NCBI RefSeq assembly: GCF_004310325.1
Contig: NZ_SIRT01000005.1
Coordinates: 1 to 64,000 of the forward strand
Source: Hyunsoonleella flava
GTDB lineage: Bacteria > Bacteroidota > Bacteroidia > Flavobacteriales > Flavobacteriaceae
Length of the DNA stretch: 64,000 nt
Direction of reading: 5' to 3'
Shown here: in pieces, positions 1 to 64,000 of the stretch
Numbering within the stretch: the stretch's first letter is position 1
How the letters are laid out: each line of letters begins with the position of its first letter
Notes under the pieces: model-generated
The model's input: the letters and a program-made list of their open reading frames with translations, nothing else
The model's database searches: none
Told to the model about the DNA's origin: nothing
Translations under genes and position numbers: made by a program

Positions 1-97
1 TAATACGCACGATAGCTCTTTTTAGCTAGTTAGGGATATAAGTTCACTCTGTCCTTTTTAAATGTAATAACAATTAATAGTATTTGCTAATCTAAAG

Positions 98-206
98 GTT
101 AGGGATTGCAGCGGCAGCTTTTGGTCGCCATAGCGGGAAGCCTGTCTGCCGGCAGGCAGGCCCGACCCACTTGCCCTGAGGCACTCGAAGGGTGTGGGTA
201 ACGCCC
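98..206 (+). repeat. Dispersed flavobacterial intergenic repeat, copy 1
   Basis: Non-coding stretch downstream of the EnvC-like gene. It has the family core: a TTAGGGATTG start, a GCGGCAGC block, ATAGCGGGAAG, CCCGACCC and a GGGTAACGCCC end. An inner palindrome (GCCTGCCGGCAGGC-like) sits at about 141-160. The same order of blocks recurs near 3641, 31031, 51041, 52363 and 62401. The remaining bases before 254 show no gene. Confidence 0.75.
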
Positions 207-253
207 GAATACTAGTGTGATTTACTGAAATAAGTTAAACATAACAAAAAGTG

Positions 254-1477
254 TCACATCCTATAAATCCAACTTGCGGGATTTTGGGTTTGTGCATCCT
301 TAAAAATAGAAAAACTTAGGATGGTATCACCCTCCACATTTGTGGAGACTTCACCGATAACGTCCTTCGTTTTTAGTTTATCGCCTTCCTTTACGTAAAC
401 TTTAGATAGGTTTTTATACACCGTTATATAATTACCGTGCCTAATCATTACCATAGGGTTGGAATTGCGAATAGCCGTAACTTTAATGACCGTACCATTA
501 AAAACCACACGGGCTTTGGCCTGCTTTTCGGTGGTAATTAAAACACCATTACGTTGCACGGTTAGCGACCGATCTATCAAAGAAGGTTGCTTACCATAAC
601 GCGCCTTTACAAAGCCTTTTTCTACAGGCCAAGGCAACTTGCCTTTGTTGGATACAAAATTACTAGCTAGCACTTTTTCTTCGGCCGTTAGAGCAAAACT
701 GGCGCTGTTATTTGATGCCGTTGTCGTTTTATTAGATTTGGCTATTTCCGCCCTAACAATACGTTGTATTTCTCTATCTATTCTAGCAGCTTCCCGTTGT
801 TTAGATTTTATTTGAGCGGTATACTTGCTTAGATCTTTACGGATAGACGCCATGATAGAGCGGTGTTGGGCTCGCTCTTTTTCTAGTGTTCTTTGTGTTT
901 TTTTGTTTTCGGTAATTAGCTTTTGCTTCTCCTCCTTTTGCACCAATAAATCTTTGTTTATCTGCTGTAATTGAGCTGTTTTAGCTTTTATAGTTTCTCC
1001 CTGTTCTTTTTGATGACTTGTGTACTGCTTCATATACTGCAAGCGCTTGTAAGCCTGCTTAAAGTCGTTTGAAGACAAGAGAAACATAATACGACTTTGC
1101 TGGTTTCGGCTTTTATAGGACTTCACAATCATAGCCGCATAGTCGTCCTTTAATAATTTTAATTCGTCACGAAGGTTGCTAATCTGTTTTTGGTTATTGT
1201 TTATTTCCCTTGTTAACAAATTAGCTTGTTGATTGGTAACCTTAATCAGGTTATTCAGTACGCTTATTTTATAGTTGAAATCCTCGATTAAGGATAATTG
1301 CGACTTTTCTTTAGACTTATTCTCTGTGCGTAAGGCATTTATTTTTTGAATTTCCCTGCGAAGTTCCTGTCGGCGTGTTTCTAGCTGCTTTTGTTTACTG
1401 TTTTGGGCATACATACTATGACCACAAGGCAGAAGTATCAAAAAAAGAACTAAGATGATATGCCTTTGGTAACGCAT
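254..1477 (-). CDS. EnvC-like murein hydrolase activator (degenerate LytM/M23 domain)
   Basis: A secreted periplasmic protein likely to activate peptidoglycan amidases during cell separation. Residues 1-24 form a signal peptide ending at YAQ. Residues about 25-245 are a long Lys/Gln/Glu-rich coiled coil. Residues about 285-405 are an M23/LytM fold (WPVEKGFV, then IRHGNYITVYKNL). The zinc-site motifs of active M23 enzymes are absent: the usual HL after the tyrosine is NL, and the usual HLHFE is LSFSI. This fits a non-catalytic activator such as EnvC or NlpD rather than a peptidase. The start codon shares a base with the stop of the upstream DUF4292 gene (TAATG), so the two are translationally coupled. 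Confidence 0.85.
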   Translation of the reverse strand: MRYQRHIILVLFLILLPCGHSMYAQNSKQKQLETRRQELRREIQKINALRTENKSKEKSQLSLIEDFNYKISVLNNLIKVTNQQANLLTREINNNQKQISNLRDELKLLKDDYAAMIVKSYKSRNQQSRIMFLLSSNDFKQAYKRLQYMKQYTSHQKEQGETIKAKTAQLQQINKDLLVQKEEKQKLITENKKTQRTLEKERAQHRSIMASIRKDLSKYTAQIKSKQREAARIDREIQRIVRAEIAKSNKTTTASNNSASFALTAEEKVLASNFVSNKGKLPWPVEKGFVKARYGKQPSLIDRSLTVQRNGVLITTEKQAKARVVFNGTVIKVTAIRNSNPMVMIRHGNYITVYKNLSKVYVKEGDKLKTKDVIGEVSTNVEGDTILSFSIFKDAQTQNPASWIYRM

Positions 1478-2265
1478 TATAAGTCTATCTTTTTAAAACC
1501 TGAGGGAATTTTAAAAGGGAATCTCAAATCCTCGTTTAGGGATACTGACTTAAATTCCAACTCAGCAATCATTTCTTCTGTGCCCTCCACCGCAATAACT
1601 TTTACATGTTCTGGTAATACTTGGTTATCCACTTCCTGATGTGCTAAATAGTCTATAAGTAACTGTCTTCGCTCTTTAATTTGACTTAGCTCTTGTCGTG
1701 TAACCTTGAACAGAGATGGGTTAATGTGGAAAAATATTTCAAACAGTTCGCGCTGGTTTTTAGGTTGCAACAAATAATTCCCTTCATGAAGTGAAAGCCT
1801 GTAGTTTTCATCTTTTAAATTGAATAAAGCTTCACCTAAAATGATATTTTGCACTTTTTCAAAATCTAAATCTGTACCTAGCATCTTACTGAAATACTCA
1901 AAATCACCTTCAAAATAGGTGTTATCCAATTTGTTATAAAACGCTACAGCTTCAGGTGTGATTTTCGCTCTTATAACTCCAAATGTGGCACTCATCCAAA
2001 GCACTTTATCCTTTTCCATACGATAGCTTACCGTGTGCGATTGCTTTTTATCACCTTCGGAATATGTGATTTTTAATTTAGACTGTAATGTCTTAAAATC
2101 TGGGGATTTCTTAGAATTTTCTTTAATGAGTTGTTTAGTGCTTAACTTTAAATTGCTATCGCCGCCTGTAACTGTTTTTGAGGATTTACAACCTGTAAAC
2201 ACCAAAAAAAGCGCTACATAAAGTAAGGTAATAAGATGTTTGTATTTTAATATTTGAGGTCTCAT
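1477..2265 (-). CDS. DUF4292 lipoprotein
   Basis: A 262-residue predicted lipoprotein. The N-terminus has a hydrophobic stretch and a lipobox with Cys26 (VFTGC). The rest is beta-rich and matches the DUF4292 family of Bacteroidota, probably a LolB/LppX-like fold (family knowledge, not proven here). It lies between a TPR gene (12-nt gap) and the EnvC-like gene (1-nt overlap) on the same strand, which suggests one envelope-related operon. Its exact function is unknown. Confidence 0.75.
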   Translation of the reverse strand: MRPQILKYKHLITLLYVALFLVFTGCKSSKTVTGGDSNLKLSTKQLIKENSKKSPDFKTLQSKLKITYSEGDKKQSHTVSYRMEKDKVLWMSATFGVIRAKITPEAVAFYNKLDNTYFEGDFEYFSKMLGTDLDFEKVQNIILGEALFNLKDENYRLSLHEGNYLLQPKNQRELFEIFFHINPSLFKVTRQELSQIKERRQLLIDYLAHQEVDNQVLPEHVKVIAVEGTEEMIAELEFKSVSLNEDLRFPFKIPSGFKKIDL

Positions 2266-2277
2266 AAAATCGTTCTC

Positions 2278-3630
2278 TTAAGATTTTAGGGCATTTGCCT
2301 TATCCCTAAACGTTTTTGCTTTTGCAGTATTATTCATCATTTCGTAGGCTCTAGCCAATTGATTATAAAAGTCGGCTTCCATGGCATTATCATCTACTAT
2401 CCAGTCCAAACCGGACTCCAACGATGCTACTGCCTCTTTGGGCTTTTGCAATGCGTTTAACGCCACACCATGTATTAAATAACACAAGGGTTGAGCAGGA
2501 TACTTTAAAATAGCCGCTTCACTTTTTGCTTTTGCGGTTTCAAATTGCTTTAAATCAATATGCAATAGTATCACATTTTTTAAGATACTAAAGCTATCAC
2601 TATCCAATTTTAAGGCTTCTTCAAAATGCTTCAAAGCATTTTCCTTATCGCCTTTTTGCAGATAATATTGTCCTAAATCTGTCAAGGTTTTTGCATCAGA
2701 CGCCCCATCTAATAATGATGTAGCTTCAACCAAATCTTTCTCGTATTGCGGATTTAGCTTTACAAAATTTACAAAATCCGATAGTACTTTTAATTTCGCA
2801 TCAGGTTTTATAGCATTGCTTTGCACCACAATTTTCATAGAATTAATGGCTTCTTCCGTATTATTTTTATCTAAATAAAATTTGTAAAGCGCCAAATGTA
2901 CTACTTGCGAATTTGGTTTTATCTCAAGTAATTCCTGTGCTGTTTCAAAGGCCTTTTCTTTCTCTCCTTGCTCGCTATAACGGTAAATTAATGCTAAATA
3001 GTTCGCTTCGTTCTTAGGGTTGTTGTCAACTCTAGACTCCAAGTTCTCTATTTGTTCCTTGGCGCGTCCTGTAGCTTTATAAATTCTATTTCTTATCACA
3101 TCCCGCGCTGCCGAAATACCAAAAGATGCATCCAATTCATCTAAAATTTCAAGAGCTTCATCATACTTTTCCATTTTTATATACAAAGTTGCTAAACCCT
3201 CTTTGTAATCTGGATGGTAGCTCACCAACTGTTGCACCGTTTTAAGTGCATTTTTCAAATCGTTTTGAGACACATAATATCCATACAATTCATCCAAATA
3301 CCACTCGTTGTCTGGTGCTTTGTCCACTGCTTCCTTCAGTGCATCCTCTGCAGCCCCAAAATTCTTTAAAAGCATATAGTTTTTACCTAATTCAAAATAT
3401 AAAACGGCAGGCGATTTATCAAGTGCAATGCATTTTAAAAGTGCTTGTACGGCTCTATCATAGTTCTCTATACCCTTTTGTTTTAGGGCTTCAAAGAACA
3501 ACTCTTGAAATTCGTCTTCAACAACTCCTAAATCATCATCGGGCGTTTTATTAAAATCAACTTGCGCATAATTTACCTGAGGAACGGTCAACATTCCAAA
3601 GAAAAAGAATATGTAGAAAAGTTGTTTCAT
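2278..3630 (-). CDS. TPR repeat protein, secreted
   Basis: A 450-residue protein with a signal peptide (residues 1-22, ending at NYAQ) followed by about ten tetratricopeptide repeats. The repeats show the usual W/L-G-Y-A-F-A-P spacing, for example at about 55-90, 195-260 and 310-375. TPR proteins act as protein-binding scaffolds. With its DUF4292 and EnvC-like neighbours it probably belongs to an outer-membrane or cell-wall assembly group. No catalytic motif is visible. Confidence 0.8.
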   Translation of the reverse strand: MKQLFYIFFFFGMLTVPQVNYAQVDFNKTPDDDLGVVEDEFQELFFEALKQKGIENYDRAVQALLKCIALDKSPAVLYFELGKNYMLLKNFGAAEDALKEAVDKAPDNEWYLDELYGYYVSQNDLKNALKTVQQLVSYHPDYKEGLATLYIKMEKYDEALEILDELDASFGISAARDVIRNRIYKATGRAKEQIENLESRVDNNPKNEANYLALIYRYSEQGEKEKAFETAQELLEIKPNSQVVHLALYKFYLDKNNTEEAINSMKIVVQSNAIKPDAKLKVLSDFVNFVKLNPQYEKDLVEATSLLDGASDAKTLTDLGQYYLQKGDKENALKHFEEALKLDSDSFSILKNVILLHIDLKQFETAKAKSEAAILKYPAQPLCYLIHGVALNALQKPKEAVASLESGLDWIVDDNAMEADFYNQLARAYEMMNNTAKAKTFRDKANALKS

Positions 3631-3640
3631 TTTATGTTAT

Positions 3641-3719
3641 TTGGGCGTTTCCCTCCTTAAGGTCGGGTCGGGCTTTCCGCTATGGCGGGACCAAAAGCTA
3701 CCGCTGCAATCCCTAACGC
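3641..3719 (-). repeat. Dispersed flavobacterial intergenic repeat, copy 2
   Basis: Inverted copy of the family described at 98-206. Read on the minus strand it has the GGGATTG start, GCGGTAGC, the ATAGCGGAAAG block, CCCGACCC and a GGGCGTTT-like end facing GGGAAACGCCC. It fills the gap between the TPR gene and the nucleotidyltransferase gene. Confidence 0.75.
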
Positions 3720-3792
3720 AACTATCTGCCAACACCTAGCTTAAAGTCACTTTTATGCTTATCTGCAAAAGATTACTTTTTCAAGGGAATTT

Positions 3793-4812
3793 TTATTCCA
3801 AAACAGAATAATCACCAATGCTTATTTCTGTGAAACCGCCATCATATTTCACATGGTTTCCTATCATCGCTTTATCTAAATTAGCGTTTCTAATGGTTGT
3901 ATGGTTTTGAATTAAGCTATTTTTAATATTTGAATCTTCAATAACAGTGCCATTTCCAATGGAAACATAAGGTCCTATCGAAGAATTGTTAAGCACAACA
4001 TTTTCTCCTATAAAACAAGGCTCAATAATATTAGAATTTGTCAATTTCGCCGAAGACGCCACTAATTGCTCATCGCCATCAGCTTGCAAAAACCCTAACA
4101 TACGTTGATTGGTTTCTATTGTAATCGTTTTGTTACCACAATCCATCCATTCATCAACAGTTCCTGTTTTAAATATTTTGCCATCCGCCATCATACGTTT
4201 AATACCATCGTTAATTTGGTATTCACCACCATTCATAACGTTCTCGTCTAAAATTTCTTGTAGTTTCCCTTTTAAAACGGCAACATCCTTAAAATAATAG
4301 ATACCGATTACTGCTTGATCGCTCACAAAGATTTCTGGTTTCTCTACCAACTCCACAATTTCATCATTGGCATTAAGCTTCACAACACCATAAGCCTCTG
4401 GATTCTCAACCTGCTTCGTCCAAATCACACTATCAGCTTCAGGATCTAAATCAAACTCTGCTCTAATCAAAGTGTCAGCATACGCAATTACCGCAGGCCC
4501 AGACAATGATGGTTTTGCGCACATAATGGCGTGTCCTGTGCCTAAAGGCTTATCTTGACGGTAAATAGAAGCTTTTGCGCCTAAACTCTTTGCCAAATCC
4601 TCTAAACTTGTTACCACATCATCACCAAACCATGCTGGGTCTCCTAAAACAAAAGCTATTTCTTCAATAGGTTGTTTTAAAACTTTGGCAATGTCTTTTA
4701 CTAGGCGGTGCACTATGGGTTGACCCGCAACTGGTATTAATGGTTTTGGTACTGTTAAACTATGTGGGCGAAGGCGAGAACCTCGGCCTGCCATTGGGAC
4801 TATTATTTTCAT
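3793..4812 (-). CDS. Sugar-phosphate nucleotidyltransferase with left-handed beta-helix tail
   Basis: Transfers a nucleotidyl group to a sugar 1-phosphate to make an activated sugar for surface polysaccharides. The N-terminal Rossmann-like domain (about 1-235) opens with the signature MAGRGSRLRPHSLTVPKPL, which includes the GxGxR nucleotide loop and the PKP motif. Residues about 255-335 are hexapeptide repeats of a left-handed beta-helix (IGENVVL, IGPYVSIGNG, IGNHVKY). It is of the RmlA/GlmU-like group, but the substrate cannot be fixed from sequence alone. It sits upstream of nothing obviously pathway-specific except a flippase two genes away. Confidence 0.85.
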   Translation of the reverse strand: MKIIVPMAGRGSRLRPHSLTVPKPLIPVAGQPIVHRLVKDIAKVLKQPIEEIAFVLGDPAWFGDDVVTSLEDLAKSLGAKASIYRQDKPLGTGHAIMCAKPSLSGPAVIAYADTLIRAEFDLDPEADSVIWTKQVENPEAYGVVKLNANDEIVELVEKPEIFVSDQAVIGIYYFKDVAVLKGKLQEILDENVMNGGEYQINDGIKRMMADGKIFKTGTVDEWMDCGNKTITIETNQRMLGFLQADGDEQLVASSAKLTNSNIIEPCFIGENVVLNNSSIGPYVSIGNGTVIEDSNIKNSLIQNHTTIRNANLDKAMIGNHVKYDGGFTEISIGDYSVLE

Positions 4813-4922
4813 TTTCCTTTGTTGATTCGTTTATGTGTTTAATTGTTTATTCGTTTGCCACGAATTCACAAATCTTTCTATTTTTATTCTGAAATTAAAA
4901 ATCGTTAATCGTAATTCTTCAA

Positions 4923-5357
4923 TCACTTCGTGCCTGTACTTCCAAATCCGCCTTCACCACGATCGGTTTCAGAAAGTATTTCTACTTCTTCCCATTCTGC
5001 TCGCTCATGCTTAGCTACAACTAATTGTGCGATGCGCTCTCCATTATTTATAGTAAAATCCTCATTTGATAGATTAACCAAAATCACACCCACCTCTCCT
5101 CTGTAGTCTGCATCAATAGTTCCTGGGGCGTTCAATACGGTAATCCCTTTTTTGGCTGCCAACCCACTTCTAGGACGCACTTGAGCCTCTAAACCAACGG
5201 GCAACTCTATGAATAAACCTGTGCCAACAATAGTACGTTCTAAAGGTTTTAATATTCTAGATTCTGTTAAACTTGCTCGCAAATCCATCCCCGCCGAAGC
5301 AATCGTTTCATAATTTGGTAAATCGTGTCTGGATTTGTTTATGATTTTAATTTTCAT
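4923..5357 (-). CDS. dut: dUTP diphosphatase
   Basis: Hydrolyses dUTP to dUMP and pyrophosphate, which keeps uracil out of DNA and supplies dTMP synthesis. All five trimeric dUTPase motifs are visible: GMDLRA (1), RPRSGLA (2), [10 protein letters not shown] with the catalytic Asp (3), GERIAQLV (4) and the Gly-rich [10 protein letters not shown] tail (5). The length of 144 residues is normal. The gene starts 2 nt after the stop of the flippase gene upstream on the same strand, so they are probably cotranscribed. Confidence 0.96.
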
Positions 5358-5358
5358 A

Positions 5359-6813
5359 TTATCTTTTTAATAATTGTTTTAGTTTGTCCTTCTCTGAAAA
5401 ATAAACGATTCCCAAAAATACAACTAACAAAGAAATTCCAACAACATAATTGGCTCTAAATTGATAGAAATACACTACAGAAGACCCTATGGAAACCAAT
5501 AAATACGCACCTATCTTCTTAACATTATAAGGAATAGGATAGTATTTCCTACCAAAGTAGTACGATAATAAGACCATCGTGCCATAAGCGGCTAAAGTAG
5601 CAATAGCGGAGCCTTTATAACTAATAATAGGGATGAGCCATATATTTAAAGCTAAAGTAATTATAGCCCCAACAACCGATATATAGGCGCCAAATTTTGT
5701 TCTATCCGTTATTTTATACCATACGGAAAGGTTGTGATAAATCCCTAAACAAAAACTGGCGATAAGGATAATCGGTACAATCCACATAGCCTCCCAGAAT
5801 TCCTCATCTCTTATAATAATAACTTTTAAAATATCTGAAAATACCACAACAGTTAATAAAATACCTGAACCAAAAATTACAAAGTATTCTAAAATTCTGG
5901 CATAATTCTTTTGTGGGTTTTTTGCTTTTGCATGACTAAAAAAATAAGGTTCTATACCCAATCGAAATGCAGTGGCGAACAACGTCATAAACAATGCTAA
6001 TTTGTAACAAGCTGAAAACATACCAACTTCTTCTTCTGGGTTTTCAGCAGTAGATAAACTACTTTCTAATAAAATGCGGTTAAATGTTTCTATAGTTGTA
6101 TAAGCAAGTCCTGCAATTAATACAGGAAACGCATAACGCAACATTTGTTGCCATAATTTTGAGTCGAATATGTATTTGATTTTACCATAGAACGAAAACA
6201 TCAAAATAAGGGTAACGCCACTTGCAATTAGGTTTGCTATTAATACATAGTTTATTTCAAAATCAGTTTGATAAATTGAATCAAATACCTCGTTTTGTTC
6301 TGCTAAACCTGCCAACAGTAAAAAGAAAAACAGGTTTAAACCTATGTTTATGGCAACATTCGCGATTTTTATTATAGCATATTTCATAGGTTTTGCATTG
6401 GCCCTTAACCATGCAAAGGGGATAATCACTAATGCATCAAGCAATAGAATCCAGATAACAAAACTAATATGATGTGCCTCAATATTAGTGATTTCTGCTA
6501 TTTGACTTTTAAATAAAAATGCTAAAATAAATATTGCCAATGAGGTGAAAACAATAGACAGTGTTGCAGTTCCAACAACTTTATCTTGATGGTCTTCTTT
6601 ATTAAAAAAACGGAAAAACGCGGTTTCCATTCCATAAGCTAAAATCACATTAAAAATTGCAAACCATGAAAAGATGATGGACACTTTACCATAAACACCC
6701 ACAGCCATTACCTCCGTGTAAAGTGGGGTTAATAAAAAGGTTAGCATCCTTGGTAGCACCGTTGCTAAGCCGTAAATAAATGTTTGCTTGAAAAGTGATT
6801 TAAATGCGCTCAA
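5359..6813 (-). CDS. Polysaccharide flippase (MVF/PST family)
   Basis: A 484-residue integral membrane protein with about 12-14 transmembrane segments across the whole length and an N-terminal [17 protein letters not shown] stretch typical of oligosaccharide flippases (Wzx-like, PST family). It probably moves lipid-linked glycans across the inner membrane. It lies in one run with dut and the sugar nucleotidyltransferase, which suits a role in surface glycan assembly. The substrate is unknown. Confidence 0.85.
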
Positions 6814-6971
6814 TCGTTGGATTTTGTTCTGCTAAAAATAGGGCTTTAGTTAACGTAAACCAAAAACGAATTTAATCATTCGATTCAAAGTTAGGTCTAG
6901 AAAATTTTATCTAGACTAAAACCATATTTATATCTAAATTATTAACTTAGTCCTTATTAAATTAAGGTTTA

Positions 6972-7523
6972 ATGAAAAAAGTTTTAAAAAAATCCTTCGT
7001 TTTTGTGTTCCATTTTAGTGTTGGATTGTTTTCTCAGAATGAAAAATTTGAACTTACTCCTCAAGGTTTTAAGAATGCTAATGATACCTCTATAGATTAT
7101 GTAATTATTGATGCTCCCAATTTAACTAAAAGTCAACTTTATAGACGAACTTTAGACAATATAAAGGACTCTATTCCATCTATAAATTTCTTAAAGCCTT
7201 TTAAGAAAGACTCTATTCTTGTTAAAGGCTTTGAGTTTGAAAAAGTAAAACGAAATTTTTTACATTTTTTTGATATCTCTTACGCCGTTTCAATCAGTTT
7301 AATGGATGATAAAATTAAAATATACGCTCCTACATTTAAACTAACAGGAGGTTCTACCCATCCACAAACTCTACATCTAGTTTATACAAAATTTAGTTTT
7401 GATGGTTCGAATCTTGGTATTTATGGGAAAAAAGATAAACTTAAAAGTAAAAAAGCTAAAGTTGATTTAGAAAACTACTTTAATAATTTTATTAAACTTT
7501 ACGCTTCTTCTATTAATAATTAA
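6972..7523 (+). CDS. Secreted hypothetical protein, DUF4468-like
   Basis: A 183-residue protein with a short basic and hydrophobic N-terminus (signal peptide to about LFSQ). The middle contains LTKSQLYRRTLDNI and later a beta-rich section (DISYAVSISLMDDKIKIYAPTFKLTG), an arrangement that resembles the DUF4468 (TBP-like fold) family of Bacteroidota. That assignment is tentative. It is convergent with atpG and ends in a shared hairpin at 7520-7549. Confidence 0.6.
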   Translation: MKKVLKKSFVFVFHFSVGLFSQNEKFELTPQGFKNANDTSIDYVIIDAPNLTKSQLYRRTLDNIKDSIPSINFLKPFKKDSILVKGFEFEKVKRNFLHFFDISYAVSISLMDDKIKIYAPTFKLTGGSTHPQTLHLVYTKFSFDGSNLGIYGKKDKLKSKKAKVDLENYFNNFIKLYASSINN

Positions 7524-7549
7524 AGCCCCACTAAAAAGTGAGGCTTTAA
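7520..7549. terminator. Bidirectional intrinsic terminator
   Basis: Stem TTAAAGCC / GGCTTTAA with an inner CAC / GTG extension and an A-rich loop. It lies between the ends of the convergent 6972 gene and atpG. Confidence 0.7.
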
Positions 7550-7601
7550 CAATATTTTAAAAACAATAGTGATTGGTATTAAATAATTAGCACCAATTTT
7601 A

Positions 7602-8462
7602 TTAATTATTCAAAGCTTCTGCTCCACCAACAATTTCAAGGATTTCATTAGTAATTGCTGCTTGACGCGCTTTGTTGTAGGTCAATTTCAATTGATCTCT
7701 TAACTCAGTAGCGTTATCTGTCGCCTTGTGCATTGCCGTCATACGTGCACCATGCTCTGAAGCAAAAGAATCTCTTATACCCTTATACAACTGAGTTTTT
7801 AAAGACTTAGGAATTAATTGCTCTACAATCTGTGCTTTCCCTGGTTCAAAAATATAATCAGCATTTGTATTGGCATCACCCTCAACAGGAACAATTGGTA
7901 AAAACTGCTCTGTCATTACAATTTGTGTAGCCGCATTTTTGAATTTGTTGTAAACAATTTCAATTTTATCATACTCACCTTCAACAAACTTGTCCATCAA
8001 ATCTTGAGCGATGGCAGCAACATTTTCAAACGTTAAATCGTCAAAAACCCCACTATGGTTAGCAATTACCTTATTTGATTTCTTAAATGCATCATTCGCT
8101 TTTTTTCCAATAGCTACATAAGATACTTGTTGGTTTGCATAGGTGTCAGAAGCTAATCTATTAACCTCCTTAATGATATTAGAATTAAATGCACCTGCTA
8201 AACCTCTATTTGATGTAATAGCAACAATTAGCACTTTATTTACTTCACGTTGCGTAGAGAATTTACTTCCAGAATCGGCATCTAAAGTCGCACTTAAACT
8301 TTGCAAAAGCTCAGTCAATTTATCCGCGTAAGGACGCATTGCGGTAATAGCATCCTGTGCTTTCTTCAGTTTAGCAGCCGATACCATTTTCATGGCACTG
8401 GTAATCTGCATCGTTGAAGATACTGATGATATTCTGTTACGTATTTCTTTTAGATTCGCCAT
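7602..8462 (-). CDS. atpG: F1F0 ATP synthase gamma subunit
   Basis: Central rotor stalk of the F1 motor. The 286-residue sequence starts MANLKEIRNRISSVSSTMQITSAMKMVSAAKLKKAQ and ends with RQAAITNEILEIVGGAEALNN, the two conserved antiparallel helices that fill the alpha3beta3 core. It is the last gene of the minus-strand atp run. A hairpin-rich repeat separates it from atpA. atpD and atpC are not in this run, as is usual in Bacteroidota. Confidence 0.97.
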   Translation of the reverse strand: MANLKEIRNRISSVSSTMQITSAMKMVSAAKLKKAQDAITAMRPYADKLTELLQSLSATLDADSGSKFSTQREVNKVLIVAITSNRGLAGAFNSNIIKEVNRLASDTYANQQVSYVAIGKKANDAFKKSNKVIANHSGVFDDLTFENVAAIAQDLMDKFVEGEYDKIEIVYNKFKNAATQIVMTEQFLPIVPVEGDANTNADYIFEPGKAQIVEQLIPKSLKTQLYKGIRDSFASEHGARMTAMHKATDNATELRDQLKLTYNKARQAAITNEILEIVGGAEALNN

Positions 8463-8472
8463 AATCTCTATT

Positions 8473-8543
8473 TGTCATTCTGAATTTATTTCAGAATCTT
8501 TTTAAAATAAATTATGAGATCCTGAAACAAGTTCAGGATGACA
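8473..8543. repeat. Paired-hairpin intergenic repeat
   Basis: Two adjacent perfect inverted repeats between atpA and atpG: ATTCTGAA / TTCAGAAT (477-484 and 490-497 of kb 8) and ATCCTGAA / TTCAGGAT (519-526 and 532-539). The unit is flanked by GTCA and TGAC. It is a common kind of short flavobacterial repeat. It could also modulate atpG expression within the operon. Confidence 0.6.
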
Positions 8544-8558
8544 ACTCATTTTGAGTTT

Positions 8559-10133
8559 TTAATACTTACTTGATAAATCTTTTGCTACAGCAGTTAAAGT
8601 ATCAATAACCTCATCCGTTAATTTACCAGACTTTAAAGTATCTAATGTATCTCTATGCTTAGCATTTAAGAATTCTATATAATCTCTTTCAAATTCTTTT
8701 ACTTTCTCAACAGGAACATCTCTTAACAAGTTTTTAGAACCTGCATAAATGATTGCAATCTGATCTTCAACAGTAAAAGGATCATTTTGAGCTTGCTTTA
8801 AAATCTCAACGTTACGCTTACCCTTTTCAATTACATTCAATGTAGCTGCATCAAGGTCTGAACCAAACTTAGCAAATGCTTCCAATTCACGGAACTGTGC
8901 TTGGTCTAACTTTAATGTACCTGCAACTTTTTTCATGGATTTAATTTGAGCGTTACCACCCACACGAGATACTGAGATACCTACGTTAATAGCTGGACGC
9001 ACACCAGAGTTAAATAAATCAGACTCTAAGAAAATCTGTCCATCAGTAATTGAAATTACGTTTGTTGGAATATATGCTGATACGTCACCCGCTTGAGTTT
9101 CAATAATTGGTAAAGCAGTTAAAGAACCTCCTCCTTTTACCATCGGTTTTAAAGCTTCTGGTAAATCGTTCATATCCTTAGCGATAGAATCATCGTTAAT
9201 CACTTTTGCAGAACGCTCTAATAAACGAGAGTGTAAGTAGAAAACGTCTCCAGGGTACGCCTCACGTCCTGGTGGACGACGTAATAATAATGACACCTCA
9301 CGATATGCTACCGCTTGTTTAGATAAATCATCATAAATAATTAATGCTGGACGACCTGTATCTCTAAAATACTCACCAATTGCAGCACCTGCCATTGGAG
9401 CATATACCTGCATTGGCGCAGGATCTGATGCGTTTGCAGCCACAATCGTAGTATAGGCTAATGCGCCTCTATCTTCCAATGTTTTTGCAATGTTTGCTAC
9501 GGTAGATGCTTTTTGTCCTACAGCAACATATATACAATATACAGGCTCACCTGCATCGTAAAATTCTTTTTGATTTAAGATGGTGTCAATACAAACTGTT
9601 GTTTTACCAGTTTGACGGTCGCCAATTACCAACTCACGCTGACCACGACCCACAGGAATCATCGCGTCGATAGACTTAATACCTGTCTGTAATGGCTCAG
9701 TTACTGGCTCACGGAAAATAACCCCAGGTGCCTTACGCTCTAATGGCATTTGGTACGTTTCTCCTGAAATAGCACCTTTACCGTCAATTGGGTTACCTAA
9801 TGTATCTACAACACGACCAACAATACCTTCACCTACGTTAATAGAAGCAATTTTTCCAGTACGCTTTACTGTAGAACCTTCACTAATTCCTGTTGAAGCA
9901 CCTAATAATACAATACCAACGTTATCTTCTTCAAGGTTAAGAACGATACCTTCTAATCCACCATCAAACTCCACTAGCTCGCCGTATTGTGCATTTGATA
10001 ATCCATAGGCACGTACAATACCGTCACCAACAGTAAGTACTGTTCCTACTTCATTTAACGAAGCTGAGGCTTCAAAACCTTCAAGTTGTTGTTTTAAGAT
10101 TGCTGATACTTCAGCTGGTTTTACTTCTGCCAT
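8559..10133 (-). CDS. atpA: F1F0 ATP synthase alpha subunit
   Basis: Non-catalytic nucleotide-binding subunit of F1. The 524-residue protein has the beta-barrel N-domain, the Walker A loop GDRQTGKTT at about residues 172-180, Walker [10 protein letters not shown], and the arginine-finger segment [14 protein letters not shown]. Length and order are standard. The stop of atpH lies 6 nt upstream. Confidence 0.98.
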
Positions 10134-10139
10134 CTTATT

Positions 10140-10676
10140 TTAATTTAATGTAAATTCTCTTTTTAATTTATCTAGTTTGTTAGAAATACTTGCATCAAAC
10201 TGCTTATCTCCAACTCTTAGGACGAAACCACCAAGAATGCTTTCATCTATAATACTTTCTAATTCTACTGTTTTATTGGTAAGCTCTTTTACCTTAGCTA
10301 AAACTTTTTTCTCTAAATCTTTGGTAAGTGCTACTGCCGTGGTTACTTGAGCAACTTCTTTACCATTGTGCTCATCAAATAACGCGCTATATTTCACGGC
10401 AACGTCATTCAAAATATCAATTCTTTTGTTAGAAATTAAAAGATCGATAAGCCCATTTGTTACTTTATTCACCTTAGGAAATATAGCTAATAATGATGCT
10501 TTTTTTACTTCCGTCTTAATAACGGAGTTGCTCAAAACAGTAGCCAACTCCTCATTTTCTGAGATAGTATTGGCAATAAGCTTCATATCATCATTAACCT
10601 TATCTGCTTTTTTTTCAGAAAGGGCCAAACTCAATACTGCCTTTGCATAACGTATAGCTGCTCTTGTTCCTGCCAT
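10140..10676 (-). CDS. atpH: F1F0 ATP synthase delta subunit
   Basis: Peripheral stalk subunit that joins subunit b to the top of F1. The 178 residues begin AGTRAAIRYAKAVLSLA, the usual start of the helical N-domain, and the C-terminal domain has the conserved ESIIDESILGGFVLRVGDKQFDASI. It is placed between atpF (9-nt gap) and atpA (6-nt gap). Confidence 0.95.
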   Translation of the reverse strand: MAGTRAAIRYAKAVLSLALSEKKADKVNDDMKLIANTISENEELATVLSNSVIKTEVKKASLLAIFPKVNKVTNGLIDLLISNKRIDILNDVAVKYSALFDEHNGKEVAQVTTAVALTKDLEKKVLAKVKELTNKTVELESIIDESILGGFVLRVGDKQFDASISNKLDKLKREFTLN

Positions 10677-10685
10677 AATTCTTTC

Positions 10686-11186
10686 TTAGTTTAAAGTAGC
10701 ATCGTCTAATAGCGACTCCACTAACTTTTCTTGCTTTCCTTTATTTGCTAGTTCTCCTTGAACTACTTTTTCAGCTATGTCAATGGATAAGTTCGCCACT
10801 TGAGCTTTTAAATCGGCAATCGCAGCTTTCTTTTCTGTTTCAATACTCGCTTGAGCTTGAGCAATTAACTTAGCTGCTTCTGCCTGAGCCTCCCCTTTAG
10901 CATCCTCTATCATTTTATTCTTCAAGTCCCTAGCATCCTTTAGCATTGCTTCACGCTCTGCTCTAGCTTCTTTTAATAATTTATTATTATCTGCTTGAAG
11001 ATTTTCCATTTCTAATTTTGCTTTTTCAGCAGAATCCAATGCATTTTTAATACCCTCTTCACGGTCATTTAATGCATTAAGAATTGGTTTCCACGCGAAT
11101 TTTACCAAAAGGAAAATAAGCACAAGGAATAAAACAGTTTGCTTCACAAATAAATCAAGCGAAAAATTTTCTAATAACTGATCCAT
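10686..11186 (-). CDS. atpF: F1F0 ATP synthase subunit b
   Basis: Peripheral stalk. It has one N-terminal membrane helix (residues about 10-30, VKQTVLFLVLIFLLVKFAW) followed by a long charged coiled coil to the end, with no globular domain. The length of 166 residues is normal. It lies between atpE and atpH. Confidence 0.95.
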   Translation of the reverse strand: MDQLLENFSLDLFVKQTVLFLVLIFLLVKFAWKPILNALNDREEGIKNALDSAEKAKLEMENLQADNNKLLKEARAEREAMLKDARDLKNKMIEDAKGEAQAEAAKLIAQAQASIETEKKAAIADLKAQVANLSIDIAEKVVQGELANKGKQEKLVESLLDDATLN

Positions 11187-11268
11187 AATATTTTATAAAT
11201 ACTTTTTACTATTTCTTAAAAAAACCATTTCCTGCAACCAACCGTTGCAGGAAAATGGTGGTGTTCGT

Positions 11269-11499
<231 letters not shown>

Positions 11500-11531
11500 T
11501 TAAATATATATAGTTAAAAAATAAATTCTAC

Positions 11532-12644
11532 TTAATGATGCTCTGGCTCTTCAACCGCCATTCCGATAAATAAAGCTGAAAGCATTGTGAAAATATAAGC
11601 TTGTAAGAAGGCCACCAGAACTTCTATAAGCGTAATAAATAATGATAAAACAAATGATAATAAGGTTGAGCCCACCGCTGTCATCTGCTGCTGCATAGTA
11701 ATACCAATTGCAATAAGACTCATTACTACAATATGTCCTGCTGTTATATTTGCGAATAAACGTACCATCAAGGAAAAAGGCTTAATAATAAGTGTTCCCG
11801 CTAGTTCGATAACTGCTAATAACGGACGCAAGAAATATGGTACCCCAGGCATCCATAATTGGTGACTCCAGAAATGACCATTACTACTAAATAAATAAAC
11901 TACCAAGGTAATTAAAGCTAATGCTGCCGTAACTGCTAACTGGCCTGTTACATTAAAACCAAAAGGTGTTAGCCCAAAGAGGTTTAAAATCCAGATAAAA
12001 AAGAAAACAGTCATCAAATACCCTGTAAACTTTCTGTATTTTGGACCAATATTTGGTTTTGCAATTTCATCACGCACATATAAAACCAATGGTTCTAACA
12101 CACGACCAAAACCAGTAGGTACTTTTTTTGTTTTATATTGTTTTGCCAATCCACCAAACCAAAGCAACATCAATAAGCCTATCAATAAAATTCCAAAAAC
12201 ACTTTTTGTAATTGACAAATCAAAAGGTGTAGATGCATTTACTGGATGGTGTTCATCATCAAACTTAACCTCAGTTGCACCTTCTTCCAGTTCATAAATC
12301 TTACCATGTAATCTTACAAACTTGCTGCCGCCTTTTTCTACTATTTCTTTTCCATTATCATCATGATGAAACGCAGAAGACATAAATGCAGTCAAACCGT
12401 TTTCTCCCCACAAAATAACTGGAAGCGGAAAACCTACATGGTGTTCTTCACCGTCAGAGAAATAAGAAAATAGGTGGAAGTCGTGAGAATCCTTAACGTG
12501 ATGTTGAATATATTCGTTAATCTCTTCTGGTGTATTAACAGGATCACCATGACCTTTTTTGTTTTTGTCTCCAGAAGCAAATGCTGTTAACGTAAGAAGT
12601 AAGCCTAGAGTTAAAGACGTAATTGTTTTTGATAATACCTTCAT
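11532..12644 (-). CDS. atpB: F1F0 ATP synthase subunit a with long N-terminal extension
   Basis: Membrane stator that carries the proton half-channels. Residues 1-23 look like a signal peptide. Residues about 24-140 are a charged, His-rich periplasmic extension (EHHVG, HHDDNGKE, DEHHP) typical of Bacteroidota. The membrane domain has the essential Arg in IKPFSLMVRLFANITAGH and the conserved C-terminal QAYIFTMLSALFIG. The length of 370 is normal for the phylum but longer than in E. coli. Confidence 0.96.
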   Translation of the reverse strand: MKVLSKTITSLTLGLLLTLTAFASGDKNKKGHGDPVNTPEEINEYIQHHVKDSHDFHLFSYFSDGEEHHVGFPLPVILWGENGLTAFMSSAFHHDDNGKEIVEKGGSKFVRLHGKIYELEEGATEVKFDDEHHPVNASTPFDLSITKSVFGILLIGLLMLLWFGGLAKQYKTKKVPTGFGRVLEPLVLYVRDEIAKPNIGPKYRKFTGYLMTVFFFIWILNLFGLTPFGFNVTGQLAVTAALALITLVVYLFSSNGHFWSHQLWMPGVPYFLRPLLAVIELAGTLIIKPFSLMVRLFANITAGHIVVMSLIAIGITMQQQMTAVGSTLLSFVLSLFITLIEVLVAFLQAYIFTMLSALFIGMAVEEPEHH

Positions 12645-12727
12645 TCGTTTATAGTTCCTTTATGATCTGAATAATGAGGTCTAAAATTCGGCGCAAAGAT
12701 AGGTATTATTTTTAGACTTAAAAGTCC

Positions 12728-13132
12728 TTACGACTCATTTTTTAAATGAGAATTTTTATTAAGCAATTTCCTTATCAAAATCACTTCAATAATTAAAAAT
12801 AAAATTATGGGAATCAGTAAGTTAACGCTTTCTGTGTTTGTAAATGCATCTGTTTTAAAAATAGGTCTATAGAATATCAAAAAGAATAAAACTAGTTTTA
12901 AAACTACACTAGCCAAATACAAAAAGCCTATTTGATCGTTATATTTTTGCTGATTTGAAAGGTACAATACCGTTGAACATGTGAGTAAGCTAAATGCACC
13001 ATTGAATAAGTAGATAACGTCTAAAGGTACAGGAGATTTATCTGATATAGAAACAAATACATGAACATGTAAGTAATAAATGAAAAGTGAAACTAAAGCA
13101 AGTAAAATACCATATAAACGTATTTGTTTCAT
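12728..13132 (-). CDS. Four-helix membrane protein in the AtpI position
   Basis: A 134-residue protein with four predicted membrane helices and a basic C-terminus. It overlaps the AtpZ-like gene by 4 nt (ATGA) and precedes atpB, the place where atpI (F0 c-ring assembly factor) sits in many bacteria. Similar proteins of Flavobacteriaceae are filed as DUF6168, as far as I recall. An assembly role is inferred from position only. Confidence 0.7.
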   Translation of the reverse strand: MKQIRLYGILLALVSLFIYYLHVHVFVSISDKSPVPLDVIYLFNGAFSLLTCSTVLYLSNQQKYNDQIGFLYLASVVLKLVLFFLIFYRPIFKTDAFTNTESVNLLIPIILFLIIEVILIRKLLNKNSHLKNES

Positions 13133-13365
13133 GAGTCTTTATCCATTCTATTTACACGATAAATAATAAGAAACATAGATGCAAATATGGCCACGAGTGT
13201 TACTGTTGTTTCTAAAAAGGAAGTTTCTAACTTTTTATCCAACCATATCCCTAGCAAATTTCCAAGAAAAATGGTAATGGCCATTTGCAAGCCAATTCCG
13301 GAGAACGTTGCCCAATTTCTAAGCTGTTTTCCCGGTTTCTTCTGGTTTTTTTCTTGCTGGCTCAC
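13129..13365 (-). CDS. AtpZ/AtpI-family F0 assembly protein
   Basis: A 78-residue protein with a basic N-terminus and two membrane helices. The segment GIGLQMAITIFLGNLLGIWLD matches the AtpZ/AtpI family, which helps build the c-ring or import Mg. Its first 47 nt overlap the end of the bactofilin gene in a different frame, an unusually long overlap. Both frames look real: the AtpZ start region keeps the family's basic motif and the bactofilin frame ends in a normal basic tail. Confidence 0.85.
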   Translation of the reverse strand: MSQQEKNQKKPGKQLRNWATFSGIGLQMAITIFLGNLLGIWLDKKLETSFLETTVTLVAIFASMFLIIYRVNRMDKDS

Positions 13366-13744
13366 CGTTTGTCATGGGTTTTACAGTGCCTTTCATTGCA
13401 CACGTTACATTAAATGTAGCTCCTGGCTCAACGGCTAGTTTACCAACTACAACTTCACCTTCAATAAATGCTGAGGATTTTAAGGTTAACGTACCTGACA
13501 AGGACAGTTTACCCGAAAATTTACCTTCAAAATAAGCATCCGTACCTTGTATAGTACCTTTGATAAAACCATCTTTACCAACCACTAGTTTTCCTGAAGT
13601 TTTAATATTACCTTCAACAGTACCGTCTATTCTAAAATCGCCCGGACTATTAAAATCACCAACAATTTTGGTGCCTTGGGCTATGATATTTTGGCTTGAT
13701 TGATTTTCCATTGTTTGTTTGTCTTTTTTGTTTTCTGTAAACAC
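13319..13744 (-). CDS. Bactofilin (polymer-forming cytoskeletal protein)
   Basis: Self-polymerising cytoskeletal protein. Residues about 25-120 form repeated short strands of a right-handed beta-helix (GTKIVGDFNSPGDFRIDGTVEGNIKTSGKLVVG and following). Short disordered tails flank it and there is no transmembrane segment. The length of 141 is typical. It lies between sprE/porW and the ATP synthase genes, a common flavobacterial order. It could help organise the cell pole or gliding machinery, but that is inference. Confidence 0.92.
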   Translation of the reverse strand: MFTENKKDKQTMENQSSQNIIAQGTKIVGDFNSPGDFRIDGTVEGNIKTSGKLVVGKDGFIKGTIQGTDAYFEGKFSGKLSLSGTLTLKSSAFIEGEVVVGKLAVEPGATFNVTCAMKGTVKPMTNGEPARKKPEETGKTA

Positions 13745-13755
13745 AACATTTGGGG

Positions 13756-16320
13756 TTAAGGGTTATTCAAATTTAAGTAGGCATCCAAATTCTTATGAAT
13801 TTGTAGTATCTGATAATTTGCAGATGATACTGCAAAATAGGGCTCTGTTATTTTTTTTACGTCTTTGTCTAGTAATATTTGGTCAAATGTTTTTGCCACC
13901 TGTGCATTTCTTAAACCATGCACCACTACAAAGGTAGTGTTTGTATCATAAACATCTATTGAACTCTTTAATTTATAATACCTTACGTTTTCTAAAACAG
14001 AGTCTAAAGTTGTTTTAAATTCATTTATTTTAACAGTGTTATTTCTATCAAATTTAAATACCACTTTAAATCCACTGGAAATACTATCGTTTACAAATGC
14101 TGCACTTTCTAGTTTAGGTAGCATTTCATTTGCCATTCGTTGCGCTTGTTGTCCCTCAGGTGTATTAGCATAGGTTACGGCAATATAATTTATAGCCTTT
14201 TTGTAAGCATCAAAACCTAGTAATCGTCCTGATGCTGTTGCCTTCAACAATTCAAATTTAGGAACAATAGGATCGCCCTCAAATGCTTGTATATATTCTT
14301 CACTTTGATTGATTACTATTTCATAATCTTGGGAAACGTGAACGTCATACAGTTTTTCATAAAGCGCCAAAGGACTATTTTCATCTTTTAAGGCTACCGA
14401 TTCTGGATTGGTTAAAATAGCAGCATATCTACTTTCAGGATAATTTGAAACAATATCATTCTTAGCTATTGTTGCTTCATCATGTTGCTCCAATAACTCA
14501 TAAATTTTATATAAATTATATTTTGAAGGCAGTATTAAACGCTCTTCTGGATTGCTTTCCAGTAATTCCTTAAACTTATCTTTAGCTAGATTGAACTCCT
14601 TAAATTTTTCCTTGTAAATTAAGCCTAATTGATAATAGGCATAATTCCGATCTTTTGAAATACTATCAATTTCCTTAGCATCAGAAGGTATTCTTGAAAT
14701 ATAAAACTGTGGGTCAAAACGCTCGTCTTCACTGGCACTAGCAGCAATATCTGCTGTGGTTCCTGAATTTCCGCCAGCGGAAGCTCCTTTGTTTGACCAT
14801 CTCCAGTTATCCTCTAAAGGTCTATCTCCCCAAATTTTTAAAAACTCGTTTTTACCAAAGGCTACGGTAGTTGGATTGTAAAAATAAAAGCCTCCACCTT
14901 GGTTAGGCACGCCAGGACCTCCAGCGCCAATATTTCTATTCCCTATTTGATTGCCTACAGTAGCCAATCCATTGTTGCGCTTTAAAGCCTCTTGCTTCTT
15001 TTCTTCCTCCTCAGCCTTATCTTTTAAATCTGCTACAAATTTCTCAAAATAAGCAAGCTTTTCAGCTTCGGGTAAACGCACTAAGCCCAAAATACTATCA
15101 TCCACCTTAGCGACACTTTCATAATAAATGACATCCTCTAAATTATCACGTTTCCGCTTTATGGTTCTGTAGGGTTTAGAATTGAGCTTAAGATTTGCCA
15201 ATGTGCTATCATAATATGCACCGGCATCGGCGTAAAGCCTTTTATCAAAAGTCATATCGCCTAAAATCTCATAATTTCTAGCCTTTAGTTTTTGATCTCG
15301 TGTGTTTGTCCGCAAGGATTTATTAAAGTAGCGAGATGCCAACTCAACCGATTCGCCTTTTAAATGGTGCATTCCTATAACATGATAAATCCTATCCAAA
15401 AATGGACGGTTTTCTCTGTTGGTTTCTAATTCCTCAAGTAATTCAGATAACACTAGCTTGTCTCCATTTTCATAATCAAAATTTTTAACCTTTTCCAAAT
15501 ATGCACTTATCATGTAAATACGTGGTGTTTTTCTATTGAGTTCAATCACCTCGTCAAAAACGATATTCGCACTATCCTTATATCCTAATTCATTATATAA
15601 TTGCCCTTGGATAAAACTATAACGTCCTCGCTCTTCATTACTTTTAGTAGCCTCAGCAGCAACTTCAAGCAAAGTGATAGCTGTATCAATTACTTTGATA
15701 TTTAAATATGCCTGTGCCAACATTGATGTAGCATCTGCTAAATCTTGATCTTCTAAATCCTCTTGCTTTAATAAACGCTTTAGATTTTTTATGGCCAACT
15801 CATCATTTTCTAAACGAATATTGGTTTTCTCTCGCCAAACCTTTGCCTGATTAATCTTATCACTAGCGGGGTATTTGTAGAGAATATAATTGAACGCCTC
15901 AAGCGCAGGCACAAAACGTTGATCGAAGTAACGCGCCTTTCCTAAAAGTAAATACGCCTCATCCATTTGTGGATTGTACTCCTTACTTTCAATATTTATA
16001 CTATGTTTTTGGATGGCCTTAACCGCCTTTTCCTCAGCTCTGGTGAAATTTTCGTTTTTTGACTGTCCAGGAAGAATGACATCCTCATCAATCTGCATGC
16101 GCTCAATAGGCAAAATCTCCCAATAATCATCTTCATAAGTATCGTTAAGGCTAGTTCTGCCTTGGTCTAAAGCATTGTAGCCATTGTAAAGCGCATTATA
16201 TTCCGCAGTAACAGCATGTATATTTCTGCTTAAAAACGTGTTTTTTTTGCGAGAACAACTTGTAATGGCAAGTACGGCAAGTAGAACGTATAATGTAGGT
16301 TTAAAAAATGTTTTCAACAC
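13756..16320 (-). CDS. sprE: SprE/PorW type IX secretion and gliding lipoprotein
   Basis: An 854-residue outer-membrane-associated lipoprotein (lipobox TSCSRK with Cys22) with many TPR repeats at about residues 110-400 and 560-720. The N-terminal RNIHAVTAEYNALYNGYNAL is characteristic of the PorW/SprE family needed for type IX secretion and gliding. The central Gly/Asn-rich stretch (about 445-480) is low complexity. Its place upstream of bactofilin and the atp genes supports the call. The stop lies 11 nt before the bactofilin start. Confidence 0.85.
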   Translation of the reverse strand: MLKTFFKPTLYVLLAVLAITSCSRKKNTFLSRNIHAVTAEYNALYNGYNALDQGRTSLNDTYEDDYWEILPIERMQIDEDVILPGQSKNENFTRAEEKAVKAIQKHSINIESKEYNPQMDEAYLLLGKARYFDQRFVPALEAFNYILYKYPASDKINQAKVWREKTNIRLENDELAIKNLKRLLKQEDLEDQDLADATSMLAQAYLNIKVIDTAITLLEVAAEATKSNEERGRYSFIQGQLYNELGYKDSANIVFDEVIELNRKTPRIYMISAYLEKVKNFDYENGDKLVLSELLEELETNRENRPFLDRIYHVIGMHHLKGESVELASRYFNKSLRTNTRDQKLKARNYEILGDMTFDKRLYADAGAYYDSTLANLKLNSKPYRTIKRKRDNLEDVIYYESVAKVDDSILGLVRLPEAEKLAYFEKFVADLKDKAEEEEKKQEALKRNNGLATVGNQIGNRNIGAGGPGVPNQGGGFYFYNPTTVAFGKNEFLKIWGDRPLEDNWRWSNKGASAGGNSGTTADIAASASEDERFDPQFYISRIPSDAKEIDSISKDRNYAYYQLGLIYKEKFKEFNLAKDKFKELLESNPEERLILPSKYNLYKIYELLEQHDEATIAKNDIVSNYPESRYAAILTNPESVALKDENSPLALYEKLYDVHVSQDYEIVINQSEEYIQAFEGDPIVPKFELLKATASGRLLGFDAYKKAINYIAVTYANTPEGQQAQRMANEMLPKLESAAFVNDSISSGFKVVFKFDRNNTVKINEFKTTLDSVLENVRYYKLKSSIDVYDTNTTFVVVHGLRNAQVAKTFDQILLDKDVKKITEPYFAVSSANYQILQIHKNLDAYLNLNNP

Positions 16321-16576
16321 CCTGTTTTTATTTGTTTTCTAATAACTACAATCTCTTACATTTATTATAGTAAGTGGGTAAAAATAAGCATCTTTTTCGA
16401 TTAATCTATCAAATGACAGATTTTTAGAATAGCTATTCAGGCGCGAAGGTCAAGCTATCGGTTATTAGTTTTTCGTAGAACAATTTATGCAACCGTGCAA
16501 GATATCAATCTCATTGTATAAAACATACGATTTTGTTAGTACGGCTAACAGCAATGAGAAATTCATTAAAAGAATG

Positions 16577-16584
16577 TACTTTTG
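16577..16584 (+). promoter_or_regulatory. Promoter -7 element for the Sua5 gene
   Basis: TACTTTTG fits TAnnTTTG and is followed by GCACC, a common flavobacterial start context. It lies 20 nt before the ATG at 16604. A perfect GTTAG / CTAAC inverted repeat is at 16535-16549, near where the -33 box would be. Confidence 0.55.
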
Positions 16585-16603
16585 CACCGCTTAATTTGTT
16601 TTA

Positions 16604-17563
16604 ATGCCCATCATTTCAAAGGACATATCAAAGGCCGTCGCTCTTTTGAGCAGCGAGGAATTAGTGGCCATACCCACAGAAACGGTGTATGGGTTGGCTG
16701 GTAATATTTACAGTGAAAAAGCGATTAAGTCCATTTTTGAAACTAAGCAGCGCCCGTTTTTTAATCCGCTTATTGTACATATCCCTTCAGTGGGTTATCT
16801 GGACACTATTGTAAGTCAAATTCCTGAAAAAGCAAGACAATTAGCAAATGCTTTTTGGCCAGGACCTTTAACTTTGGTGCTACCAAAAAAAGATACTATT
16901 CCTGATTTGATTACTGCCGGAAAAGATAGCGTCGCAGTCCGGGTTCCAAGCCATCCTGTAACCTTAGAACTTTTAAAACAACTAAAGTTTCCTTTGGCCG
17001 CTCCAAGCGCAAATCCTTTTAATAGAATTAGTCCTACGACTGCGCAACATGTTGAAGAATATTTTGAAGATAAAATAAAAATGGTTTTAGATGGAGGCCC
17101 CTGTAAAAAAGGTATTGAATCTACCATTATAGGTTTTGAAAAAGGTAACCCTATCATTTACCGCTTAGGCTCAATAGCCATTGAAGATATTGAGGCTGTC
17201 GTGGGCAAAACACCAATAAAAAACAAAAAAGAGCAAAATCCTGATGCACCTGGTATGTTAGGTAAACATTACGCGCCTTCAACTAAAACAGTTTTATCTA
17301 GCAATATTTTAAAGGAGATTGAAAATTACGGTGGCATGCGCATTGGTGCTTTAACCTTTCAGTCTAAAATCAACAGTGAGGCAATTTCTTCTCAAATTGT
17401 TTTATCTGAAATAGGCGATATGTCTCAAGCTGCCTCAAATTTATATGATAGCTTACATCAATTGGACAAGTTAGATTTGGACATAATTATTGCTGAAATT
17501 TTTCCGAATCATGGTTTGGGCAAATCTATAAATGATAGACTCCAGCGTGCCGCACATTCTTAA
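16604..17563 (+). CDS. tsaC: Threonylcarbamoyl-AMP synthase (Sua5 type)
   Basis: Makes threonylcarbamoyl-AMP from threonine, bicarbonate and ATP, the first step of t6A37 formation in tRNAs that read ANN codons. The YrdC fold spans about residues 1-205 with IPTETVYGLAGN, KQRPFFNPLIVH and PSANPFNRISPT. The C-terminal Sua5 extension (about 225-319, GMLGKHYAPSTKT) makes it the long form of 319 residues. This matters for the tRNA array in the same window, where some units have U instead of A at position 37. Confidence 0.95.
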   Translation: MPIISKDISKAVALLSSEELVAIPTETVYGLAGNIYSEKAIKSIFETKQRPFFNPLIVHIPSVGYLDTIVSQIPEKARQLANAFWPGPLTLVLPKKDTIPDLITAGKDSVAVRVPSHPVTLELLKQLKFPLAAPSANPFNRISPTTAQHVEEYFEDKIKMVLDGGPCKKGIESTIIGFEKGNPIIYRLGSIAIEDIEAVVGKTPIKNKKEQNPDAPGMLGKHYAPSTKTVLSSNILKEIENYGGMRIGALTFQSKINSEAISSQIVLSEIGDMSQAASNLYDSLHQLDKLDLDIIIAEIFPNHGLGKSINDRLQRAAHS

Positions 17564-17669
17564 TTAAGACATAAACCTTTACAATCATTTCTTTATATCC
17601 TTTTAATGTTAAAGTTAGTAAGGTTTTGGTTAGTTGACCGACCATTACATGAGTAACTATTAAATTATA

Positions 17670-18644
17670 ATGCATTTAAAAAAGTTAATCTTAACCGCAA
17701 TGATGGTTTGTTGTGCATTTATTAATGCTCAAACTTGTTGTTCGGGAGGCATTCCTCTTTCCAACAACATTGGCATGTCCATTGAAGAAAAAGGCACATT
17801 TCAATTAAGTGTCAATTACGATTATAATAATTTGAATACTTTAAACAATGGCACTGAAAATCTAAATGACGATTCTAGGTTGCGCATTACACATTCTGTC
17901 CTACTTAATACAAGTTATGCCATAACAAATTCCCTCTCTATTGAAGCTTTGTTTACCTGGGTTAATCAACGAAGAAAAATTACACAGTTTGGTAATGAAA
18001 ATTTAGATCAAACCTCTGGAATCGGTGATGGATTGGCCCTTTTAAAATATAGTTTTGAAAACCTTATTGGTAAGAATAGTGACATTACACTGGGGTTAGG
18101 TGCTAAAATTCCTTTTGGGTCTTCAACTGAAACTAATACACAAGGCATAACCTTGAATGCCGATTTACAGCCTGGGAGTAATGCTTGGGATGCGATTTAT
18201 TTTATTTCAGCTTCTAAAAACCCCAGCTTTAGACCAACATTAACCATTGCTACAAGACTTATCTACCGCGGTACCGGCACTAACCCATCATATTTTGGAG
18301 ATCAAACTTATAAATTCGGGAATGAGCTTCAGGCATTTTTAACTTTTACTGATCAGTTTTTAGCTTTCAAAACTCTAATAAGCCCCAGTATTTCATTTAA
18401 ATACCGTGATGCCGATTTGGATCAAATTGATGGGTTTGATTTAGATAACACAGGAGGGAACTGGGTATTTCTTATCCCAAATTTTTCAATAAATATCGCA
18501 CCAAATCTTATGTTTCTTACAAGAGCAGAACTTCCAATATATAGTAATGTAGATGGTACACAATTAACACCTACATACAGACTAATGTCTGGGCTTTTAC
18601 TGAAACTAAAACCAAAAGAAAAACTATTCAACATAAAACAATAG
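17670..18644 (+). CDS. Predicted outer-membrane beta-barrel protein
   Basis: A 324-residue protein with a signal peptide (1-20, ending at INAQ). Mature sequence starts with a CCSGG motif and goes on as alternating beta-strands (FQLSVNYDYNN, LLNTSYAIT, SIEALFTWV, TLGLGAKIPFG), the pattern of a transporter-like beta-barrel. Two nucleotides separate it from the DUF3179 lipoprotein gene downstream, so they form a pair. The substrate is unknown. Confidence 0.75.
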   Translation: MHLKKLILTAMMVCCAFINAQTCCSGGIPLSNNIGMSIEEKGTFQLSVNYDYNNLNTLNNGTENLNDDSRLRITHSVLLNTSYAITNSLSIEALFTWVNQRRKITQFGNENLDQTSGIGDGLALLKYSFENLIGKNSDITLGLGAKIPFGSSTETNTQGITLNADLQPGSNAWDAIYFISASKNPSFRPTLTIATRLIYRGTGTNPSYFGDQTYKFGNELQAFLTFTDQFLAFKTLISPSISFKYRDADLDQIDGFDLDNTGGNWVFLIPNFSINIAPNLMFLTRAELPIYSNVDGTQLTPTYRLMSGLLLKLKPKEKLFNIKQ

Positions 18645-18646
18645 CT

Positions 18647-19732
18647 ATGAAAACCTATATCATTTACATTTTAATGCTTTTAGCATTTACTGCTTGCAGC
18701 ACAGGAGATTCGGACAATGGTGTTTTGCCACAAGGTGTAAACAACCCCCTTAATCCATCTGATGAAGGACCCGATGAGAATACAAGGGTGGATGGCTCTT
18801 GGTTAATCCCAAAAGATCAAGTTAAAGATGGAGGCCCAGGAAAAGATGGCATCCCCTCTATTGACTTTCCTAAATTTATTTCTGCCGATGAAGCTACTTT
18901 CTTAAGTGATAACGATTTAATCGTCGGTATAATAGATGATGGTATACCAAAAGCTTATCCTCATGAAATTTTAGATTGGCATGAGGTAGTAAATGATAAC
19001 GACATTGCTATAAATTACTGTCCATTAACTGGTACTGCATTTGCTTGGGAAGCCAAAGATGTTGATTTTGGAGTTTCTGGACTGTTGTATAATTCTAATC
19101 TAATAATGTATGATAGAAATACGCAAAGTAATTGGTCTCAATTAAAGTTACAATGTGTTAATGGCAGCGCAATAGGGAATAGGCCCACTTTGCTTAAGGT
19201 TATTGAAACCGATTGGAAAACATGGTCTAGAATATACCCTAAAACCGAAGTTTTAAGTTTAAATACTGGATTCCCTAGAGATTATACCACATATCCTTAC
19301 GGCGATTATAAGACAAATCACGATAGACTCATCTTTTCAGTCTCTCCAACAAATGATGCTTTACCAAGCAAGCAGCGTGTGTTTGCTCTTATAAACAGAG
19401 GTTCGTCAAAGGCCTACAAATTTTCGGATTTCACTGATGGAAAAGCGTTTAAGGATAATTTTAGTTTTGCCGATTATGTCATCGTTGGAAATTCATCTTT
19501 AATATATGCTTTTAAACTTTCAGAAAATCTAAAACACCTAAATTTTGAATACAGTCATTCAAATGGTGAAGAATTCTTTAAAGATGATGAAGGCAACGCA
19601 TGGAATATTTTTGGGGAAGCCATTGAAGGCCCTAGAAAAGGTCAGGTTCTTGGAACTGCTAATTCTGTGGTAAGTTTTTGGTTTGCCGTTGCTGCATTTT
19701 ATCCTAATATACAATTATATTCAAATAAATAA
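18647..19732 (+). CDS. DUF3179 lipoprotein
   Basis: A 361-residue predicted lipoprotein (lipobox FTACS, Cys17). The body matches DUF3179: an N-terminal part with DNDLIVGIIDDGIPKAYPHEILDWHEVVND, then INYCPLTGTAFAW with a conserved Cys, and GLLYNSNLIMYDR. The family is widespread in Bacteria and Archaea but its function is not established. It is cotranscribed with the beta-barrel gene before it. Confidence 0.85.
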   Translation: MKTYIIYILMLLAFTACSTGDSDNGVLPQGVNNPLNPSDEGPDENTRVDGSWLIPKDQVKDGGPGKDGIPSIDFPKFISADEATFLSDNDLIVGIIDDGIPKAYPHEILDWHEVVNDNDIAINYCPLTGTAFAWEAKDVDFGVSGLLYNSNLIMYDRNTQSNWSQLKLQCVNGSAIGNRPTLLKVIETDWKTWSRIYPKTEVLSLNTGFPRDYTTYPYGDYKTNHDRLIFSVSPTNDALPSKQRVFALINRGSSKAYKFSDFTDGKAFKDNFSFADYVIVGNSSLIYAFKLSENLKHLNFEYSHSNGEEFFKDDEGNAWNIFGEAIEGPRKGQVLGTANSVVSFWFAVAAFYPNIQLYSNK

Positions 19733-19814
19733 ACGTTGGTTTCTTTTTCATAATTTAAATCTTTTTATCCAAAACTGAAAAGAAAAATCACGTTTTGATG
19801 ACATTTTAACATTA

Positions 19815-19850
19815 TATCGATGCATTGGTAATTAATTAAACCAATCGATA
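19815..19850 (+). promoter_or_regulatory. Inverted repeat reaching the start codon of the next gene
   Basis: TATCG at 19815-19819 and ATTGGT at 19824-19829 pair with ACCAAT at 19840-19845 and CGATA at 19846-19850. Together they form an imperfect hairpin whose 3' arm includes the A of the ATG. It might hide the start site or be an operator. No regulator is known. Confidence 0.35.
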
Positions 19851-21052
19851 TGAAAAACATCATCCAAACTATAGCCATAATATTAATAGCAGCTAATTTC
19901 AGTCTCATAAATGCTCAAGCGAGTTATTACAACCCCACACACTACAGTGGTATTTTTTACGGACAACCCTCAAGTGCAAGAGCGACAGGCATGGGATTAA
20001 CCACCATAACGTTAGATGGTGTAGAAAATGTATTTTATAATCCCGCAACCATTGGCTTAACTAAAGAAAAAGTTAATGTACACTTAAATTATGCCTTAGG
20101 CAGCCCTGTTTATAAGGGCAGTCAGTATCCGTTTTTAGGAATATCATACCGTATTAATGACAAACTAATAGTTAGTGCTAGCAATTTAAATTGGTGGGAC
20201 GAAAAAAATTCGCCTTGGACAACCATAATTGGCGGTTTTGAAGAAAGTGTAGAGCGTCGAAGTCAATCTGTTTATCTGCTTACTGGCAACTACGAAATAA
20301 TTCCAGGTTTAAATTTTGGCGTTTCTGGAAATTATCTTGTAAGCAGGTCGCTAGACGATAATGTAACTAATTCTGAATTTATACTATCTGTTGGAGCCAT
20401 TTATACAAAGGAAGTAGACTTTATTAAGTCAGATAATCTCTCAAATCAACGTCTAGTATTTGCTGGAAGCTTGGTAAATGCCCTAATGAAAAACAGAATA
20501 GAACAAACCTATCTAGATAATTTAAACTACAGAGATTTACCCATTCATTTGTCCTTTGGAGCAGCTTATAAGACTACATTGGCTATTCGACCAGACTTCA
20601 CTGAGGGGAAAGGGTTTTTTAGCGGTGCACCAAAAACATTAGACTTAGCAATACATTTACAATATAGAGATGTACTTCCTGGCCCAAAAGAAACCATTCA
20701 GAACATAAATCATGAAAATAACACTGCCTTTGGTATTGGTGCTGAGGCATGGTTTATGAATTTACTAGCTTTACGCCTTGGTTATTATAATGAAACTAGA
20801 CCAACAGGAGACAAACCAGATGGCGGGTTTTGGGCTACAGGCCGCAAAAAAGGACTTACTTGGGGTTTTGGTGTAAACCTACCAGTAAACCGGCTAACAA
20901 ATGGTAAATTGCCTTTTAATAGCGAAGTGAATTTTGTAACGAGCAGAATTCTGGATGATTATGCCGACAACTTCACACCTCCTTCTTATTTTACAGATAG
21001 AACGTTTCTTTTTTCAGTAGGTATCAACCTTAAATTTGTAGATAAAAACTAA
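19850..21052 (+). CDS. PorV/PorQ-like outer-membrane barrel protein
   Basis: A 400-residue protein with a signal peptide (1-23, ending at NAQA). The mature N-terminus has SSARATGMGLTTITLDGVENVFYNPATIGL, the FadL-like hatch motif shared with PorV/PorQ/OmpP1 proteins of type IX secretion. Beta-strands follow to a C-terminal strand ending in phenylalanine-rich residues. It may be a surface-protein shuttle or a transporter. It is not adjacent to other por genes, so the role is uncertain. Confidence 0.7.
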   Translation: MKNIIQTIAIILIAANFSLINAQASYYNPTHYSGIFYGQPSSARATGMGLTTITLDGVENVFYNPATIGLTKEKVNVHLNYALGSPVYKGSQYPFLGISYRINDKLIVSASNLNWWDEKNSPWTTIIGGFEESVERRSQSVYLLTGNYEIIPGLNFGVSGNYLVSRSLDDNVTNSEFILSVGAIYTKEVDFIKSDNLSNQRLVFAGSLVNALMKNRIEQTYLDNLNYRDLPIHLSFGAAYKTTLAIRPDFTEGKGFFSGAPKTLDLAIHLQYRDVLPGPKETIQNINHENNTAFGIGAEAWFMNLLALRLGYYNETRPTGDKPDGGFWATGRKKGLTWGFGVNLPVNRLTNGKLPFNSEVNFVTSRILDDYADNFTPPSYFTDRTFLFSVGINLKFVDKN

Positions 21053-21081
21053 TTTTATATTATGGTTTTAGTATTTGTAAT

Positions 21082-21124
21082 ACCCAATCCGGTTGTAAAA
21101 ACTGTTTACTTGGATTGGGTTTTT
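21082..21124 (+). terminator. Intrinsic terminator
   Basis: Stem ACCCAATCC / GGATTGGGT followed by a T run, just after the PorV-like gene. A smaller GTAAA / TTTAC helix lies in the loop. Confidence 0.85.
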
Positions 21125-21185
21125 ACATATCAATTTTCAATCCTAAAAAGCCTGAATTTTTCAGTTAAAATAATCCCCTACACTA

Positions 21186-21216
21186 TTTGGTAATCAAATA
21201 TATAATCGTAAATTTG
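21186..21216 (+). promoter_or_regulatory. Promoter of rplM-rpsI
   Basis: TTTG at 21186-21189 and TAAATTTG at 21209-21216 with a 19-nt spacer match the Bacteroidota promoter consensus. A CTCTTT / AAAGAG hairpin (21221-21237) is at the very start of the predicted mRNA leader, where L13 autoregulation might act. That last point is inference. Confidence 0.75.
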
Positions 21217-21265
21217 CAAACTCTTTTTGAGAAAGAGGAATGTTTAATCAGAAAAATAAATTAGT

Positions 21266-21721
21266 GTGGACACATTAAGCTACAAAACGATTTCGGCAAA
21301 CAAAGCTACTGTAGATAAGCAGTGGGTTGTTGTTGATGCTGATAATCAAACGCTTGGTCGTTTAGCTTCTAAAGTTGCAAAACTTTTAAGAGGTAAGCAC
21401 AAGCCAAACTTCACACCACACGTTGATTGCGGCGATAACGTTATTGTTATTAATGCTGAAAAAATCAACTTATCTGGAAACAAGTGGAACGATAAGTCAT
21501 ACATTCGCCACACGGGTTATCCAGGAGGTCAAAGAAGTTTAACTGCTACCGAGTTGTATGGAAAAAACCCTGCTCGTATAGTAGAAAAATCAGTAAAAGG
21601 AATGCTGCCTAAAAACAAATTAGGTTCAGCTTTATTCCGTAACCTAACGGTTGTAGTAGGTGCTGAGCACAAACATGAAGCTCAAAAGCCTAAAACAATC
21701 AATTTAAATGAATTCAAATAA
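21266..21721 (+). CDS. rplM: 50S ribosomal protein L13
   Basis: An early-assembly large-subunit protein that binds 23S rRNA. The 151-residue sequence has [29 protein letters not shown] and the conserved GMLPKNKLG. It begins with GTG (Met-Asp-Thr-Leu-Ser), a start kept in related flavobacterial L13 genes as I recall. The stop is directly followed by the rpsI start codon. Confidence 0.97.
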
Positions 21722-22108
21722 ATGGATGTAATTCACAAAATCGGCCGTAGAAAGACGGCTGTTGCTCGTGCCTATGTTTCTAAAGGAAAAGGAAACATTA
21801 CGATTAACAAAAAAGACTTAACCGATTACTTTACTACAGGTACGTTACAGTATAAAGTAAAGCAACCATTGGTTTTGACTAACAATGACGGCAACTTTGA
21901 TATTACAGTAAATGTATATGGCGGTGGTATCACTGGTCAAGCAGAAGCTGTACGTTTAGCATTATCCCGCGCTATGTGCGAAGTAGATGCTGAAAACAGA
22001 GGTATCCTAAAGCCAGAAGGTTTATTAACCAGAGATCCAAGAATGGTAGAGCGTAAGAAATTCGGTCAGAAGAAAGCGCGTAAGAAATTCCAGTTCTCTA
22101 AACGTTAA
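21722..22108 (+). CDS. rpsI: 30S ribosomal protein S9
   Basis: A 128-residue small-subunit protein whose basic C-terminal tail (KKFGQKKARKKFQFSKR) reaches the P-site tRNA anticodon. The N-terminal IGRRKTAVARAYV and GGGITGQAEAVRLALSRA are diagnostic. The ATG follows the rplM TAA with no gap, so the two genes are coupled. Confidence 0.97.
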   Translation: MDVIHKIGRRKTAVARAYVSKGKGNITINKKDLTDYFTTGTLQYKVKQPLVLTNNDGNFDITVNVYGGGITGQAEAVRLALSRAMCEVDAENRGILKPEGLLTRDPRMVERKKFGQKKARKKFQFSKR

Positions 22109-22122
22109 TATTCCAAAACTCT

Positions 22123-22156
22123 TAATTCAGAATCTGAAAGTTCAGATTCTGAATTA
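22123..22156 (+). terminator. Perfect 16-bp hairpin terminator after rpsI
   Basis: TAATTCAGAATCTGAA pairs perfectly with its complement across a 2-nt loop, followed by a T-rich stretch. It ends the rplM-rpsI unit. Between here and rpsB a small TCCGC / GCGGA hairpin is also seen near 22219-22232. Confidence 0.85.
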
Positions 22157-22325
22157 CTTTATTTTATTGAAAATGCTGAAAAATTCAGCAAAATTAAAAC
22201 CAGTTATTGTTGTCTATTCCGCATAGGCGGAAAGATTTAGTTTAGCATCTAAATGATTAAGGCGAATTTTTTTAAAATGACCACTTAATCATTGCTAATT
22301 CAACAGAACGTAAACTATTACAAAA

Positions 22326-23102
22326 ATGGCAGTAGAAGTAAAAGAACTACTAGAAGCAGGTGTGCACTTTGGACACCTTACACGTAAGTGGGACCCAAAT
22401 ATGGCACCTTACGTTTACATGGAGCGTAACGGCATCCATATTATCAACCTTTACAAAACAGCAGCTAAAATTGACGAAGCAGGAGCAGCATTAGCAAAAA
22501 TTGCAGCCTCAGGTCGAAAAATTTTATTTGTTGCTACTAAAAAACAAGCAAAGGATATTGTTGCTGAAAAAGCAAGTGCTGTTAACATGCCTTACATTAC
22601 TGAAAGATGGCCAGGTGGAATGTTAACCAACTTTGTTACTATCAGAAAAGCGGTTAAGAAAATGGCTGCTATTGATAGAATGAAGAAAGATGGCACCTTC
22701 AACACATTATCTAAAAAAGAGCGTTTACAGGTAGATCGTCTAAGAGCTAAATTAGAAAAGAATTTAGGTTCTATTAGTGACATGACACGTTTACCAGGTG
22801 CTTTGTTTGTTGTGGATATTAAGCGTGAGCATATTGCGATTAAGGAAGCTCAAAAATTAAACATTCCAATTTTTGCAATGGTAGATACAAACTCTGATCC
22901 TCGTCAAGTGGATTATGTAATACCAGCAAATGACGATGCTTCTAAATCGATAAGCAAAATCTTAACTCATGTTACTGATGCAGTAGCAGGAGGATTAGCA
23001 GAACGTAAGGCAGAAAAAGAAGCTGCATCAGCGGAAAAAGAGCCTAAGGCAGAAGCTAAAAAAGCAGAAGTTGCTCCAGCAAAATCTGAAGAAGAAGAAT
23101 AA
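22326..23102 (+). CDS. rpsB: 30S ribosomal protein S2
   Basis: A 258-residue small-subunit protein bound near the 5' end of mRNA and S1. It has EAGVHFGHLTRKWDPNM, ERWPGGMLTNF and DMTRLPGALFVVDI. The last 30 residues are a Lys/Glu/Ala-rich tail of low complexity. It stands before tsf, the usual order. Confidence 0.97.
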   Translation: MAVEVKELLEAGVHFGHLTRKWDPNMAPYVYMERNGIHIINLYKTAAKIDEAGAALAKIAASGRKILFVATKKQAKDIVAEKASAVNMPYITERWPGGMLTNFVTIRKAVKKMAAIDRMKKDGTFNTLSKKERLQVDRLRAKLEKNLGSISDMTRLPGALFVVDIKREHIAIKEAQKLNIPIFAMVDTNSDPRQVDYVIPANDDASKSISKILTHVTDAVAGGLAERKAEKEAASAEKEPKAEAKKAEVAPAKSEEEE

Positions 23103-23186
23103 ATAACATTAATACAACATAAATAAGTCGTTTAGTTATTTTCTTCACTGAAATAAATTGAACGACTTTTTTAAATTATAAATACT

Positions 23187-24161
23187 ATGAGTACTACAGT
23201 AAAAGTAACGGCCCAAGAGGTAAATAAGCTAAGACAAGCTACTGGTGCAGGTATGATGGACTGCAAAAAAGCTTTAGTTGAAGCTGAAGGAGATTTTGAT
23301 AAAGCTATTGAAATCTTACGTAAAAAAGGACAAAAAGTTGCAGCCAAAAGAGCAGATAGAGAATCTAGCGAAGGTGCTGCTGTAGCAAAAGTAAATGCTG
23401 ATAATACCGTTGGTGTTGCTATTGTTTTAGGTTGTGAAACTGACTTTGTTGGTAAAAACGAAAACTTTTTAGCACTAGCCAGTGAGTTAGGTGATATTGC
23501 TTTAACTACATCTTCTAAAGACGAATTCTTAGCTGCTGATTTCGGTGGTATGACAGTTGCAGATAAATTAGTGGAGCAAACAGGTGTAATTGGTGAGAAA
23601 TTAGACATTAAAGCTTTTGAAAAAGTAGAAGCTGCTTACGTTGGTTCGTATGTTCATATTAATAAAATTGCTGCTATTGTTGGTTTTTCCAGCGTTGTAG
23701 ACAATATTGAAACGCTTGCAAAAGATGTAGCAATGCAAATTGCTTCGATGGGAGCAACTACATTATCTTATAAGGATTTTGACCCTGCTTATGTAGCATC
23801 AGAAACCGAAGCAAGAATTGCAGCTATTGAAAAAGATAATGAAGAATTGGAGCGTTTAGGAAAAACATTGAAGAATGTACCTAAATACATTTCGCAATTA
23901 CAATTAACACCTGAGGTTATCGCTGAAGCTGAAGAAGCCGCAAAAGCAGAATTGAAAGCTGAAGGTAAGCCAGAGCAAATCTGGGATAGAATTTTACCAG
24001 GTAAAATGCAACGTTTCATTTCTGATAACACTACTTTAGACCAAGAGCAGTGTTTATTAAATCAGAATTTCATTAAAGATGAAAAGAAAACTGTTGAAGC
24101 TTATGTTGCTTCTTATGGTGAAGTAGAAATCACTGCATTTAAGAGAGTTACTTTAGGATAA
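23187..24161 (+). CDS. tsf: Elongation factor Ts
   Basis: Nucleotide exchange factor that reloads EF-Tu with GTP. The 324 residues contain the N-terminal UBA-like domain (VNKLRQATGAGMMDCKKALVE), the VGVAIVLGCETDFVGKNENF core and the C-terminal DQEQCLLNQNFIKD. A duplicated core is typical of Bacteroidota EF-Ts. It is followed by an intrinsic terminator. Confidence 0.97.
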   Translation: MSTTVKVTAQEVNKLRQATGAGMMDCKKALVEAEGDFDKAIEILRKKGQKVAAKRADRESSEGAAVAKVNADNTVGVAIVLGCETDFVGKNENFLALASELGDIALTTSSKDEFLAADFGGMTVADKLVEQTGVIGEKLDIKAFEKVEAAYVGSYVHINKIAAIVGFSSVVDNIETLAKDVAMQIASMGATTLSYKDFDPAYVASETEARIAAIEKDNEELERLGKTLKNVPKYISQLQLTPEVIAEAEEAAKAELKAEGKPEQIWDRILPGKMQRFISDNTTLDQEQCLLNQNFIKDEKKTVEAYVASYGEVEITAFKRVTLG

Positions 24162-24187
24162 CATTTCTTAAAAACTATAGATATTTA

Positions 24188-24219
24188 ACCACTATCCATT
24201 TTGGATGGTGGTTTTTTTT
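24188..24219 (+). terminator. Intrinsic terminator after tsf
   Basis: ACCACTATCC pairs with GGATGGTGGT (one G-U pair), followed by eight T. Confidence 0.9.
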
Positions 24220-24295
24220 GCCTAAAATCGAAGTCAGAAATAAATTTCAGAAATAAAAAAAATGTTTAGTTTTGCTAAACTTCATAATACACCCA

Positions 24296-25003
24296 ATGAA
24301 ATACAAAAGAATACTCCTCAAACTATCTGGCGAAGCCTTAATGGGAAATCGGCAATACGGTATAGATCCAGAACGCTTAGCAGAATATGCGCACGATATT
24401 AAAACTATTACAGATAAAGGCGTACAAGTAGCCATTGTAATTGGTGGCGGGAATATTTTTAGAGGTGTAGCAGGTGCAAGTAATGGTATGGATCGCGTTC
24501 AAGGAGACCATATGGGCATGCTCGCAACAGTAATAAATGGTTTGGCTCTACAAGGAGCACTTGAGGATGCAGATATCCCTACACGCTTACAAACTGCCAT
24601 AAAAATAAATGAGGTAGCAGAACCTTTTATACGTCGAAAAGCAATGCGCCATTTAGAAAAAGGTCGTGTAGTGATTTTTGGTGGTGGTACTGGAAATCCT
24701 TATTTTACAACAGATTCCGCCGCTGTATTGCGTGCTATTGAAATTGAAGCAGACGTAATTTTAAAAGGCACAAGAGTTGATGGGATTTACAATGCCGACC
24801 CAGAAAAAGATAGTACTGCAACCAAATTTAGTAACATTACATTTGATGATGTATTGAAACGTGGTTTAAAAGTGATGGATACTACGGCATTTACATTAAG
24901 CCAAGAAAACAAATTACCAATTATTGTTTTTGACATGAACAAAAAGGGGAACTTACTAAAAGTGGTTTCTGGAGAATCAATTGGTACCGAAGTAAATATT
25001 TAA
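24296..25003 (+). CDS. pyrH: UMP kinase
   Basis: Phosphorylates UMP to UDP with ATP, as a hexamer regulated by GTP and UTP. It has [14 protein letters not shown], the GGGNIFRG loop, and [11 protein letters not shown]. The ATG at 24296 is chosen because it gives the usual 235-residue protein starting [12 protein letters not shown]. An in-frame TTG 24 nt upstream would only add a non-conserved extension. frr follows 48 nt later. Confidence 0.96.
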
Positions 25004-25051
25004 ATGTGGCGTAATTTTTGAATCTTTATAGATAATTTAAAATTTTAAAAG

Positions 25052-25609
25052 ATGAACGAAGACTTACAATTTATATTAGATACAGCCAAAGAAGCAATGG
25101 ATGCTGCTCTTAAGCATCTTGAAAAACAATTGGTGAATATTAGAGCGGGTAAAGCATCTCCTTCTATGCTTGGAAGTGTAATGGTGGATTATTATGGCTC
25201 TCAAACTCCATTAAACCAGGTTGCAAATGTAAATACACCTGACGGCCGAACTATAACTGTGCAGCCTTGGGAAAAAAGTATGTTGCAAGAAATAGAGCGT
25301 GGTATTATGGTGGCAAACCTGGGTTTTAATCCTATGAATAATGGTGAAAGCATTATTATTAATGTTCCGCCATTAACTGAAGAACGCCGAAAAATACTTG
25401 CAAAACAAGCAAAATCTGAAGCAGAGGATGCAAAAGTTGGTGTGCGAAATGCACGTAAAGAAGCTAACAATGATATTAAGAAGCTGGATGATGTATCTGA
25501 AGATCTTCAGAAGAATGCTGAAATTGACATACAAGAAATGACGGATAGTTACGTTAACAGAATAGATGAGATCTTTGACAATAAGGAAAAAGAGATCATG
25601 ACCGTATAA
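25052..25609 (+). CDS. frr: Ribosome recycling factor
   Basis: Splits post-termination ribosomes together with EF-G. It has 185 residues with NIRAGKASPSMLGSVMVDYYGSQTPLNQ, ITVQPWEKS, and PPLTEERRKILAKQAK. The order pyrH-frr is conserved. A short GTCGCTT hairpin terminator follows at once. Confidence 0.97.
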   Translation: MNEDLQFILDTAKEAMDAALKHLEKQLVNIRAGKASPSMLGSVMVDYYGSQTPLNQVANVNTPDGRTITVQPWEKSMLQEIERGIMVANLGFNPMNNGESIIINVPPLTEERRKILAKQAKSEAEDAKVGVRNARKEANNDIKKLDDVSEDLQKNAEIDIQEMTDSYVNRIDEIFDNKEKEIMTV

Positions 25610-25613
25610 AAAG

Positions 25614-25638
25614 AAGCGACAACAACGTCGCTTTTTTT
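25614..25638 (+). terminator. Intrinsic terminator after frr
   Basis: AAGCGAC / GTCGCTT stem with a 6-nt loop and a T run. Confidence 0.9.
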
Positions 25639-25666
25639 CTTTAAAACCCGTATTCTTTTCTCATAA

Positions 25667-26935
25667 ATGCTAAAATATTGTGCTCTTGTTTTTTATTTTT
25701 CTTTTGCAGTAGCACAAGCTCAAAATGCTTCAATTAACTTTTTTGAAATTGAACAGGACTCCGTTAAAAAGAATTTCTTTTTAAAGCAATTAGGTAATGG
25801 CTACTTCCCAACTAAATATTTTGATTTTGATTTAAGGTATTTAGTAAAGTATAATCAATATGAAGGTTTAAGAACTGGCCTTGGAGGGGTTACAAATAAG
25901 AACTTTTCAGAAAAATTTAAAATTGATGGTTACACCGTTTATGGTTTTAGGGATGACGCTTACAAATTCAGTATTGGAGGAAGCACAAGACTATCTAAAC
26001 GTACGGATACCTGGTTAAGAGTTTCTTATACTGACGATTTACAGGAAACCGGAAGCTCAAAATTTTTGACGGATACACGGTTTTTTCAATTCTTCGAGCC
26101 TCGACTCTTGAATATTGATTTATTTCATCGGCACATTACACAGGCTATCTCGGTTAAGCATAAATTTCACCCCAAATTATCTACCGAATCGCAATTTGCC
26201 TCAAGTAATGTGGATCCGACTTATAATTACGTTTTTAACTTAGATGGCCAACTTTACAACAAATTTCAATTTACTACAGCTACTGTATCCATGCAATGGA
26301 GCCCGTTTAACCAGTTTAAAATTGTTGACAATCTATATGAAAACATAAAAGAGGGCTACCCCAAGTTTACTTTACAATATACAAAGAGCGTGAAAGATGT
26401 TTTGAAAGGAAATTTTAATTTCTCAATGTTAGACTTTAAAACTATTCATCGGCATTTGCATAAAAATAAAAATGTGTCAGAAATCACTTTGGTTTCTGGT
26501 ATTGCAAGAGGCGACACTCCTTTAACACACCTATATCATGCTTACCCTAATAATATTAATAAAGAGACTATTCTACAGCGTTTCTCAGTTGCTGGTATTA
26601 CTAGTTTTGAAACCATGTTTTTTAATGAGTTCTTTTCAGATAAATTTACCACAATTCAATTCAAGCACTTCTTAAAGCCCTTTAATGTTTCAGTACGCTA
26701 TAAGCCTCAATTAGTATTGATTACTAGATATGCTATTGGAGATATGGATAGTCCAGAAAGACATCAAAATATTACCTTTGGCTCCTTGAATAAAGGCTAC
26801 ACAGAGTCTGGATTTGAACTCAACAAACTACTCTTTGGTTTTGGTTTGAGTTTTACGTATCGTTATGGCGCATATCACCTTCCAAACTTTGAGGATAATA
26901 TTGCTTTTAAATTCACATTTAACCTAACATTATAA
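25667..26935 (+). CDS. Outer-membrane barrel protein resembling the C-terminal half of DUF5686
   Basis: A 422-residue protein with a signal peptide (1-19, ending at AQAQ) and beta-barrel strands throughout, including FSEKFKIDGYTVYGFRDDAYKFSIGG and the last strand GAYHLPNFEDNIAFKFTFNLTL. The sequence resembles the barrel half of DUF5686/carboxypeptidase-regulatory-like proteins. The usual N-terminal regulatory-like domain is missing. The signal peptide joins directly to the barrel, so it may be a natural short form rather than a broken gene. Confidence 0.7.
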   Translation: MLKYCALVFYFSFAVAQAQNASINFFEIEQDSVKKNFFLKQLGNGYFPTKYFDFDLRYLVKYNQYEGLRTGLGGVTNKNFSEKFKIDGYTVYGFRDDAYKFSIGGSTRLSKRTDTWLRVSYTDDLQETGSSKFLTDTRFFQFFEPRLLNIDLFHRHITQAISVKHKFHPKLSTESQFASSNVDPTYNYVFNLDGQLYNKFQFTTATVSMQWSPFNQFKIVDNLYENIKEGYPKFTLQYTKSVKDVLKGNFNFSMLDFKTIHRHLHKNKNVSEITLVSGIARGDTPLTHLYHAYPNNINKETILQRFSVAGITSFETMFFNEFFSDKFTTIQFKHFLKPFNVSVRYKPQLVLITRYAIGDMDSPERHQNITFGSLNKGYTESGFELNKLLFGFGLSFTYRYGAYHLPNFEDNIAFKFTFNLTL

Positions 26936-26946
26936 TCGATTTGCAG

Positions 26947-26975
26947 TTGTTAATACATTGTTTTTTCTACCTTTG
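26947..26975 (+). promoter_or_regulatory. Promoter of the MMPL exporter gene
   Basis: TTG at 26947-26949 and TACCTTTG at 26968-26975 with an 18-nt spacer. The ATG lies 20 nt further on. Confidence 0.7.
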
Positions 26976-26995
26976 CGCAGCTTTTATAACAGCTT

Positions 26996-29407
26996 ATGTT
27001 TAAATTGTTTACAAAGGATTTTTGGGATGTAACTGCTAGATTAATTCTTAGGAATAAAATCGCTATACTCATCGCAATTGTTATTGCTACATATTTGTTT
27101 AGTACGCAATGGGATTACATGCGTTTTAGCAATACTGAAGCCAATTTATTGCCCGATGATCATGAAGCGAATATTGCTTACAATAATTTTTTAGACAGGT
27201 TTGGCGAAGAAGGAAATCTAATCATAATTGGTGTAAAAGACAGTACTTTATTTGACATAGAAAAGCTTAACGCTTGGAACAGATTTTCTTCAGAATTTAA
27301 AAATCATGAAGCGGTAGAAGCCGTTATTTCCATAAAGGATCTTCAAAAGCTTGTAAAAAACACTGTAAAAGAAAAGTTTACCCTAGAACCGTTTATTAAA
27401 GATTCTATTTCAAGTACCTCCGAAGTTAAAACACTGCAACAGGAGCTTTTTGAAAAGTATCCGTTTTATGATAATTTTCTGTTCAATAGTGAAACCAAAA
27501 CAGTACGTACAGCGCTTTATTTAAAAAAATCGTTAGTAAATACATCTGCCAGAAAAGAATTTGTTCTTGAGGTTTTAGAACCCAAAATTGAGGCCTTTGA
27601 AAAGGATTATGATTTGGATGTACGTATTTCTGGGATGCCTTACATCCGTACTAAAAACTCTGAAAATATCATTGATGAAATTGGAAAGTTTGTAGTGGCG
27701 GCACTATTGGTTACCTCCATAATTTTCTTTTTCTTCTTTAGGTCGTTTAGAGCTACGTTCATTTCCTTAATAGTAGTTTGCATTGGGGTAATGTGGACCT
27801 TGGGTATTATTGGTTTACTAAAATATGAGATTACTGTTTTAACGGCTTTAATTCCGCCATTGATAATTGTAATTGGTATCCCAAACTGTATTTTCTTAAT
27901 CAATAAATACCAACACGAGGTAAAGCTTCATGGTAACAAGGTAAAATCATTACAGCGTGTCATCACTAAAATTGGTAATGCCACTTTAATGACTAATGTT
28001 ACTACAGCATCAGGTTTTGCTACGTTTATCCTTACAGAAAGTAAACTTTTAAAAGAATTTGGTATTGTTGCGTCCTTAAGTATCCTGGCTATTTTTATTC
28101 TCTGTCTACTTATAATTCCTATTATATATACATTCTTACCTTTTCCAAAAGATCGTCATTTAGAGCATTTAAACAAGCGCTGGATTGGTGGCTTTGTAAA
28201 TTGGATGGAATATATGGTACGCAATAAACGTATTGCCATTTATGCTGTTTCTGTTTTGCTTTTAACTATCAGCATGATTGGCATAAACCAAATAAAAGTT
28301 TCAGGAAGTCTAATTGAGGATATGCCACAAGAATCTCAATTTGTTAATGATATTCGGTTTTTTGAGGAAGAATTTGATGGTATCCTACCTGTTGAAATCA
28401 TGGTAGACACCAAGCGCAAGAAGGGTGTGATGAAGTTATCCACCTTAAAGCGCATGGATGAAATTGAAGAGTTTATTGTGGAAACACCAGAGCTTTCAAA
28501 ACCCATCTCAGTAGTTGGTTTGGTAAAATATTCTAAACAGGCTTACTATAACGGGAACCCAAAACATTACCAATTGCCAACCTCACAAGAGAACAGTTTT
28601 ATTCTTTCTTATGCTAAAAACTCATCCTCTGATGTGGATTTACTCAAGAACTTTGTAGATAGTACCGGTCAGTATGCACGTATCACAACGTTTATGAAAG
28701 ATATTGGCACTGATAAAATGGAACGTATCCAGGAAAACCTTCAAGATAAAATTGACAAAGTGTTTCCAGACGAACGTTATGATGTTACAATGACTGGGAA
28801 AGCATTGGTGTTTCAAAAAGGTACCAAATATTTGGTTAAAAACCTTGCAATTTCATTATCCCTTGCCATTTTGCTAATATCTCTCTTTATGGCGTATATG
28901 TTTAGGTCTGGAAGAATGATTATCGTATCACTTATACCAAACATTTTACCACTTCTGGTAACAGCAGGTGTCATGGGCTATATAGGCGTACCCATAAAGC
29001 CTTCAACCATTTTGGTGTTTAGTATTGCCTTTGGTATCTCGGTAGATGATACCATTCACTTTTTAGCAAAATACCGACAAGAATTACAGGCCAACAAATG
29101 GAAAATAAAACCATCTGTTTATGGTGCTTTAAAAGAAACTGGGGTAAGCATGTTTTACACCTCTATCGTTTTGTTCTTTGGGTTTTCGGTATTTACCATA
29201 TCCGATTTTGGAGGTACAGTAGCCTTGGGGGCTTTAGTATCGGCAACCTTATTGTTTGCCATGTTGTCTAATTTACTGCTATTGCCGTCGCTTCTTTTAT
29301 CATTAGAAAGAAGCATAGCCAACAAAGAGGTACTGAAGAAACCACCAATTAATATTATTCCTGAAGAGGACGATAATGATATGGAACTACCTGAAAATCA
29401 ATATTAA
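26996..29407 (+). CDS. MMPL/RND-family exporter
   Basis: An 803-residue inner-membrane protein with the RND duplication: a membrane helix, a periplasmic loop and five helices, repeated once (helices near 22-40, 225-380, 415-435 and 625-775). Charged residues in the fourth helix of each half (for example GISVDDTIHFLAKY) fit a proton-relay role. The family moves lipids, hopanoids or other hydrophobic molecules. The substrate is unknown. The extreme C-terminus is acidic. Confidence 0.85.
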   Translation: MFKLFTKDFWDVTARLILRNKIAILIAIVIATYLFSTQWDYMRFSNTEANLLPDDHEANIAYNNFLDRFGEEGNLIIIGVKDSTLFDIEKLNAWNRFSSEFKNHEAVEAVISIKDLQKLVKNTVKEKFTLEPFIKDSISSTSEVKTLQQELFEKYPFYDNFLFNSETKTVRTALYLKKSLVNTSARKEFVLEVLEPKIEAFEKDYDLDVRISGMPYIRTKNSENIIDEIGKFVVAALLVTSIIFFFFFRSFRATFISLIVVCIGVMWTLGIIGLLKYEITVLTALIPPLIIVIGIPNCIFLINKYQHEVKLHGNKVKSLQRVITKIGNATLMTNVTTASGFATFILTESKLLKEFGIVASLSILAIFILCLLIIPIIYTFLPFPKDRHLEHLNKRWIGGFVNWMEYMVRNKRIAIYAVSVLLLTISMIGINQIKVSGSLIEDMPQESQFVNDIRFFEEEFDGILPVEIMVDTKRKKGVMKLSTLKRMDEIEEFIVETPELSKPISVVGLVKYSKQAYYNGNPKHYQLPTSQENSFILSYAKNSSSDVDLLKNFVDSTGQYARITTFMKDIGTDKMERIQENLQDKIDKVFPDERYDVTMTGKALVFQKGTKYLVKNLAISLSLAILLISLFMAYMFRSGRMIIVSLIPNILPLLVTAGVMGYIGVPIKPSTILVFSIAFGISVDDTIHFLAKYRQELQANKWKIKPSVYGALKETGVSMFYTSIVLFFGFSVFTISDFGGTVALGALVSATLLFAMLSNLLLLPSLLLSLERSIANKEVLKKPPINIIPEEDDNDMELPENQY

Positions 29408-29523
29408 TTACAATTTCAAATCACATTTGATGAATTAATTCAAAATTTGCCTGATTTTTAGAATTTATTATTTGAATTTTAAACATTGAAACCATTATAT
29501 TTACTGTTCTAAACCCATAACAT

Positions 29524-30957
29524 ATGCAGTTGTATTCTGTCTCTCAATTATTAAAGCAGGAAAATAAATTACCAGAAGTAGAAGTTAAAGGTTGGGTAAG
29601 AACGTTTAGAGCTAACCGATTTGTGGCTTTAAATGATGGATCTACCTTAAGTAATATACAGTGTGTTGTAGATTTTGAAAACACTGATGAGGCACTCTTA
29701 AAACGCATAACTACTGGAGCAGCATTGCATATTAAAGGCGAATTGGTAGAAAGCCAAGGTAAAGGGCAAACAGTCGAAATTCTTGTTAGTGAATTAGAAG
29801 TTTTAGGAGACTCTGATGCAGAAGCATATCCAATTCAACCAAAAAAACACTCTTTTGAGTTTTTGAGAGAGAATGCACACTTGCGTACAAGAACCAATAC
29901 GTTTAGTGCGGTAATGCGTTTGCGTTCTAAACTATCGTATGCTATACATAAATATTTTAACGAGCATGGGTTTTATTACATGCATACACCTATCATAACT
30001 GGTAGTGATGCTGAGGGCGCTGGTGAAATGTTTAAGGTAACTAAATTAGATGTTAAAAACCCGCCTTTAGATGATAATGGCGAGGTAGATTACTCAAAGG
30101 ATTTCTTTGGTAAGGAAACCAATCTTACGGTTTCTGGTCAGCTAGAAGCCGAGACTTATGCCATGTCCTTAGGAAAGGTATATACGTTTGGACCAACATT
30201 TCGTGCTGAAAACTCAAATACTTCACGCCATTTATCTGAATTCTGGATGATTGAACCTGAGGTGGCCTTTATGGACCTACCAGGAAACATGGATTTGGCT
30301 GAAGATTTCTTAAAATATGTCCTCAACTATATTTTAGAACACAATAGAGACGATTTAGAGTTTTTAGAGCAACGTTTGATAAATGAGGAAAAAACTAAAC
30401 CTCAAGCAGAACGTAGCGACATGTCGTTGATTGAAAAGTTAAAATTTGTTATCGATAATAATTTTAAGCGCGTAAGCTATACCGAAGCCATCGATATTTT
30501 ACGTAACAGTAAACCAAATAAAAAGAAAAAATTTAAATTTCCTATAAACGAATGGGGTGCAGATTTACAAAGTGAACACGAACGTTTTTTAGTTGAAAAA
30601 CACTTTAAATGTCCCGTTATTTTGTTTGATTATCCTGCTAATATAAAAGCATTTTACATGCGCTTGAATGAGGATGGCAAAACGGTGCGTGCTATGGACA
30701 TACTTTTTCCAGGCATTGGCGAAATGGTAGGCGGTTCTCAACGTGAAGAACGTTTAGAAGTTTTAAAAGAAAAAATGGCTGCCCTTGATATTCCTGAAGA
30801 AGAATTATGGTGGTATTTAGACTTACGTAAATATGGTACTGCCGTACATTCTGGTTTCGGACTTGGTTTTGAGCGTTTGGTTATGTTTGTTACAGGAATG
30901 AACAATATTAGAGATGTAATTCCTTATCCACGGACTCCTCAAAATGCAGAGTTTTAG
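29524..30957 (+). CDS. asnS: Asparaginyl-tRNA synthetase
   Basis: Charges tRNA-Asn. The 477-residue class IIb enzyme has the N-terminal OB fold ([22 protein letters not shown]), motif 2 [21 protein letters not shown] and motif 3 [21 protein letters not shown]. The gap between motifs contains a Lys-rich insertion ([18 protein letters not shown]) seen in this phylum. Confidence 0.97.
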
Positions 30958-31030
30958 AAACTGATTAAGATACTACTTAAGAAAATACACCTTGCACGTG
31001 GATAAAGTACTTGTGCTAGCAAGTAGGTAT

Positions 31031-31117
31031 GCGCTAGGGATTGAACGGCATGTTTGAAATCCCCGACGTAGGAGGGATTGAGTAGTGAAAGTCCGACCCC
31101 TTGTGGGTAGCGCCCAA
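31031..31117 (+). repeat. Dispersed flavobacterial intergenic repeat, copy 3
   Basis: Same block order as copy 1: TAGGGATTGAACGGCAT, then GTCCGACCCCTTGTGGGTAGCGCCC. An ACTTG / CAAGT inverted repeat (about 31009-31024) precedes it. It lies between asnS and the rpoN promoter. Confidence 0.75.
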
Positions 31118-31165
31118 AAAAATAATATTCCTGAAAATTTTAAATTATAATAGTTTGGTACGACC

Positions 31166-31196
31166 TTTGGTTTACATATTGCTTTTTTTATCTTTG
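31166..31196 (+). promoter_or_regulatory. Promoter of rpoN
   Basis: TTTG at 31166-31169 and TATCTTTG at 31189-31196, spacer 19 nt, 19 nt before the ATG. Confidence 0.75.
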
Positions 31197-31215
31197 ATTA
31201 ATACCAAACCCAAAT

Positions 31216-32676
31216 ATGCTCAAGCAACATTTACAATTTAAATTATCGCAAAAGCTATCGCCGCAACAAATTCAATTGATGAAATTGATACAGTTGCCAA
31301 CGCAGGCTTTTGAACAGCGGATAAAACAGGAACTTGAAGAAAATCCTGCTTTAGAAGGCGGCAAAGAGGAAAAGGATACTGAATTTGATGCCGAATTTGA
31401 AAACAGTAGTGATGATTTTGATGATAATGAGACCATAAATGCGGAAGACATTAATGTTGATGAGTATTTAAGTGACGACGAAATACCTGATTATCGTACA
31501 CAAGCCAATAATTATAGTAGTGATGATGATGAGAAATCTATTCCTTATGCTGCTGGCACTTCTTTTACGCAACATTTAATTAACCAACTAAACACCTATA
31601 GGCTTGATGAAGAAGAACGTGATATTGCAGAGTTTTTAGTAGGCAGCGTTGATGAGAGTGGGTATATACGGCGCTCTCTATCTGATATTATGGATGATTT
31701 GGCATTTACTCAAAATGTTTATACTACTGAGGATAAAATTGAAAGCGTTTTAAAGATAGTGCATCAATTGGATCCAGCTGGTGTTGGTGCCAGAAACCTA
31801 CAGGAGTGTTTAAGCATTCAATTACATAGAAAAGAAAAAACGGCAGATACAGATTTGGCTATCGATATCATCGATAACGCCTTTGATGCATTTACTAAAA
31901 AACATTACAAAAAATTACTTCAAAAGTTTGATATTTCAGAGGTTCAGCTTAAAGATGCCATAACTGAAATTGAGCACCTTAACCCTAAACCCGGTGGTTC
32001 TTATGCCGGAAACAATCGTATTGTAGAGCATGTTGTTCCTGATTTTGCCATTAAAATTGTTGATGGAGAATTAGAATTAACACTTAACGGCAGAAATGCA
32101 CCTGAGTTGCACGTTTCTAGAGAGTACAACAATATGCTGAAAGGGTATAAAGACGCTAAAGACAAAAGTAAATCTCAAAAAGATGCAGTACTTTTTATTA
32201 AGCAAAAACTGGATGCTGCAAAATGGTTTATTGAGGCTATAAAGCAACGTCAGCAAACGTTGTTTGTAACCATGAGTGCGATAATGCATTATCAAAAAGA
32301 TTATTTTTTAACTGGTGATGAACGTCAATTAAAGCCAATGATACTTAAGGACATTGCTGATGAAATTGATATGGATGTATCCACAGTTTCTCGGGTTGCC
32401 AATAGTAAGTATGTAGATACGCCTTACGGTACTAAGCTGATAAAGGAATTCTTTTCAGAATCGATGAAAAACGATCAAGGCGAAGATGTTTCCACTAGGG
32501 AAATTAAAAAAATATTGGAAACGGTTATTGAAGAAGAAAATAAAAAGAAACCGCTCACGGATGAGGCTTTAGCGAAAATCTTAAAAGAAAAAGGGTATCC
32601 AATTGCAAGACGTACTGTAGCAAAATACAGAGAGCAATTAGATATTCCTGTAGCACGTTTAAGAAAGAAAATTTAA
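31216..32676 (+). CDS. rpoN: RNA polymerase sigma-54 factor
   Basis: Alternative sigma factor that needs AAA+ activators. Region I (LKQHLQFKLSQKLSPQQIQLMKLIQLP), an acidic region II (about 50-110), the core-binding domain and the C-terminal RpoN box (ARRTVAKYRE) are all present. The helix-turn-helix is DIADEIDMDVSTVSRVANSKYVDTP. The length of 486 is normal. Confidence 0.96.
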   Translation: MLKQHLQFKLSQKLSPQQIQLMKLIQLPTQAFEQRIKQELEENPALEGGKEEKDTEFDAEFENSSDDFDDNETINAEDINVDEYLSDDEIPDYRTQANNYSSDDDEKSIPYAAGTSFTQHLINQLNTYRLDEEERDIAEFLVGSVDESGYIRRSLSDIMDDLAFTQNVYTTEDKIESVLKIVHQLDPAGVGARNLQECLSIQLHRKEKTADTDLAIDIIDNAFDAFTKKHYKKLLQKFDISEVQLKDAITEIEHLNPKPGGSYAGNNRIVEHVVPDFAIKIVDGELELTLNGRNAPELHVSREYNNMLKGYKDAKDKSKSQKDAVLFIKQKLDAAKWFIEAIKQRQQTLFVTMSAIMHYQKDYFLTGDERQLKPMILKDIADEIDMDVSTVSRVANSKYVDTPYGTKLIKEFFSESMKNDQGEDVSTREIKKILETVIEEENKKKPLTDEALAKILKEKGYPIARRTVAKYREQLDIPVARLRKKI

Positions 32677-33282
32677 ATGCATCAAATCTTAAAAAGTGTT
32701 TCGGTTATTTTTCATCCATTGTTAATGCCTATTGCAGGTGTTATTTTTTATTTTGCTAAAACACCTCGATTTATCGATAGGGAAGTGATTTGGGCTAAAT
32801 TGGTATCGCTGACCATTTTAACCATTATTTTACCTATACTTTTATATTTTCTTTTGAAAACCTTAGGAAAGGTAAATTCTATTTATCTAAGAAACACTAA
32901 AGAGCGTATTGTCCCCTTAATTTTAAATGCCATTGTAGTGCTATTGGTCATTCAACGGATATTAAGACCAGATCCCTACATTGAACTTTACTACTTTTTC
33001 GTGGGTATATTAATCTCAACATTGGCGTGTTTAATTTTGGCCATTCTTAAATTTAAAGCAAGTATACACATGATTGCCATTTCTGGTGTGTTTATGTTTT
33101 TTATTGCTTTGAGTATCCATTTTAGTATTAACATTAACGGCACATTAGCCATTATGAGTATTGTAGCTGGAGCTGTAGCAACTTCACGATTGCATCTAAA
33201 AGCGCACACGTATCCCGAATTGATTATGGGTGTTTTTGTTGGAATATTCCCCCAATTAATTTTGGTAACTAAATGGCTTTAG
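32677..33282 (+). CDS. Membrane protein with a PAP2-like remnant motif
   Basis: A 201-residue protein with about six membrane helices. It starts directly after the rpoN stop. The end has SRLHLKAHTYPELIMG, which resembles the second phosphatase motif of PAP2 enzymes (SRLHLGVHYPSDVLAG). The first motif (KxxxxxxRP) is only partly suggested by TKERIVPL, and the PSGH motif is not visible. It may be an inactive PAP2-fold protein. Function unknown. Confidence 0.65.
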   Translation: MHQILKSVSVIFHPLLMPIAGVIFYFAKTPRFIDREVIWAKLVSLTILTIILPILLYFLLKTLGKVNSIYLRNTKERIVPLILNAIVVLLVIQRILRPDPYIELYYFFVGILISTLACLILAILKFKASIHMIAISGVFMFFIALSIHFSININGTLAIMSIVAGAVATSRLHLKAHTYPELIMGVFVGIFPQLILVTKWL

Positions 33283-33974
33283 AGAATGTAGAACATTAGC
33301 CCAATTTTTACAGCATTCATGTCGAGGTTCTCACCATCAAGTTGCGCTGTATCTGAAAAAATAGGATTCAAACCATAATACACATAAATATTCCATGTAT
33401 TGTAACCTACACTTAAGGTGAGTCCGTATTGAAATGCATTAAAATCTTCAATATTATTATATTTCAATTCCCCCAAGCTTCCCTTGAATTTACTTCTGTT
33501 AGAAAACACATATCCAAATTTAGCACCAGCATAAATACGCCAAAACTTATAGGACGTTTTAGTTGAAGTGCGCCATCTATATTCTATAGGCAATTCTAAA
33601 ACATGTTCGGAAAACTTATTTTTGGTAAAACTTATCGCTTCAGTATCTATGATACTGTAGTTAAGGTTTCCTGAATTATCCTGCTGTATGAGCATATTTT
33701 GAATATAGGAGTTTGTAGAATACCCCAAACCGATACCAATAGATTTGTTTCGCCTTTTATTGATTGGCATATCTTTAATATAGCCCAAATGAAACCCAAG
33801 AGAGAAGCTGTTTTGTTTTAAATCTTCTGGTTTTCTGGTTAATAAATTATATGTTGTTCCTATGTAAAATTGATCTTCTTTATACAACGAATCAACTACT
33901 TTACTGGTAATTTCTTGGGAAAATACCGCAGTAGTAAAAAATGTAAAAATCAAGATTGCTAGAGGTTTCTTCAT
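33279..33974 (-). CDS. PorT-family outer-membrane beta-barrel protein
   Basis: A 231-residue protein with a signal peptide (1-19, ending at VFSQ) and eight or so beta-strands ending in VKIGLMFYIL. The pattern (FYIGTTYNLL, SFSLGFHLGYIKDMPINKRRNKSIGIGLGYSTNSY) is that of the PorT/SprT-like family, which is linked to type IX secretion. Position next to asnS and rpoN fits flavobacterial gene order as I recall. It overlaps the previous gene tail to tail by 4 nt. Confidence 0.75.
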   Translation of the reverse strand: MKKPLAILIFTFFTTAVFSQEITSKVVDSLYKEDQFYIGTTYNLLTRKPEDLKQNSFSLGFHLGYIKDMPINKRRNKSIGIGLGYSTNSYIQNMLIQQDNSGNLNYSIIDTEAISFTKNKFSEHVLELPIEYRWRTSTKTSYKFWRIYAGAKFGYVFSNRSKFKGSLGELKYNNIEDFNAFQYGLTLSVGYNTWNIYVYYGLNPIFSDTAQLDGENLDMNAVKIGLMFYIL

Positions 33975-34021
33975 TGTACTAATCAGAAGGTATGGAACTC
34001 ACTTCAAAGATAGCTTGAAAA

Positions 34022-34789
34022 TTAGTTTTTCAAACCTTTAATCGATTTTAATTCAATATTAAGCTCTTGGAATAATGTTGCAATACTGCTTACCTTCAAT
34101 TCATCTTTATCATATTCCTGGGTATTGATGCAACAGGCAAATTCCCATAATTCTATAATAGATGCCTTTTTAATGTCATACGGATTATAAAACCTATTAT
34201 CACTGCTTAACGTTAAGGTCTCATCGTCTTTTACATAAACTCTTTTATATACCAAACCATCATCTTTTGTTAATACAATGTATGTACGCCCATTTTTAAC
34301 GGTATCAATATCATCAACAAACTTTGCAACAACAAACGAGCCATCTTTTACAGGCAACATAGAATCACCGCTTATAGGGAATGCCCTGTGTGTTCCCGTA
34401 GGCAAAAAAGGCAATTTTATTTTTTGAAGCTGCTCTATGTACTCGGGGTCTTCATACCCTTGTAAATATCCGGCTGATGCTTTTGCCGGTATGATTTCAA
34501 TTAAATCTTCATTGGCTTCATTTACGGTAATTGGAAATAGCACCCGCTTATTTCCTACTTTGATAAAAGAGGTGTTGGTGGCTTTACGCAAATCGTTTTT
34601 CACTAAAATATCAATGGGAATATCAAAGTAATTAGATAGCTCAATCAAACGGTTAATTGGTGGTTCAGAGCGTCCTTCTTCATAAGACCCTACCATAGAA
34701 CGCGACCACCCCAACTCATCTGCAAATCGCTCTTGCGAAAACCCTTTAAGACCACGCAAGTGTTTAATGTTAGAATTAATATGCTTCAT
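34022..34789 (-). CDS. LexA-like self-cleaving repressor (HTH + S24 peptidase)
   Basis: A 255-residue DNA-damage sensor. Residues 4-58 are an XRE helix-turn-helix (FSQERFADELGWSRSMVGSYEEG). Residues about 95-220 are an S24 domain with all three self-cleavage features: the scissile Ala106-Gly107, the nucleophile Ser143 in GDSM, and the general base Lys182 in VYKR. RecA-stimulated self-cleavage is therefore expected, as in LexA or UmuD. The ATG at 34789 is used because it starts the HTH with no extra sequence. It is divergent from dnaE-dinB and shares an operator region with them. Confidence 0.9.
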   Translation of the reverse strand: MKHINSNIKHLRGLKGFSQERFADELGWSRSMVGSYEEGRSEPPINRLIELSNYFDIPIDILVKNDLRKATNTSFIKVGNKRVLFPITVNEANEDLIEIIPAKASAGYLQGYEDPEYIEQLQKIKLPFLPTGTHRAFPISGDSMLPVKDGSFVVAKFVDDIDTVKNGRTYIVLTKDDGLVYKRVYVKDDETLTLSSDNRFYNPYDIKKASIIELWEFACCINTQEYDKDELKVSSIATLFQELNIELKSIKGLKN

Positions 34790-34818
34790 CAAAAAATAAA
34801 CTTTAACATTATTTGCTA

Positions 34819-34859
34819 CAAATATAAGCAACTAAAACTACAATTAGTAGCTAATTTTG
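34819..34859. promoter_or_regulatory. Divergent promoters with a shared palindromic operator
   Basis: AATTAG-TAG-CTAATT at 34842-34856 is a perfect 15-bp palindrome. The -7 box for the repressor gene (TATATTTG on the minus strand) is at 34819-34826, so the palindrome covers its -33 area. The -7 box for dnaE (TAATTTTG, 34852-34859) overlaps the palindrome itself. A repressor bound here would shut both genes. Confidence 0.6.
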
Positions 34860-34867
34860 TTAATCCT

Positions 34868-37800
34868 ATGTATTTAAACTGTCACACATATTATAGCTTA
34901 CGCTACGGCACCATTAAGCCAGAGAGGTTACTAGCCATTGCTTCAAAAAATGGCATTAAAACATTGGCACTAACTGATATTAATAACACATCGGCATGTT
35001 TGGATTTTGTAAGATTATCTAAAGAATATAGTATAAAACCTGTATTGGGTATCGATTTTAGAAACGGCGCACAACAGCAGTTTGTGCTACTGGCAAAAAA
35101 CAATAAAGGTTTTCAAAATATAAACGCATATCTATCAAAATTTCTTCATGATAACCATCTTGAAATTCCTAAAAAGGCTCCTGAGTTAGAACACACCTAT
35201 GTTATTTATCCTTACCAGCAACACAACAATTTTAAATTAAAACCTAATGAGTTTTTAGGTATTAAACCCGAAGATCTCAACAAGCTTAAATTCTCCCAGT
35301 GGAATAATTTAAGAAGCAAGCTGGTAGTGCTGAAAACAGTTTCTTTTGAAACGAAAAAAGACTTCAATACCCACCGCTTATTACGCGCTATAGATAACAA
35401 CACATTATTGAGTAAACTTCCTAAAAGCGAAGAAGGAAAACCAAATGATAAAATACTGCCTTATGATGAATTATGTGAAACGTATCAGGAATTTCCAGAG
35501 CTTTTGGATAACACCTTGGCTATTCTAAACAATTGCACTATCGCATTTGATTTTTCACAAGAAACGCCAAACAATCAAAAATCGTTTACTGAAAACGAAG
35601 ATTCCGACTATGAGTTGCTAAAAAAACTAACTTATGAAGGACTTACCTATCGCTATAAAAACCCAGACGACACCATTCATAATCGTATAAAAAAAGAGCT
35701 AGATATTATAAAAAGTAAAGGCTTTGTTTCATACTTTTTAATCAATTGGCGTATTTTGGAATATGCACGCAGCAAGGGTTATTACTACGTTGGTCGCGGT
35801 AGTGGTGCCAATAGTGTTGTAGCCTATTTACTTAGGATTACAGATGTAGATCCCATAGAATTAGACTTGTATTTTGAGCGGTTTATTAATTTATATCGCA
35901 AAAATCCACCAGATTTTGATATTGATTTTTCATGGACCGATAGGGATGACATTACAGATTTCATCTTTAAAACATTTAAGAACACAGCTTTACTAACCGT
36001 ATACAACACCTTTAAATTTAAAGCCTCTGTGCGTGAGCTAGGGAAAGTATTTGGTTTACCTAAAGCCGAAATGGATGTGCTTACAAGAGGACGCTATAAT
36101 ATAAACCAATTGGACAAACTGTCTCAACTTGTACTAAGATACAGCACCTATATTCAAGGCTTTCCAAATTATTTGGGTATTCATGCTAGTGGTATCATAA
36201 TTTCAGAAAAACCTATTCATTACTATACTGCCACCTTTTTGCCCCCCAAAGGCTATGCAACTACACATTTTGATATGGTTGTTGCTGAGGATATTGGATT
36301 GTACAAATTCGATATCCTTAGTCAACGCGGATTAGGGAAAATTAAAGATGCTGTAAATATCGTTGCATATAATAATCCGAAAGTTTCCCCTATTGATATT
36401 CATGATATTGAGCGATTCAAAAAGGACGAAAACATTAAATATTTACTTCGAAATGCAAAGGCTATTGGCTGTTTTTATGTGGAGTCTCCTGCAATGCGCA
36501 TGTTACTTAAAAAACTGCAAGTTGATGACTATTTGGGTTTGGTAGCGGCAAGTTCCATTATTCGCCCTGGTGTTGCTAAATCAGGAATGATGCGAGAGTA
36601 TATTTTACGGCATCGGTATCCCGAGCGTATTAAAAAAGCGCATCCTGTTTTATTGGATATCATGCCCGAAACCTATGGCGTTATGGTATATCAAGAAGAT
36701 GTAATTAAAGTAGCTCATATCTTTGGAGGTTTAGATTTGGGGCAGGCTGATAAATTACGACGAGGCATGTCAGGTAAATTCCGTTCTCGGGATGAGTTTT
36801 TAGCTGTTAAACAACAATTCTTCGATAATTGTAAAGCAAGCGGAAAACCCGAAGCGCTTACCGCTGAGGTATGGCGCCAAACCGAAAGTTTCGCAGGTTA
36901 CGCCTTTGCCAAGGGGCATTCAGCATCTTATGCTGTAGAAAGCTATCAGAGTCTGTTTTTAAAAGCTTACTATCCATTGGAATATATGGTAGCTACTATC
37001 AATAATTTTGGAGGGTTTTACAGAACCGAATTGTATGTACACGAAGCGCGTATGCATGGAGGTATTATAGAGGCACCATGCATTAATACTAGTTTTAGTC
37101 AAGCCATTATTAGAGGTAAGACCATTTATTTGGGCTTTATGTTTTTACATGCTTTAGAAGCTAAAACAATTGAAAATATACTAATAAAGCGTCAGCAAAA
37201 TGGCGCATTTAAAAGCTTGGACGATTTTATAGACCGCGTCCCTATATCCATTGAGCAAATTTCAATTCTCATAAAAATAAATACCTTTCGGTTTACAGGT
37301 ATCAATAAACGGGAATTACTCTGGGAAGCCCATTTAAAAATTAGCAAAACCACTTTTGAAACCCATATTATTACACTTTTTAAAGCTGAAAAAATAAATT
37401 ACAGCACACCCGCACTACCAAGCACTGCCTTAGAAAATGCTTTTGATGAAATAGAGTTATTGGGGTTTCCTTTATGCAATCCATTTCATCTATTGGAAAC
37501 CCCAACATCAAACCCCTTAAGAGCTAAACATTTAATTAATTTTAACAATAAAATTATAACCATTGAAGGGTACTTAGTGGCTACAAAAAACACAAAAACT
37601 TCTAATGGGAAAAAGATGCATTTCGGTACATTTTTAGACCATGACGGCAATTTTATCGATACGGTACACTTCCCTCCTGTAGCTGCAAAATATCCGTTTC
37701 GAGGAAAAGGCATCTACACCATTACAGGAAAGGTTCTGATAGAGTTTGACTGTGTAAATATTGAAGTGCAGTGTCTGGAACGCTCTACCATTATCGAAGA

Positions 37801-37933
37801 TCCTCGCTATGCCTTGAAGAGCTCGAACAGTACATTTCAGAATAAGAAAAGTTTTGCTGATCATAAAGCAAACCATCTATCGCCCATGTCTCCCAAAATA
37901 TTAAGCCATTCAAAAGCTTATGATAATCATTAA
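34868..37933 (+). CDS. dnaE: DNA polymerase III alpha subunit, DnaE2-like accessory copy
   Basis: A 1021-residue C-family polymerase, probably for translesion synthesis. Residues 1-70 are a PHP domain in which the first His-x-His is altered to Asn-Cys-His. The catalytic segment PDFDIDF carries Asp351 and Asp353, and the third Asp lies in LYKFDILSQRGLG. The region YQEDVIKVAHIFGG and LRRGMSGK are conserved. An OB fold is near 880-950. The ATG at 34868 begins the PHP domain, and the -7 box ends 9 nt upstream, so the mRNA may be nearly leaderless. It is followed 18 nt later by dinB. Confidence 0.88.
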   Translation: MYLNCHTYYSLRYGTIKPERLLAIASKNGIKTLALTDINNTSACLDFVRLSKEYSIKPVLGIDFRNGAQQQFVLLAKNNKGFQNINAYLSKFLHDNHLEIPKKAPELEHTYVIYPYQQHNNFKLKPNEFLGIKPEDLNKLKFSQWNNLRSKLVVLKTVSFETKKDFNTHRLLRAIDNNTLLSKLPKSEEGKPNDKILPYDELCETYQEFPELLDNTLAILNNCTIAFDFSQETPNNQKSFTENEDSDYELLKKLTYEGLTYRYKNPDDTIHNRIKKELDIIKSKGFVSYFLINWRILEYARSKGYYYVGRGSGANSVVAYLLRITDVDPIELDLYFERFINLYRKNPPDFDIDFSWTDRDDITDFIFKTFKNTALLTVYNTFKFKASVRELGKVFGLPKAEMDVLTRGRYNINQLDKLSQLVLRYSTYIQGFPNYLGIHASGIIISEKPIHYYTATFLPPKGYATTHFDMVVAEDIGLYKFDILSQRGLGKIKDAVNIVAYNNPKVSPIDIHDIERFKKDENIKYLLRNAKAIGCFYVESPAMRMLLKKLQVDDYLGLVAASSIIRPGVAKSGMMREYILRHRYPERIKKAHPVLLDIMPETYGVMVYQEDVIKVAHIFGGLDLGQADKLRRGMSGKFRSRDEFLAVKQQFFDNCKASGKPEALTAEVWRQTESFAGYAFAKGHSASYAVESYQSLFLKAYYPLEYMVATINNFGGFYRTELYVHEARMHGGIIEAPCINTSFSQAIIRGKTIYLGFMFLHALEAKTIENILIKRQQNGAFKSLDDFIDRVPISIEQISILIKINTFRFTGINKRELLWEAHLKISKTTFETHIITLFKAEKINYSTPALPSTALENAFDEIELLGFPLCNPFHLLETPTSNPLRAKHLINFNNKIITIEGYLVATKNTKTSNGKKMHFGTFLDHDGNFIDTVHFPPVAAKYPFRGKGIYTITGKVLIEFDCVNIEVQCLERSTIIEDPRYALKSSNSTFQNKKSFADHKANHLSPMSPKILSHSKAYDNH

Positions 37934-37951
37934 AATTTAATTGCATTTTTT

Positions 37952-39169
37952 ATGAACACTAATCGTTCTATTATACATATGGATTTAGATACGTTTTTCG
38001 TGTCTTGCGAACGTTTGTTGGATAGTAGACTTATTGGGAAACCTGTACTTATTGGTGGTACTTCTGATAGAGGTGTTGTAGCATCCTGTAGTTATGAAGC
38101 TAGAAAATTTGGTATTCATTCTGCGATGCCTATGCGTATGGCAAAAATATTATGTCCCGAGGCTATTGTTTTGCGTGGTAATTCTGGTATTTATACAAAG
38201 TTTTCGAAAAATGTAACCGATGTAATTAAAGAAAGTGTCCCATTATATGAGAAAACATCCATTGATGAATTTTATATTGATCTTACAGGTATGGATAAAT
38301 TTTTTGGTTGCCATAAGCTGGCTTCTGAGTTACGCCAGCGTATCATAAAAGAAACCGGATTGCCTATTTCCTTTGGATTATCTATTAACAAAACAGTTTC
38401 TAAAATTGCAACAGGTGAGGCAAAGCCCAACAACCAAATACGTATTATTTCAGGTACTGAAAAACCTTTTTTAGCACCGCTTTCTGTGAAAAAAATACCT
38501 ATGGTTGGTAATGTTACTTACAAGGCACTATGCGATTTGGGGGTTAAGCGCATACAAACAGTACAGGACATGCCTGTGGAACTAATGCATCGGGTATTGG
38601 GAAAAAATGGCTTAAGTATTTGGAAAAAAGCCAATGGTATAGACAATAGTCCTGTTGTTCAATACCATGAACGAAAATCTATTTCAACCGAACGTACGTT
38701 TAACAAAGACACTACCGATGTTTCTAAATTAAGAGGTATCATTATAGCCATGGCTGAAAATTTGGCGTATCAATTACGCCGAGGCAATAAACTAACCGCT
38801 TGTGTTACGTTTAAAATTAGGTATTCTGATTTTCAAACCTATACCCAACAGCAACGCATCCCATACAGTGCTATGGATCATAACATTATTCCTGTAGTTT
38901 TAGATTTATTTAAAAAGCTGTACCATAGACGCTTGTTGGTACGACTTATTGGTGTAAAATTTAGCCATTTAGTAGAGGGCGGACACCAAATACACCTATT
39001 TGAAGATAACGAAAAACAACTCCACTTAAGTGAGGCTATTGATAAAATGCGCGAACGCTTTGGGGATAGGGCAGTAATTACCGCAGCAGGAATGGAGGCT
39101 AAAAGTATTAGTAGGTGGAATCCTTTTACTGGAGAGCCACCACCATTGTTGGCCAATAGAAGACAATAA
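37952..39169 (+). CDS. dinB: DNA polymerase IV (Y family)
   Basis: Error-prone lesion-bypass polymerase of 405 residues. Catalytic residues are in MDLDTFFVSCE and TSIDEFYIDLTG. The little-finger domain spans about 230-345. A beta-clamp-binding motif QIHLF lies at residues 346-350, which matches the QLxLF consensus. It is in one unit with dnaE under the LexA-like repressor, a mutagenesis cassette. Confidence 0.94.
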   Translation: MNTNRSIIHMDLDTFFVSCERLLDSRLIGKPVLIGGTSDRGVVASCSYEARKFGIHSAMPMRMAKILCPEAIVLRGNSGIYTKFSKNVTDVIKESVPLYEKTSIDEFYIDLTGMDKFFGCHKLASELRQRIIKETGLPISFGLSINKTVSKIATGEAKPNNQIRIISGTEKPFLAPLSVKKIPMVGNVTYKALCDLGVKRIQTVQDMPVELMHRVLGKNGLSIWKKANGIDNSPVVQYHERKSISTERTFNKDTTDVSKLRGIIIAMAENLAYQLRRGNKLTACVTFKIRYSDFQTYTQQQRIPYSAMDHNIIPVVLDLFKKLYHRRLLVRLIGVKFSHLVEGGHQIHLFEDNEKQLHLSEAIDKMRERFGDRAVITAAGMEAKSISRWNPFTGEPPPLLANRRQ

Positions 39170-39194
39170 AACTCTTGTTGATTATATTTGTAGC

Positions 39195-39740
39195 ATGTAT
39201 AAAAGTGACCTTGTTATAAAAGAACCTACTAAACCTTTTATTAATAAAATTATTGTGTCACTCCTTTATACTTGCTTAATTGGCTACGCTATATATTTAT
39301 TTGCTTACAGGGATTTTTGGAATCACCCTGAAAGGTGGACAATAATAATTTACTTAGTTGTTCTTCTCTGCATATTATTTTCGTCCTCATTTATGGCCAT
39401 TGCTTCTCACAGTGTTCATCTTAATTTTAAAAACCAAAAAATACAACATCGCTATCGAGTAGGCATATTTAACTATAGAGAAGTATGGCAAAACCTTGTA
39501 GAGCTAGAATATATATCCGTTTTTAGAACTGGTGATTATTATCACGTTAATATGTGGTATCAAAAAAACAAAATTCTAAATCTGATGACTTTAGAAGATC
39601 CTGATAAGGCTATTGAAAACGGATATCTTATTGCAGACAAACTAAATATTGATTTACTAGATGCAAGAAAAAGAGGCTATCACAAATGGGTTGACAAAAA
39701 AGTTTTTAAAGATTATGGAAAAGTTTCATACCTTGACTAA
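39195..39740 (+). CDS. Two-helix membrane protein
   Basis: A 181-residue protein with two membrane helices (about 20-45 and 55-80) and a C-terminal soluble beta-rich part (VHLNFKNQKIQHRYRVGIFNYREVW), similar in layout to PH-like membrane domains. A TATATTTG box ends 4 nt before the ATG (39183-39190), so the transcript might start at the AUG. Function unknown. Confidence 0.65.
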   Translation: MYKSDLVIKEPTKPFINKIIVSLLYTCLIGYAIYLFAYRDFWNHPERWTIIIYLVVLLCILFSSSFMAIASHSVHLNFKNQKIQHRYRVGIFNYREVWQNLVELEYISVFRTGDYYHVNMWYQKNKILNLMTLEDPDKAIENGYLIADKLNIDLLDARKRGYHKWVDKKVFKDYGKVSYLD

Positions 39741-40189
39741 AACAACTTCCGCTTCTCCGCAACATTATGTCCGCTACGCTTATAAAACACCTTTTTACCA
39801 TTGGCACAAAAGGTGTAATTTCCTGAGGCTTTCCTTTCAGAAGCTGATATTAAAATTACATCTTTTACATCACATTTGTAATCTTTCGCAACTTTCTTTT
39901 TAATATGGCTTATAGTTGCCCTACCCTTTTTGAGCTGTGCTTGGATTTTACTATCCAATTTTGGTTCTTTAAAATCTTTGGGGGTGTTGCAAAGTTTTGT
40001 ATCTAAGGGTTGTACGGGCTTAATTTTACTACTGTCTACCAAAGTTAGTGGTTGGCTATCTATATATTCCCAAGTAAAATCTGCTTTTAATAATACACGC
40101 CTGCCATCTTCAGTTTTTACGATACGGTTATTTTGAGAGTACGCCAACAAAGAGGTTAAAAACAATAAGGCAAAAACACATTTTTTCAC
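39737..40189 (-). CDS. Secreted DUF3157-like protein
   Basis: A 150-residue protein with a signal peptide (1-18, ending at AYSQ). The DGRRVLLKADFTWEYID segment matches the DUF3157 family (tentative). The C-terminal part is basic with two Cys (CDVKDV, FCANGKKVFYKRSGHN). It overlaps the end of the previous gene by 4 nt. Confidence 0.65.
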   Translation of the reverse strand: MKKCVFALLFLTSLLAYSQNNRIVKTEDGRRVLLKADFTWEYIDSQPLTLVDSSKIKPVQPLDTKLCNTPKDFKEPKLDSKIQAQLKKGRATISHIKKKVAKDYKCDVKDVILISASERKASGNYTFCANGKKVFYKRSGHNVAEKRKLF

Positions 40190-40245
40190 AGCAGGTTATT
40201 TTAAATAAAATATATGCTAAAAATGCAGATTTATTCTTCAATACT

Positions 40246-40461
40246 TCAACTTTTATCGGTAGAAATATACTCTAAAATATCAGCTGGTTGGCACTCCAAT
40301 GCCTTACAAATAGCTTCTAAGGTTGAAAAACGAACAGCCTTTGCCTTTCCAGATTTCAAAATAGAAAGGTTTGCCTCGGTAATACCTATTATTTCTGCCA
40401 ACTCCTTGCTTTTCATTTTACGTTTAGCAAGCATCACATCTAAGTTTACAATTATTGGCAT
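40246..40461 (-). CDS. Small XRE-family regulator
   Basis: A 71-residue protein that is almost only a helix-turn-helix: MLAKRKMKSKELAEIIGITEANLSILKSGKAKAVRFSTLEAICKALEC. It is of the YozG/HTH_26 type and follows a DUF2975 membrane gene by 2 nt. The pair is a recurrent two-gene unit in Bacteria. It probably represses its own promoter through the repeats at 40979-41026. Confidence 0.88.
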   Translation of the reverse strand: MPIIVNLDVMLAKRKMKSKELAEIIGITEANLSILKSGKAKAVRFSTLEAICKALECQPADILEYISTDKS

Positions 40462-40463
40462 AG

Positions 40464-40967
40464 TTATATGGTTAATTTATTTTCTTCTTCCGTTTTTCTA
40501 GCTTTTGTAAAAACTTCACTTAAAAACATAAAAAACAAACCAATTGCAATGGGTGTAATTAAAGAGAAATCTATTCCTAGTCTTACATCGCTTAATAGTA
40601 GAAGTCTTGCCACAAACTTAAACGTTGCATATAAAACTGCACAAATTAAAATAAGTTTGCCAATGGTACTAAAATGATTAATAACCAACTTTGAAAAATA
40701 ATTACCTTCTGATAAGTCCCGTAAAGTTGCCTTTAACAAATAGACAGTCCTAACGAAAAGAATATAAATAGTAAAAGGCACCACAGCTAGTGCTATCAGT
40801 TCCATTACCCCTAATTGAGATACATCATAATCTTCTATAATGTTTAATCCTGATATGTCCCCGCTACTAAAGCCTGTTACAATCAAAAATATTATGGCTA
40901 CAAAACCTATTATTAGCAGATAATAATACACGGTTATTAATTTTTTTAATAGTTCTATTGTTTTCAT
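40464..40967 (-). CDS. DUF2975 membrane protein
   Basis: A 167-residue protein with four membrane helices, matching DUF2975 (LLKKLITVYYYLLIIGF, then VPFTIYILFVRTVYLLKATL, FSKLVINHFSTIGKLI, and LITPIAIGLFFMFLSEVFTKA). Its partner is the XRE regulator just downstream. The function of the pair is not known. It may sense a membrane state. Confidence 0.85.
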   Translation of the reverse strand: MKTIELLKKLITVYYYLLIIGFVAIIFLIVTGFSSGDISGLNIIEDYDVSQLGVMELIALAVVPFTIYILFVRTVYLLKATLRDLSEGNYFSKLVINHFSTIGKLILICAVLYATFKFVARLLLLSDVRLGIDFSLITPIAIGLFFMFLSEVFTKARKTEEENKLTI

Positions 40968-40978
40968 TATATTTAATA

Positions 40979-41026
40979 TTATTGTTTAACAATAACAAAA
41001 GTAATAAAATTATTGAAAAACAATAA
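40979..41026 (-). promoter_or_regulatory. Two operator-like inverted repeats around the DUF2975/XRE promoter
   Basis: TTATTGTT-T-AACAATAA (40979-40995) and TTATTG-AAAAA-CAATAA (41010-41026) share the half-site TTATTG. The minus-strand -7 box TACTTTTG (40996-41003) lies exactly between them. This is a likely autoregulatory site. Confidence 0.65.
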
Positions 41027-41096
41027 TTAATTATCGAAATAAATAATTATTTTTTCCATGACATACTTTATATTTGTATGAAAACATATTAGTAAT

Positions 41097-41528
41097 ATGC
41101 TACAAACCTTCACCACAGTTGCTAAATTTCAATATTCCAGCGAAGCTCAAATTATAAAAGGGCGATTAGAATCTGAAGGTATTCAAGTATTTTTAAGAGA
41201 TAATTTTACTATTGATACAGATCCTTTGGTAAGCAACGCCATTGGTGGTGTAAAACTTAAAGTTTTATCGCACCAAGTAGAAGAAGCAAAAGAAATTCTT
41301 AATGCTATAAATGAGTATTCTATTAATGGTGAAGGAAATAATATAAACTGCCCAAATTGTAATAGTGAAAAAGTAAAAGTGTATTCTACAATAAGAGATG
41401 GCAAGTCTTTTTTAGCTTTTATTTTTGCACTTCTAATAAATCTATTCGTGTCAATTTTACCATTCTACACAAAATACAAGTATAAATGTGAAAATTGTAG
41501 TACTGAATTTAAAATTGAAAAACCTTAA
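41097..41528 (+). CDS. DUF2007 protein with zinc ribbon and membrane helix
   Basis: A 143-residue protein. Residues 1-75 are a DUF2007 domain (VAKFQYSSEAQIIKGRLESEGIQVFLRDN, then SNAIGGVKLKVL). After this a zinc ribbon is split by a membrane helix: CPNCNSEKVKVY before, and CENCSTEF after the hydrophobic FLAFIFALLINLFVSILPF. The CxxC pairs would have to meet across one or two helices. A TATATTTG box is at 41068-41075. The role is unknown. Confidence 0.75.
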   Translation: MLQTFTTVAKFQYSSEAQIIKGRLESEGIQVFLRDNFTIDTDPLVSNAIGGVKLKVLSHQVEEAKEILNAINEYSINGEGNNINCPNCNSEKVKVYSTIRDGKSFLAFIFALLINLFVSILPFYTKYKYKCENCSTEFKIEKP

Positions 41529-41542
41529 GCATAGTAACTACG

Positions 41543-43045
41543 CTATAGAATTTTAGCTTTTAAAACTTCATCATATGCTTTCCTTAAATTTTTAACTACA
41601 CTTTTTATTTCATCAGTATTCAAATGTCCAAAACCAAAGCGAATGGCACAGGTGTCTTTATCTTGATACAAAATAGTTTTTGGAAGAAAAACATCTTGAT
41701 CTTCAGCGGATTCGGCTAATTTTATTAATGAAATCTTAGGTTCAAATTGTAGCCAAATAGCCAATCCACCTGTTGGTATGCTCCAAGTGATAGTATTTTT
41801 GAAATATTCTGATAGGTATTTACATAAACAATCTCGCCTTTGCTTGTATATAATGATGTTCTTTTTCATTAAGCGGTATATTTCTCCTTCAGAAATCAAT
41901 TCAGAAAGTATCTGTTGTTGAATAATGTCACCTTGTTCATCTAGCAATTGCAAATAATTTTTTGCTTCAGAAATTAAATTCTCTGGTGCCACTACAAACC
42001 CCGTTTGAAAACTTGGAAACAACGATTGTCCCAATTTCCCCAAATAAATAACCATACCATTTACATCGGCACTGGCCATAGGTAGCATTGCAGAGCCTTC
42101 AAACTGAAAATCATAATCATAATCCTCCTCAATAATGGCAAATTCATAGGTTTTAGCTAGTTCCAATAATTCCAAACGGCGTTCTGCACTTAAGGTTTGC
42201 GTAGTTGGGTAATGCCTGTTTGCGCGCACATAAACACAACGAATACTACCTCTTATAAAATGCTTCTTGATATAAGAAACATCCAAACCGCTATCATCCA
42301 ACGGAACGGTTTTAATGGTGGCTCCAGCTTGCTGAAAAATCATATTTGAAGCGTAATTACTTAGCCTCCCAACCAAAACAACATCATTCGGTTTAATTAA
42401 AAGTTGCGATACAATATATAAGCTCATTTCAGTGCTTCTTGTACTTAAGAGATTATTCGGTTTTATATGAAACCCTCGTGTAACGTTTAAATAATTACAG
42501 ATTTGAGTTTTAAATACGGAATGTGATGCTGTTGTTTGATTCCATTTTGAGACCAACGATTTCCGCTTCATTACGGCACTATACCATCTTGAAAATTGAT
42601 GTACTGGATGCAGCCGTAAATCAGGCTTACCATCATTAACGCTATATTTTGCTACTGTTTCTTCAAAGGTTGATGCTAAATGAAATGCTGGTTGAAATGG
42701 AAACCCTGTTGTTTTAGAGTAATCATACACCTGATGAATATGCTGCGTTGTGGCCTTAATTGGTGTACTGCGTTGCTTGGGGTCTAGCACAAAGGTGCCT
42801 TTATTAGGAACAATCTCCACCCAACCTTGAGATGCCAGCTCATCATAAACCGCGACAGCTGTGTTTCTGTGCACTTTTAATAACTGACTAAATGTACGCG
42901 TCCCTGGCAGCACTGTGCCTTTTGCTAAATATCCACGCTGAATAGCATTAATGATTTGCTGTGCTATTTGAATGTATACAGGATTTGTGCCTGATTTCTC
43001 AAAGTGAATTAATTGCTCTAAAAGATCTACAACCGGACTATTCAT
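41543..43045 (-). CDS. MocR-type regulator lacking the PLP-binding lysine
   Basis: A 500-residue GntR-aminotransferase fusion. Residues 15-85 are a winged helix (YIQIAQQIINAIQRGYLAKGTVLPGTRTFSQLLKVHRNTAVAVY). Residues about 130-495 are a type I aminotransferase fold with IIEEDYDYDFQFEG. Where the family has GTFSKxLFP, this protein has GKLGQSLFP. The codon for the Schiff-base lysine reads CAA (Gln340). A lysine sits three residues earlier (Lys337). It probably regulates the divergent TonB receptor. Confidence 0.85.
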   Translation of the reverse strand: MNSPVVDLLEQLIHFEKSGTNPVYIQIAQQIINAIQRGYLAKGTVLPGTRTFSQLLKVHRNTAVAVYDELASQGWVEIVPNKGTFVLDPKQRSTPIKATTQHIHQVYDYSKTTGFPFQPAFHLASTFEETVAKYSVNDGKPDLRLHPVHQFSRWYSAVMKRKSLVSKWNQTTASHSVFKTQICNYLNVTRGFHIKPNNLLSTRSTEMSLYIVSQLLIKPNDVVLVGRLSNYASNMIFQQAGATIKTVPLDDSGLDVSYIKKHFIRGSIRCVYVRANRHYPTTQTLSAERRLELLELAKTYEFAIIEEDYDYDFQFEGSAMLPMASADVNGMVIYLGKLGQSLFPSFQTGFVVAPENLISEAKNYLQLLDEQGDIIQQQILSELISEGEIYRLMKKNIIIYKQRRDCLCKYLSEYFKNTITWSIPTGGLAIWLQFEPKISLIKLAESAEDQDVFLPKTILYQDKDTCAIRFGFGHLNTDEIKSVVKNLRKAYDEVLKAKIL

Positions 43046-43066
43046 TGTTTTGAAACTGGACTATCT

Positions 43067-43090
43067 AAGTCGTCCGGAAAGTTACGACTT
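43067..43090. promoter_or_regulatory. Inverted repeat between the MocR and TonB receptor genes
   Basis: AAGTCGT at 43067-43073 and ACGACTT at 43084-43090, 10-nt spacer. A direct repeat GGACTAT occurs at 43035-43041 and 43058-43064. Such mixed repeats are typical of MocR operators. Confidence 0.5.
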
Positions 43091-43117
43091 TTGCATCGTT
43101 TTTAATTCAACTATTTT

Positions 43118-44935
43118 ATGAAAGCTAAACTTCTTATTTTAAGCGTAATAGCAACTATTTTTACAAGTAACGCGCAAGAAAAACCTCAAAAACAAGAATT
43201 AGATACCGTTGTAATTTCCTCAACACGAATAGATTTACCTTTTAAGGAAAACTCGAGAACCATTGATATCATTACTTCTGAAGACATAAAAAACAGTGCC
43301 ACCAATAACATTGCGGATTTACTGCAACAAGTTGCAGGTGTTGATATAAGAAGACGTGGAACAGCTGGAAGTCAGGCCGATTTATACATTCGTGGTGGAA
43401 GTTTCGACCAAACATTACTGCTTATTGATGGTATTAAAATGGATGATGCGCAAACAGGACACCACACCATGAACGCCGCGTTACCTATTGAAGTTATTGA
43501 GCGTATAGAAATTATTAAAGGTCCTGCAGCACGTGTGTTTGGTCAAAATGCTTTTACTGGTGCCATAAATATTGTAACCAAAAAACAACTAAAAAATACA
43601 GTATCTACAAATGTTGAAACAGGAAGTTTCGGACAGTTAAATGGCTCTGTTACTGTAGGTTCTGAGTTAGAGAATTCGTCGCATATTATTCATGCAGGAA
43701 AATTAACCTCAGCAGGATACCGAAATAATTCAGACTATAACAACACTAATCTTTTTTTAAAAAGTGTATTTAATAAAGAGCGACAGGCCGTAGAAATGAT
43801 TGCGACATTTTTTGATAGGAAATTTGGTGCTGAAAATTTCTATACTACCAATCCGGATTGGAACGAATATGAAGAAACCCAAAACAGTTTAATAGGGTTT
43901 ACAACCACTTTTACATCTGAAAACTTTAAAATAAGACCACGTGTATATTGGAAACGCAACCAAGATATGTTTTTATTGAAGCGTGATGAACCGCTTTTCT
44001 TTAGAAACCTGCATATCACGGATAAGATAGGCGCAGAAGTTAACGCGTCTTACAATTCTAATCTTGGAGTTACTGGCTTTGGTATAGACCTATCCAAAAT
44101 TTACATAAGAAGTAATAATCTAGGAAATAGAAATCGGTTTATGACCAATGTGTTTCTAGAGCATCAGTTTAAGTTGTTTAATGGTAAACTAGATGTTACG
44201 CCAGGTGTTGCAGTTACCTACTTTTCAGATTTTAAATTTCATGCCTTTCCTGGTTTAGATGTTGGGTATAGATTAAATGACAGCTTTAAGATTTATGCTA
44301 ATACTGGTAACACATATCGTATCCCAACGTATACTGATTTGTTTTATAGCGACCCTGCAACTATAGGAAATGAAAACCTTGAACCCGAGGAAGCACTTTC
44401 CTTTGAGTTTGGAGGTAAATATTTTTCACCAAACTTCAATGGATCATTTGCCGTTTTCTACAGAGATGCCAGTAAGTTGATAGATTACGTAAAAGAAAAT
44501 GAAGCAGACCGTTTTATGGCCACCAACCTACGTGATTTGTATACTAAAGGTTTTGAAGTTAACGCGAGTTACAACTTTAAAATAGGCAATACTCCTCAAA
44601 GTTTAGCAATGGGTTATACCTTTATTGAGGACGAAGTCGGCGATTTAAATATTGCATTTTCTAGATATTCTATCAATTCGTTAAAGCATCATTTTACATC
44701 TCGATTGAGCTCACAGTTATCAAAACATATTAATTTAAATGTGATCTATAAACATGCCGAACGTACCGCTGGTTTAAGTTACAACGTTTGGGACGCCTCT
44801 GCTGTAATAACAGCGAAACAATTTGAATTTACGCTTACTGCGGCCAACATTTTTGATGCTGAGTATATTGAAACAGGGTTTGTACCGATGCCACCTAGTA
44901 ATGTATTGTTTGGACTCAGGTATAGCTTCAATTAA
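43118..44935 (+). CDS. TonB-dependent outer-membrane receptor
   Basis: A 605-residue receptor with a signal peptide (1-19). The plug domain starts with ELDTVVISSTRIDLPFKE (TonB-box-like) and has ATNNIADLLQQVAGVDIRRRG, LYIRGGSFDQTLLLIDGIKM and ERIEIIKGPA. The barrel follows, with the final strand NVLFGLRYSFN. The length suits a small ligand such as a vitamin or metal chelate (BtuB-like). The ligand is not known. A MocR regulator divergent from it hints at a vitamin B6-like or amino-compound signal, which is speculation. Confidence 0.85.
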   Translation: MKAKLLILSVIATIFTSNAQEKPQKQELDTVVISSTRIDLPFKENSRTIDIITSEDIKNSATNNIADLLQQVAGVDIRRRGTAGSQADLYIRGGSFDQTLLLIDGIKMDDAQTGHHTMNAALPIEVIERIEIIKGPAARVFGQNAFTGAINIVTKKQLKNTVSTNVETGSFGQLNGSVTVGSELENSSHIIHAGKLTSAGYRNNSDYNNTNLFLKSVFNKERQAVEMIATFFDRKFGAENFYTTNPDWNEYEETQNSLIGFTTTFTSENFKIRPRVYWKRNQDMFLLKRDEPLFFRNLHITDKIGAEVNASYNSNLGVTGFGIDLSKIYIRSNNLGNRNRFMTNVFLEHQFKLFNGKLDVTPGVAVTYFSDFKFHAFPGLDVGYRLNDSFKIYANTGNTYRIPTYTDLFYSDPATIGNENLEPEEALSFEFGGKYFSPNFNGSFAVFYRDASKLIDYVKENEADRFMATNLRDLYTKGFEVNASYNFKIGNTPQSLAMGYTFIEDEVGDLNIAFSRYSINSLKHHFTSRLSSQLSKHINLNVIYKHAERTAGLSYNVWDASAVITAKQFEFTLTAANIFDAEYIETGFVPMPPSNVLFGLRYSFN

Positions 44936-44961
44936 AATATTAATTAAATTTAAGATAAACG

Positions 44962-44994
44962 AAGACCAGAAATATATCTGGTCTTTTCTTTTTT
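44962..44994 (+). terminator. Intrinsic terminator after the TonB receptor gene
   Basis: AAGACCAGA / TCTGGTCTT stem with a T-rich tail. The rest of the gap to 45185 shows no gene. Confidence 0.85.
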
Positions 44995-45185
44995 ATAGTA
45001 ATGTAACAAACTTGATATTTTATATACAAACAATATACAATAAGACTTTGTTGAGTGCATTTGATGCCAAATCTACTAACGAAAATATGAGTTAAGCAGA
45101 TAAGCATAATCAGTGGATTTTACTGTCAAAAATATTTGCTGAGTCTTACAAATAAGCTTACATTTAATTCATTAAATTCTTTACT

Positions 45186-45818
45186 ATGTTAGACTGGTTT
45201 GCGAATCTAGATTTTCTTTCAAAATTTTACTGGCTCATAGCAATTCTAAGCTCATTTATATTTCTAATAGTAGTCATTTTATCCTTTTTAGGAGGCGATG
45301 CAGGCGAGGTTGAAGACTTAGATTCCGAAATAGAATCAGACACGGGTATTGGTTTTCAATTTATCACATTTAAAAATTTAGTTGGATTCTTCACCATCTT
45401 TGGTTGGAGTGGTGTAGCTTGTATAGACGCTAATTTACCTGTTCCTATCACCTTTGTAATTTCTACAATCTCTGGATTGATAATGATGACTATTATGGCT
45501 GCTATGTTCTATTTTATGGGGAAGTTGGTAGACAGTGGTACTTTAAAATACGAAAATGCTATTGATGCCATTGGAGAGGTGTATTTAAGCATTGGTGCAA
45601 ACCGCTCTAAAATGGGAAAGGTTAGTGTAAGTGTTCAAGGCTCATTACGCGAGCTTGATGCGCTTACTGATGCGCTTGAAGCTTTACCATCTGGAACTAT
45701 AATTAAAGTTGTAGACGTTACCAGTAATGGAATTTTAATAGTGGATAAAACGAGAAAAGCAATTGAACCTATAAAACAAAAAACTTATGAAATTACTGAT
45801 GGCTCAGGAGAGCTTTAA
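45186..45818 (+). CDS. NfeD-like membrane protein
   Basis: A 210-residue protein with three membrane helices (about 12-38, 55-80 and 85-115) and a C-terminal OB-fold domain (GEVYLSIGANRSKMGKVSVSVQG ... GTIIKVVDVTSNGILIV). NfeD-type proteins work with SPFH proteins in membrane microdomains. The next gene, a flotillin, overlaps its end, a conserved pair. Confidence 0.8.
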   Translation: MLDWFANLDFLSKFYWLIAILSSFIFLIVVILSFLGGDAGEVEDLDSEIESDTGIGFQFITFKNLVGFFTIFGWSGVACIDANLPVPITFVISTISGLIMMTIMAAMFYFMGKLVDSGTLKYENAIDAIGEVYLSIGANRSKMGKVSVSVQGSLRELDALTDALEALPSGTIIKVVDVTSNGILIVDKTRKAIEPIKQKTYEITDGSGEL

Positions 45819-47217
45819 TTTTGGATTACCTCTTGCCCTAATTTTTGCGGTATTATTTATTTTCTTATTTCTAATTATTTTAATTAGACGCTACAAACGC
45901 TGTCCATCAGATAGGATTTTAGTGGTTTATGGTAAAGTTGGTGGTGGTCAATCCGCAAAATGTATTCATGGTGGTGCTGCATTTATTTTTCCAGTTATTC
46001 AAGATTATGAGTTTTTAGATTTAACACCTATTTCTATTGAAGTAAACCTAATAAATGCTCTTTCCAAACAAAATATACGTGTTAACGTCCCCTCGCGTTT
46101 TACCATTGGTGTATCTACAGAACCCGGAGTAATGCAAAATGCTGCAGAACGTTTGTTAGGGTTATCGATGAATGATGTTCAAGAATTAGCAAAAGAGATT
46201 ATTTTTGGGCAGCTACGTCTGGTTGTAGCTTCTATGGATATTGAAGAAATTAATTCTGATAGGGATAAATTCTTGACCAATATTTCTCAAAGTGTAGAAT
46301 CTGAACTAAAGAAAGTAGGATTAAAACTGATTAACGTAAATATAACAGATATCGTAGATGAATCTGGTTATATTGAGGCTCTTGGAAAAGAAGCTGCTGC
46401 ACATGCGATTAATGCAGCTCGTAAATCTGTTGCTGAGAAAAACAGAGATGGTTCTATTGGTGAGGCCAATGCGGTACAGGATGAAAGAACCCAGGTTGCA
46501 GCTGCAAATGCACAAGCTGTTGAAGGTGAAAATACAGCCAAAATTGCTGTTGCAAATTCAGATTCGTTACGTCGCCAACGCGAAGCTGAGGCCGAACGTG
46601 TTGCTATTGCTTCAGAAAAGGTACAGAGTGCAAAAGCTTTGGAAGAAGCTTATGCTGCTGAACAGGAAGCTGAAACAGCTAGAGCAGATAGAGAACGTTC
46701 GTCTCAAATGGCAGATGTTATCGTGCCTGCTGAAATTGATAAGAAAAAAGTTGAAATTGATGCTGAAGCTGAAGCAGAGCGAATTAGAAGACGCGCAAAA
46801 GGTGAAGCTGACGCTATTTTATTCAAAGCGCAAGCAGAAGCGAAAGGTTTGTATGAGGTATTAACGAAACAAGCAGCTGGTTTAGACCAAATAGTAAAAG
46901 CAGCTGGTAATAATTCTAGAGATGCAGTATTGCTTTTAATTGCTGATAAACTTCCAGAATTGGTTAAAACTCAAGCAGATGCTATTAAAAATATTAAGAT
47001 CGACAAGGTTACTGTTTGGGAAAATGGAAATAGTAAAGATGGTAAATCTTCAACCGCTAATTTCCTATCAGGGATGTATCAATCTGTACCACCTTTGCAA
47101 GAAATGTTCAATATGGCAGGTATGGAGTTACCTGAATATTTAAAGGGTAAGGATTTAAAATCTAAAGTAGAGACAGATTCTGATAAAAAAGAAGAAAATC
47201 CTAAAAAGGAATCATAG
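45799..47217 (+). CDS. Flotillin-like SPFH protein
   Basis: A scaffold of membrane microdomains. One N-terminal helix (about 10-30), an SPFH domain (about 35-230, with CPSDRILVVYGKVGGGQSAKCIHGGAAF), and a long Ala/Glu-rich coiled coil (about 230-390) with repeated EAEAE motifs. I place the start at MAQESFNF (45799). An ATG 12 nt upstream at 45787 is also possible. Both overlap the nfeD-like gene. Confidence 0.9.
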   Translation: MAQESFNFGLPLALIFAVLFIFLFLIILIRRYKRCPSDRILVVYGKVGGGQSAKCIHGGAAFIFPVIQDYEFLDLTPISIEVNLINALSKQNIRVNVPSRFTIGVSTEPGVMQNAAERLLGLSMNDVQELAKEIIFGQLRLVVASMDIEEINSDRDKFLTNISQSVESELKKVGLKLINVNITDIVDESGYIEALGKEAAAHAINAARKSVAEKNRDGSIGEANAVQDERTQVAAANAQAVEGENTAKIAVANSDSLRRQREAEAERVAIASEKVQSAKALEEAYAAEQEAETARADRERSSQMADVIVPAEIDKKKVEIDAEAEAERIRRRAKGEADAILFKAQAEAKGLYEVLTKQAAGLDQIVKAAGNNSRDAVLLLIADKLPELVKTQADAIKNIKIDKVTVWENGNSKDGKSSTANFLSGMYQSVPPLQEMFNMAGMELPEYLKGKDLKSKVETDSDKKEENPKKES

Positions 47218-47232
47218 TTTATTTTAAAAAAC

Positions 47233-47425
47233 AATGCTCTGCATTAAGGATTGAAGGATACTTCGATAAACTCAGCACAGGTTTGTGGAAGCTCCTCGAC
47301 GCAGGAGAGCGGCTTTCTAAATATGTAGATTCACGAATTCATTAATTTATAACGAAAATCAATAAGTAAAGCCCCATCCAATCTTAGGAGGGTAACCTGC
47401 CTCTGAAGCTGCAGGTAGGCAGGCG
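47233..47425. repeat. Composite intergenic repeat region
   Basis: Holds pieces of several flavobacterial repeats: GCATTAAGGATTGAAGG, CTTCGATAAACTCAGCACA, a CTCCTCGACGCAGGAG hairpin (about 47295-47310) and CCTGCCTCTGAAGCTGCAGGTAGGCAGGC (about 47397-47425, split as inverted arms). No gene is visible between the flotillin and TerB genes. Confidence 0.5.
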
Positions 47426-47499
47426 TCCAAAAATTTAAAGTTTCAATTTAGAATCTTAAAAAAAATATGTACGTTTGCAGCACTAAAAAAGAAGTACAT

Positions 47500-47931
47500 A
47501 TGTCGTTTTCAAATTTATTTGACGGAGGGTTTAAAAAGCGTAACAAAAGTCATTTTGCAGCAATAGTCCGTGTGGCTATGGCAGATGGTGTAATTACCGA
47601 TGATGAAAAGGCGTTTTTAGACAGATTGGCGCGTAAGCTAGAGATTGGTGATGACGATTATAAATCCATTTTAAAGGATTATAATTCCCATCCCATTAAC
47701 CCGCCTGTGTCTTATGATCAGCGTTTGGAACGTCTGTATGATTTAGTGCGAATGATTCATGTGGATACCATTACTGGTGAACCAGAAATGTTGCTGTTGA
47801 AAAAGATAGCTGTTGGACTTGGATTTCATGCGGTAAACGTAAAATATATTATCGATAAGGCATTAACACTTGTAAGCCACGGTACTGATTTGGATGATTT
47901 TGTAGACCAAATAAAGAATATGAATAGATAA
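47500..47931 (+). CDS. TerB-family protein
   Basis: A 143-residue helical protein of the TerB-like fold (HFAAIVRVAMADGVITDDEKAFLDRLARKLEIGDDDY), with the acidic ADGxITxDE motif that can bind metal. The ATG at 47500 is preferred to one at 47467, because the -7 box TACGTTTG (47470-47477) lies between them. A perfect terminator follows. Confidence 0.82.
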   Translation: MSFSNLFDGGFKKRNKSHFAAIVRVAMADGVITDDEKAFLDRLARKLEIGDDDYKSILKDYNSHPINPPVSYDQRLERLYDLVRMIHVDTITGEPEMLLLKKIAVGLGFHAVNVKYIIDKALTLVSHGTDLDDFVDQIKNMNR

Positions 47932-47960
47932 AACGATTAGAAAATCTATATTATTTAAAA

Positions 47961-47987
47961 GCGTCCAACATGTTGGACGCTTTTTTT
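47961..47987 (+). terminator. Intrinsic terminator after the TerB gene
   Basis: GCGTCCAACA / TGTTGGACGC, a perfect 10-bp palindrome, followed by seven T. Confidence 0.92.
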
Positions 47988-48257
47988 ATGGCCCATAATA
48001 GGCATTTATTAAAAATAATTGGTTAAAAATTATCAAAAACCGATTAGAAAACGAAAAAAAATTAGTGAAACCGATTTTAAGTGAAAATAATTTGAAACTA
48101 AATTTTAAAAACTAAAATATTAGGCATTGAAGCGTAAGCAACTGGGAGACAAACTTTTGCCGAAATACGTAACTATCTGTTGAAAAACGGACTAGAATTC
48201 CATTACCTAAATTTAATACCAACTACTTGATTTTCAATAAATTAAATTGAATTTTTA

Positions 48258-48290
48258 TTTGGAAGTTTAAAAAATTACACTTTATATTTG
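48258..48290 (+). promoter_or_regulatory. Strong promoter of the leader-TPR-tRNA array unit
   Basis: TTTG at 48258-48261 and TATATTTG at 48283-48290 (21-nt spacer) followed by GCACC. The predicted transcript starts near 48296. A GCAGTT / AACTGC hairpin (48295-48300 with 48311-48316) would be at its 5' end. The stretch from 47988 to 48257 is AT-rich and holds no gene. Confidence 0.75.
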
Positions 48291-48350
48291 CACCGCAGTT
48301 TTAGGTAAACAACTGCTAGAAAAATTTAATATTAACAAAAACAAGAAGTC

Positions 48351-48437
48351 ATGATGAAATATCATATCACATTTCAGGATTGGAGTTGTAACCGCGAGTT
48401 ACTGCTCAGGCTTCGGTGTTTTCTGCCTGCCTACTGA
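48351..48437 (+). CDS. Leader peptide that samples sixteen different amino acids
   Basis: A 28-codon frame, ATG ATG AAA TAT ... TAC TGA, too short for most gene finders. Residues 2-17 are M,K,Y,H,I,T,F,Q,D,W,S,C,N,R,E,L with no repetition. The whole peptide uses 18 of the 20 amino acids (Gly and Val are absent). After residue 17 the sequence becomes Leu/Arg-rich. The codons from 21 on (48411 onward) double as the 5' strand of an antiterminator. Stalling at codons 2-17 would leave that strand free. This is the design of a transcription attenuator that responds to shortage of any of many charged tRNAs. No homolog is known to me. Confidence 0.6.
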   Translation: MMKYHITFQDWSCNRELLLRLRCFLPAY

Positions 48438-48500
48438 TAAGTAGGTAGATTACTTTCCACAGAAAAAATCCGAAGCAGAATAAACTGTTTCGGATTTTTT
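48411..48500 (+). promoter_or_regulatory. Attenuator: antiterminator versus intrinsic terminator
   Basis: Terminator: AAAAAATCCGAA (48463-48474) pairs perfectly with TTCGGATTTTTT (48489-48500), 12 bp. Antiterminator: CTTCGG (48411-48416) and TTTTCTG (48419-48425) pair with 48460-48475, which includes the terminator's 5' arm, so only one structure can form. A CCTACT / AGTAGG hairpin (about 48430-48446) sits in the antiterminator loop and may be a small inserted repeat. The 5' strand lies inside the leader-peptide frame. Confidence 0.7.
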
Positions 48501-48594
48501 ATTTCAAAATTTTTTAAGAATAAATAAATCTGATTGGTTTTAAGAGCGCAAAAGGTGTGCTTTAAAATCAAGTATCATATTAAATAAAACGAAA

Positions 48595-49131
48595 ATGGAA
48601 AATAATTTACATAACAACTATTTGTTTAAAGCTTTAGATGCTTATCCATATGTATTGGAAGAAACCTTAGAGGCATTACACTATGCTTTATCATACAACC
48701 CAAAAGACGCACAAGCGCTTTGTTTAATGGGGCGTGTGTATTCAGAGCAATTAAGTGACTACCAGACTGCTAAACAATATTTCGCAGAAGCTGTGGCTCA
48801 ACATATGGAGATGCCAAAAACGTACCCATTCTACATTCAAACACTATTGTGGAATGATGATTACGATGAGGCTGAAAAGTTAATTGCTTTTGCATTAACC
48901 ATAAAAGGTGTTGACAAAGGATTGATTGAGTTATTACAGGGTATCTTGTTTGAAAAGCAAGATAATTATAAAGCAGCAGTTAAGGCATTTAAAAGTGCTA
49001 ACAAAACAGCAACAAGCAACTGTTTTATTGATTACGTAAATAACGAAATATCTAGAGTGAAAAAGAAAATAAAGCCTAAAAAAAGTAATAGAAAAAAGAG
49101 GAAGTCTAACAAAAAAAGAAAGAGAAAATAA
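48595..49131 (+). CDS. TPR protein with a Lys/Arg-rich C-terminal tail
   Basis: A 178-residue protein. Residues about 15-150 form three to four TPR-like helix pairs (ALHYALSYNPKDAQALCLMGRVYSEQLSDYQTAKQYFAEAV, then WNDDYDEAEKLIAFAL, then ILFEKQDNYKAAVKAFKSA). The last 25 residues contain 18 Lys or Arg, an RNA-binding type of tail. It lies between the attenuator and the tRNA array on the same strand; only 31 nt separate its stop from the first tRNA. A partner role with the array transcripts is inferred. No catalytic motif is seen. The tail is coded by A-runs (A7 near 49111) that could allow slippage. Confidence 0.85.
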   Translation: MENNLHNNYLFKALDAYPYVLEETLEALHYALSYNPKDAQALCLMGRVYSEQLSDYQTAKQYFAEAVAQHMEMPKTYPFYIQTLLWNDDYDEAEKLIAFALTIKGVDKGLIELLQGILFEKQDNYKAAVKAFKSANKTATSNCFIDYVNNEISRVKKKIKPKKSNRKKRKSNKKRKRK

Positions 49132-49132
49132 C

Positions 49133-49159
49133 AAATCGGCAAACATGGTTTGCCGATTT
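49133..49159 (+). promoter_or_regulatory. Perfect 12-bp hairpin between TPR gene and array
   Basis: AAATCGGCAAAC-ATG-GTTTGCCGATTT. Only three T follow, all inside the stem, so it is a weak terminator. It could instead be an RNase III or mRNA-end processing site that separates the TPR mRNA from the tRNA array. Confidence 0.6.
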
Positions 49160-49162
49160 AAT

Positions 49163-49245
49163 GGGAACTCGCTAGTGTTGGAGAGCTAGGTCTGTCTGTA
49201 AAACAGGTGTATTATACAAAGTAGGTTCAAATCCTTCAGTTCCCA
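49163..49245 (+). tRNA. tRNA-Tyr (GTA)
   Basis: Acceptor GGGAACT / AGTTCCC. Anticodon loop CTGTAAA. A long variable arm as in bacterial tRNA-Tyr. T-loop TTCAAAT with one mismatch in its stem. Confidence 0.85.
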
Positions 49246-49253
49246 CTAATATT

Positions 49254-49325
49254 GGTTCATTGGGGTAATGGCTATCCTTCCTGATTGTCTCTCAGGAGAA
49301 ACGAGTTCGATTCTCGTATGAACCG
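49254..49325 (+). tRNA. tRNA-Asp (GTC) with U37
   Basis: Acceptor GGTTCAT / ATGAACC and T-arm ACGAG / CTCGT are perfect. Anticodon stem CCTGA / TCAGG with loop TTGTCTC: the base after the anticodon is T, not the usual purine. The D-arm is G-rich (GGGT / ATCC) and unlike a normal tRNA-Asp. Discriminator G. Confidence 0.72.
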
Positions 49326-49330
49326 CAAAA

Positions 49331-49404
49331 GTACTCTGTGAACAACGCGAATGGTGCTGGGTTCTATAAGAGAAGTATAAGAGGCCATTGGTTTATAGAG
49401 TGCT
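49331..49404 (+). ncRNA. tRNA-sized unit without a T-loop
   Basis: Acceptor-like stem GTACTCT / AGAGTGC (one G-U) encloses 59 nt, the size of a tRNA. A D-like stem GAAC / GTTC has a 17-nt loop. TATA / TATA with a 7-nt loop AGAGAAG lies where the anticodon arm should be, with no U33. There is no TTCRA loop. It is either a decayed tRNA or a tRNA-shaped RNA. Confidence 0.35.
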
Positions 49405-49408
49405 ATTT

Positions 49409-49496
49409 GGAGAGTAGGCAAATATTGGTTTGTTGCGCTTACCTGCTAAGTAAGTTTGCCGTTTTGGTAATGAAGGTTCAATTCCTTTGCTCTCCG
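49409..49496 (+). tRNA. tRNA-Ser (GCT)
   Basis: Acceptor GGAGAGT / GCTCTCC. Anticodon stem CTTAC / GTAAG, loop CTGCTAA. Long variable arm about 17 nt, T-loop TTCAATT, discriminator G as in serine tRNAs. Confidence 0.85.
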
Positions 49497-49506
49497 CAAA
49501 ATTAAT

Positions 49507-49578
49507 GCTCCGTTGGTCAAATGGATAAGACGCTACACTTTCTATGTAGAATTAAGAGTTCGATTCTCTTACGGAGTA
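49507..49578 (+). tRNA. tRNA-Glu (TTC) with U37
   Basis: Acceptor GCTCCGT / ACGGAGT. Anticodon stem CTACA / TGTAG is perfect, loop CTTTCTA: anticodon TTC by position, followed by T at 37. The D-arm (GTC ... GAC) resembles that of Arg or Glu tRNAs. If the loop slipped by one base the anticodon would be TCT (Arg). Confidence 0.7.
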
Positions 49579-49583
49579 CAAAT

Positions 49584-49656
49584 TGAGGCATAACTCAGTG
49601 GTAAGAGTGTCACGTTTACATCGTGAAAGTCATAGGTTCGAATCCTATTGTCTCAA
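49584..49656 (+). tRNA. tRNA-Val (TAC)
   Basis: Acceptor TGAGGCA / TGTCTCA, D-stem CTC / GAG, anticodon stem TCACG / CGTGA with loop TTTACAT, T-arm ATAGG / CCTAT. A canonical cloverleaf. Confidence 0.9.
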
Positions 49657-49661
49657 CACAT

Positions 49662-49734
49662 TGAGGTATAGCTTAATTGTTAAAGCACCGAGCTTTTAAC
49701 TCGGGTGATTTAGGTTCAACTCCTAATACCTCAA
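49662..49734 (+). tRNA. tRNA-Lys (TTT) with an altered D-loop
   Basis: Acceptor TGAGGTA / TACCTCA, anticodon stem CCGAG / CTCGG with loop CTTTTAA, T-arm TTAGG / CCTAA. The D-loop AATTGTTA lacks the G18-G19 pair that docks to the T-loop. Confidence 0.82.
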
Positions 49735-49740
49735 CAATAT

Positions 49741-49813
49741 GCAGGAATGGCGAAATGGCAAACGCACTCGACTTAGAATCGAGAAACTGGGAGTTCGAAT
49801 CTCTCTTCCTGTA
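49741..49813 (+). tRNA. tRNA-Leu (TAG) with a short variable loop
   Basis: Acceptor GCAGGAA / TTCCTGT, anticodon stem CTCGA / TCGAG with loop CTTAGAA, and the GGCGAAATGGCAAACGC D-arm of leucine tRNAs. Leucine tRNAs are class II with a long variable arm; here only 5 nt (AAACT) remain. Confidence 0.75.
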
Positions 49814-49819
49814 CTATTT

Positions 49820-49893
49820 GCTCTACTAGCCCAACTGGAAGAGGCATCGGTTTTAAGCACCGTAAAGTCCAAGTTCGAATCTTGGGGTAAAGG
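49820..49893 (+). tRNA. tRNA-Leu-like (TAA) unit with imperfect acceptor
   Basis: D-arm GCC / GGC, anticodon stem with CGGT / ACCG and loop TTTAAGC, T-arm CCAAG-TTCGAAT-CTTGG. The acceptor GCTCTAC pairs with GTAAAGG at only five of seven positions. Confidence 0.6.
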
Positions 49894-49914
49894 TTCGAGT
49901 CCTTTTAGGTTGTC
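49889..49914 (+). other. Second, orphan T-arm directly after the Leu unit
   Basis: AAAGG-TTCGAGT-CCTTT is a perfect T-arm followed by TAGGTTGTC, but no matching 5' acceptor strand is near. Either a 3' half left by a deletion, or an expanded variable arm. Confidence 0.55.
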
Positions 49915-49921
49915 AAAAAAT

Positions 49922-49994
49922 GGTGTCTTTAGTTTATTTGGTAAAACGCCTCACTGTGAATGAGAAGAACAGGGTTCGAATCCCGAAGTCACCC
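49922..49994 (+). tRNA. tRNA-His (GTG)
   Basis: Anticodon loop CTGTGAA, stem CTCA / TGAG. Acceptor GGTGTCT / AGTCACC has a T-T mismatch, and two T-stem pairs are broken. The discriminator is C as in tRNA-His, but the -1 base is T rather than the G-1 identity element. Confidence 0.75.
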
Positions 49995-50004
49995 CAAATA
50001 GGAA

Positions 50005-50078
50005 GAGTATCTATAGTGTAATGGCTCGCACGGGAGGTATATCCGCCCAGATCAAGTTCGAATCTTGATAGATACTCA
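50005..50078 (+). tRNA. tRNA-like unit with a 9-bp acceptor helix, anticodon uncertain
   Basis: GAGTATCTA pairs perfectly with TAGATACTC, and the T-arm TCAAG-TTCGAAT-CTTGA joins it directly, giving a 14-bp acceptor/T helix instead of 12. One fold of the anticodon arm (GGGAG / CGCCC, one mismatch) gives loop GTATATC with anticodon ATA and U37. Other folds lack U33. Confidence 0.5.
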
Positions 50079-50085
50079 AAACATT

Positions 50086-50158
50086 GGAACAGTAGCAAAG
50101 TTGGTCAATGCACCAGATTGAAGCTCTGGGAATATAGGTTCGAATCCTGTCTGTTCCA
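50086..50158 (+). tRNA. tRNA-Phe (GAA)
   Basis: Acceptor GGAACAG / CTGTTCC, D-stem GCA / TGC, anticodon stem CCAGA / TCTGG with loop TTGAAGC, T-loop TTCGAAT, discriminator A. A canonical cloverleaf. Confidence 0.9.
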
Positions 50159-50163
50159 CTAAA

Positions 50164-50371
50164 TACCTCTTTAGCTTAAAGGGAAGAGCTGCGGAAAAAG
50201 ATTTTGATTCGTTACCGTGGAGTGATAGGATGATGTGGTTGGTGGCGTGCCTGCCAATGACTAGGTTTTGCAAAAGCACCGAAATACACAGGATGTAAAG
50301 TAGGAAAGCGCATTTAGAGCCTATCTGTTCGCGTCCTGCGAAAGTGCCAGTTCGAATCTGGCAAGAGGCAC
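50164..50371 (+). tRNA. tRNA split by about 140 nt in the anticodon loop
   Basis: 5' half: acceptor TACCTCT, D-stem AGCT / AGCT with GGG in the loop, anticodon strand GCGGA (50191-50195). 3' half: TCC-T-GC (50334-50339), T-arm TGCCAG-TTCGAATC-TGGCA, acceptor AGAGGCA (six of seven pairs). The insert (about 50196-50333) has hairpins such as TTTTGCAAAA but no group I or II intron core that I can see. Confidence 0.5.
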
Positions 50372-50373
50372 AA

Positions 50374-50503
50374 CACTCTTAAAAAGAGAATCCTGCTTTT
50401 GCAGGAAATAGTATCAAGCTGGTCTTGTTGGGTGTTTCAGTATAGCACTATTGCATAAAACGTTGCAGGGATGCATGATGGTTTTATGTTCAACTAGACT
50501 TGG
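50374..50503 (+). ncRNA. Structured element within the array
   Basis: Hairpins CTCTT / AAGAG and TCCTGC / GCAGGA come first. Then GGTCTTGTTG (50421-50430) pairs with CAACTAGACT (50491-50500) in an acceptor-like helix enclosing a GTG / CAC arm and a perfect CATAAAAC / GTTTTATG helix (50454-50461 with 50481-50488), with an inner TGCA / TGCA hairpin. No T-loop. It is tRNA-sized but not a tRNA. Confidence 0.4.
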
Positions 50504-50537
50504 AGGTTTTAACTGTTTACCAAAAAATAGTCTCGAC

Positions 50538-50605
50538 TCAATAGGTCGTGGGTTCGATTCCCACTCACGCTACGGCGTGATAGTTCAGTAGGTTAGAACA
50601 ATTGA
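50538..50605 (+). other. Permuted tRNA unit 1 (3' half before 5' half)
   Basis: In order: anticodon 3' strand TCAAT (50538-50542), 5-nt variable loop, T-arm GTGGG-TTCGATT-CCCAC, acceptor 3' TCACGCT (50565-50571), AC, acceptor 5' GGCGTGA (50574-50580), TA, D-arm GTTC-AGTAGGTTA-GAAC, A26, anticodon 5' strand ATTGA (50601-50605). Acceptor and anticodon stems pair with exact tRNA spacing. The anticodon itself lies at the open ends and cannot be read. Confidence 0.5.
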
Positions 50606-50611
50606 TTTTTT

Positions 50612-50697
50612 GGATAGCGCAGGTTCGAATCCTGCCGAGGTCACCAAAAATTGGATCTCGTAGCTCAGTAGGTTAGAGCACTACACTCATAATGTAG
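50612..50697 (+). other. Permuted tRNA unit 2, anticodon CAT
   Basis: 3' part first: T-arm GCAGG-TTCGAAT-CCTGC and acceptor CGAGGTC (50636-50642) followed by ACCA. Then acceptor 5' GATCTCG (50654-50660), TA, D-arm GCTC-AGTAGGTTA-GAGC, and a complete anticodon arm CTACA-CTCATAA-TGTAG (50681-50697). The linear 3' side (GGG / CCC with loop TTTTTAA) has no acceptor match. A Met or Ile2-type tRNA in permuted order, joint in the variable loop. Confidence 0.5.
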
Positions 50698-50699
50698 GT

Positions 50700-51040
50700 T
50701 AATGGGTTTTTAACCCTCCCCCACCAAAGCTTATCATCTTGTAAAACTGATAGCCAACGCAGTTCGCTACACTGCTCAACAAAAACAGGGCGAAAACAGT
50801 TGGATTGTAAGTCGGCTTTTGTGCCCCAATGGAAGCAATCTGAAACGCACTTTGAAATACTGATTTTTAATTGTTATATCTAATTACTGTTTTGTTTTCA
50901 GGATATAAAACGTCGTATCTTAATGGAGATATAATCTTTTACTTCCACACTACATCACACTAGTTATTGAGGCTTTTAATATGAGTATTTCCGTGTGTAA
51001 CAGATGACTTTCAATCTGCTGTTTTTAAGACGATAATTCC
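50700..51040 (+). other. Decayed end of the array and empty stretch
   Basis: 50703-50720 is a GGGTT / AACCC hairpin. 50731-50776 has tRNA-Thr-like scraps (TATCA / TGATA around CTTGTAA, then GCAGT / ACTGC). 50788-50826 is a GGGC-AAAA / TTTT-GCCC hairpin. From about 50830 to 51040 I see no gene or clear structure. Confidence 0.35.
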
Positions 51041-51134
51041 GCGTTAGGGATAGAAGTGGTTAGCTTTTGGCGAGGCGAGCATCGAGCCAAAACTATTGAA
51101 CGGATAGCCCGACCCCTTGTGGGTAACGCCCAAA
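51041..51134 (+). repeat. Dispersed flavobacterial intergenic repeat, copy 4
   Basis: GCGTTAGGGAT start, TAGCTTTTGG, GGATAGCCCGACCCCTTG and GTGGGTAACGCCCAA end. It lies between the array and the slipin gene. A GTAAC / GTTAC hairpin follows at about 51180-51196. Confidence 0.78.
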
Positions 51135-51255
51135 ATAGATTTAAAATTCAGCATTTACTCGGTGTTGTGTTTTAAATATGGTAACCCTTCCGTTACAGGT
51201 TTTACCGCGCCTTAGTTGGCAAAAAATAATTGAATAATTTAAAAAGTAAGAAACA

Positions 51256-52353
51256 ATGAAACGAGTAAGAATTAATGCAGGAAAAGTGGGTTTGGTTTTC
51301 AAAGGCGGTAACTACAAACGTGTAATTACCGAGGGAAAACATTGGATAGGTTTTAACCAGCGTGTATTGGTGTATAGCTTAGAAAATGCCTTTGCTACAC
51401 CTATTGCTCTAGAACTCTTACTACAAGACGAAACGTTGGCCAAAATGCTTGATGTTATTGAGGTAAAAGACAGTGAATTGGTTTTAGTTTTCGAAAACGG
51501 AAACTTTAAAACCGTATTGTCTGCGGGACGTTACGTGTACTGGAAGGGTTTGATTGATCGTGAATTTACAATAGTAGATTTAAGCAAAATTGATATTACT
51601 GAAGATATCGACAAGGCGTTGTTCAGCAAATATGATTTGAGCAAACACATCCGCACCTTTGAGGTGGCCGCTTACGAAAAGGCGGTGCTCTTGGTAGACG
51701 ATGTGTACACCAAAACACTTAGCGGTGGTACGTACCGTTTCTGGAGAAACGACACAACTATTAAAATCGCTAAGGTAGATACACGTCAATTGCAACTGGA
51801 AATTGCTGGACAAGAATTGTTAACTAAAGACAAAGCGGCTATCCGTATCAACTTTTACACACAGTACAAAGTAACCGATATTGAAACCGCTTTACTAGAA
51901 AACAAGGACTACGAAAAGCAATTGTACATTACTATGCAATTGGTGTTGCGTGCCTATGTTGGTGCTTACACTTTGGATGAACTTTTAGAGCGTAAAGAAA
52001 ACATTGCAGATGCCGTGTTTAACGACGTAAAAACAAGCGCAACCAAATTGGGTGTAACCGTGCTTACTTGCGGTATTCGAGATGTTATTTTAACGGGTGA
52101 TATGAAAGATATCATGAACCAAGTTTTAGTAGCACAAAAGAAAGCGCAGGCCAACACCATTACCCGTCGTGAGGAAACAGCCTCTACCCGTAGCTTGCTA
52201 AACACGGCAAAGTTAATGGAAGAGAACCACATGCTGTACAAGCTAAAAGAGATGGAGTATGTTGAAAAAATCGCCGATAAGATTGGTGAAATCACGGTGG
52301 CTGGTAATGGCGGTATTGTAACACAATTAAAGGAGATTTTCTCTGGAAATTAA
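51256..52353 (+). CDS. Slipin (SPFH/Band 7) protein beside the tRNA array
   Basis: A 365-residue SPFH protein. The SPFH domain spans about 125-300 (VLLVDDVYTKTLSGGTYRFWRNDTTIKIAKVDTRQLQLEIAGQELLTKDKAAIRINFYTQYKV). No membrane hairpin precedes it, so it is likely soluble or peripheral. The N-terminal 170 residues contain three copies of one beta motif (GLVFKGGNYKRVITEGKHWI, LVLVFENGNFKTVLSAGRYVYW, AVLLVDDVYTKTLSGGTYRFW). Slipins of this type are recurrent neighbours of RtcB RNA ligase, Ro60 and tRNA-like Y RNAs in Proteobacteria. RtcB is not in this window. A joint role with the array is inferred from position. Confidence 0.85.
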   Translation: MKRVRINAGKVGLVFKGGNYKRVITEGKHWIGFNQRVLVYSLENAFATPIALELLLQDETLAKMLDVIEVKDSELVLVFENGNFKTVLSAGRYVYWKGLIDREFTIVDLSKIDITEDIDKALFSKYDLSKHIRTFEVAAYEKAVLLVDDVYTKTLSGGTYRFWRNDTTIKIAKVDTRQLQLEIAGQELLTKDKAAIRINFYTQYKVTDIETALLENKDYEKQLYITMQLVLRAYVGAYTLDELLERKENIADAVFNDVKTSATKLGVTVLTCGIRDVILTGDMKDIMNQVLVAQKKAQANTITRREETASTRSLLNTAKLMEENHMLYKLKEMEYVEKIADKIGEITVAGNGGIVTQLKEIFSGN

Positions 52354-52362
52354 ATAGGTGTT

Positions 52363-52527
52363 TTGGGCGTAACCCCGCCGGAAAAAGGCGGGGTCGCGCT
52401 TTACGCTATATCTTTTTAAAATGGCATTGCAAGGACGAAGGACGTGGTAATCTGCCAAATTCCAGTTCTGCACAAAGTAAGTGCTAACCCATTTTTAAAA
52501 AGGATGCCGCTGCAATCGCTTACGCGG
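52363..52527 (-). repeat. Dispersed repeat copy 5, interrupted by a second repeat
   Basis: Minus-strand copy: GGGCGTAACCCCGCC at one end and ATGCCGCTGCAATC with GCTTACGC at the other. The middle holds about 80 nt of a different repeat (ATTGCAAGGACGAAGGACG, then GTGGTAATCTG), so one repeat seems to have entered another. Confidence 0.65.
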
Positions 52528-52591
52528 GTGAAGGAATATTTTCAAAGAAAGCGTTAAGAATGCTATATTGTAAATAAAAAGTCGATTTAGG

Positions 52592-53470
52592 ATGAGTAAA
52601 AGTGAGTTTATTATCAAACTGTTAGCGAAAAAGGATCAATTGCTTTCAAATTATCAATATCAAAAAACTGTTTTAATAGATTTGATAAAAATTGGGTTCA
52701 AGTATGTAGATGAACATTTTAAGAATGAAGAAAACAAATTTGCTAATATGATGCTACAAATGTCATTGCTAAAGGCAAATTCAATTCTTCAATTAGCTGA
52801 AGGAACTACAATTTTTGGTACTTCAAAAATGGAGATCCCCTTAATTGATATTCAATCTCAATCAAGCATCTTTCGATCTTTATTTGAAAATTATTGCTTT
52901 TTTAATCACTTATATATTCATGAATGGAACAATGAAGAATTTCTTGTTTTAGAAAACATATGGAAAATAACCTCATTAACTCAAAGGTTTGAACTTCTTA
53001 AAGAAAGTACAAATAGTTTGAGTTCAGATAACAAGAAAAAAATAGACACCGAAAAAGAGTTTGTTTCTCAAATGACCAAAGAAATAAAAGGAACATCAAT
53101 TTATGCTAAAAACAAAAAAGCGATAGACAATTATATAAAAAGAAATAGATGGCAATTAACAATTAATGATAAAAGAATTCAAAGTATTTCTTGGAAAGAT
53201 ATGTTTGAAAACTCGCAGAAAAATAAAGGTAGACAAAATCGAACCTATCAAATGTTTTCTTTAGATAGTCATCCCTCTTATTTTTCAGTTTTCCAGTTTG
53301 GAGATTTATATAAAAACAGGCATGATTTAGAAAGAAAAACAACATTAATGTATCAGACAATTGAAATGCTTTGTAATTATCTATTCGACTTTAAAACACT
53401 GTTGAAAAATGAAATTGATATTGACATTGAAACAAAATACCTAGTAGAAATATTAGGAAAAGACAACTAA
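52592..53470 (+). CDS. DUF5677-like helical protein
   Basis: A 292-residue, all-helical, Lys-rich protein. The segments SSIFRSLFENYCFFNHLYI and LDSHPSYFSVFQFGDLY resemble DUF5677 (tentative), a family of unknown function with conserved Arg, Glu and His. Its low GC (long A runs) is below that of the slipin and kinase genes around it, which may indicate transfer. It lies after the slipin gene on the same strand. Confidence 0.65.
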   Translation: MSKSEFIIKLLAKKDQLLSNYQYQKTVLIDLIKIGFKYVDEHFKNEENKFANMMLQMSLLKANSILQLAEGTTIFGTSKMEIPLIDIQSQSSIFRSLFENYCFFNHLYIHEWNNEEFLVLENIWKITSLTQRFELLKESTNSLSSDNKKKIDTEKEFVSQMTKEIKGTSIYAKNKKAIDNYIKRNRWQLTINDKRIQSISWKDMFENSQKNKGRQNRTYQMFSLDSHPSYFSVFQFGDLYKNRHDLERKTTLMYQTIEMLCNYLFDFKTLLKNEIDIDIETKYLVEILGKDN

Positions 53471-53507
53471 TTAAATAGAAACCACAATTCCCTACCTTTA
53501 CCACCCT

Positions 53508-54455
53508 ATGAACAACCATTTCAAATCCATCATTTTACAAAAAACTGGTGCATCTTCTTTAGTTGAAAAAGAAACCATTCAAAAATTATGGAGTGGTTAT
53601 GGTAAAATCATTCGTGTTGCATTAGAAAATGCTCCTTTAGAAAGTGTTGTTGTAAAACACGTGCAGTTACCCAAAAACCAAAATCACCCAAGAGGTTGGC
53701 ATACAGATATTGGTCATCAAAGAAAATTAAAATCTTATGAGGTAGAAACCACTTGGTATGAAGATTACAGTAAACATAGTAAGGCACGTTTGCCAAAGTG
53801 TTTTGACGTCGAAAGCTACCAAGACGAGACCCTTATCATTCTTGAAGATTTAGATGCGGCAGGTTTTCCATTACGAAAACAAAGCGTAACATGGAAAGAC
53901 ATAGAAACCTGTTTAGAATGGTTGGCAAAATTTCATGCGAGTTATTTGGGAAAAGTTCCTAAAGGACTTTGGGACATTGGCACCTATTGGCATTTAGACA
54001 CCAGACCACAAGAACTCGAAGTTTTAGAAGATACAACCTTGAAAAACGCTGCGGTGGCTATTGATAAAAAACTGAACAATCGCACCTTTAAAACCTTTGT
54101 ACACGGTGATGCAAAATTGGCCAACTTTTGTTTTTCGGAAAACGGACAAGTTGCAGGTGTAGATTTTCAATATGTAGGTGGTGGCTGTGGTATGAAAGAT
54201 GTCGCTTATTTTATTGGAAGTTGCCTTAATGAAAGTGATTGTGAACGTTTAGAATCAAAAGTATTAGACACTTATTTTACATATTTACACAAAGCACTTG
54301 GCGAGAAAAACGAAGCCCTTGAAACCGAATGGCGAGCATTATATCGTGTAGCTTGGGCAGATTTCCATCGGTTTTTAAAAGGTTGGAGTCCTGGGCATTG
54401 GAAAATTAATAGTTATAGCGAACGTATCACTTCTGAAGTCATCAAAAATCTATAG
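53508..54455 (+). CDS. Aminoglycoside/choline kinase-like phosphotransferase
   Basis: A 315-residue kinase-fold protein. The catalytic loop is [12 protein letters not shown] (Asp and Asn), and the metal-binding motif is VDFQYVGGG in place of the usual DxD/DFE. It resembles the ecdysteroid-kinase-like/DUF1679 branch. The substrate is a small molecule not fixed by sequence. It ends 2 nt before the CysQ-like gene, so they are cotranscribed. Confidence 0.82.
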
Positions 54456-54457
54456 CA

Positions 54458-55285
54458 ATGGATTTACAACACTTAGCAAATATCGCCATTGAAGCTGCGC
54501 TTACTGCTGGAAATAGCATTCAGAAATACATGGATGATGATATTGCAGTAGAACAAAAAGAAGGTGGATCAACCTATGCGTCTCAAGTGGTAACAAAAGT
54601 AGATCATGAATGTGAGCGTGTCATTCTTTCACACTTAAAACCTACCTGTAAAACGTTTGACATCGGATTATTGTCTGAAGAAACAGAAGATGATGGTAGC
54701 CGATTTGAGAAAGCCTTTTTTTGGTGCATAGATCCTTTAGATGGTACTTTGGCGTTTATCAATAAACAATCTGGGTTTTCAGTATCGATTGCCTTAATTG
54801 CAAAGGATGGCACACCTGTTATTGGCGTGATATTTGACCCTTCCACCAAAACAGTATACCATGCTATAAAAGGGAGAGGTGCTTATAAAAATAAAGAACG
54901 GTGGGAAATCAAAAACACCAATGATTATTTAACATTCGTCACGGATAAAAAATTAAAAGACACACCTCAATCTGATAAAATTCAAAACATACTTAACACA
55001 TATAAATCTGATTTGGGGTTAAACAGTATTAAAGAAATTTCAGGAGCAGGCGCTGTGATGTGTGCTATTTTAGTTTTAGAAAACGGGCCAGCTTGCTTTT
55101 TAAAGCTCCAGAAAAAAGAAAATGGTGGTGGCAGTATTTGGGATTATGCCGCTACGGCCTGTATTTACAACGAACTTGGTTTACCCGCCACTTCTTTTAA
55201 CGGTGATATTTTAGATTTAAATAAAAAGGATGGTGCTTTTATGAATCATAAAGGTGTGTTTTATTCTAATTTAAGCATAAAATAA
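54458..55285 (+). CDS. CysQ/inositol monophosphatase-family phosphatase
   Basis: A 275-residue Mg-dependent, lithium-sensitive type phosphatase. Metal motifs are LLSEETEDD, CIDPLDGTLAFI and, at the end, GGGSIWDYAATACI. It is likely a 3'(2'),5'-bisphosphate nucleotidase (pAp to AMP), but an inositol-type substrate is also possible. Forms a pair with the kinase before it. The end faces the ASPIC gene tail to tail. Confidence 0.85.
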   Translation: MDLQHLANIAIEAALTAGNSIQKYMDDDIAVEQKEGGSTYASQVVTKVDHECERVILSHLKPTCKTFDIGLLSEETEDDGSRFEKAFFWCIDPLDGTLAFINKQSGFSVSIALIAKDGTPVIGVIFDPSTKTVYHAIKGRGAYKNKERWEIKNTNDYLTFVTDKKLKDTPQSDKIQNILNTYKSDLGLNSIKEISGAGAVMCAILVLENGPACFLKLQKKENGGGSIWDYAATACIYNELGLPATSFNGDILDLNKKDGAFMNHKGVFYSNLSIK

Positions 55286-55292
55286 TAGCTTT

Positions 55293-58200
55293 TTATTTCA
55301 ATTTTAAAAAACTCAATTCACTATCAGCATTCAGCAAAATCAAATATAAGGCTCCATTAATGGTGATTTGCTCCATGGCTTTTGTTTCTGCATTTGAAAT
55401 GGTTTGATTAAGACTTGTGAATTTTGAGTTCTCTTTTGCCTGTAGAACATAGCCCTGAGAGGCATCGTAACGCACAGTTTCCACCTCGGCGTTATAGATA
55501 GTCCCTACACCTAAAACCTCAGTTTGTTCATCATTATTTAGGTCAATAAACTCGAAATCTAAAGTTGGTCCAAATTGTGCTCTATCTGGCAAACGGTGAA
55601 ATTCAAAATTGCCGTCGCCCTTATTTTCAATGTAATAAGAGCTAAACGTTGTTGCCTTTAAGTGTAACGCATTATCAATAGTTTCCTTCCCGTAAACTTC
55701 AAAAATATTAGAGTTTGCAAAGGCTTTGTAAGTTGCAATTTTATCCTTTAAAAACGGTGTTTGTTCCGTAGAACACTCTTTCCCGCGAAGCGGAAATAAA
55801 TTACCGTTGTACGATTTAGTTAGCGCCATATCATAACTATCATTATCATCAAAATAATTGGCATAAATATGCAAAGGGCTTGCTTCCGAAGGATGAAATT
55901 TATTGTTCTCACCAAAATTCCCAACAAAATAATCGTCATCGCCATCATTATCAAAATCAATGGCTTTTATGGTTTGAAACCAGCCTGTTTTTTCGTCGCC
56001 TGACATATCTTCTTTTGTAAAAACGCCATTTTCATTATTAAAAAACGTTACGGGTAGCCACCCGCCCACAACGATTAAATCCTTGTCGCCATCACTATCA
56101 CAATCTGAAAATACCGCATCATTCACTAAACCTAAATTCTGTAATGCTTTAGCACGTTTAAAAGTAACATTTATAAAAGTGCCATTTCTGTTTTCTAGTA
56201 AATATGATTCTGGGGCTTTGGGATATTGCCCTGGAATTACTCTTCCGCCCACAAAGACATCTACATCACCGTCATTATCAAAATCTCCTGCAGATATGGC
56301 TTTAGTAACACTTAATATTTTCGGAAGACGCCCTTTTCTAAACTGTCCTTTGCCATTGTTAATGTATAATCGGTCTTGTTGCAGATTGTCACTTTCAGGC
56401 AAGCTATAATTCCCGGAAGCTACATACAAATCTAAATCGCCATCATTATCCGCATCAAAAAACAGAGCGTTATTATCGTTATAATCCTTGTCTTTTTCAA
56501 ATATAGGTTGATAAGACAATGTGAATTTTCCTGAACTATTTTGAAGGTACATTTCAGAAGGAAAATCAGCTGTGTTTCCAATGAAAATGTCATCTAAACC
56601 GTCATTATTTATATCCCCTACAACCAAAGCTACATCAATGGTAGACTGTTTTTGAGGCAATAAAATTTGCAAGTTATAATCATTATATCGCGTAGGTTGA
56701 TGCTTATAATTAATTTCAAATTTAGAGGCTGGTACTGGTTCAAAAATAGAATGATATGCTTTTCTATATTGCTCATCCTCTACGGCATTTTCGTAAGCCA
56801 ATTCTAAATGCTGATTTAAATCGACATCTGCAAAAAATTCTTGTCTGCCATCATTCCAAATGACTCTCAAACTGTCAATAATTTTCGATTCTCCCAAGCC
56901 AAAATTCAATGTATAACTTACAGAAGATTGATAGCCTCTATTCGCATAAACGGTTTTGGACTGCTGTAAACTATCGGCAAAAACTAATACTTTGGCACCT
57001 ATACCATAGGTGTTTTTTTTAGGCCCTTTTAAGCTTACTTTTAAATAGTTTGAAGCACTATTGTTTCTATAAATAGATGCTTCGTCCGATTGATTATTTA
57101 TCACCAAATCTAAATCACCATCATTATCAAAATCGGCATAAGCAGCACCGTTAGAATTTATTTTTGCATCAAAACCAAAAGGTTTAGAGACATCTGTAAA
57201 CGTGTAACCGCCATTGTTTAAAAACATATAGTTGGTTAACTTTTCAGAAGGAATTAATTGTAACGCAGTTTTTAAATTCTCTGTTTCATCATACCTTGAT
57301 AGCTTAGTTTTCATTTGCCGTCTAAAATCCTGATTGGCAATATCTTTTTCAATACCATTGGTAACAAACAAATCGTTATATCCGTCATTATTAAAATCGG
57401 CAATTAATGGCGCCCAACTCCAATCGGTTTTGGCGATGCCGGCGAACTGACCTATTTCACTGTACACCCCATTCCCGTTATTCAACTGTAGCATATTAGA
57501 CATATATTGATGGTGCCAACCTTTATTTACCATACGATGAAACTTCCTAATATCCATAGATGCCATATTTTCCTTTCCGCGTTTTCTATCAGCAGCCAGC
57601 ATATCTAAGCTTACCAAATCTGGAAACAAATCGTTATTAATGTCTACAAAATCAGAACCCATACTGTTGTTGGAAATGTGTTTAAATCGCGTTAAGATTT
57701 CATCTGTAAATGTGCCATCTTGATTATTGATGAACAAAACATCAGGCTCTAAAAAATCGTTAGCCACATAAATATCTGGCCAGTTATCATTATTAAAATC
57801 ACCAATAGAGGCGCTCAATCCCCAAGCTTTTTGATTATGAATTCCTGCTGTCTTAGAAACATCAACATACATACCATTATCATTTCTAAATAAGCGATCT
57901 AAATCATCTTTCGTAATTCTGGTCTGTAAACTTGGACTTAACAAGGTTTGTAATTTGGCCTCCAAACTGTGGTTCACCAAATACATATCTAAATCGCCAT
58001 CCTTATCATAATCCAAAAAGTAGGCTTGGGTGGAAAATCCGTTCTCTTTTAAACCATATTGTAAGGCCTCTTCCTTAAACGTGTTATTCTTTTGGTTAAT
58101 GAACAATTTGTTTTGTCTTGCTGCCCGATTTTTAATTGAAGCCGATTTACACACGTAAATATCCAACCAACCGTCGTTATTAATATCAATCATGGACACA

Positions 58201-58565
58201 CCTGTAGACCAGCCTTCATCATCTTTTACTTCGGCAGATTCGGTAATATCTTCAAATACAAAATTGCCTTCATTAAGATATAGTTTGTTTGAATTTTGGT
58301 TTGAGGTGAAGTAAATATCCTCCAATCCATCGTTATTTATATCGCCAACAGCAACACCGCCACCGTTGTAGATATAGGAGTAATTTAAAAAGTTAAACTC
58401 TGGAGTTTCTTCGATTGTATTCTTGAAGGTAATATTGGAATGGCTCGATGGAATTGCGGTAAACATGATGTCTTTTCCATCGTCAAAAGGCGCTGGCAAA
58501 GTGTCATTACAAGACAAACATGCAATAGCAATGAAGAGGCCTAGAATTTTTCTTAAAATCGTCAA
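55293..58565 (-). CDS. FG-GAP/VCBS repeat lipoprotein with ASPIC/UnbV domain
   Basis: A 1090-residue surface lipoprotein (lipobox ACLSC, Cys19). It has many FG-GAP repeats with calcium-binding D-x-D/N-x-DG motifs (GDINNDGLEDIYF, DINNDGWLDIYV, DFNNDNWPDIYVANDF, DFDNDGDLDLVINN), an ASPIC/UnbV domain at about 520-590 (GIGAKVLVFADSLQQSKTV) and more repeats after it. This is the CRTAC1-like family. It is common in SusCD-type polysaccharide loci, but none is present here. It is encoded alone. Confidence 0.9.
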   Translation of the reverse strand: MTILRKILGLFIAIACLSCNDTLPAPFDDGKDIMFTAIPSSHSNITFKNTIEETPEFNFLNYSYIYNGGGVAVGDINNDGLEDIYFTSNQNSNKLYLNEGNFVFEDITESAEVKDDEGWSTGVSMIDINNDGWLDIYVCKSASIKNRAARQNKLFINQKNNTFKEEALQYGLKENGFSTQAYFLDYDKDGDLDMYLVNHSLEAKLQTLLSPSLQTRITKDDLDRLFRNDNGMYVDVSKTAGIHNQKAWGLSASIGDFNNDNWPDIYVANDFLEPDVLFINNQDGTFTDEILTRFKHISNNSMGSDFVDINNDLFPDLVSLDMLAADRKRGKENMASMDIRKFHRMVNKGWHHQYMSNMLQLNNGNGVYSEIGQFAGIAKTDWSWAPLIADFNNDGYNDLFVTNGIEKDIANQDFRRQMKTKLSRYDETENLKTALQLIPSEKLTNYMFLNNGGYTFTDVSKPFGFDAKINSNGAAYADFDNDGDLDLVINNQSDEASIYRNNSASNYLKVSLKGPKKNTYGIGAKVLVFADSLQQSKTVYANRGYQSSVSYTLNFGLGESKIIDSLRVIWNDGRQEFFADVDLNQHLELAYENAVEDEQYRKAYHSIFEPVPASKFEINYKHQPTRYNDYNLQILLPQKQSTIDVALVVGDINNDGLDDIFIGNTADFPSEMYLQNSSGKFTLSYQPIFEKDKDYNDNNALFFDADNDGDLDLYVASGNYSLPESDNLQQDRLYINNGKGQFRKGRLPKILSVTKAISAGDFDNDGDVDVFVGGRVIPGQYPKAPESYLLENRNGTFINVTFKRAKALQNLGLVNDAVFSDCDSDGDKDLIVVGGWLPVTFFNNENGVFTKEDMSGDEKTGWFQTIKAIDFDNDGDDDYFVGNFGENNKFHPSEASPLHIYANYFDDNDSYDMALTKSYNGNLFPLRGKECSTEQTPFLKDKIATYKAFANSNIFEVYGKETIDNALHLKATTFSSYYIENKGDGNFEFHRLPDRAQFGPTLDFEFIDLNNDEQTEVLGVGTIYNAEVETVRYDASQGYVLQAKENSKFTSLNQTISNAETKAMEQITINGALYLILLNADSELSFLKLK

Positions 58566-58610
58566 TTTTTTAACTTTTAAACCAAGATAATAAAATCAAT
58601 TTGGATTTAT

Positions 58611-59513
58611 CTAAAAGAATATCTCCTGCGCCAACCGAAACGTATTGGCATGTGCTTCGATGATAATTTTAATATCAGGAGAATATCCGCCTCCCATGGA
58701 ACACATTACTGGTAAATTATTATGCCTGCAGGTTTGCAACACGTAGCGATCGCGCTCTTTGCAGCCTTCTAAAGTCAGTCCCAGTTTTCCAAGTTTATCT
58801 GACGCTACCACATCAACACCACATAAATAGTATATAAAATCAGGCTGTTCACTCTCAATTAATTTAGGTAAAGTCTCTTTTAAAATGAACAAGTAGGTGT
58901 TATCCTCTGTATCATTTTCTAAAGCAATATCTAAATCGCTTTCTTCTTTTTTAAAAGGGTAATTACCTTTACCATGCATGGAAAAAGTGAACACATCAGT
59001 ATCACCTTGAAAAATTTCTGCGGTGCCGTTTCCTTGGTGTACATCTAAATCGACAATCAACACTTTTGAAATCAACTTTTTATTTAACAAGTACCGCGCA
59101 CCAATAGCCTGATCATTTAATAAACAAAAGGCTTCACCTCGATTAGAATACGCGTGATGTGTACCTCCTGCAATATTCATAGCAATGCCATATTGCAGTG
59201 CAAACTCGCTTGCTTTAATGGTGCCATCAGCTATAATAACTTCGCGTTTTACGAGTTCTTCACTTAGCGGAAATCCTATTTTTCGAGCTGCTCTTGCATC
59301 TAAATTTAACGTTTTTAGATCCTGATAATACGTTTTTGTATGTGTTCTAAGAATATCTGAATCGTCTGGAATAGTAGGCTCAAAAAAATTACTTTCAGAA
59401 CACGTGCCTTCATGTAATAATTGTTGTGGCAATAGCTCATATTTAATCATCGGGAAACGATGGCCTTCGGGCAAAGGGTGCTTGTAAATTGGGTGATACG
59501 CTATTTTTAACAT
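58611..59513 (-). CDS. Histone deacetylase-family amidohydrolase
   Basis: A 300-residue zinc enzyme that removes acyl groups from small amines or proteins. His119-His120 (GGTHHAYS), zinc ligands Asp157 and His159 (VDLDVHQGNGTAEIF), and the third Asp in CGVDVVASDKLG are all present. It is a class IV/AcuC-like single-domain form. The start ATG at 59513 is 4 nt after the restored stop of the frameshifted gene upstream. Confidence 0.9.
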   Translation of the reverse strand: MLKIAYHPIYKHPLPEGHRFPMIKYELLPQQLLHEGTCSESNFFEPTIPDDSDILRTHTKTYYQDLKTLNLDARAARKIGFPLSEELVKREVIIADGTIKASEFALQYGIAMNIAGGTHHAYSNRGEAFCLLNDQAIGARYLLNKKLISKVLIVDLDVHQGNGTAEIFQGDTDVFTFSMHGKGNYPFKKEESDLDIALENDTEDNTYLFILKETLPKLIESEQPDFIYYLCGVDVVASDKLGKLGLTLEGCKERDRYVLQTCRHNNLPVMCSMGGGYSPDIKIIIEAHANTFRLAQEIFF

Positions 59514-59516
59514 GCG

Positions 59517-59592
59517 CTAATCAGTAACAACAATTGTTTCCCAGCCATCATATTTTGCATTGCAGCTTTTGGCAATATCTTGTAATGAAGAC
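59517..59592 (-). pseudogene. Out-of-frame C-terminus of the DUF695/RraB-like gene
   Basis: In a frame shifted by one base (after about 59592) the gene reads SSLQDIAKSCNAKYDGWE and ends VVTD, the conserved finish of RraB-like domains (YDGWE). Its stop at 59517-59519 lies 3 nt before the next ATG, the spacing expected of an intact operon. It is one base extra or two lost, either a real frameshift or a sequencing error. Confidence 0.75.
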
Positions 59593-60414
59593 GTTATCGG
59601 ATTCCATAGTATCAATATCAACCTTATTGTATTTGTAAAATTGCAAACTATAAGGGAATTTAACAACACCTTTGCTGCCTGAAAACTCAATCTCAAAATC
59701 CAGTTTAACTATGTTTTCCTTACAACGCTCCATATCTTCTTTTGTTCTAAAATACATCCAATGGTCAACACGTCTTACTTTGGTTAAATTATCCCCCGCT
59801 GTTTTCAATTCGTTTATCAGACGAATATCAGACATATAATTTTGAATTGCTTCGTTAGGGTACAAAAACTGAGTGTAATACTCCCATTTCTGGTCTTCCT
59901 TAATATTGAGATAATAAACTCTGTCAGGATAATTGGTTTTATAAAACGTTTCCACCTTCTCTTTTATCCCTACATCAGATTTCAAGTAAAAATATTCCAA
60001 ACGCTCAAAATCAAACATGAAAGACCCAACAAACAAACTCTCTGCGTCCTGCTTTAAGAGCGTCTCTAATTCATCACCTATTTTATGTAATAGCTTAAAT
60101 GTTGCATCGCTTTTAGGCAAACCATCTTCACTGTTGCTTTCATAAGTAATACCGGTTACCAATACATATTTATACTCTGCAATTGGAGCCTTATCAATTA
60201 AATCCATTCTTACTGTAGTAGAGCCCGGTTTTCCATCTTCATAAGACGCCATGTACGTTTCCCAATATCCTTCACTTTCTTGAGATGCAAGATTAAAGCA
60301 TAAAAAAAATATTGGGATGTATACAGCATTCTTTTCTAAACCATTAAGTAATGTGCTTCTTGTAATTTCAGAATACAAAATCCTTAATGAATGCAAAAAT
60401 AGTGTCATCATCAA
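59548..60414 (-). CDS. DUF695/RraB-like protein, frameshifted near its end
   Basis: A 288-residue frame with a hydrophobic N-terminal segment (about 32-46) and YWETYMASYEDGKPG, the start of a DUF695 domain. RVDHWMYFRTKEDMERCKENI begins an RraB-like domain. The frame ends abruptly with a non-conserved tail (about 274-288). The other frame continues with the family ending (see 59517-59592). The start codon is uncertain. Possible role: regulation of RNase E-like activity, by family only. Confidence 0.75.
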   Translation of the reverse strand: MMMTLFLHSLRILYSEITRSTLLNGLEKNAVYIPIFFLCFNLASQESEGYWETYMASYEDGKPGSTTVRMDLIDKAPIAEYKYVLVTGITYESNSEDGLPKSDATFKLLHKIGDELETLLKQDAESLFVGSFMFDFERLEYFYLKSDVGIKEKVETFYKTNYPDRVYYLNIKEDQKWEYYTQFLYPNEAIQNYMSDIRLINELKTAGDNLTKVRRVDHWMYFRTKEDMERCKENIVKLDFEIEFSGSKGVVKFPYSLQFYKYNKVDIDTMESDNVFITRYCQKLQCKI

Positions 60415-60564
60415 CGTAAGGGTTAGGTATGTGTTGGTTTACTTTAGGTGACTAAACTTATAACAAATTAAATAAAAGCACAAACATTGATTTAAGTAAA
60501 TGAAATTTTAAAGGTATTTCACTAAATTAATACCTTTGATTCTGAACACATTTAATTATAAGTT

Positions 60565-61035
60565 ATGAAGTTTTCCAATCTCTTTATGCTATTGCTTTTT
60601 TGGGTTTTGTTAAGTTGTAATACCTCAAATAAACCACAAGAAAATAATAGTGAAGATTTTAAAGTTGTAGAAAATCTGGTGCAAGATAGCTTCGATGATA
60701 TTTGGAGCGACAAAAAAGCAGAAAGTATATCAAAATATCACACTGATGATTTTATACTTTTAGAACATGGCGAGGTGTGGACCAACGATACCATTGCCAA
60801 TTGGTGCAAGCGTGCGAAACTAAGGGACACTGGTTTAAAACGTATTAATAGTTTCGATTTTTTTAAAGCTAAAAGAGAAGGTAATCGTATTTGGATGGCC
60901 TATCACAACTATGCCACCATCAAAAAAGACACTTTAGAACGCAAATTACAATGGCTTGAAAGTATTGTGGCTATTAAGAAAGATAGTGTTTGGAAATTAG
61001 AGATGATGCACTCCACAAGGGTAAATAGAAACTAA
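60565..61035 (+). CDS. NTF2-like (SnoaL/DUF4440) lipoprotein
   Basis: A 156-residue predicted lipoprotein (lipobox LLSCN, Cys18) with a single NTF2-like domain: VENLVQDSFDDIWSDKKAESISKYHTDDFILLEHGEVW, then WKLEMMHSTRV. These cone-shaped folds bind small ligands or act as binding partners. The -7 box TACCTTTG is at 60533-60540, 24 nt before the ATG. Confidence 0.82.
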   Translation: MKFSNLFMLLLFWVLLSCNTSNKPQENNSEDFKVVENLVQDSFDDIWSDKKAESISKYHTDDFILLEHGEVWTNDTIANWCKRAKLRDTGLKRINSFDFFKAKREGNRIWMAYHNYATIKKDTLERKLQWLESIVAIKKDSVWKLEMMHSTRVNRN

Positions 61036-61196
61036 GCCACTTTTTTAATCAAATCGAAGCACGGGCATTTTTTACAGCGCTTATTTTCGCCTTTTTTAAA
61101 CTTTTTACAGCAACTAGATTTTACTTTTTCAGGCACATCAATGCCCAACTTTCGTAATTTTTTAATTGCTTTTTTCTGCTTCTTTTTTTTGCCCAC
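61032..61196 (-). CDS. Small Lys- and Cys-rich protein (54 residues)
   Basis: A frame too short for standard gene finders. It starts at GTG (61196): MGKKKKQKKAIKKLRKLG at the N-terminus and SSCCKKF then KRCKKCPCFDL at the end, with five cysteines. The clear amino-acid pattern (a basic helix followed by a CC...C..C.C cluster) suggests a zinc-binding mini-protein, a type I recall in Flavobacteriaceae. It overlaps the preceding gene tail to tail by 4 nt. No ATG start is in frame. Confidence 0.65.
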   Translation of the reverse strand: MGKKKKQKKAIKKLRKLGIDVPEKVKSSCCKKFKKGENKRCKKCPCFDLIKKVA

Positions 61197-61270
61197 AGGA
61201 AATTGTTCATCAATTCTGCGGGCAAAAATAAGTTATTTTTATTAAATCTAAATAAGATTAAATGTTAAAA

Positions 61271-61789
61271 TTATTCAGGGTTGTCAATAGCAGCCGTAGT
61301 CACCGTTATATTTTCAATATCCCTATCAAACAAATACAATCCGCCTTTATCATCACCAATCATATTAATTTTGTCTAAAATAGTACGCGCAACCGCCTCT
61401 TCCTCAATCTGTTCCGCAACATACCATTGTAAAAAGTTGTGCGTTGCATAATCTTTTTCTTCAAGCGAAATATGTACCAGTTCATTAATACTTTGGGAAA
61501 CAAACACCTCGTGTTCAAACAACTTTTCAAACATCTCCTTAAACGATTTAAAAGTAACGTTAGGTTCATTTAGCTGAGAAATTTTCGCGTGTCCGCCACG
61601 TTCATTCACAAACTTTACCAGCTTCAGCATGTGTTCGCGCTCTTCATCACTTTGTGCATACATAAAATTTGCCACACCTTCTAAACCCTTAACCTCAGCC
61701 CAACAGGCCATGGCTAAGTATATTTGAGACGATTCTGCCTCAACTCTAATTTGCTTATTTAACGACTCTTCTATAGTTTTTGATAACAT
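61271..61789 (-). CDS. ftnA: Ferritin
   Basis: Iron-storage protein of 172 residues. Ferroxidase residues are Glu17, Glu50 and His53 (RVEAE, EEREH), Tyr24, and EQIEEEAVA in the third helix. Non-heme bacterial ferritin of the FtnA type with no Met haem ligand seen. It oxidises Fe(II) and stores the mineral in a 24-mer. The gene has its own start, with the cupredoxin-like gene terminating upstream. Confidence 0.95.
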   Translation of the reverse strand: MLSKTIEESLNKQIRVEAESSQIYLAMACWAEVKGLEGVANFMYAQSDEEREHMLKLVKFVNERGGHAKISQLNEPNVTFKSFKEMFEKLFEHEVFVSQSINELVHISLEEKDYATHNFLQWYVAEQIEEEAVARTILDKINMIGDDKGGLYLFDRDIENITVTTAAIDNPE

Positions 61790-61917
61790 AATCTTCCGTT
61801 TTTTGTAAAGTTAAAAATTTCCATTGGCTCTATTCAATTCAAACCATAAAAAAAGGCTATTCAATTATCAAAATACCCTTTTTTTAGATATCTGTTTTCG
61901 AGACAATCATAAATATC

Positions 61918-61950
61918 AAAAAAAACCTCAAGACTAAGCCTTAAGGTTTT
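61918..61950 (-). terminator. Intrinsic terminator (minus strand) after the cupredoxin-like gene
   Basis: Minus strand: AACCTTAAG / CTTGAGGTT stem with one G-U, followed by eight T. Confidence 0.85.
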
Positions 61951-61975
61951 CATTCATTAACTATCAATCAAATAC

Positions 61976-62365
61976 TTACTTTACAGTGAGTGTATATTGC
62001 GGTGTTGGGTTCAACGGGCAGAAATAAACATACTCGCCTTTTGTTAATGTAGTGGCTTGAGATGTCTCCACTTCGCCATCTTTCACTACACTTGTTACAT
62101 AAGCCGTTGCAATATGGTTTTCAGGCTTGCTGGCATCTTTCCCTTTTGGCACCAATACCAACCCTACGTCTTTCCCTACATGGTTATTCGACACCGAAAA
62201 GATGTATGTCCCTTCCGAAACAGTTACCGATTTCTGCGTAAATTCTCCAGCAGTTTGTTCTAATGCAATGGTTTTCACCACATCGTTTTTCATCATCTTG
62301 TCTTGTGCATTCCCGTTTATAGTAAAACCTAATGCTACTACTAAAATTGCTATTACTTTTTTCAT
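61976..62365 (-). CDS. Small secreted cupredoxin-like protein
   Basis: A 129-residue protein with a signal peptide (1-20, ending at GNAQ). It is a small beta-sandwich similar to cupredoxins: an Asn-His pair (SNNHVGKDVG) and a Cys near the end (YFCPLNPTPQYTL). The usual Cys-x(2-4)-His-x(2-4)-Met loop is not complete. Pro-Leu-Asn-Pro-Thr-Pro follows the Cys instead. A type 1 copper site is doubtful. Confidence 0.7.
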   Translation of the reverse strand: MKKVIAILVVALGFTINGNAQDKMMKNDVVKTIALEQTAGEFTQKSVTVSEGTYIFSVSNNHVGKDVGLVLVPKGKDASKPENHIATAYVTSVVKDGEVETSQATTLTKGEYVYFCPLNPTPQYTLTVK

Positions 62366-62400
62366 TTTTTCTATGATTTATGGTTTATTAATTATTCTTA

Positions 62401-62523
62401 TTTGGGCGTTCCCCTCGATTTCTAATTCGTCAGTCAAAAGAAACATTCGTGCTCGGGTCAGGCTTTCGGGAGTCGCTCCCTCCTGCGTCGGGGAGCTTCA
62501 ACAAATCCCTCAATCCTTAACGC
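62401..62523 (-). repeat. Dispersed flavobacterial intergenic repeat, copy 6
   Basis: Minus-strand copy with GGGCGTTCCCC at one end, GGGTCAGGCTTTCGGGAG, a GGAGCTTC block, and AATCCCTCAATCCTTAACGC at the other end. It is a longer version with extra blocks (CTCCCTCCTGCGTCGGGGAG). Confidence 0.65.
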
Positions 62524-62550
62524 AACATGCACCTGCCCCTTCCCAGCGTT

Positions 62551-63099
62551 TTATGCCAATTGGGCTTCCAAAGGTTGTGCTATTGGAAAATCAACCGGAA
62601 CTTGAGTAGTGCTGTGTATATAATTTGAAATGGTTTTATCACCAACCAAAGAAATCACATCAATTAAGTTGCCTTTAGAGTAGCCAGCGTTAAAAAAGTT
62701 CTCCAAAACATCAGCATCAGTTCTACCTCTATTCTCAGTTACGTTTTTAGCTAATCTTGCCAAAGCATCCAGCTTTGCATTGAATGAAGCACCTCCAGCT
62801 CTTAATTCCAAAATTTGTTCATCTGTAAAACCATTCATTTTACCTATAGCTGTGTGTGCCGATAAACAATAAATACAGTTATTTACTTCGCTTACTGCAA
62901 GGTTTACTACCTCTTTTTCTTTAGCAGATAATGATGTTTTGGCATTTGCAAAATTCAAGTAATTCTCTAAAGCCGTATCGCTATGCGCATAGGTGGCATA
63001 TAAATTTGGAACAAACCCTAAGGCTTTATTTAAATTGTCAAAAATCGCTTTATTGTTTTCACTTACGTCTTCTCTGGTTGGTACATTAAATGTGCTCAT
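62551..63099 (-). CDS. Carboxymuconolactone decarboxylase-family (AhpD-like) protein
   Basis: A 182-residue all-helical protein with the AhpD-type redox pair CIYC and the nearby His (EVNNCIYCLSAHTAIGK). The family includes alkylhydroperoxidase partners. The ATG at 63099 is used because residues before it (Asn-rich) are not family-like. The AraC regulator gene upstream on the same strand may control it. Confidence 0.9.
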   Translation of the reverse strand: MSTFNVPTREDVSENNKAIFDNLNKALGFVPNLYATYAHSDTALENYLNFANAKTSLSAKEKEVVNLAVSEVNNCIYCLSAHTAIGKMNGFTDEQILELRAGGASFNAKLDALARLAKNVTENRGRTDADVLENFFNAGYSKGNLIDVISLVGDKTISNYIHSTTQVPVDFPIAQPLEAQLA

Positions 63100-63490
63100 A
63101 ATTTTAATTTTTAAATTGTTGTTATTGTTAAATTCTTGTGTTTTATTTTGTTGGTACAAAGGTGCAACCACTTTAAAGGTTTTACCATGACTGCATTTCC
63201 TTATTGCATGTCAATTTTTCCCTTATATGTTTTGTGCTATCGATTTAGCTTCAACATGTGGGTTCTCGGCATCACAATAGTAATCGTGAATATGTTTTTG
63301 CTCACAATGCGTTTTAGGAGAAATAGTATTCAATACTTTATTTCTTTTCCCTCTGAAGATTTCAATTAAATTGAAAATAGATATGTGTTTTAAATTCATG
63401 ACTTTGTTGTTTTATAATTACAGTACAAAGATGAATTAAAAGGTGGTGCAATAAAATGCTAGTATTGCCTTAGAGCATGTCAATTTTTCC
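63100..63490. other. Intergenic region, mostly empty
   Basis: This 391-nt gap is AT-rich. It holds short A/T runs before the AhpD-like gene and an AraC-type control region is expected, but I see no clear operator or gene. CACCTTTG on the minus strand near 63157-63164 is a weak -7 match. Confidence 0.3.
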
Positions 63491-64000
63491 CTAAGAAGCG
63501 TTTTTAAGCTGTTTTTTAAACTCTGAAGGCGATAGTGATGTGTGTTTTTTGAATAATCTACTTAAATGAGAGGCGTCTTCAAAACCTACATCATAGGCAA
63601 TTTCCTTGGCCGTTTTATCGGTATAGATTAATAAACGTTTTGCTTCAAGAATAATGCGTTCGTGTATAATTTGTAGCGGACTTGTATTTAATTTAGCGAA
63701 ATTATTTGACAGTGTTTTTGGAGATTTAAATAATTTATCGGCATAAAATGATACGCTATGCTGCGTTTTAAAATGAGACTCTACCAGCATATTGAATTCA
63801 CGTAGCAAGTCAATCTTTGTGTTACTTGCTATTTCTACAAATCCTTCCTTTGCTTTTAGTAATCGCGTACTGATGATTATAAAACGTGCCATCAACATAC
63901 GCAGCATTTCTGCTTGTATGGTATCCTTGGTTTCCAGTTCATCCAAAAACACCTCGTGCAAAATATTTAGTTTTCTGCTTTCTTTGTCGTTTAATCCAAT
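63491..64000 (-). CDS. AraC-family regulator, cut by the window edge
   Basis: The C-terminal part of an AraC/XylS regulator. The HTH_18 domain covers about the last 100 residues (ADKLFKSPKTLSNNFAKLN and EIAYDVGFEDASHLSRLFKKHTSLSPSEFKKQL). The frame stays open to 64000, with 13 more codons before a possible TTG start at 63961, so the start lies outside the window. It probably controls the AhpD-like gene downstream. Confidence 0.88.
   Translation of the reverse strand: MGLNDKESRKLNILHEVFLDELETKDTIQAEMLRMLMARFIIISTRLLKAKEGFVEIASNTKIDLLREFNMLVESHFKTQHSVSFYADKLFKSPKTLSNNFAKLNTSPLQIIHERIILEAKRLLIYTDKTAKEIAYDVGFEDASHLSRLFKKHTSLSPSEFKKQLKNAS

Follow-up and report, generated by a model that had tools for sequence, protein, structure and literature searches.

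A candidate polyspecific leader-peptide attenuator upstream of a putative reserve tRNA array in Hyunsoonleella flava

The window analysed here is a 64,000-nucleotide stretch of the Hyunsoonleella flava genome (GCF_004310325.1, contig NZ_SIRT01000005.1, positions 1 to 64,000, forward strand). Within it, a promoter, a short leader ORF and an intrinsic terminator precede a TPR protein gene, an array of tRNAs, a tRNA-like RNA, a Y RNA-like RNA and a slipin gene (Table 1). Separately, a GCGTCC hairpin at position 47961 lies directly 3' of the terB stop codon.

Table 1. Features of the attenuator, tRNA array and slipin locus in the window
Feature	Position	Strand	Details
Promoter	48259..48290	+	TTGG at 48259-48262, 20-nt spacer, TATATTTG at 48283-48290
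28-codon class B leader ORF	48351..48437	+	ATG at 48351, stop ending at 48437; product MMKYHITFQDWSCNRELLLRLRCFLPAY
Intra-leader hairpin GTAAC..GTTAC	48388..48402	+	Compatible with antiterminator
Antiterminator	48410..48476	+	48410-48425 paired with 48460-48476
Intrinsic terminator	48468..48504	+	ATCCGAAGCAG..CTGTTTCGGAT, hairpin 48468-48495, then T-run
TPR protein gene, Lys/Arg-rich tail	48595..49131	+	
Hairpin AAATCGGCAAAC..GTTTGCCGATTT, without U-run	49133..49159	+	Between TPR gene and array
Reserve tRNA array	49163..50159	+	Tyr, Asp, Ser, Glu, Val, Lys, Leu(tag), Leu(taa, fusion), His, 'ata', Phe
tRNA-like RNA, ~140-nt insert	50165..50372	+	Acceptor CCTCTT/AAGAGG, T arm
Y RNA-like RNA, circularly permuted tRNA modules	50411..50680	+	YrlA matches at 50520-50616 and 50618-50679
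Slipin (SPFH/Band 7) gene	51256..52353	+	Band_7 match

We take the promoter to be of the Bacteroidota −33/−7 type; the strict promoter pattern matched at only 2 of 24 loci. The leader belongs to a group that we term class B, in which a run of diverse residues is followed by a CTTCGG arm, the stop codon and a terminator. In class B sequences, the terminator 5' arm is able to pair either with the leader arm or with its own 3' arm. The core pairs are invariant because the search pattern demands them. Past the core, the antiterminator extension paired more strongly with its native partner than with swapped ones (0 of 5000 permutations). The geometry is narrow; the start codon lies 59 or 56 nt from the arm in 33 of 35 leaders, a count in which starts at these spacings were chosen by preference. 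When all ATG ORFs over the arm were listed without forcing, an ORF at a used spacing was present at 33 of 33 places, three of which had an additional ORF in another frame. The scan of named loci looked for leader starts only in the previously seen frame and spacings. The intra-leader hairpin had a mean z of −1.9 over 35 leaders and a z of −1.1 in the window. Three features of a ribosome-mediated attenuator are thus present: a leader ORF, antiterminator and terminator structures that exclude each other, and correct stop spacing. The promoter, 28-codon leader and competing structures lie where the original prediction had placed them.

Folding of the window RNA defines which codons could act as sensors. 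For nascent RNA extending to 48480, the antiterminator probability was 0.98-0.99 with A-site codons up to 16, fell to 0.13 at codon 17 and was 0 from codon 18. With the terminator 3' arm also transcribed, equilibrium folding prefers the terminator at all tested stall positions. A simple equilibrium switch was dropped for the window on these grounds, and antitermination would therefore have to be kinetic. Across class B, with the terminator 3' arm out, the antiterminator was favoured over the terminator at equilibrium in 12 of 35 attenuators, and was not in the other 23.

The original prediction held that the order of leader, TPR gene, array and slipin gene should be conserved. This order recurs across many genera, with parts absent in some loci. 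The class B attenuator pattern occurs once in the window genome; across the family, 26 of 299 genomes have it, and a reversed control pattern gave 0 matches. Each of the 26 genomes has one attenuator, with a TPR gene that either follows directly or lies downstream as part of an RtcB and/or PrfH operon. Upstream of the slipin gene, 67 annotated loci of relatives contain 428 tRNAs on the slipin strand and none on the opposite strand. A class B attenuator is present in 43 of these loci, always with a TPR gene downstream. No tRNA was recognised in 11 of the 67, and in 11 of the 67 a TPR gene is present without a recognised attenuator. Slipin genes were found in 20 of 395 genomes across the phylum, other families included. 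Twelve slipin loci from this survey had neither class B attenuator nor TPR gene; some had tRNAs upstream. A literature search found no paper describing such a system by its title or the start of its abstract, subscription journals being mostly outside its reach.

A link between slipin and RNA repair had also been proposed, and is borne out in relatives. RtcB is encoded on the slipin strand in 42 of the 67 loci (upstream in 27, and no more than 4 kb downstream in 15), and PrfH is encoded in 27. RtcB precedes the attenuator in loci that include L143 and L145. Conversely, the window genome had 0 RtcB matches (control positive in 9 of 14), and an RtcB-PrfH repair operon was not found there.

By sensing codons we mean those where ribosome stalling would not occlude the antiterminator. 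In the window, leader codons 2-16 specify 15 different amino acids. The leader lacks G and V, and contains P and A only past the sensing codons. For 29 divergent class B leaders, the sensing part averaged 11.28 different residues against 9.63 expected (sd 0.23), an excess of 7 SD; these tests are only partly independent, since the leaders, even at <45% identity, share descent. The same leaders had no diversity excess past the sensing codons (tail z 0.7). Single leaders vary, and 2 of 35 have only nine distinct residues. Comparison of codons 2-16 within the genus (LKHYIAFQDWSCNPE in relatives, MKYHITFQDWSCNRE in the window) revealed five differences, with 15 of 15 residues distinct in both. Third-position substitutions between related leaders were not in excess over first-position substitutions (588, 395 and 594 by codon position). 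In a separate comparison, leader residues did not significantly mirror the array of the same system (Spearman 0.27, p 0.25).

Relatives also contain a second attenuator class (class A), with leaders of ~36 codons. We base the claim of class A diversity on 56 leaders picked by promoter position alone. All 20 amino acids occur in 14 of these, compared with 0.09% of 38-residue windows of long ORFs. In a set of 50 leaders pre-selected for diversity, Cys was kept in 90% and His in 100%. The class A pattern had 0 matches in the window genome. Both the confinement of the class B excess to sensing codons and the leaders with all 20 residues support the earlier idea that many charged tRNAs are monitored.

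These observations, which concern sequence, make it likely that the leader is a polyspecific transcription attenuator reporting ribosome elongation. It would be a general sensor of elongation failure that turns on reserve tRNAs and, in relatives, RNA repair. Alternatively, the attenuator might mainly sense damaged, drug-bound or otherwise slow ribosomes rather than loss of particular tRNAs, residue diversity merely avoiding dependence on a single amino acid. The presence of PrfH at 27 of the 67 loci is consistent with this. So are two published systems, as far as the excerpted texts go: an RtcB2-PrfH operon gives an E. coli strain protection against the 16S rRNA-cutting colicin E3 (PMC9223846), and an Anabaena tRNA operon is induced by translation-targeting antibiotics (PMC10272220). 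However, a sensor of ribosomes alone could do without residue diversity; the 7 SD excess limited to sensing codons counts against it. The retention of Cys and His by class A leaders, in the set pre-selected for diversity, points the same way. We regard the slow ribosome explanation as possible but doubtful.

Downstream of the polyspecific attenuator, the basic-tailed TPR gene and the 31 nt between its stop codon and the first tRNA (49163) proved to be as described originally. At least 11 of the last 25 TPR residues are K or R in 42 of 52 distinct relatives. The AlphaFold2 model has a mean pLDDT of 89, and a fold search matched generic TPR proteins only. A hairpin similar to that between the TPR gene and array occurs in several of 20 relatives compared. 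The identity of the slipin gene after the array was likewise upheld, its Band_7 domain scoring 100 bits (E 2e-28, cut-off 23.6); no NCBIfam model scored over its cut-off with this protein. Slipin matches on plasmids were all <60% identical.

ARAGORN identified 11 tRNAs in the array. The Leu(taa) unit has two T arms and resembles a fusion, and one tRNA was read with anticodon AUA. The window genome has 35 housekeeping tRNAs covering all 20 amino acids; array tRNAs are 56-66% identical to these copies and form an extra set distinct from a complete housekeeping set. The original count of about 16 units holds for the 11 tRNAs in one direction. Conversely, the supposed units in 50165-50710 are the tRNA-like RNA with its insert and the Y RNA-like RNA, which sits between array and slipin gene. 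The tRNA-like RNA with an insert was found by BLAST at 30 of 112 loci, some genomes being counted twice. The YrlA match in the window (43.9 bits, E 3e-8) is under the Rfam gathering score of 69; matches with E up to 0.01 occur in 14 of 16 loci, none reaching that score. In the Y RNA-like module, 6.0 of 7 acceptor pairs form in the permuted arrangement, compared with 3.5 when swapped and 2.9 conventionally, as expected for circular permutation. Plain decayed tRNAs were ruled out as an identity for these 3' units, conventional acceptor pairing being poor. Ro/TROVE had 0 matches in the window genome (control positive in 1 of 14).

The original prediction allowed that the array provides replacement or decoy tRNAs. 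Decoys would act as sinks for anticodon nucleases or as ligands of slipin or TPR. The divergence of the array tRNAs, their partial decay, the adjoining Y RNA-like tRNA mimic and the many loops that equal their housekeeping counterparts at position 37 (Tyr, Lys, most Cys, Ser, Trp, Asn) could all be read in this way. Conversely, discriminators mostly fit tRNA identity (Asp G 42/43, Lys A 32/32, Cys U 32/32, His C 25/25). The stems covary, acceptor included, and their pairing is mostly kept. Furthermore, several anticodon loops differ from housekeeping at position 37, and decoys should keep the nuclease target; these loops therefore count against decoys. We consider decoys improbable, and the identity features favour replacement. 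The array tRNAs, though divergent, are probably competent for charging.

GOLLD is present in 13 of 80 loci. In six relatives it scores 117-130 bits, under the gathering score of 150. The window region had no covariance model match, and a profile hit of 17 bits fell inside a tRNA. A tRNA island of phage origin, retained as cargo or to supply codons and unrelated to the upstream leader, is very improbable: GOLLD is known from phages and tRNA islands (PMC12286853, in part) and phage tRNAs too have altered anticodon loops (PMC10264068, in part), but the slipin has 0 matches among 50,697 phage records at E 1e-5, the order is kept across genera with the same attenuator, and the housekeeping tRNAs already cover all 20 amino acids.

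The polyspecific attenuator would work as follows. With charged tRNAs and healthy ribosomes, the ribosome would reach the stop codon and cover the arm; the terminator would form and the operon would be OFF. Stalling within the first ~16 codons, whether because any of the 15 amino acids is unavailable in charged form or because the ribosome is damaged, would let the antiterminator form first. Polymerase would then read through (ON) into the TPR gene, reserve tRNAs, Y RNA-like RNA and slipin gene, and into RtcB and PrfH in relatives. Decoding could resume on the reserve tRNAs during the repair or removal of damaged RNAs, and some of these tRNAs may, through their altered anticodon loops, be poor nuclease substrates. 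We guess that TPR binds RNA and that slipin is a membrane scaffold. Overall, the original interpretation is supported; we infer shared transcription and induction by tRNA loss.

More broadly, and with somewhat less assurance, we favour the view that Bacteroidota use 'pangram' leaders, short ORFs under selection to include almost all amino acids, as universal sensors of aminoacyl-tRNA supply. These leaders would fall into two independent sequence classes, possibly acting in series, and would switch on a translation emergency operon. That operon would comprise reserve tRNAs whose anticodon loops are partly altered, Y RNA-like RNA, in some cases GOLLD, and RtcB, PrfH, TPR and slipin. If so, GOLLD would gain a defined physiological context. 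Known leader-peptide attenuators answer to one or a few amino acids, and we know of no earlier attenuator that computes whether any charged tRNA is missing. A leader selected for maximal diversity would detect translation failure generally, with a ribosome and an RNA hairpin as its sole requirements. The wiring to reserve tRNAs, RtcB and PrfH suggests that the system defends against enzymes cutting tRNA or rRNA, both toxins and phage-response nucleases. The roles of bacterial tRNA arrays, slipins, Y RNAs and GOLLD become directly testable in culturable marine bacteria, and the leader could be used as it stands to report global tRNA charging.

Attenuators of the trp, his and ilv type share with this system a leader ORF, competing antiterminator and terminator, and a stop codon at which a ribosome completing translation covers the arm. 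However, those leaders cover one to three amino acids and control biosynthesis; the leaders here avoid repeats, cover up to 15-20 amino acids and precede tRNAs and RNA-repair genes. The whiB7/wblC genes of Actinobacteria have uORF attenuators that also answer general translation stress, but these control a transcription factor gene, without a tRNA array. In Anabaena, the trn array of reserve tRNAs is silent until translational stress induces it, and rtcB and a slipin gene are up in the same repressor mutant, as far as the excerpted text relates (PMC10272220). The TrcR regulon resembles our loci in linking a reserve array to rtcB and slipin. It differs in its DNA-binding repressor and in its split between plasmid (trn) and chromosome (rtcB); a leader-peptide attenuator is not described in that excerpt. 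The rtcB2-prfH system shares RtcB, PrfH and a Y RNA-like tRNA mimic, but is switched on by RtcR binding tRNA fragments (PMC9223846, in part) rather than by attenuation, and the window genome differs in lacking RtcB and Ro matches. A Citrobacter plasmid record has a slipin gene adjoining rtcR. Finally, phage and mycobacterial tRNA arrays adjoin GOLLD (PMC12286853, in part), as do arrays in some relatives, and altered anticodon loops are common to phage tRNAs and the arrays here. Conversely, GOLLD is absent from the window, and the arrays described here are tied to slipin, RtcB, PrfH and polyspecific attenuators.

The features of the window locus are collected in the table. The window carries a class B attenuator, comprising a leader, an antiterminator and a terminator. 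We searched 299 genomes of the family Flavobacteriaceae using a pattern of both arms and the terminator. There were matches in 26 genomes, at a single place in each, and none for the reversed pattern used as a control. The one match in the own genome is the window; of 12 genomes from the genus, 5 match. In all 26 cases a TPR gene lies 3' of the attenuator, either right next to it or within an operon that also contains RtcB and/or PrfH. At one locus (L094), a PcfJ-like gene comes first after the attenuator, before the TPR gene. The attenuator is 5' of RtcB in four PrfH-bearing loci, and a variant arm occurs in a further two. The identity of RtcB was confirmed by Pfam in two loci; in a third, NCBIfam RtcB models scored below, and PrfH above, their cut-offs. 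Of 24 loci searched with a strict promoter pattern, only 2 matched. By eye, a conserved stretch, TATCTGTTGAAAAACGGACAGG..TTCTATGC (48155-48200), is present immediately 5' of the class B promoter, also in relatives' loci L032, L034, L036, L043 and L051; it is possibly an activator or RNA element.

Features of the window locus
Feature	Position	Strand	Source
Promoter	48259-48290	+	
Leader ORF, 28 codons	48351-48437	+	
Antiterminator and terminator, competing	48410-48504	+	
TPR gene	48595-49131	+	
tRNA array, 11 genes	49163-50159	+	ARAGORN
Structured RNA region beyond array	50165-50710	+	
tRNA-like RNA: acceptor, D and T arms enclosing a conserved ~140-nt insert	50165-50372		
Slipin gene	51256-52353	+	

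The geometry of the attenuator was compared across 35 examples from 34 loci. The start codon is 59 nt (22 cases), 56 nt (11), 47 nt (1) or 74 nt (1) upstream of the arm. The leader stop codon ends 9-27 nt past the arm start and 20-32 nt ahead of the terminator arm. Leader ORFs were also enumerated unforced for 33 of the attenuators. Pairing outside the core was stronger with the own partner (-4.99 kcal/mol) than with swapped partners (-3.24 kcal/mol; 0 of 5000 permutations), and the intra-leader hairpin had a mean z of -1.9. In folding predictions for the window, with the RNA ending at 48480, a ribosome with its A site at codon 16 or earlier gave an antiterminator probability of 0.98-0.99; with the A site at codon 18 or later the probability was 0. 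A ribosome placed at the stop codon gave the terminator in 35 of 35 attenuators. Once the terminator 3' arm is transcribed, the terminator is the favoured equilibrium fold in the window, and 23 of 35 attenuators have an antiterminator that does not outweigh it. Because equilibrium then favours the terminator, the modelled switch would have to be kinetic. Classical attenuators are likewise kinetic switches.

Codons 2-16 of the window leader encode MKYHITFQDWSCNRE, with no residue repeated among the 15 (given the local proteome composition, the chance of this is 1.35e-4). In genus relatives the equivalent peptide is LKHYIAFQDWSCNPE. Five positions differ from the window, including a His/Tyr exchange, yet all 15 residues remain distinct; the exception, one of four genus relatives, has 14 of 15. 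We then took 29 representatives with less than 45% identity from 71 distinct leader DNAs. In these, 15-24 residues, mostly 18-19, precede the arm. They contain on average 13.45 distinct amino acids, compared with 11.61 (sd 0.26) in the background and 11.71 (sd 0.23) after re-dealing residues among leaders (0 of 5000 for each). Each leader was also split at the last codon leaving the arm free under a stalled ribosome, assuming a 13-nt footprint. The excess was z 7.1 before the split and z 0.7 after it. At least 14 distinct residues occur in 59% of 22 leaders, compared with 7.6% of internal 19-mers from long ORFs. Individual leaders vary, and 2 of 35 have only 9 distinct residues. Substitutions among related leaders number 588, 395 and 594 at codon positions 1, 2 and 3. 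Thus, there is no synonymous excess that demonstrates coding constraint.

A second attenuator, class A, occurs in relatives, either 5' of class B or immediately before the array. It differs in sequence (terminator GCGTCC..GGACGC, arm GGACG) and its pattern matches 10 family genomes out of 299 (none for the control), the own genome not among them. Two class A genomes without a slipin orthologue were examined, and both have a TPR gene 3'. Choosing leaders solely by promoter position yielded one for 61 of 90 terminators, with 56 distinct peptides. All 20 amino acids are present in 14 of these, and at least 19 in 29; among 5288 windows of 38 residues taken from long ORFs, the shares are 0.09% and 1.0%. 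Nineteen representatives average 17.7 distinct residues, compared with 15.7 (sd 0.31) and 16.0 (sd 0.27) (0 of 4000 each). A generic scan of 80 loci gave 21 candidate ORFs on the slipin strand, 10 of which contain at least 19 different residues, and 6 on the opposite strand, none of which does. The promoter TTTG lies 7-9 nt before the ATG in 51 of the 56 leaders (3-12 allowed). Because the ATG is so near the promoter, class A transcripts are probably nearly leaderless. In some class A arrays (L054, L157, L159), boxA-like TTCATTGACATACTGAAA or similar was seen by eye ahead of the first tRNA.

Full-length slipin orthologues (at least 50% identity) occur in 28 of 299 family genomes, including the own genome. 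A TPR homologue lies 5' on the same strand in 24 of the 28, and at least one ARAGORN tRNA lies 5' on the slipin strand in 24. A second survey used the best 80 of 539 relatives; some of these genomes also underlie further loci used here. We take the genera to be Flavobacteriaceae, save one labelled only Flavobacteriales and one only Bacteroidia. Gene counts used the 67 loci containing ~8 kb 5' of slipin. A TPR gene is present in 54 and PrfH in 27. RtcB shares the strand of slipin in 42 loci, lying upstream in 27 and no more than 4 kb downstream in 15. An attenuator with leader is present in 43, always with TPR 3' of it. At least one tRNA is found in 56 loci and three or more in 38; all 428 tRNAs upstream of slipin share its strand. 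The order is not universal among the 67: 11 loci lack a recognised tRNA, 11 lack a recognised attenuator despite TPR, and 12 lack TPR despite three or more tRNAs.

The closely related Jejuia sp. locus (L127) shares the window flanks and has 15 tRNAs, with RtcB between slipin and the flanking kinase. At the corresponding place the window has a 292-residue ORF (52592-53470) with no Pfam or NCBIfam match. The own genome has no RtcB or Ro match. Loci L089 and L091 have window-like flanks (terB 5', kinase 3'), attenuator and TPR, with no recognised array or slipin. In five genomes (L058-L062) slipin is reduced to C-terminal pieces; these are perhaps decayed loci. At L049 and L055 a divergent gene 5' of the operon encodes a protein starting MAVNKNALxRYKTIDKCLQN, presumably resembling a WYL-type regulator.

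Leaving the array aside, the own genome has 35 housekeeping tRNA genes, which cover all 20 amino acids and whose anticodons are mostly single-copy. Ten array tRNAs of the window share 56-66% identity with the housekeeping tRNA that has the same anticodon; the 'ata' unit has no housekeeping counterpart in the own genome. This AUA-anticodon tRNA (50007-50077; loop GTATATC, U37, U73) is conserved in L031, L052, L127 and L133-L136, with U73 in 7 of 7. We collected 510 array tRNAs; stem pairing was analysed for the 496 that belong to groups with at least five members. Acceptor stems pair at 6.56 of 7 positions, compared with 5.58 for swapped partners. Discriminators match identity in most groups (Asp G 42/43, Lys A 32/32, Cys U 32/32, His C 25/25, Pro A 18/18) and are mixed for Gln, Arg, Tyr and Ser(gct). 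Every one of the own genome's 35 housekeeping tRNAs has a purine at position 37, but array Asp (42/43) and Glu (36/36) have U there. Housekeeping G37 (Leu tag, Gln, His, Arg acg, Pro) corresponds to A37 in 135 of 145 array tRNAs. Array Tyr, Lys, Cys, Ser, Trp and Asn keep the housekeeping base. The housekeeping tRNAs compared are those of the own genome, and because the array tRNAs are related by descent, the changes are not independent. Among 428 array tRNAs, Ala and Thr are absent, Gly occurs twice and Val six times. For phage tRNAs, altered anticodon loops are described as a proposed evasion of anticodon nucleases (PMC10264068).

Between array and slipin, 50160-51256 used as a BLAST query matched 104 of 112 loci, 100 of them in the 50412-50572 part. 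A motif from this RNA occurs once in each of 73 of 80 loci. Rfam YrlA, a Y RNA model, matches the window at 50520-50616 (43.9 bits at E 3e-8, against a gathering score of 69) and at 50618-50679. Of 16 other loci, 14 match it with E no higher than 0.01, and no match reaches the gathering score. The acceptor stem of the Y RNA-like RNA is permuted, the 3' half upstream pairing with the 5' half downstream. In 68 of 74 sequences parsed (39 distinct), permuted partners form 6.0 of 7 pairs, whereas swapped partners form 3.5 and conventional ones 2.9 (0 of 5000 permutations). GOLLD, an RNA known from phages and tRNA islands (PMC12286853), was detected by covariance model in six loci (2 of 16 short loci, 4 of 4 others), adjoining the array 5' of the Y RNA-like RNA. 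A profile built from these six found it in 13 of 80 loci; the window has none. Flavo-1 RNA (RF01705) flanks slipin at 51033-51118 (+) and 52388-52533 (-), one match below and one above the gathering score, and several relatives also have it near slipin.

Taken together, the sequence comparisons best support a general elongation-failure switch that would drive a translation emergency operon. Judged by sequence, the natural trigger may be lost charging, cut tRNA or damaged ribosomes. The Anabaena trn operon is described as TrcR-repressed, with rtcB and a slipin gene also rising in the TrcR mutant (PMC10272220), and RtcR-controlled repair operons are known (PMC7790460). As these reports describe them, the two are the closest precedents; the sensor differs in the present system.
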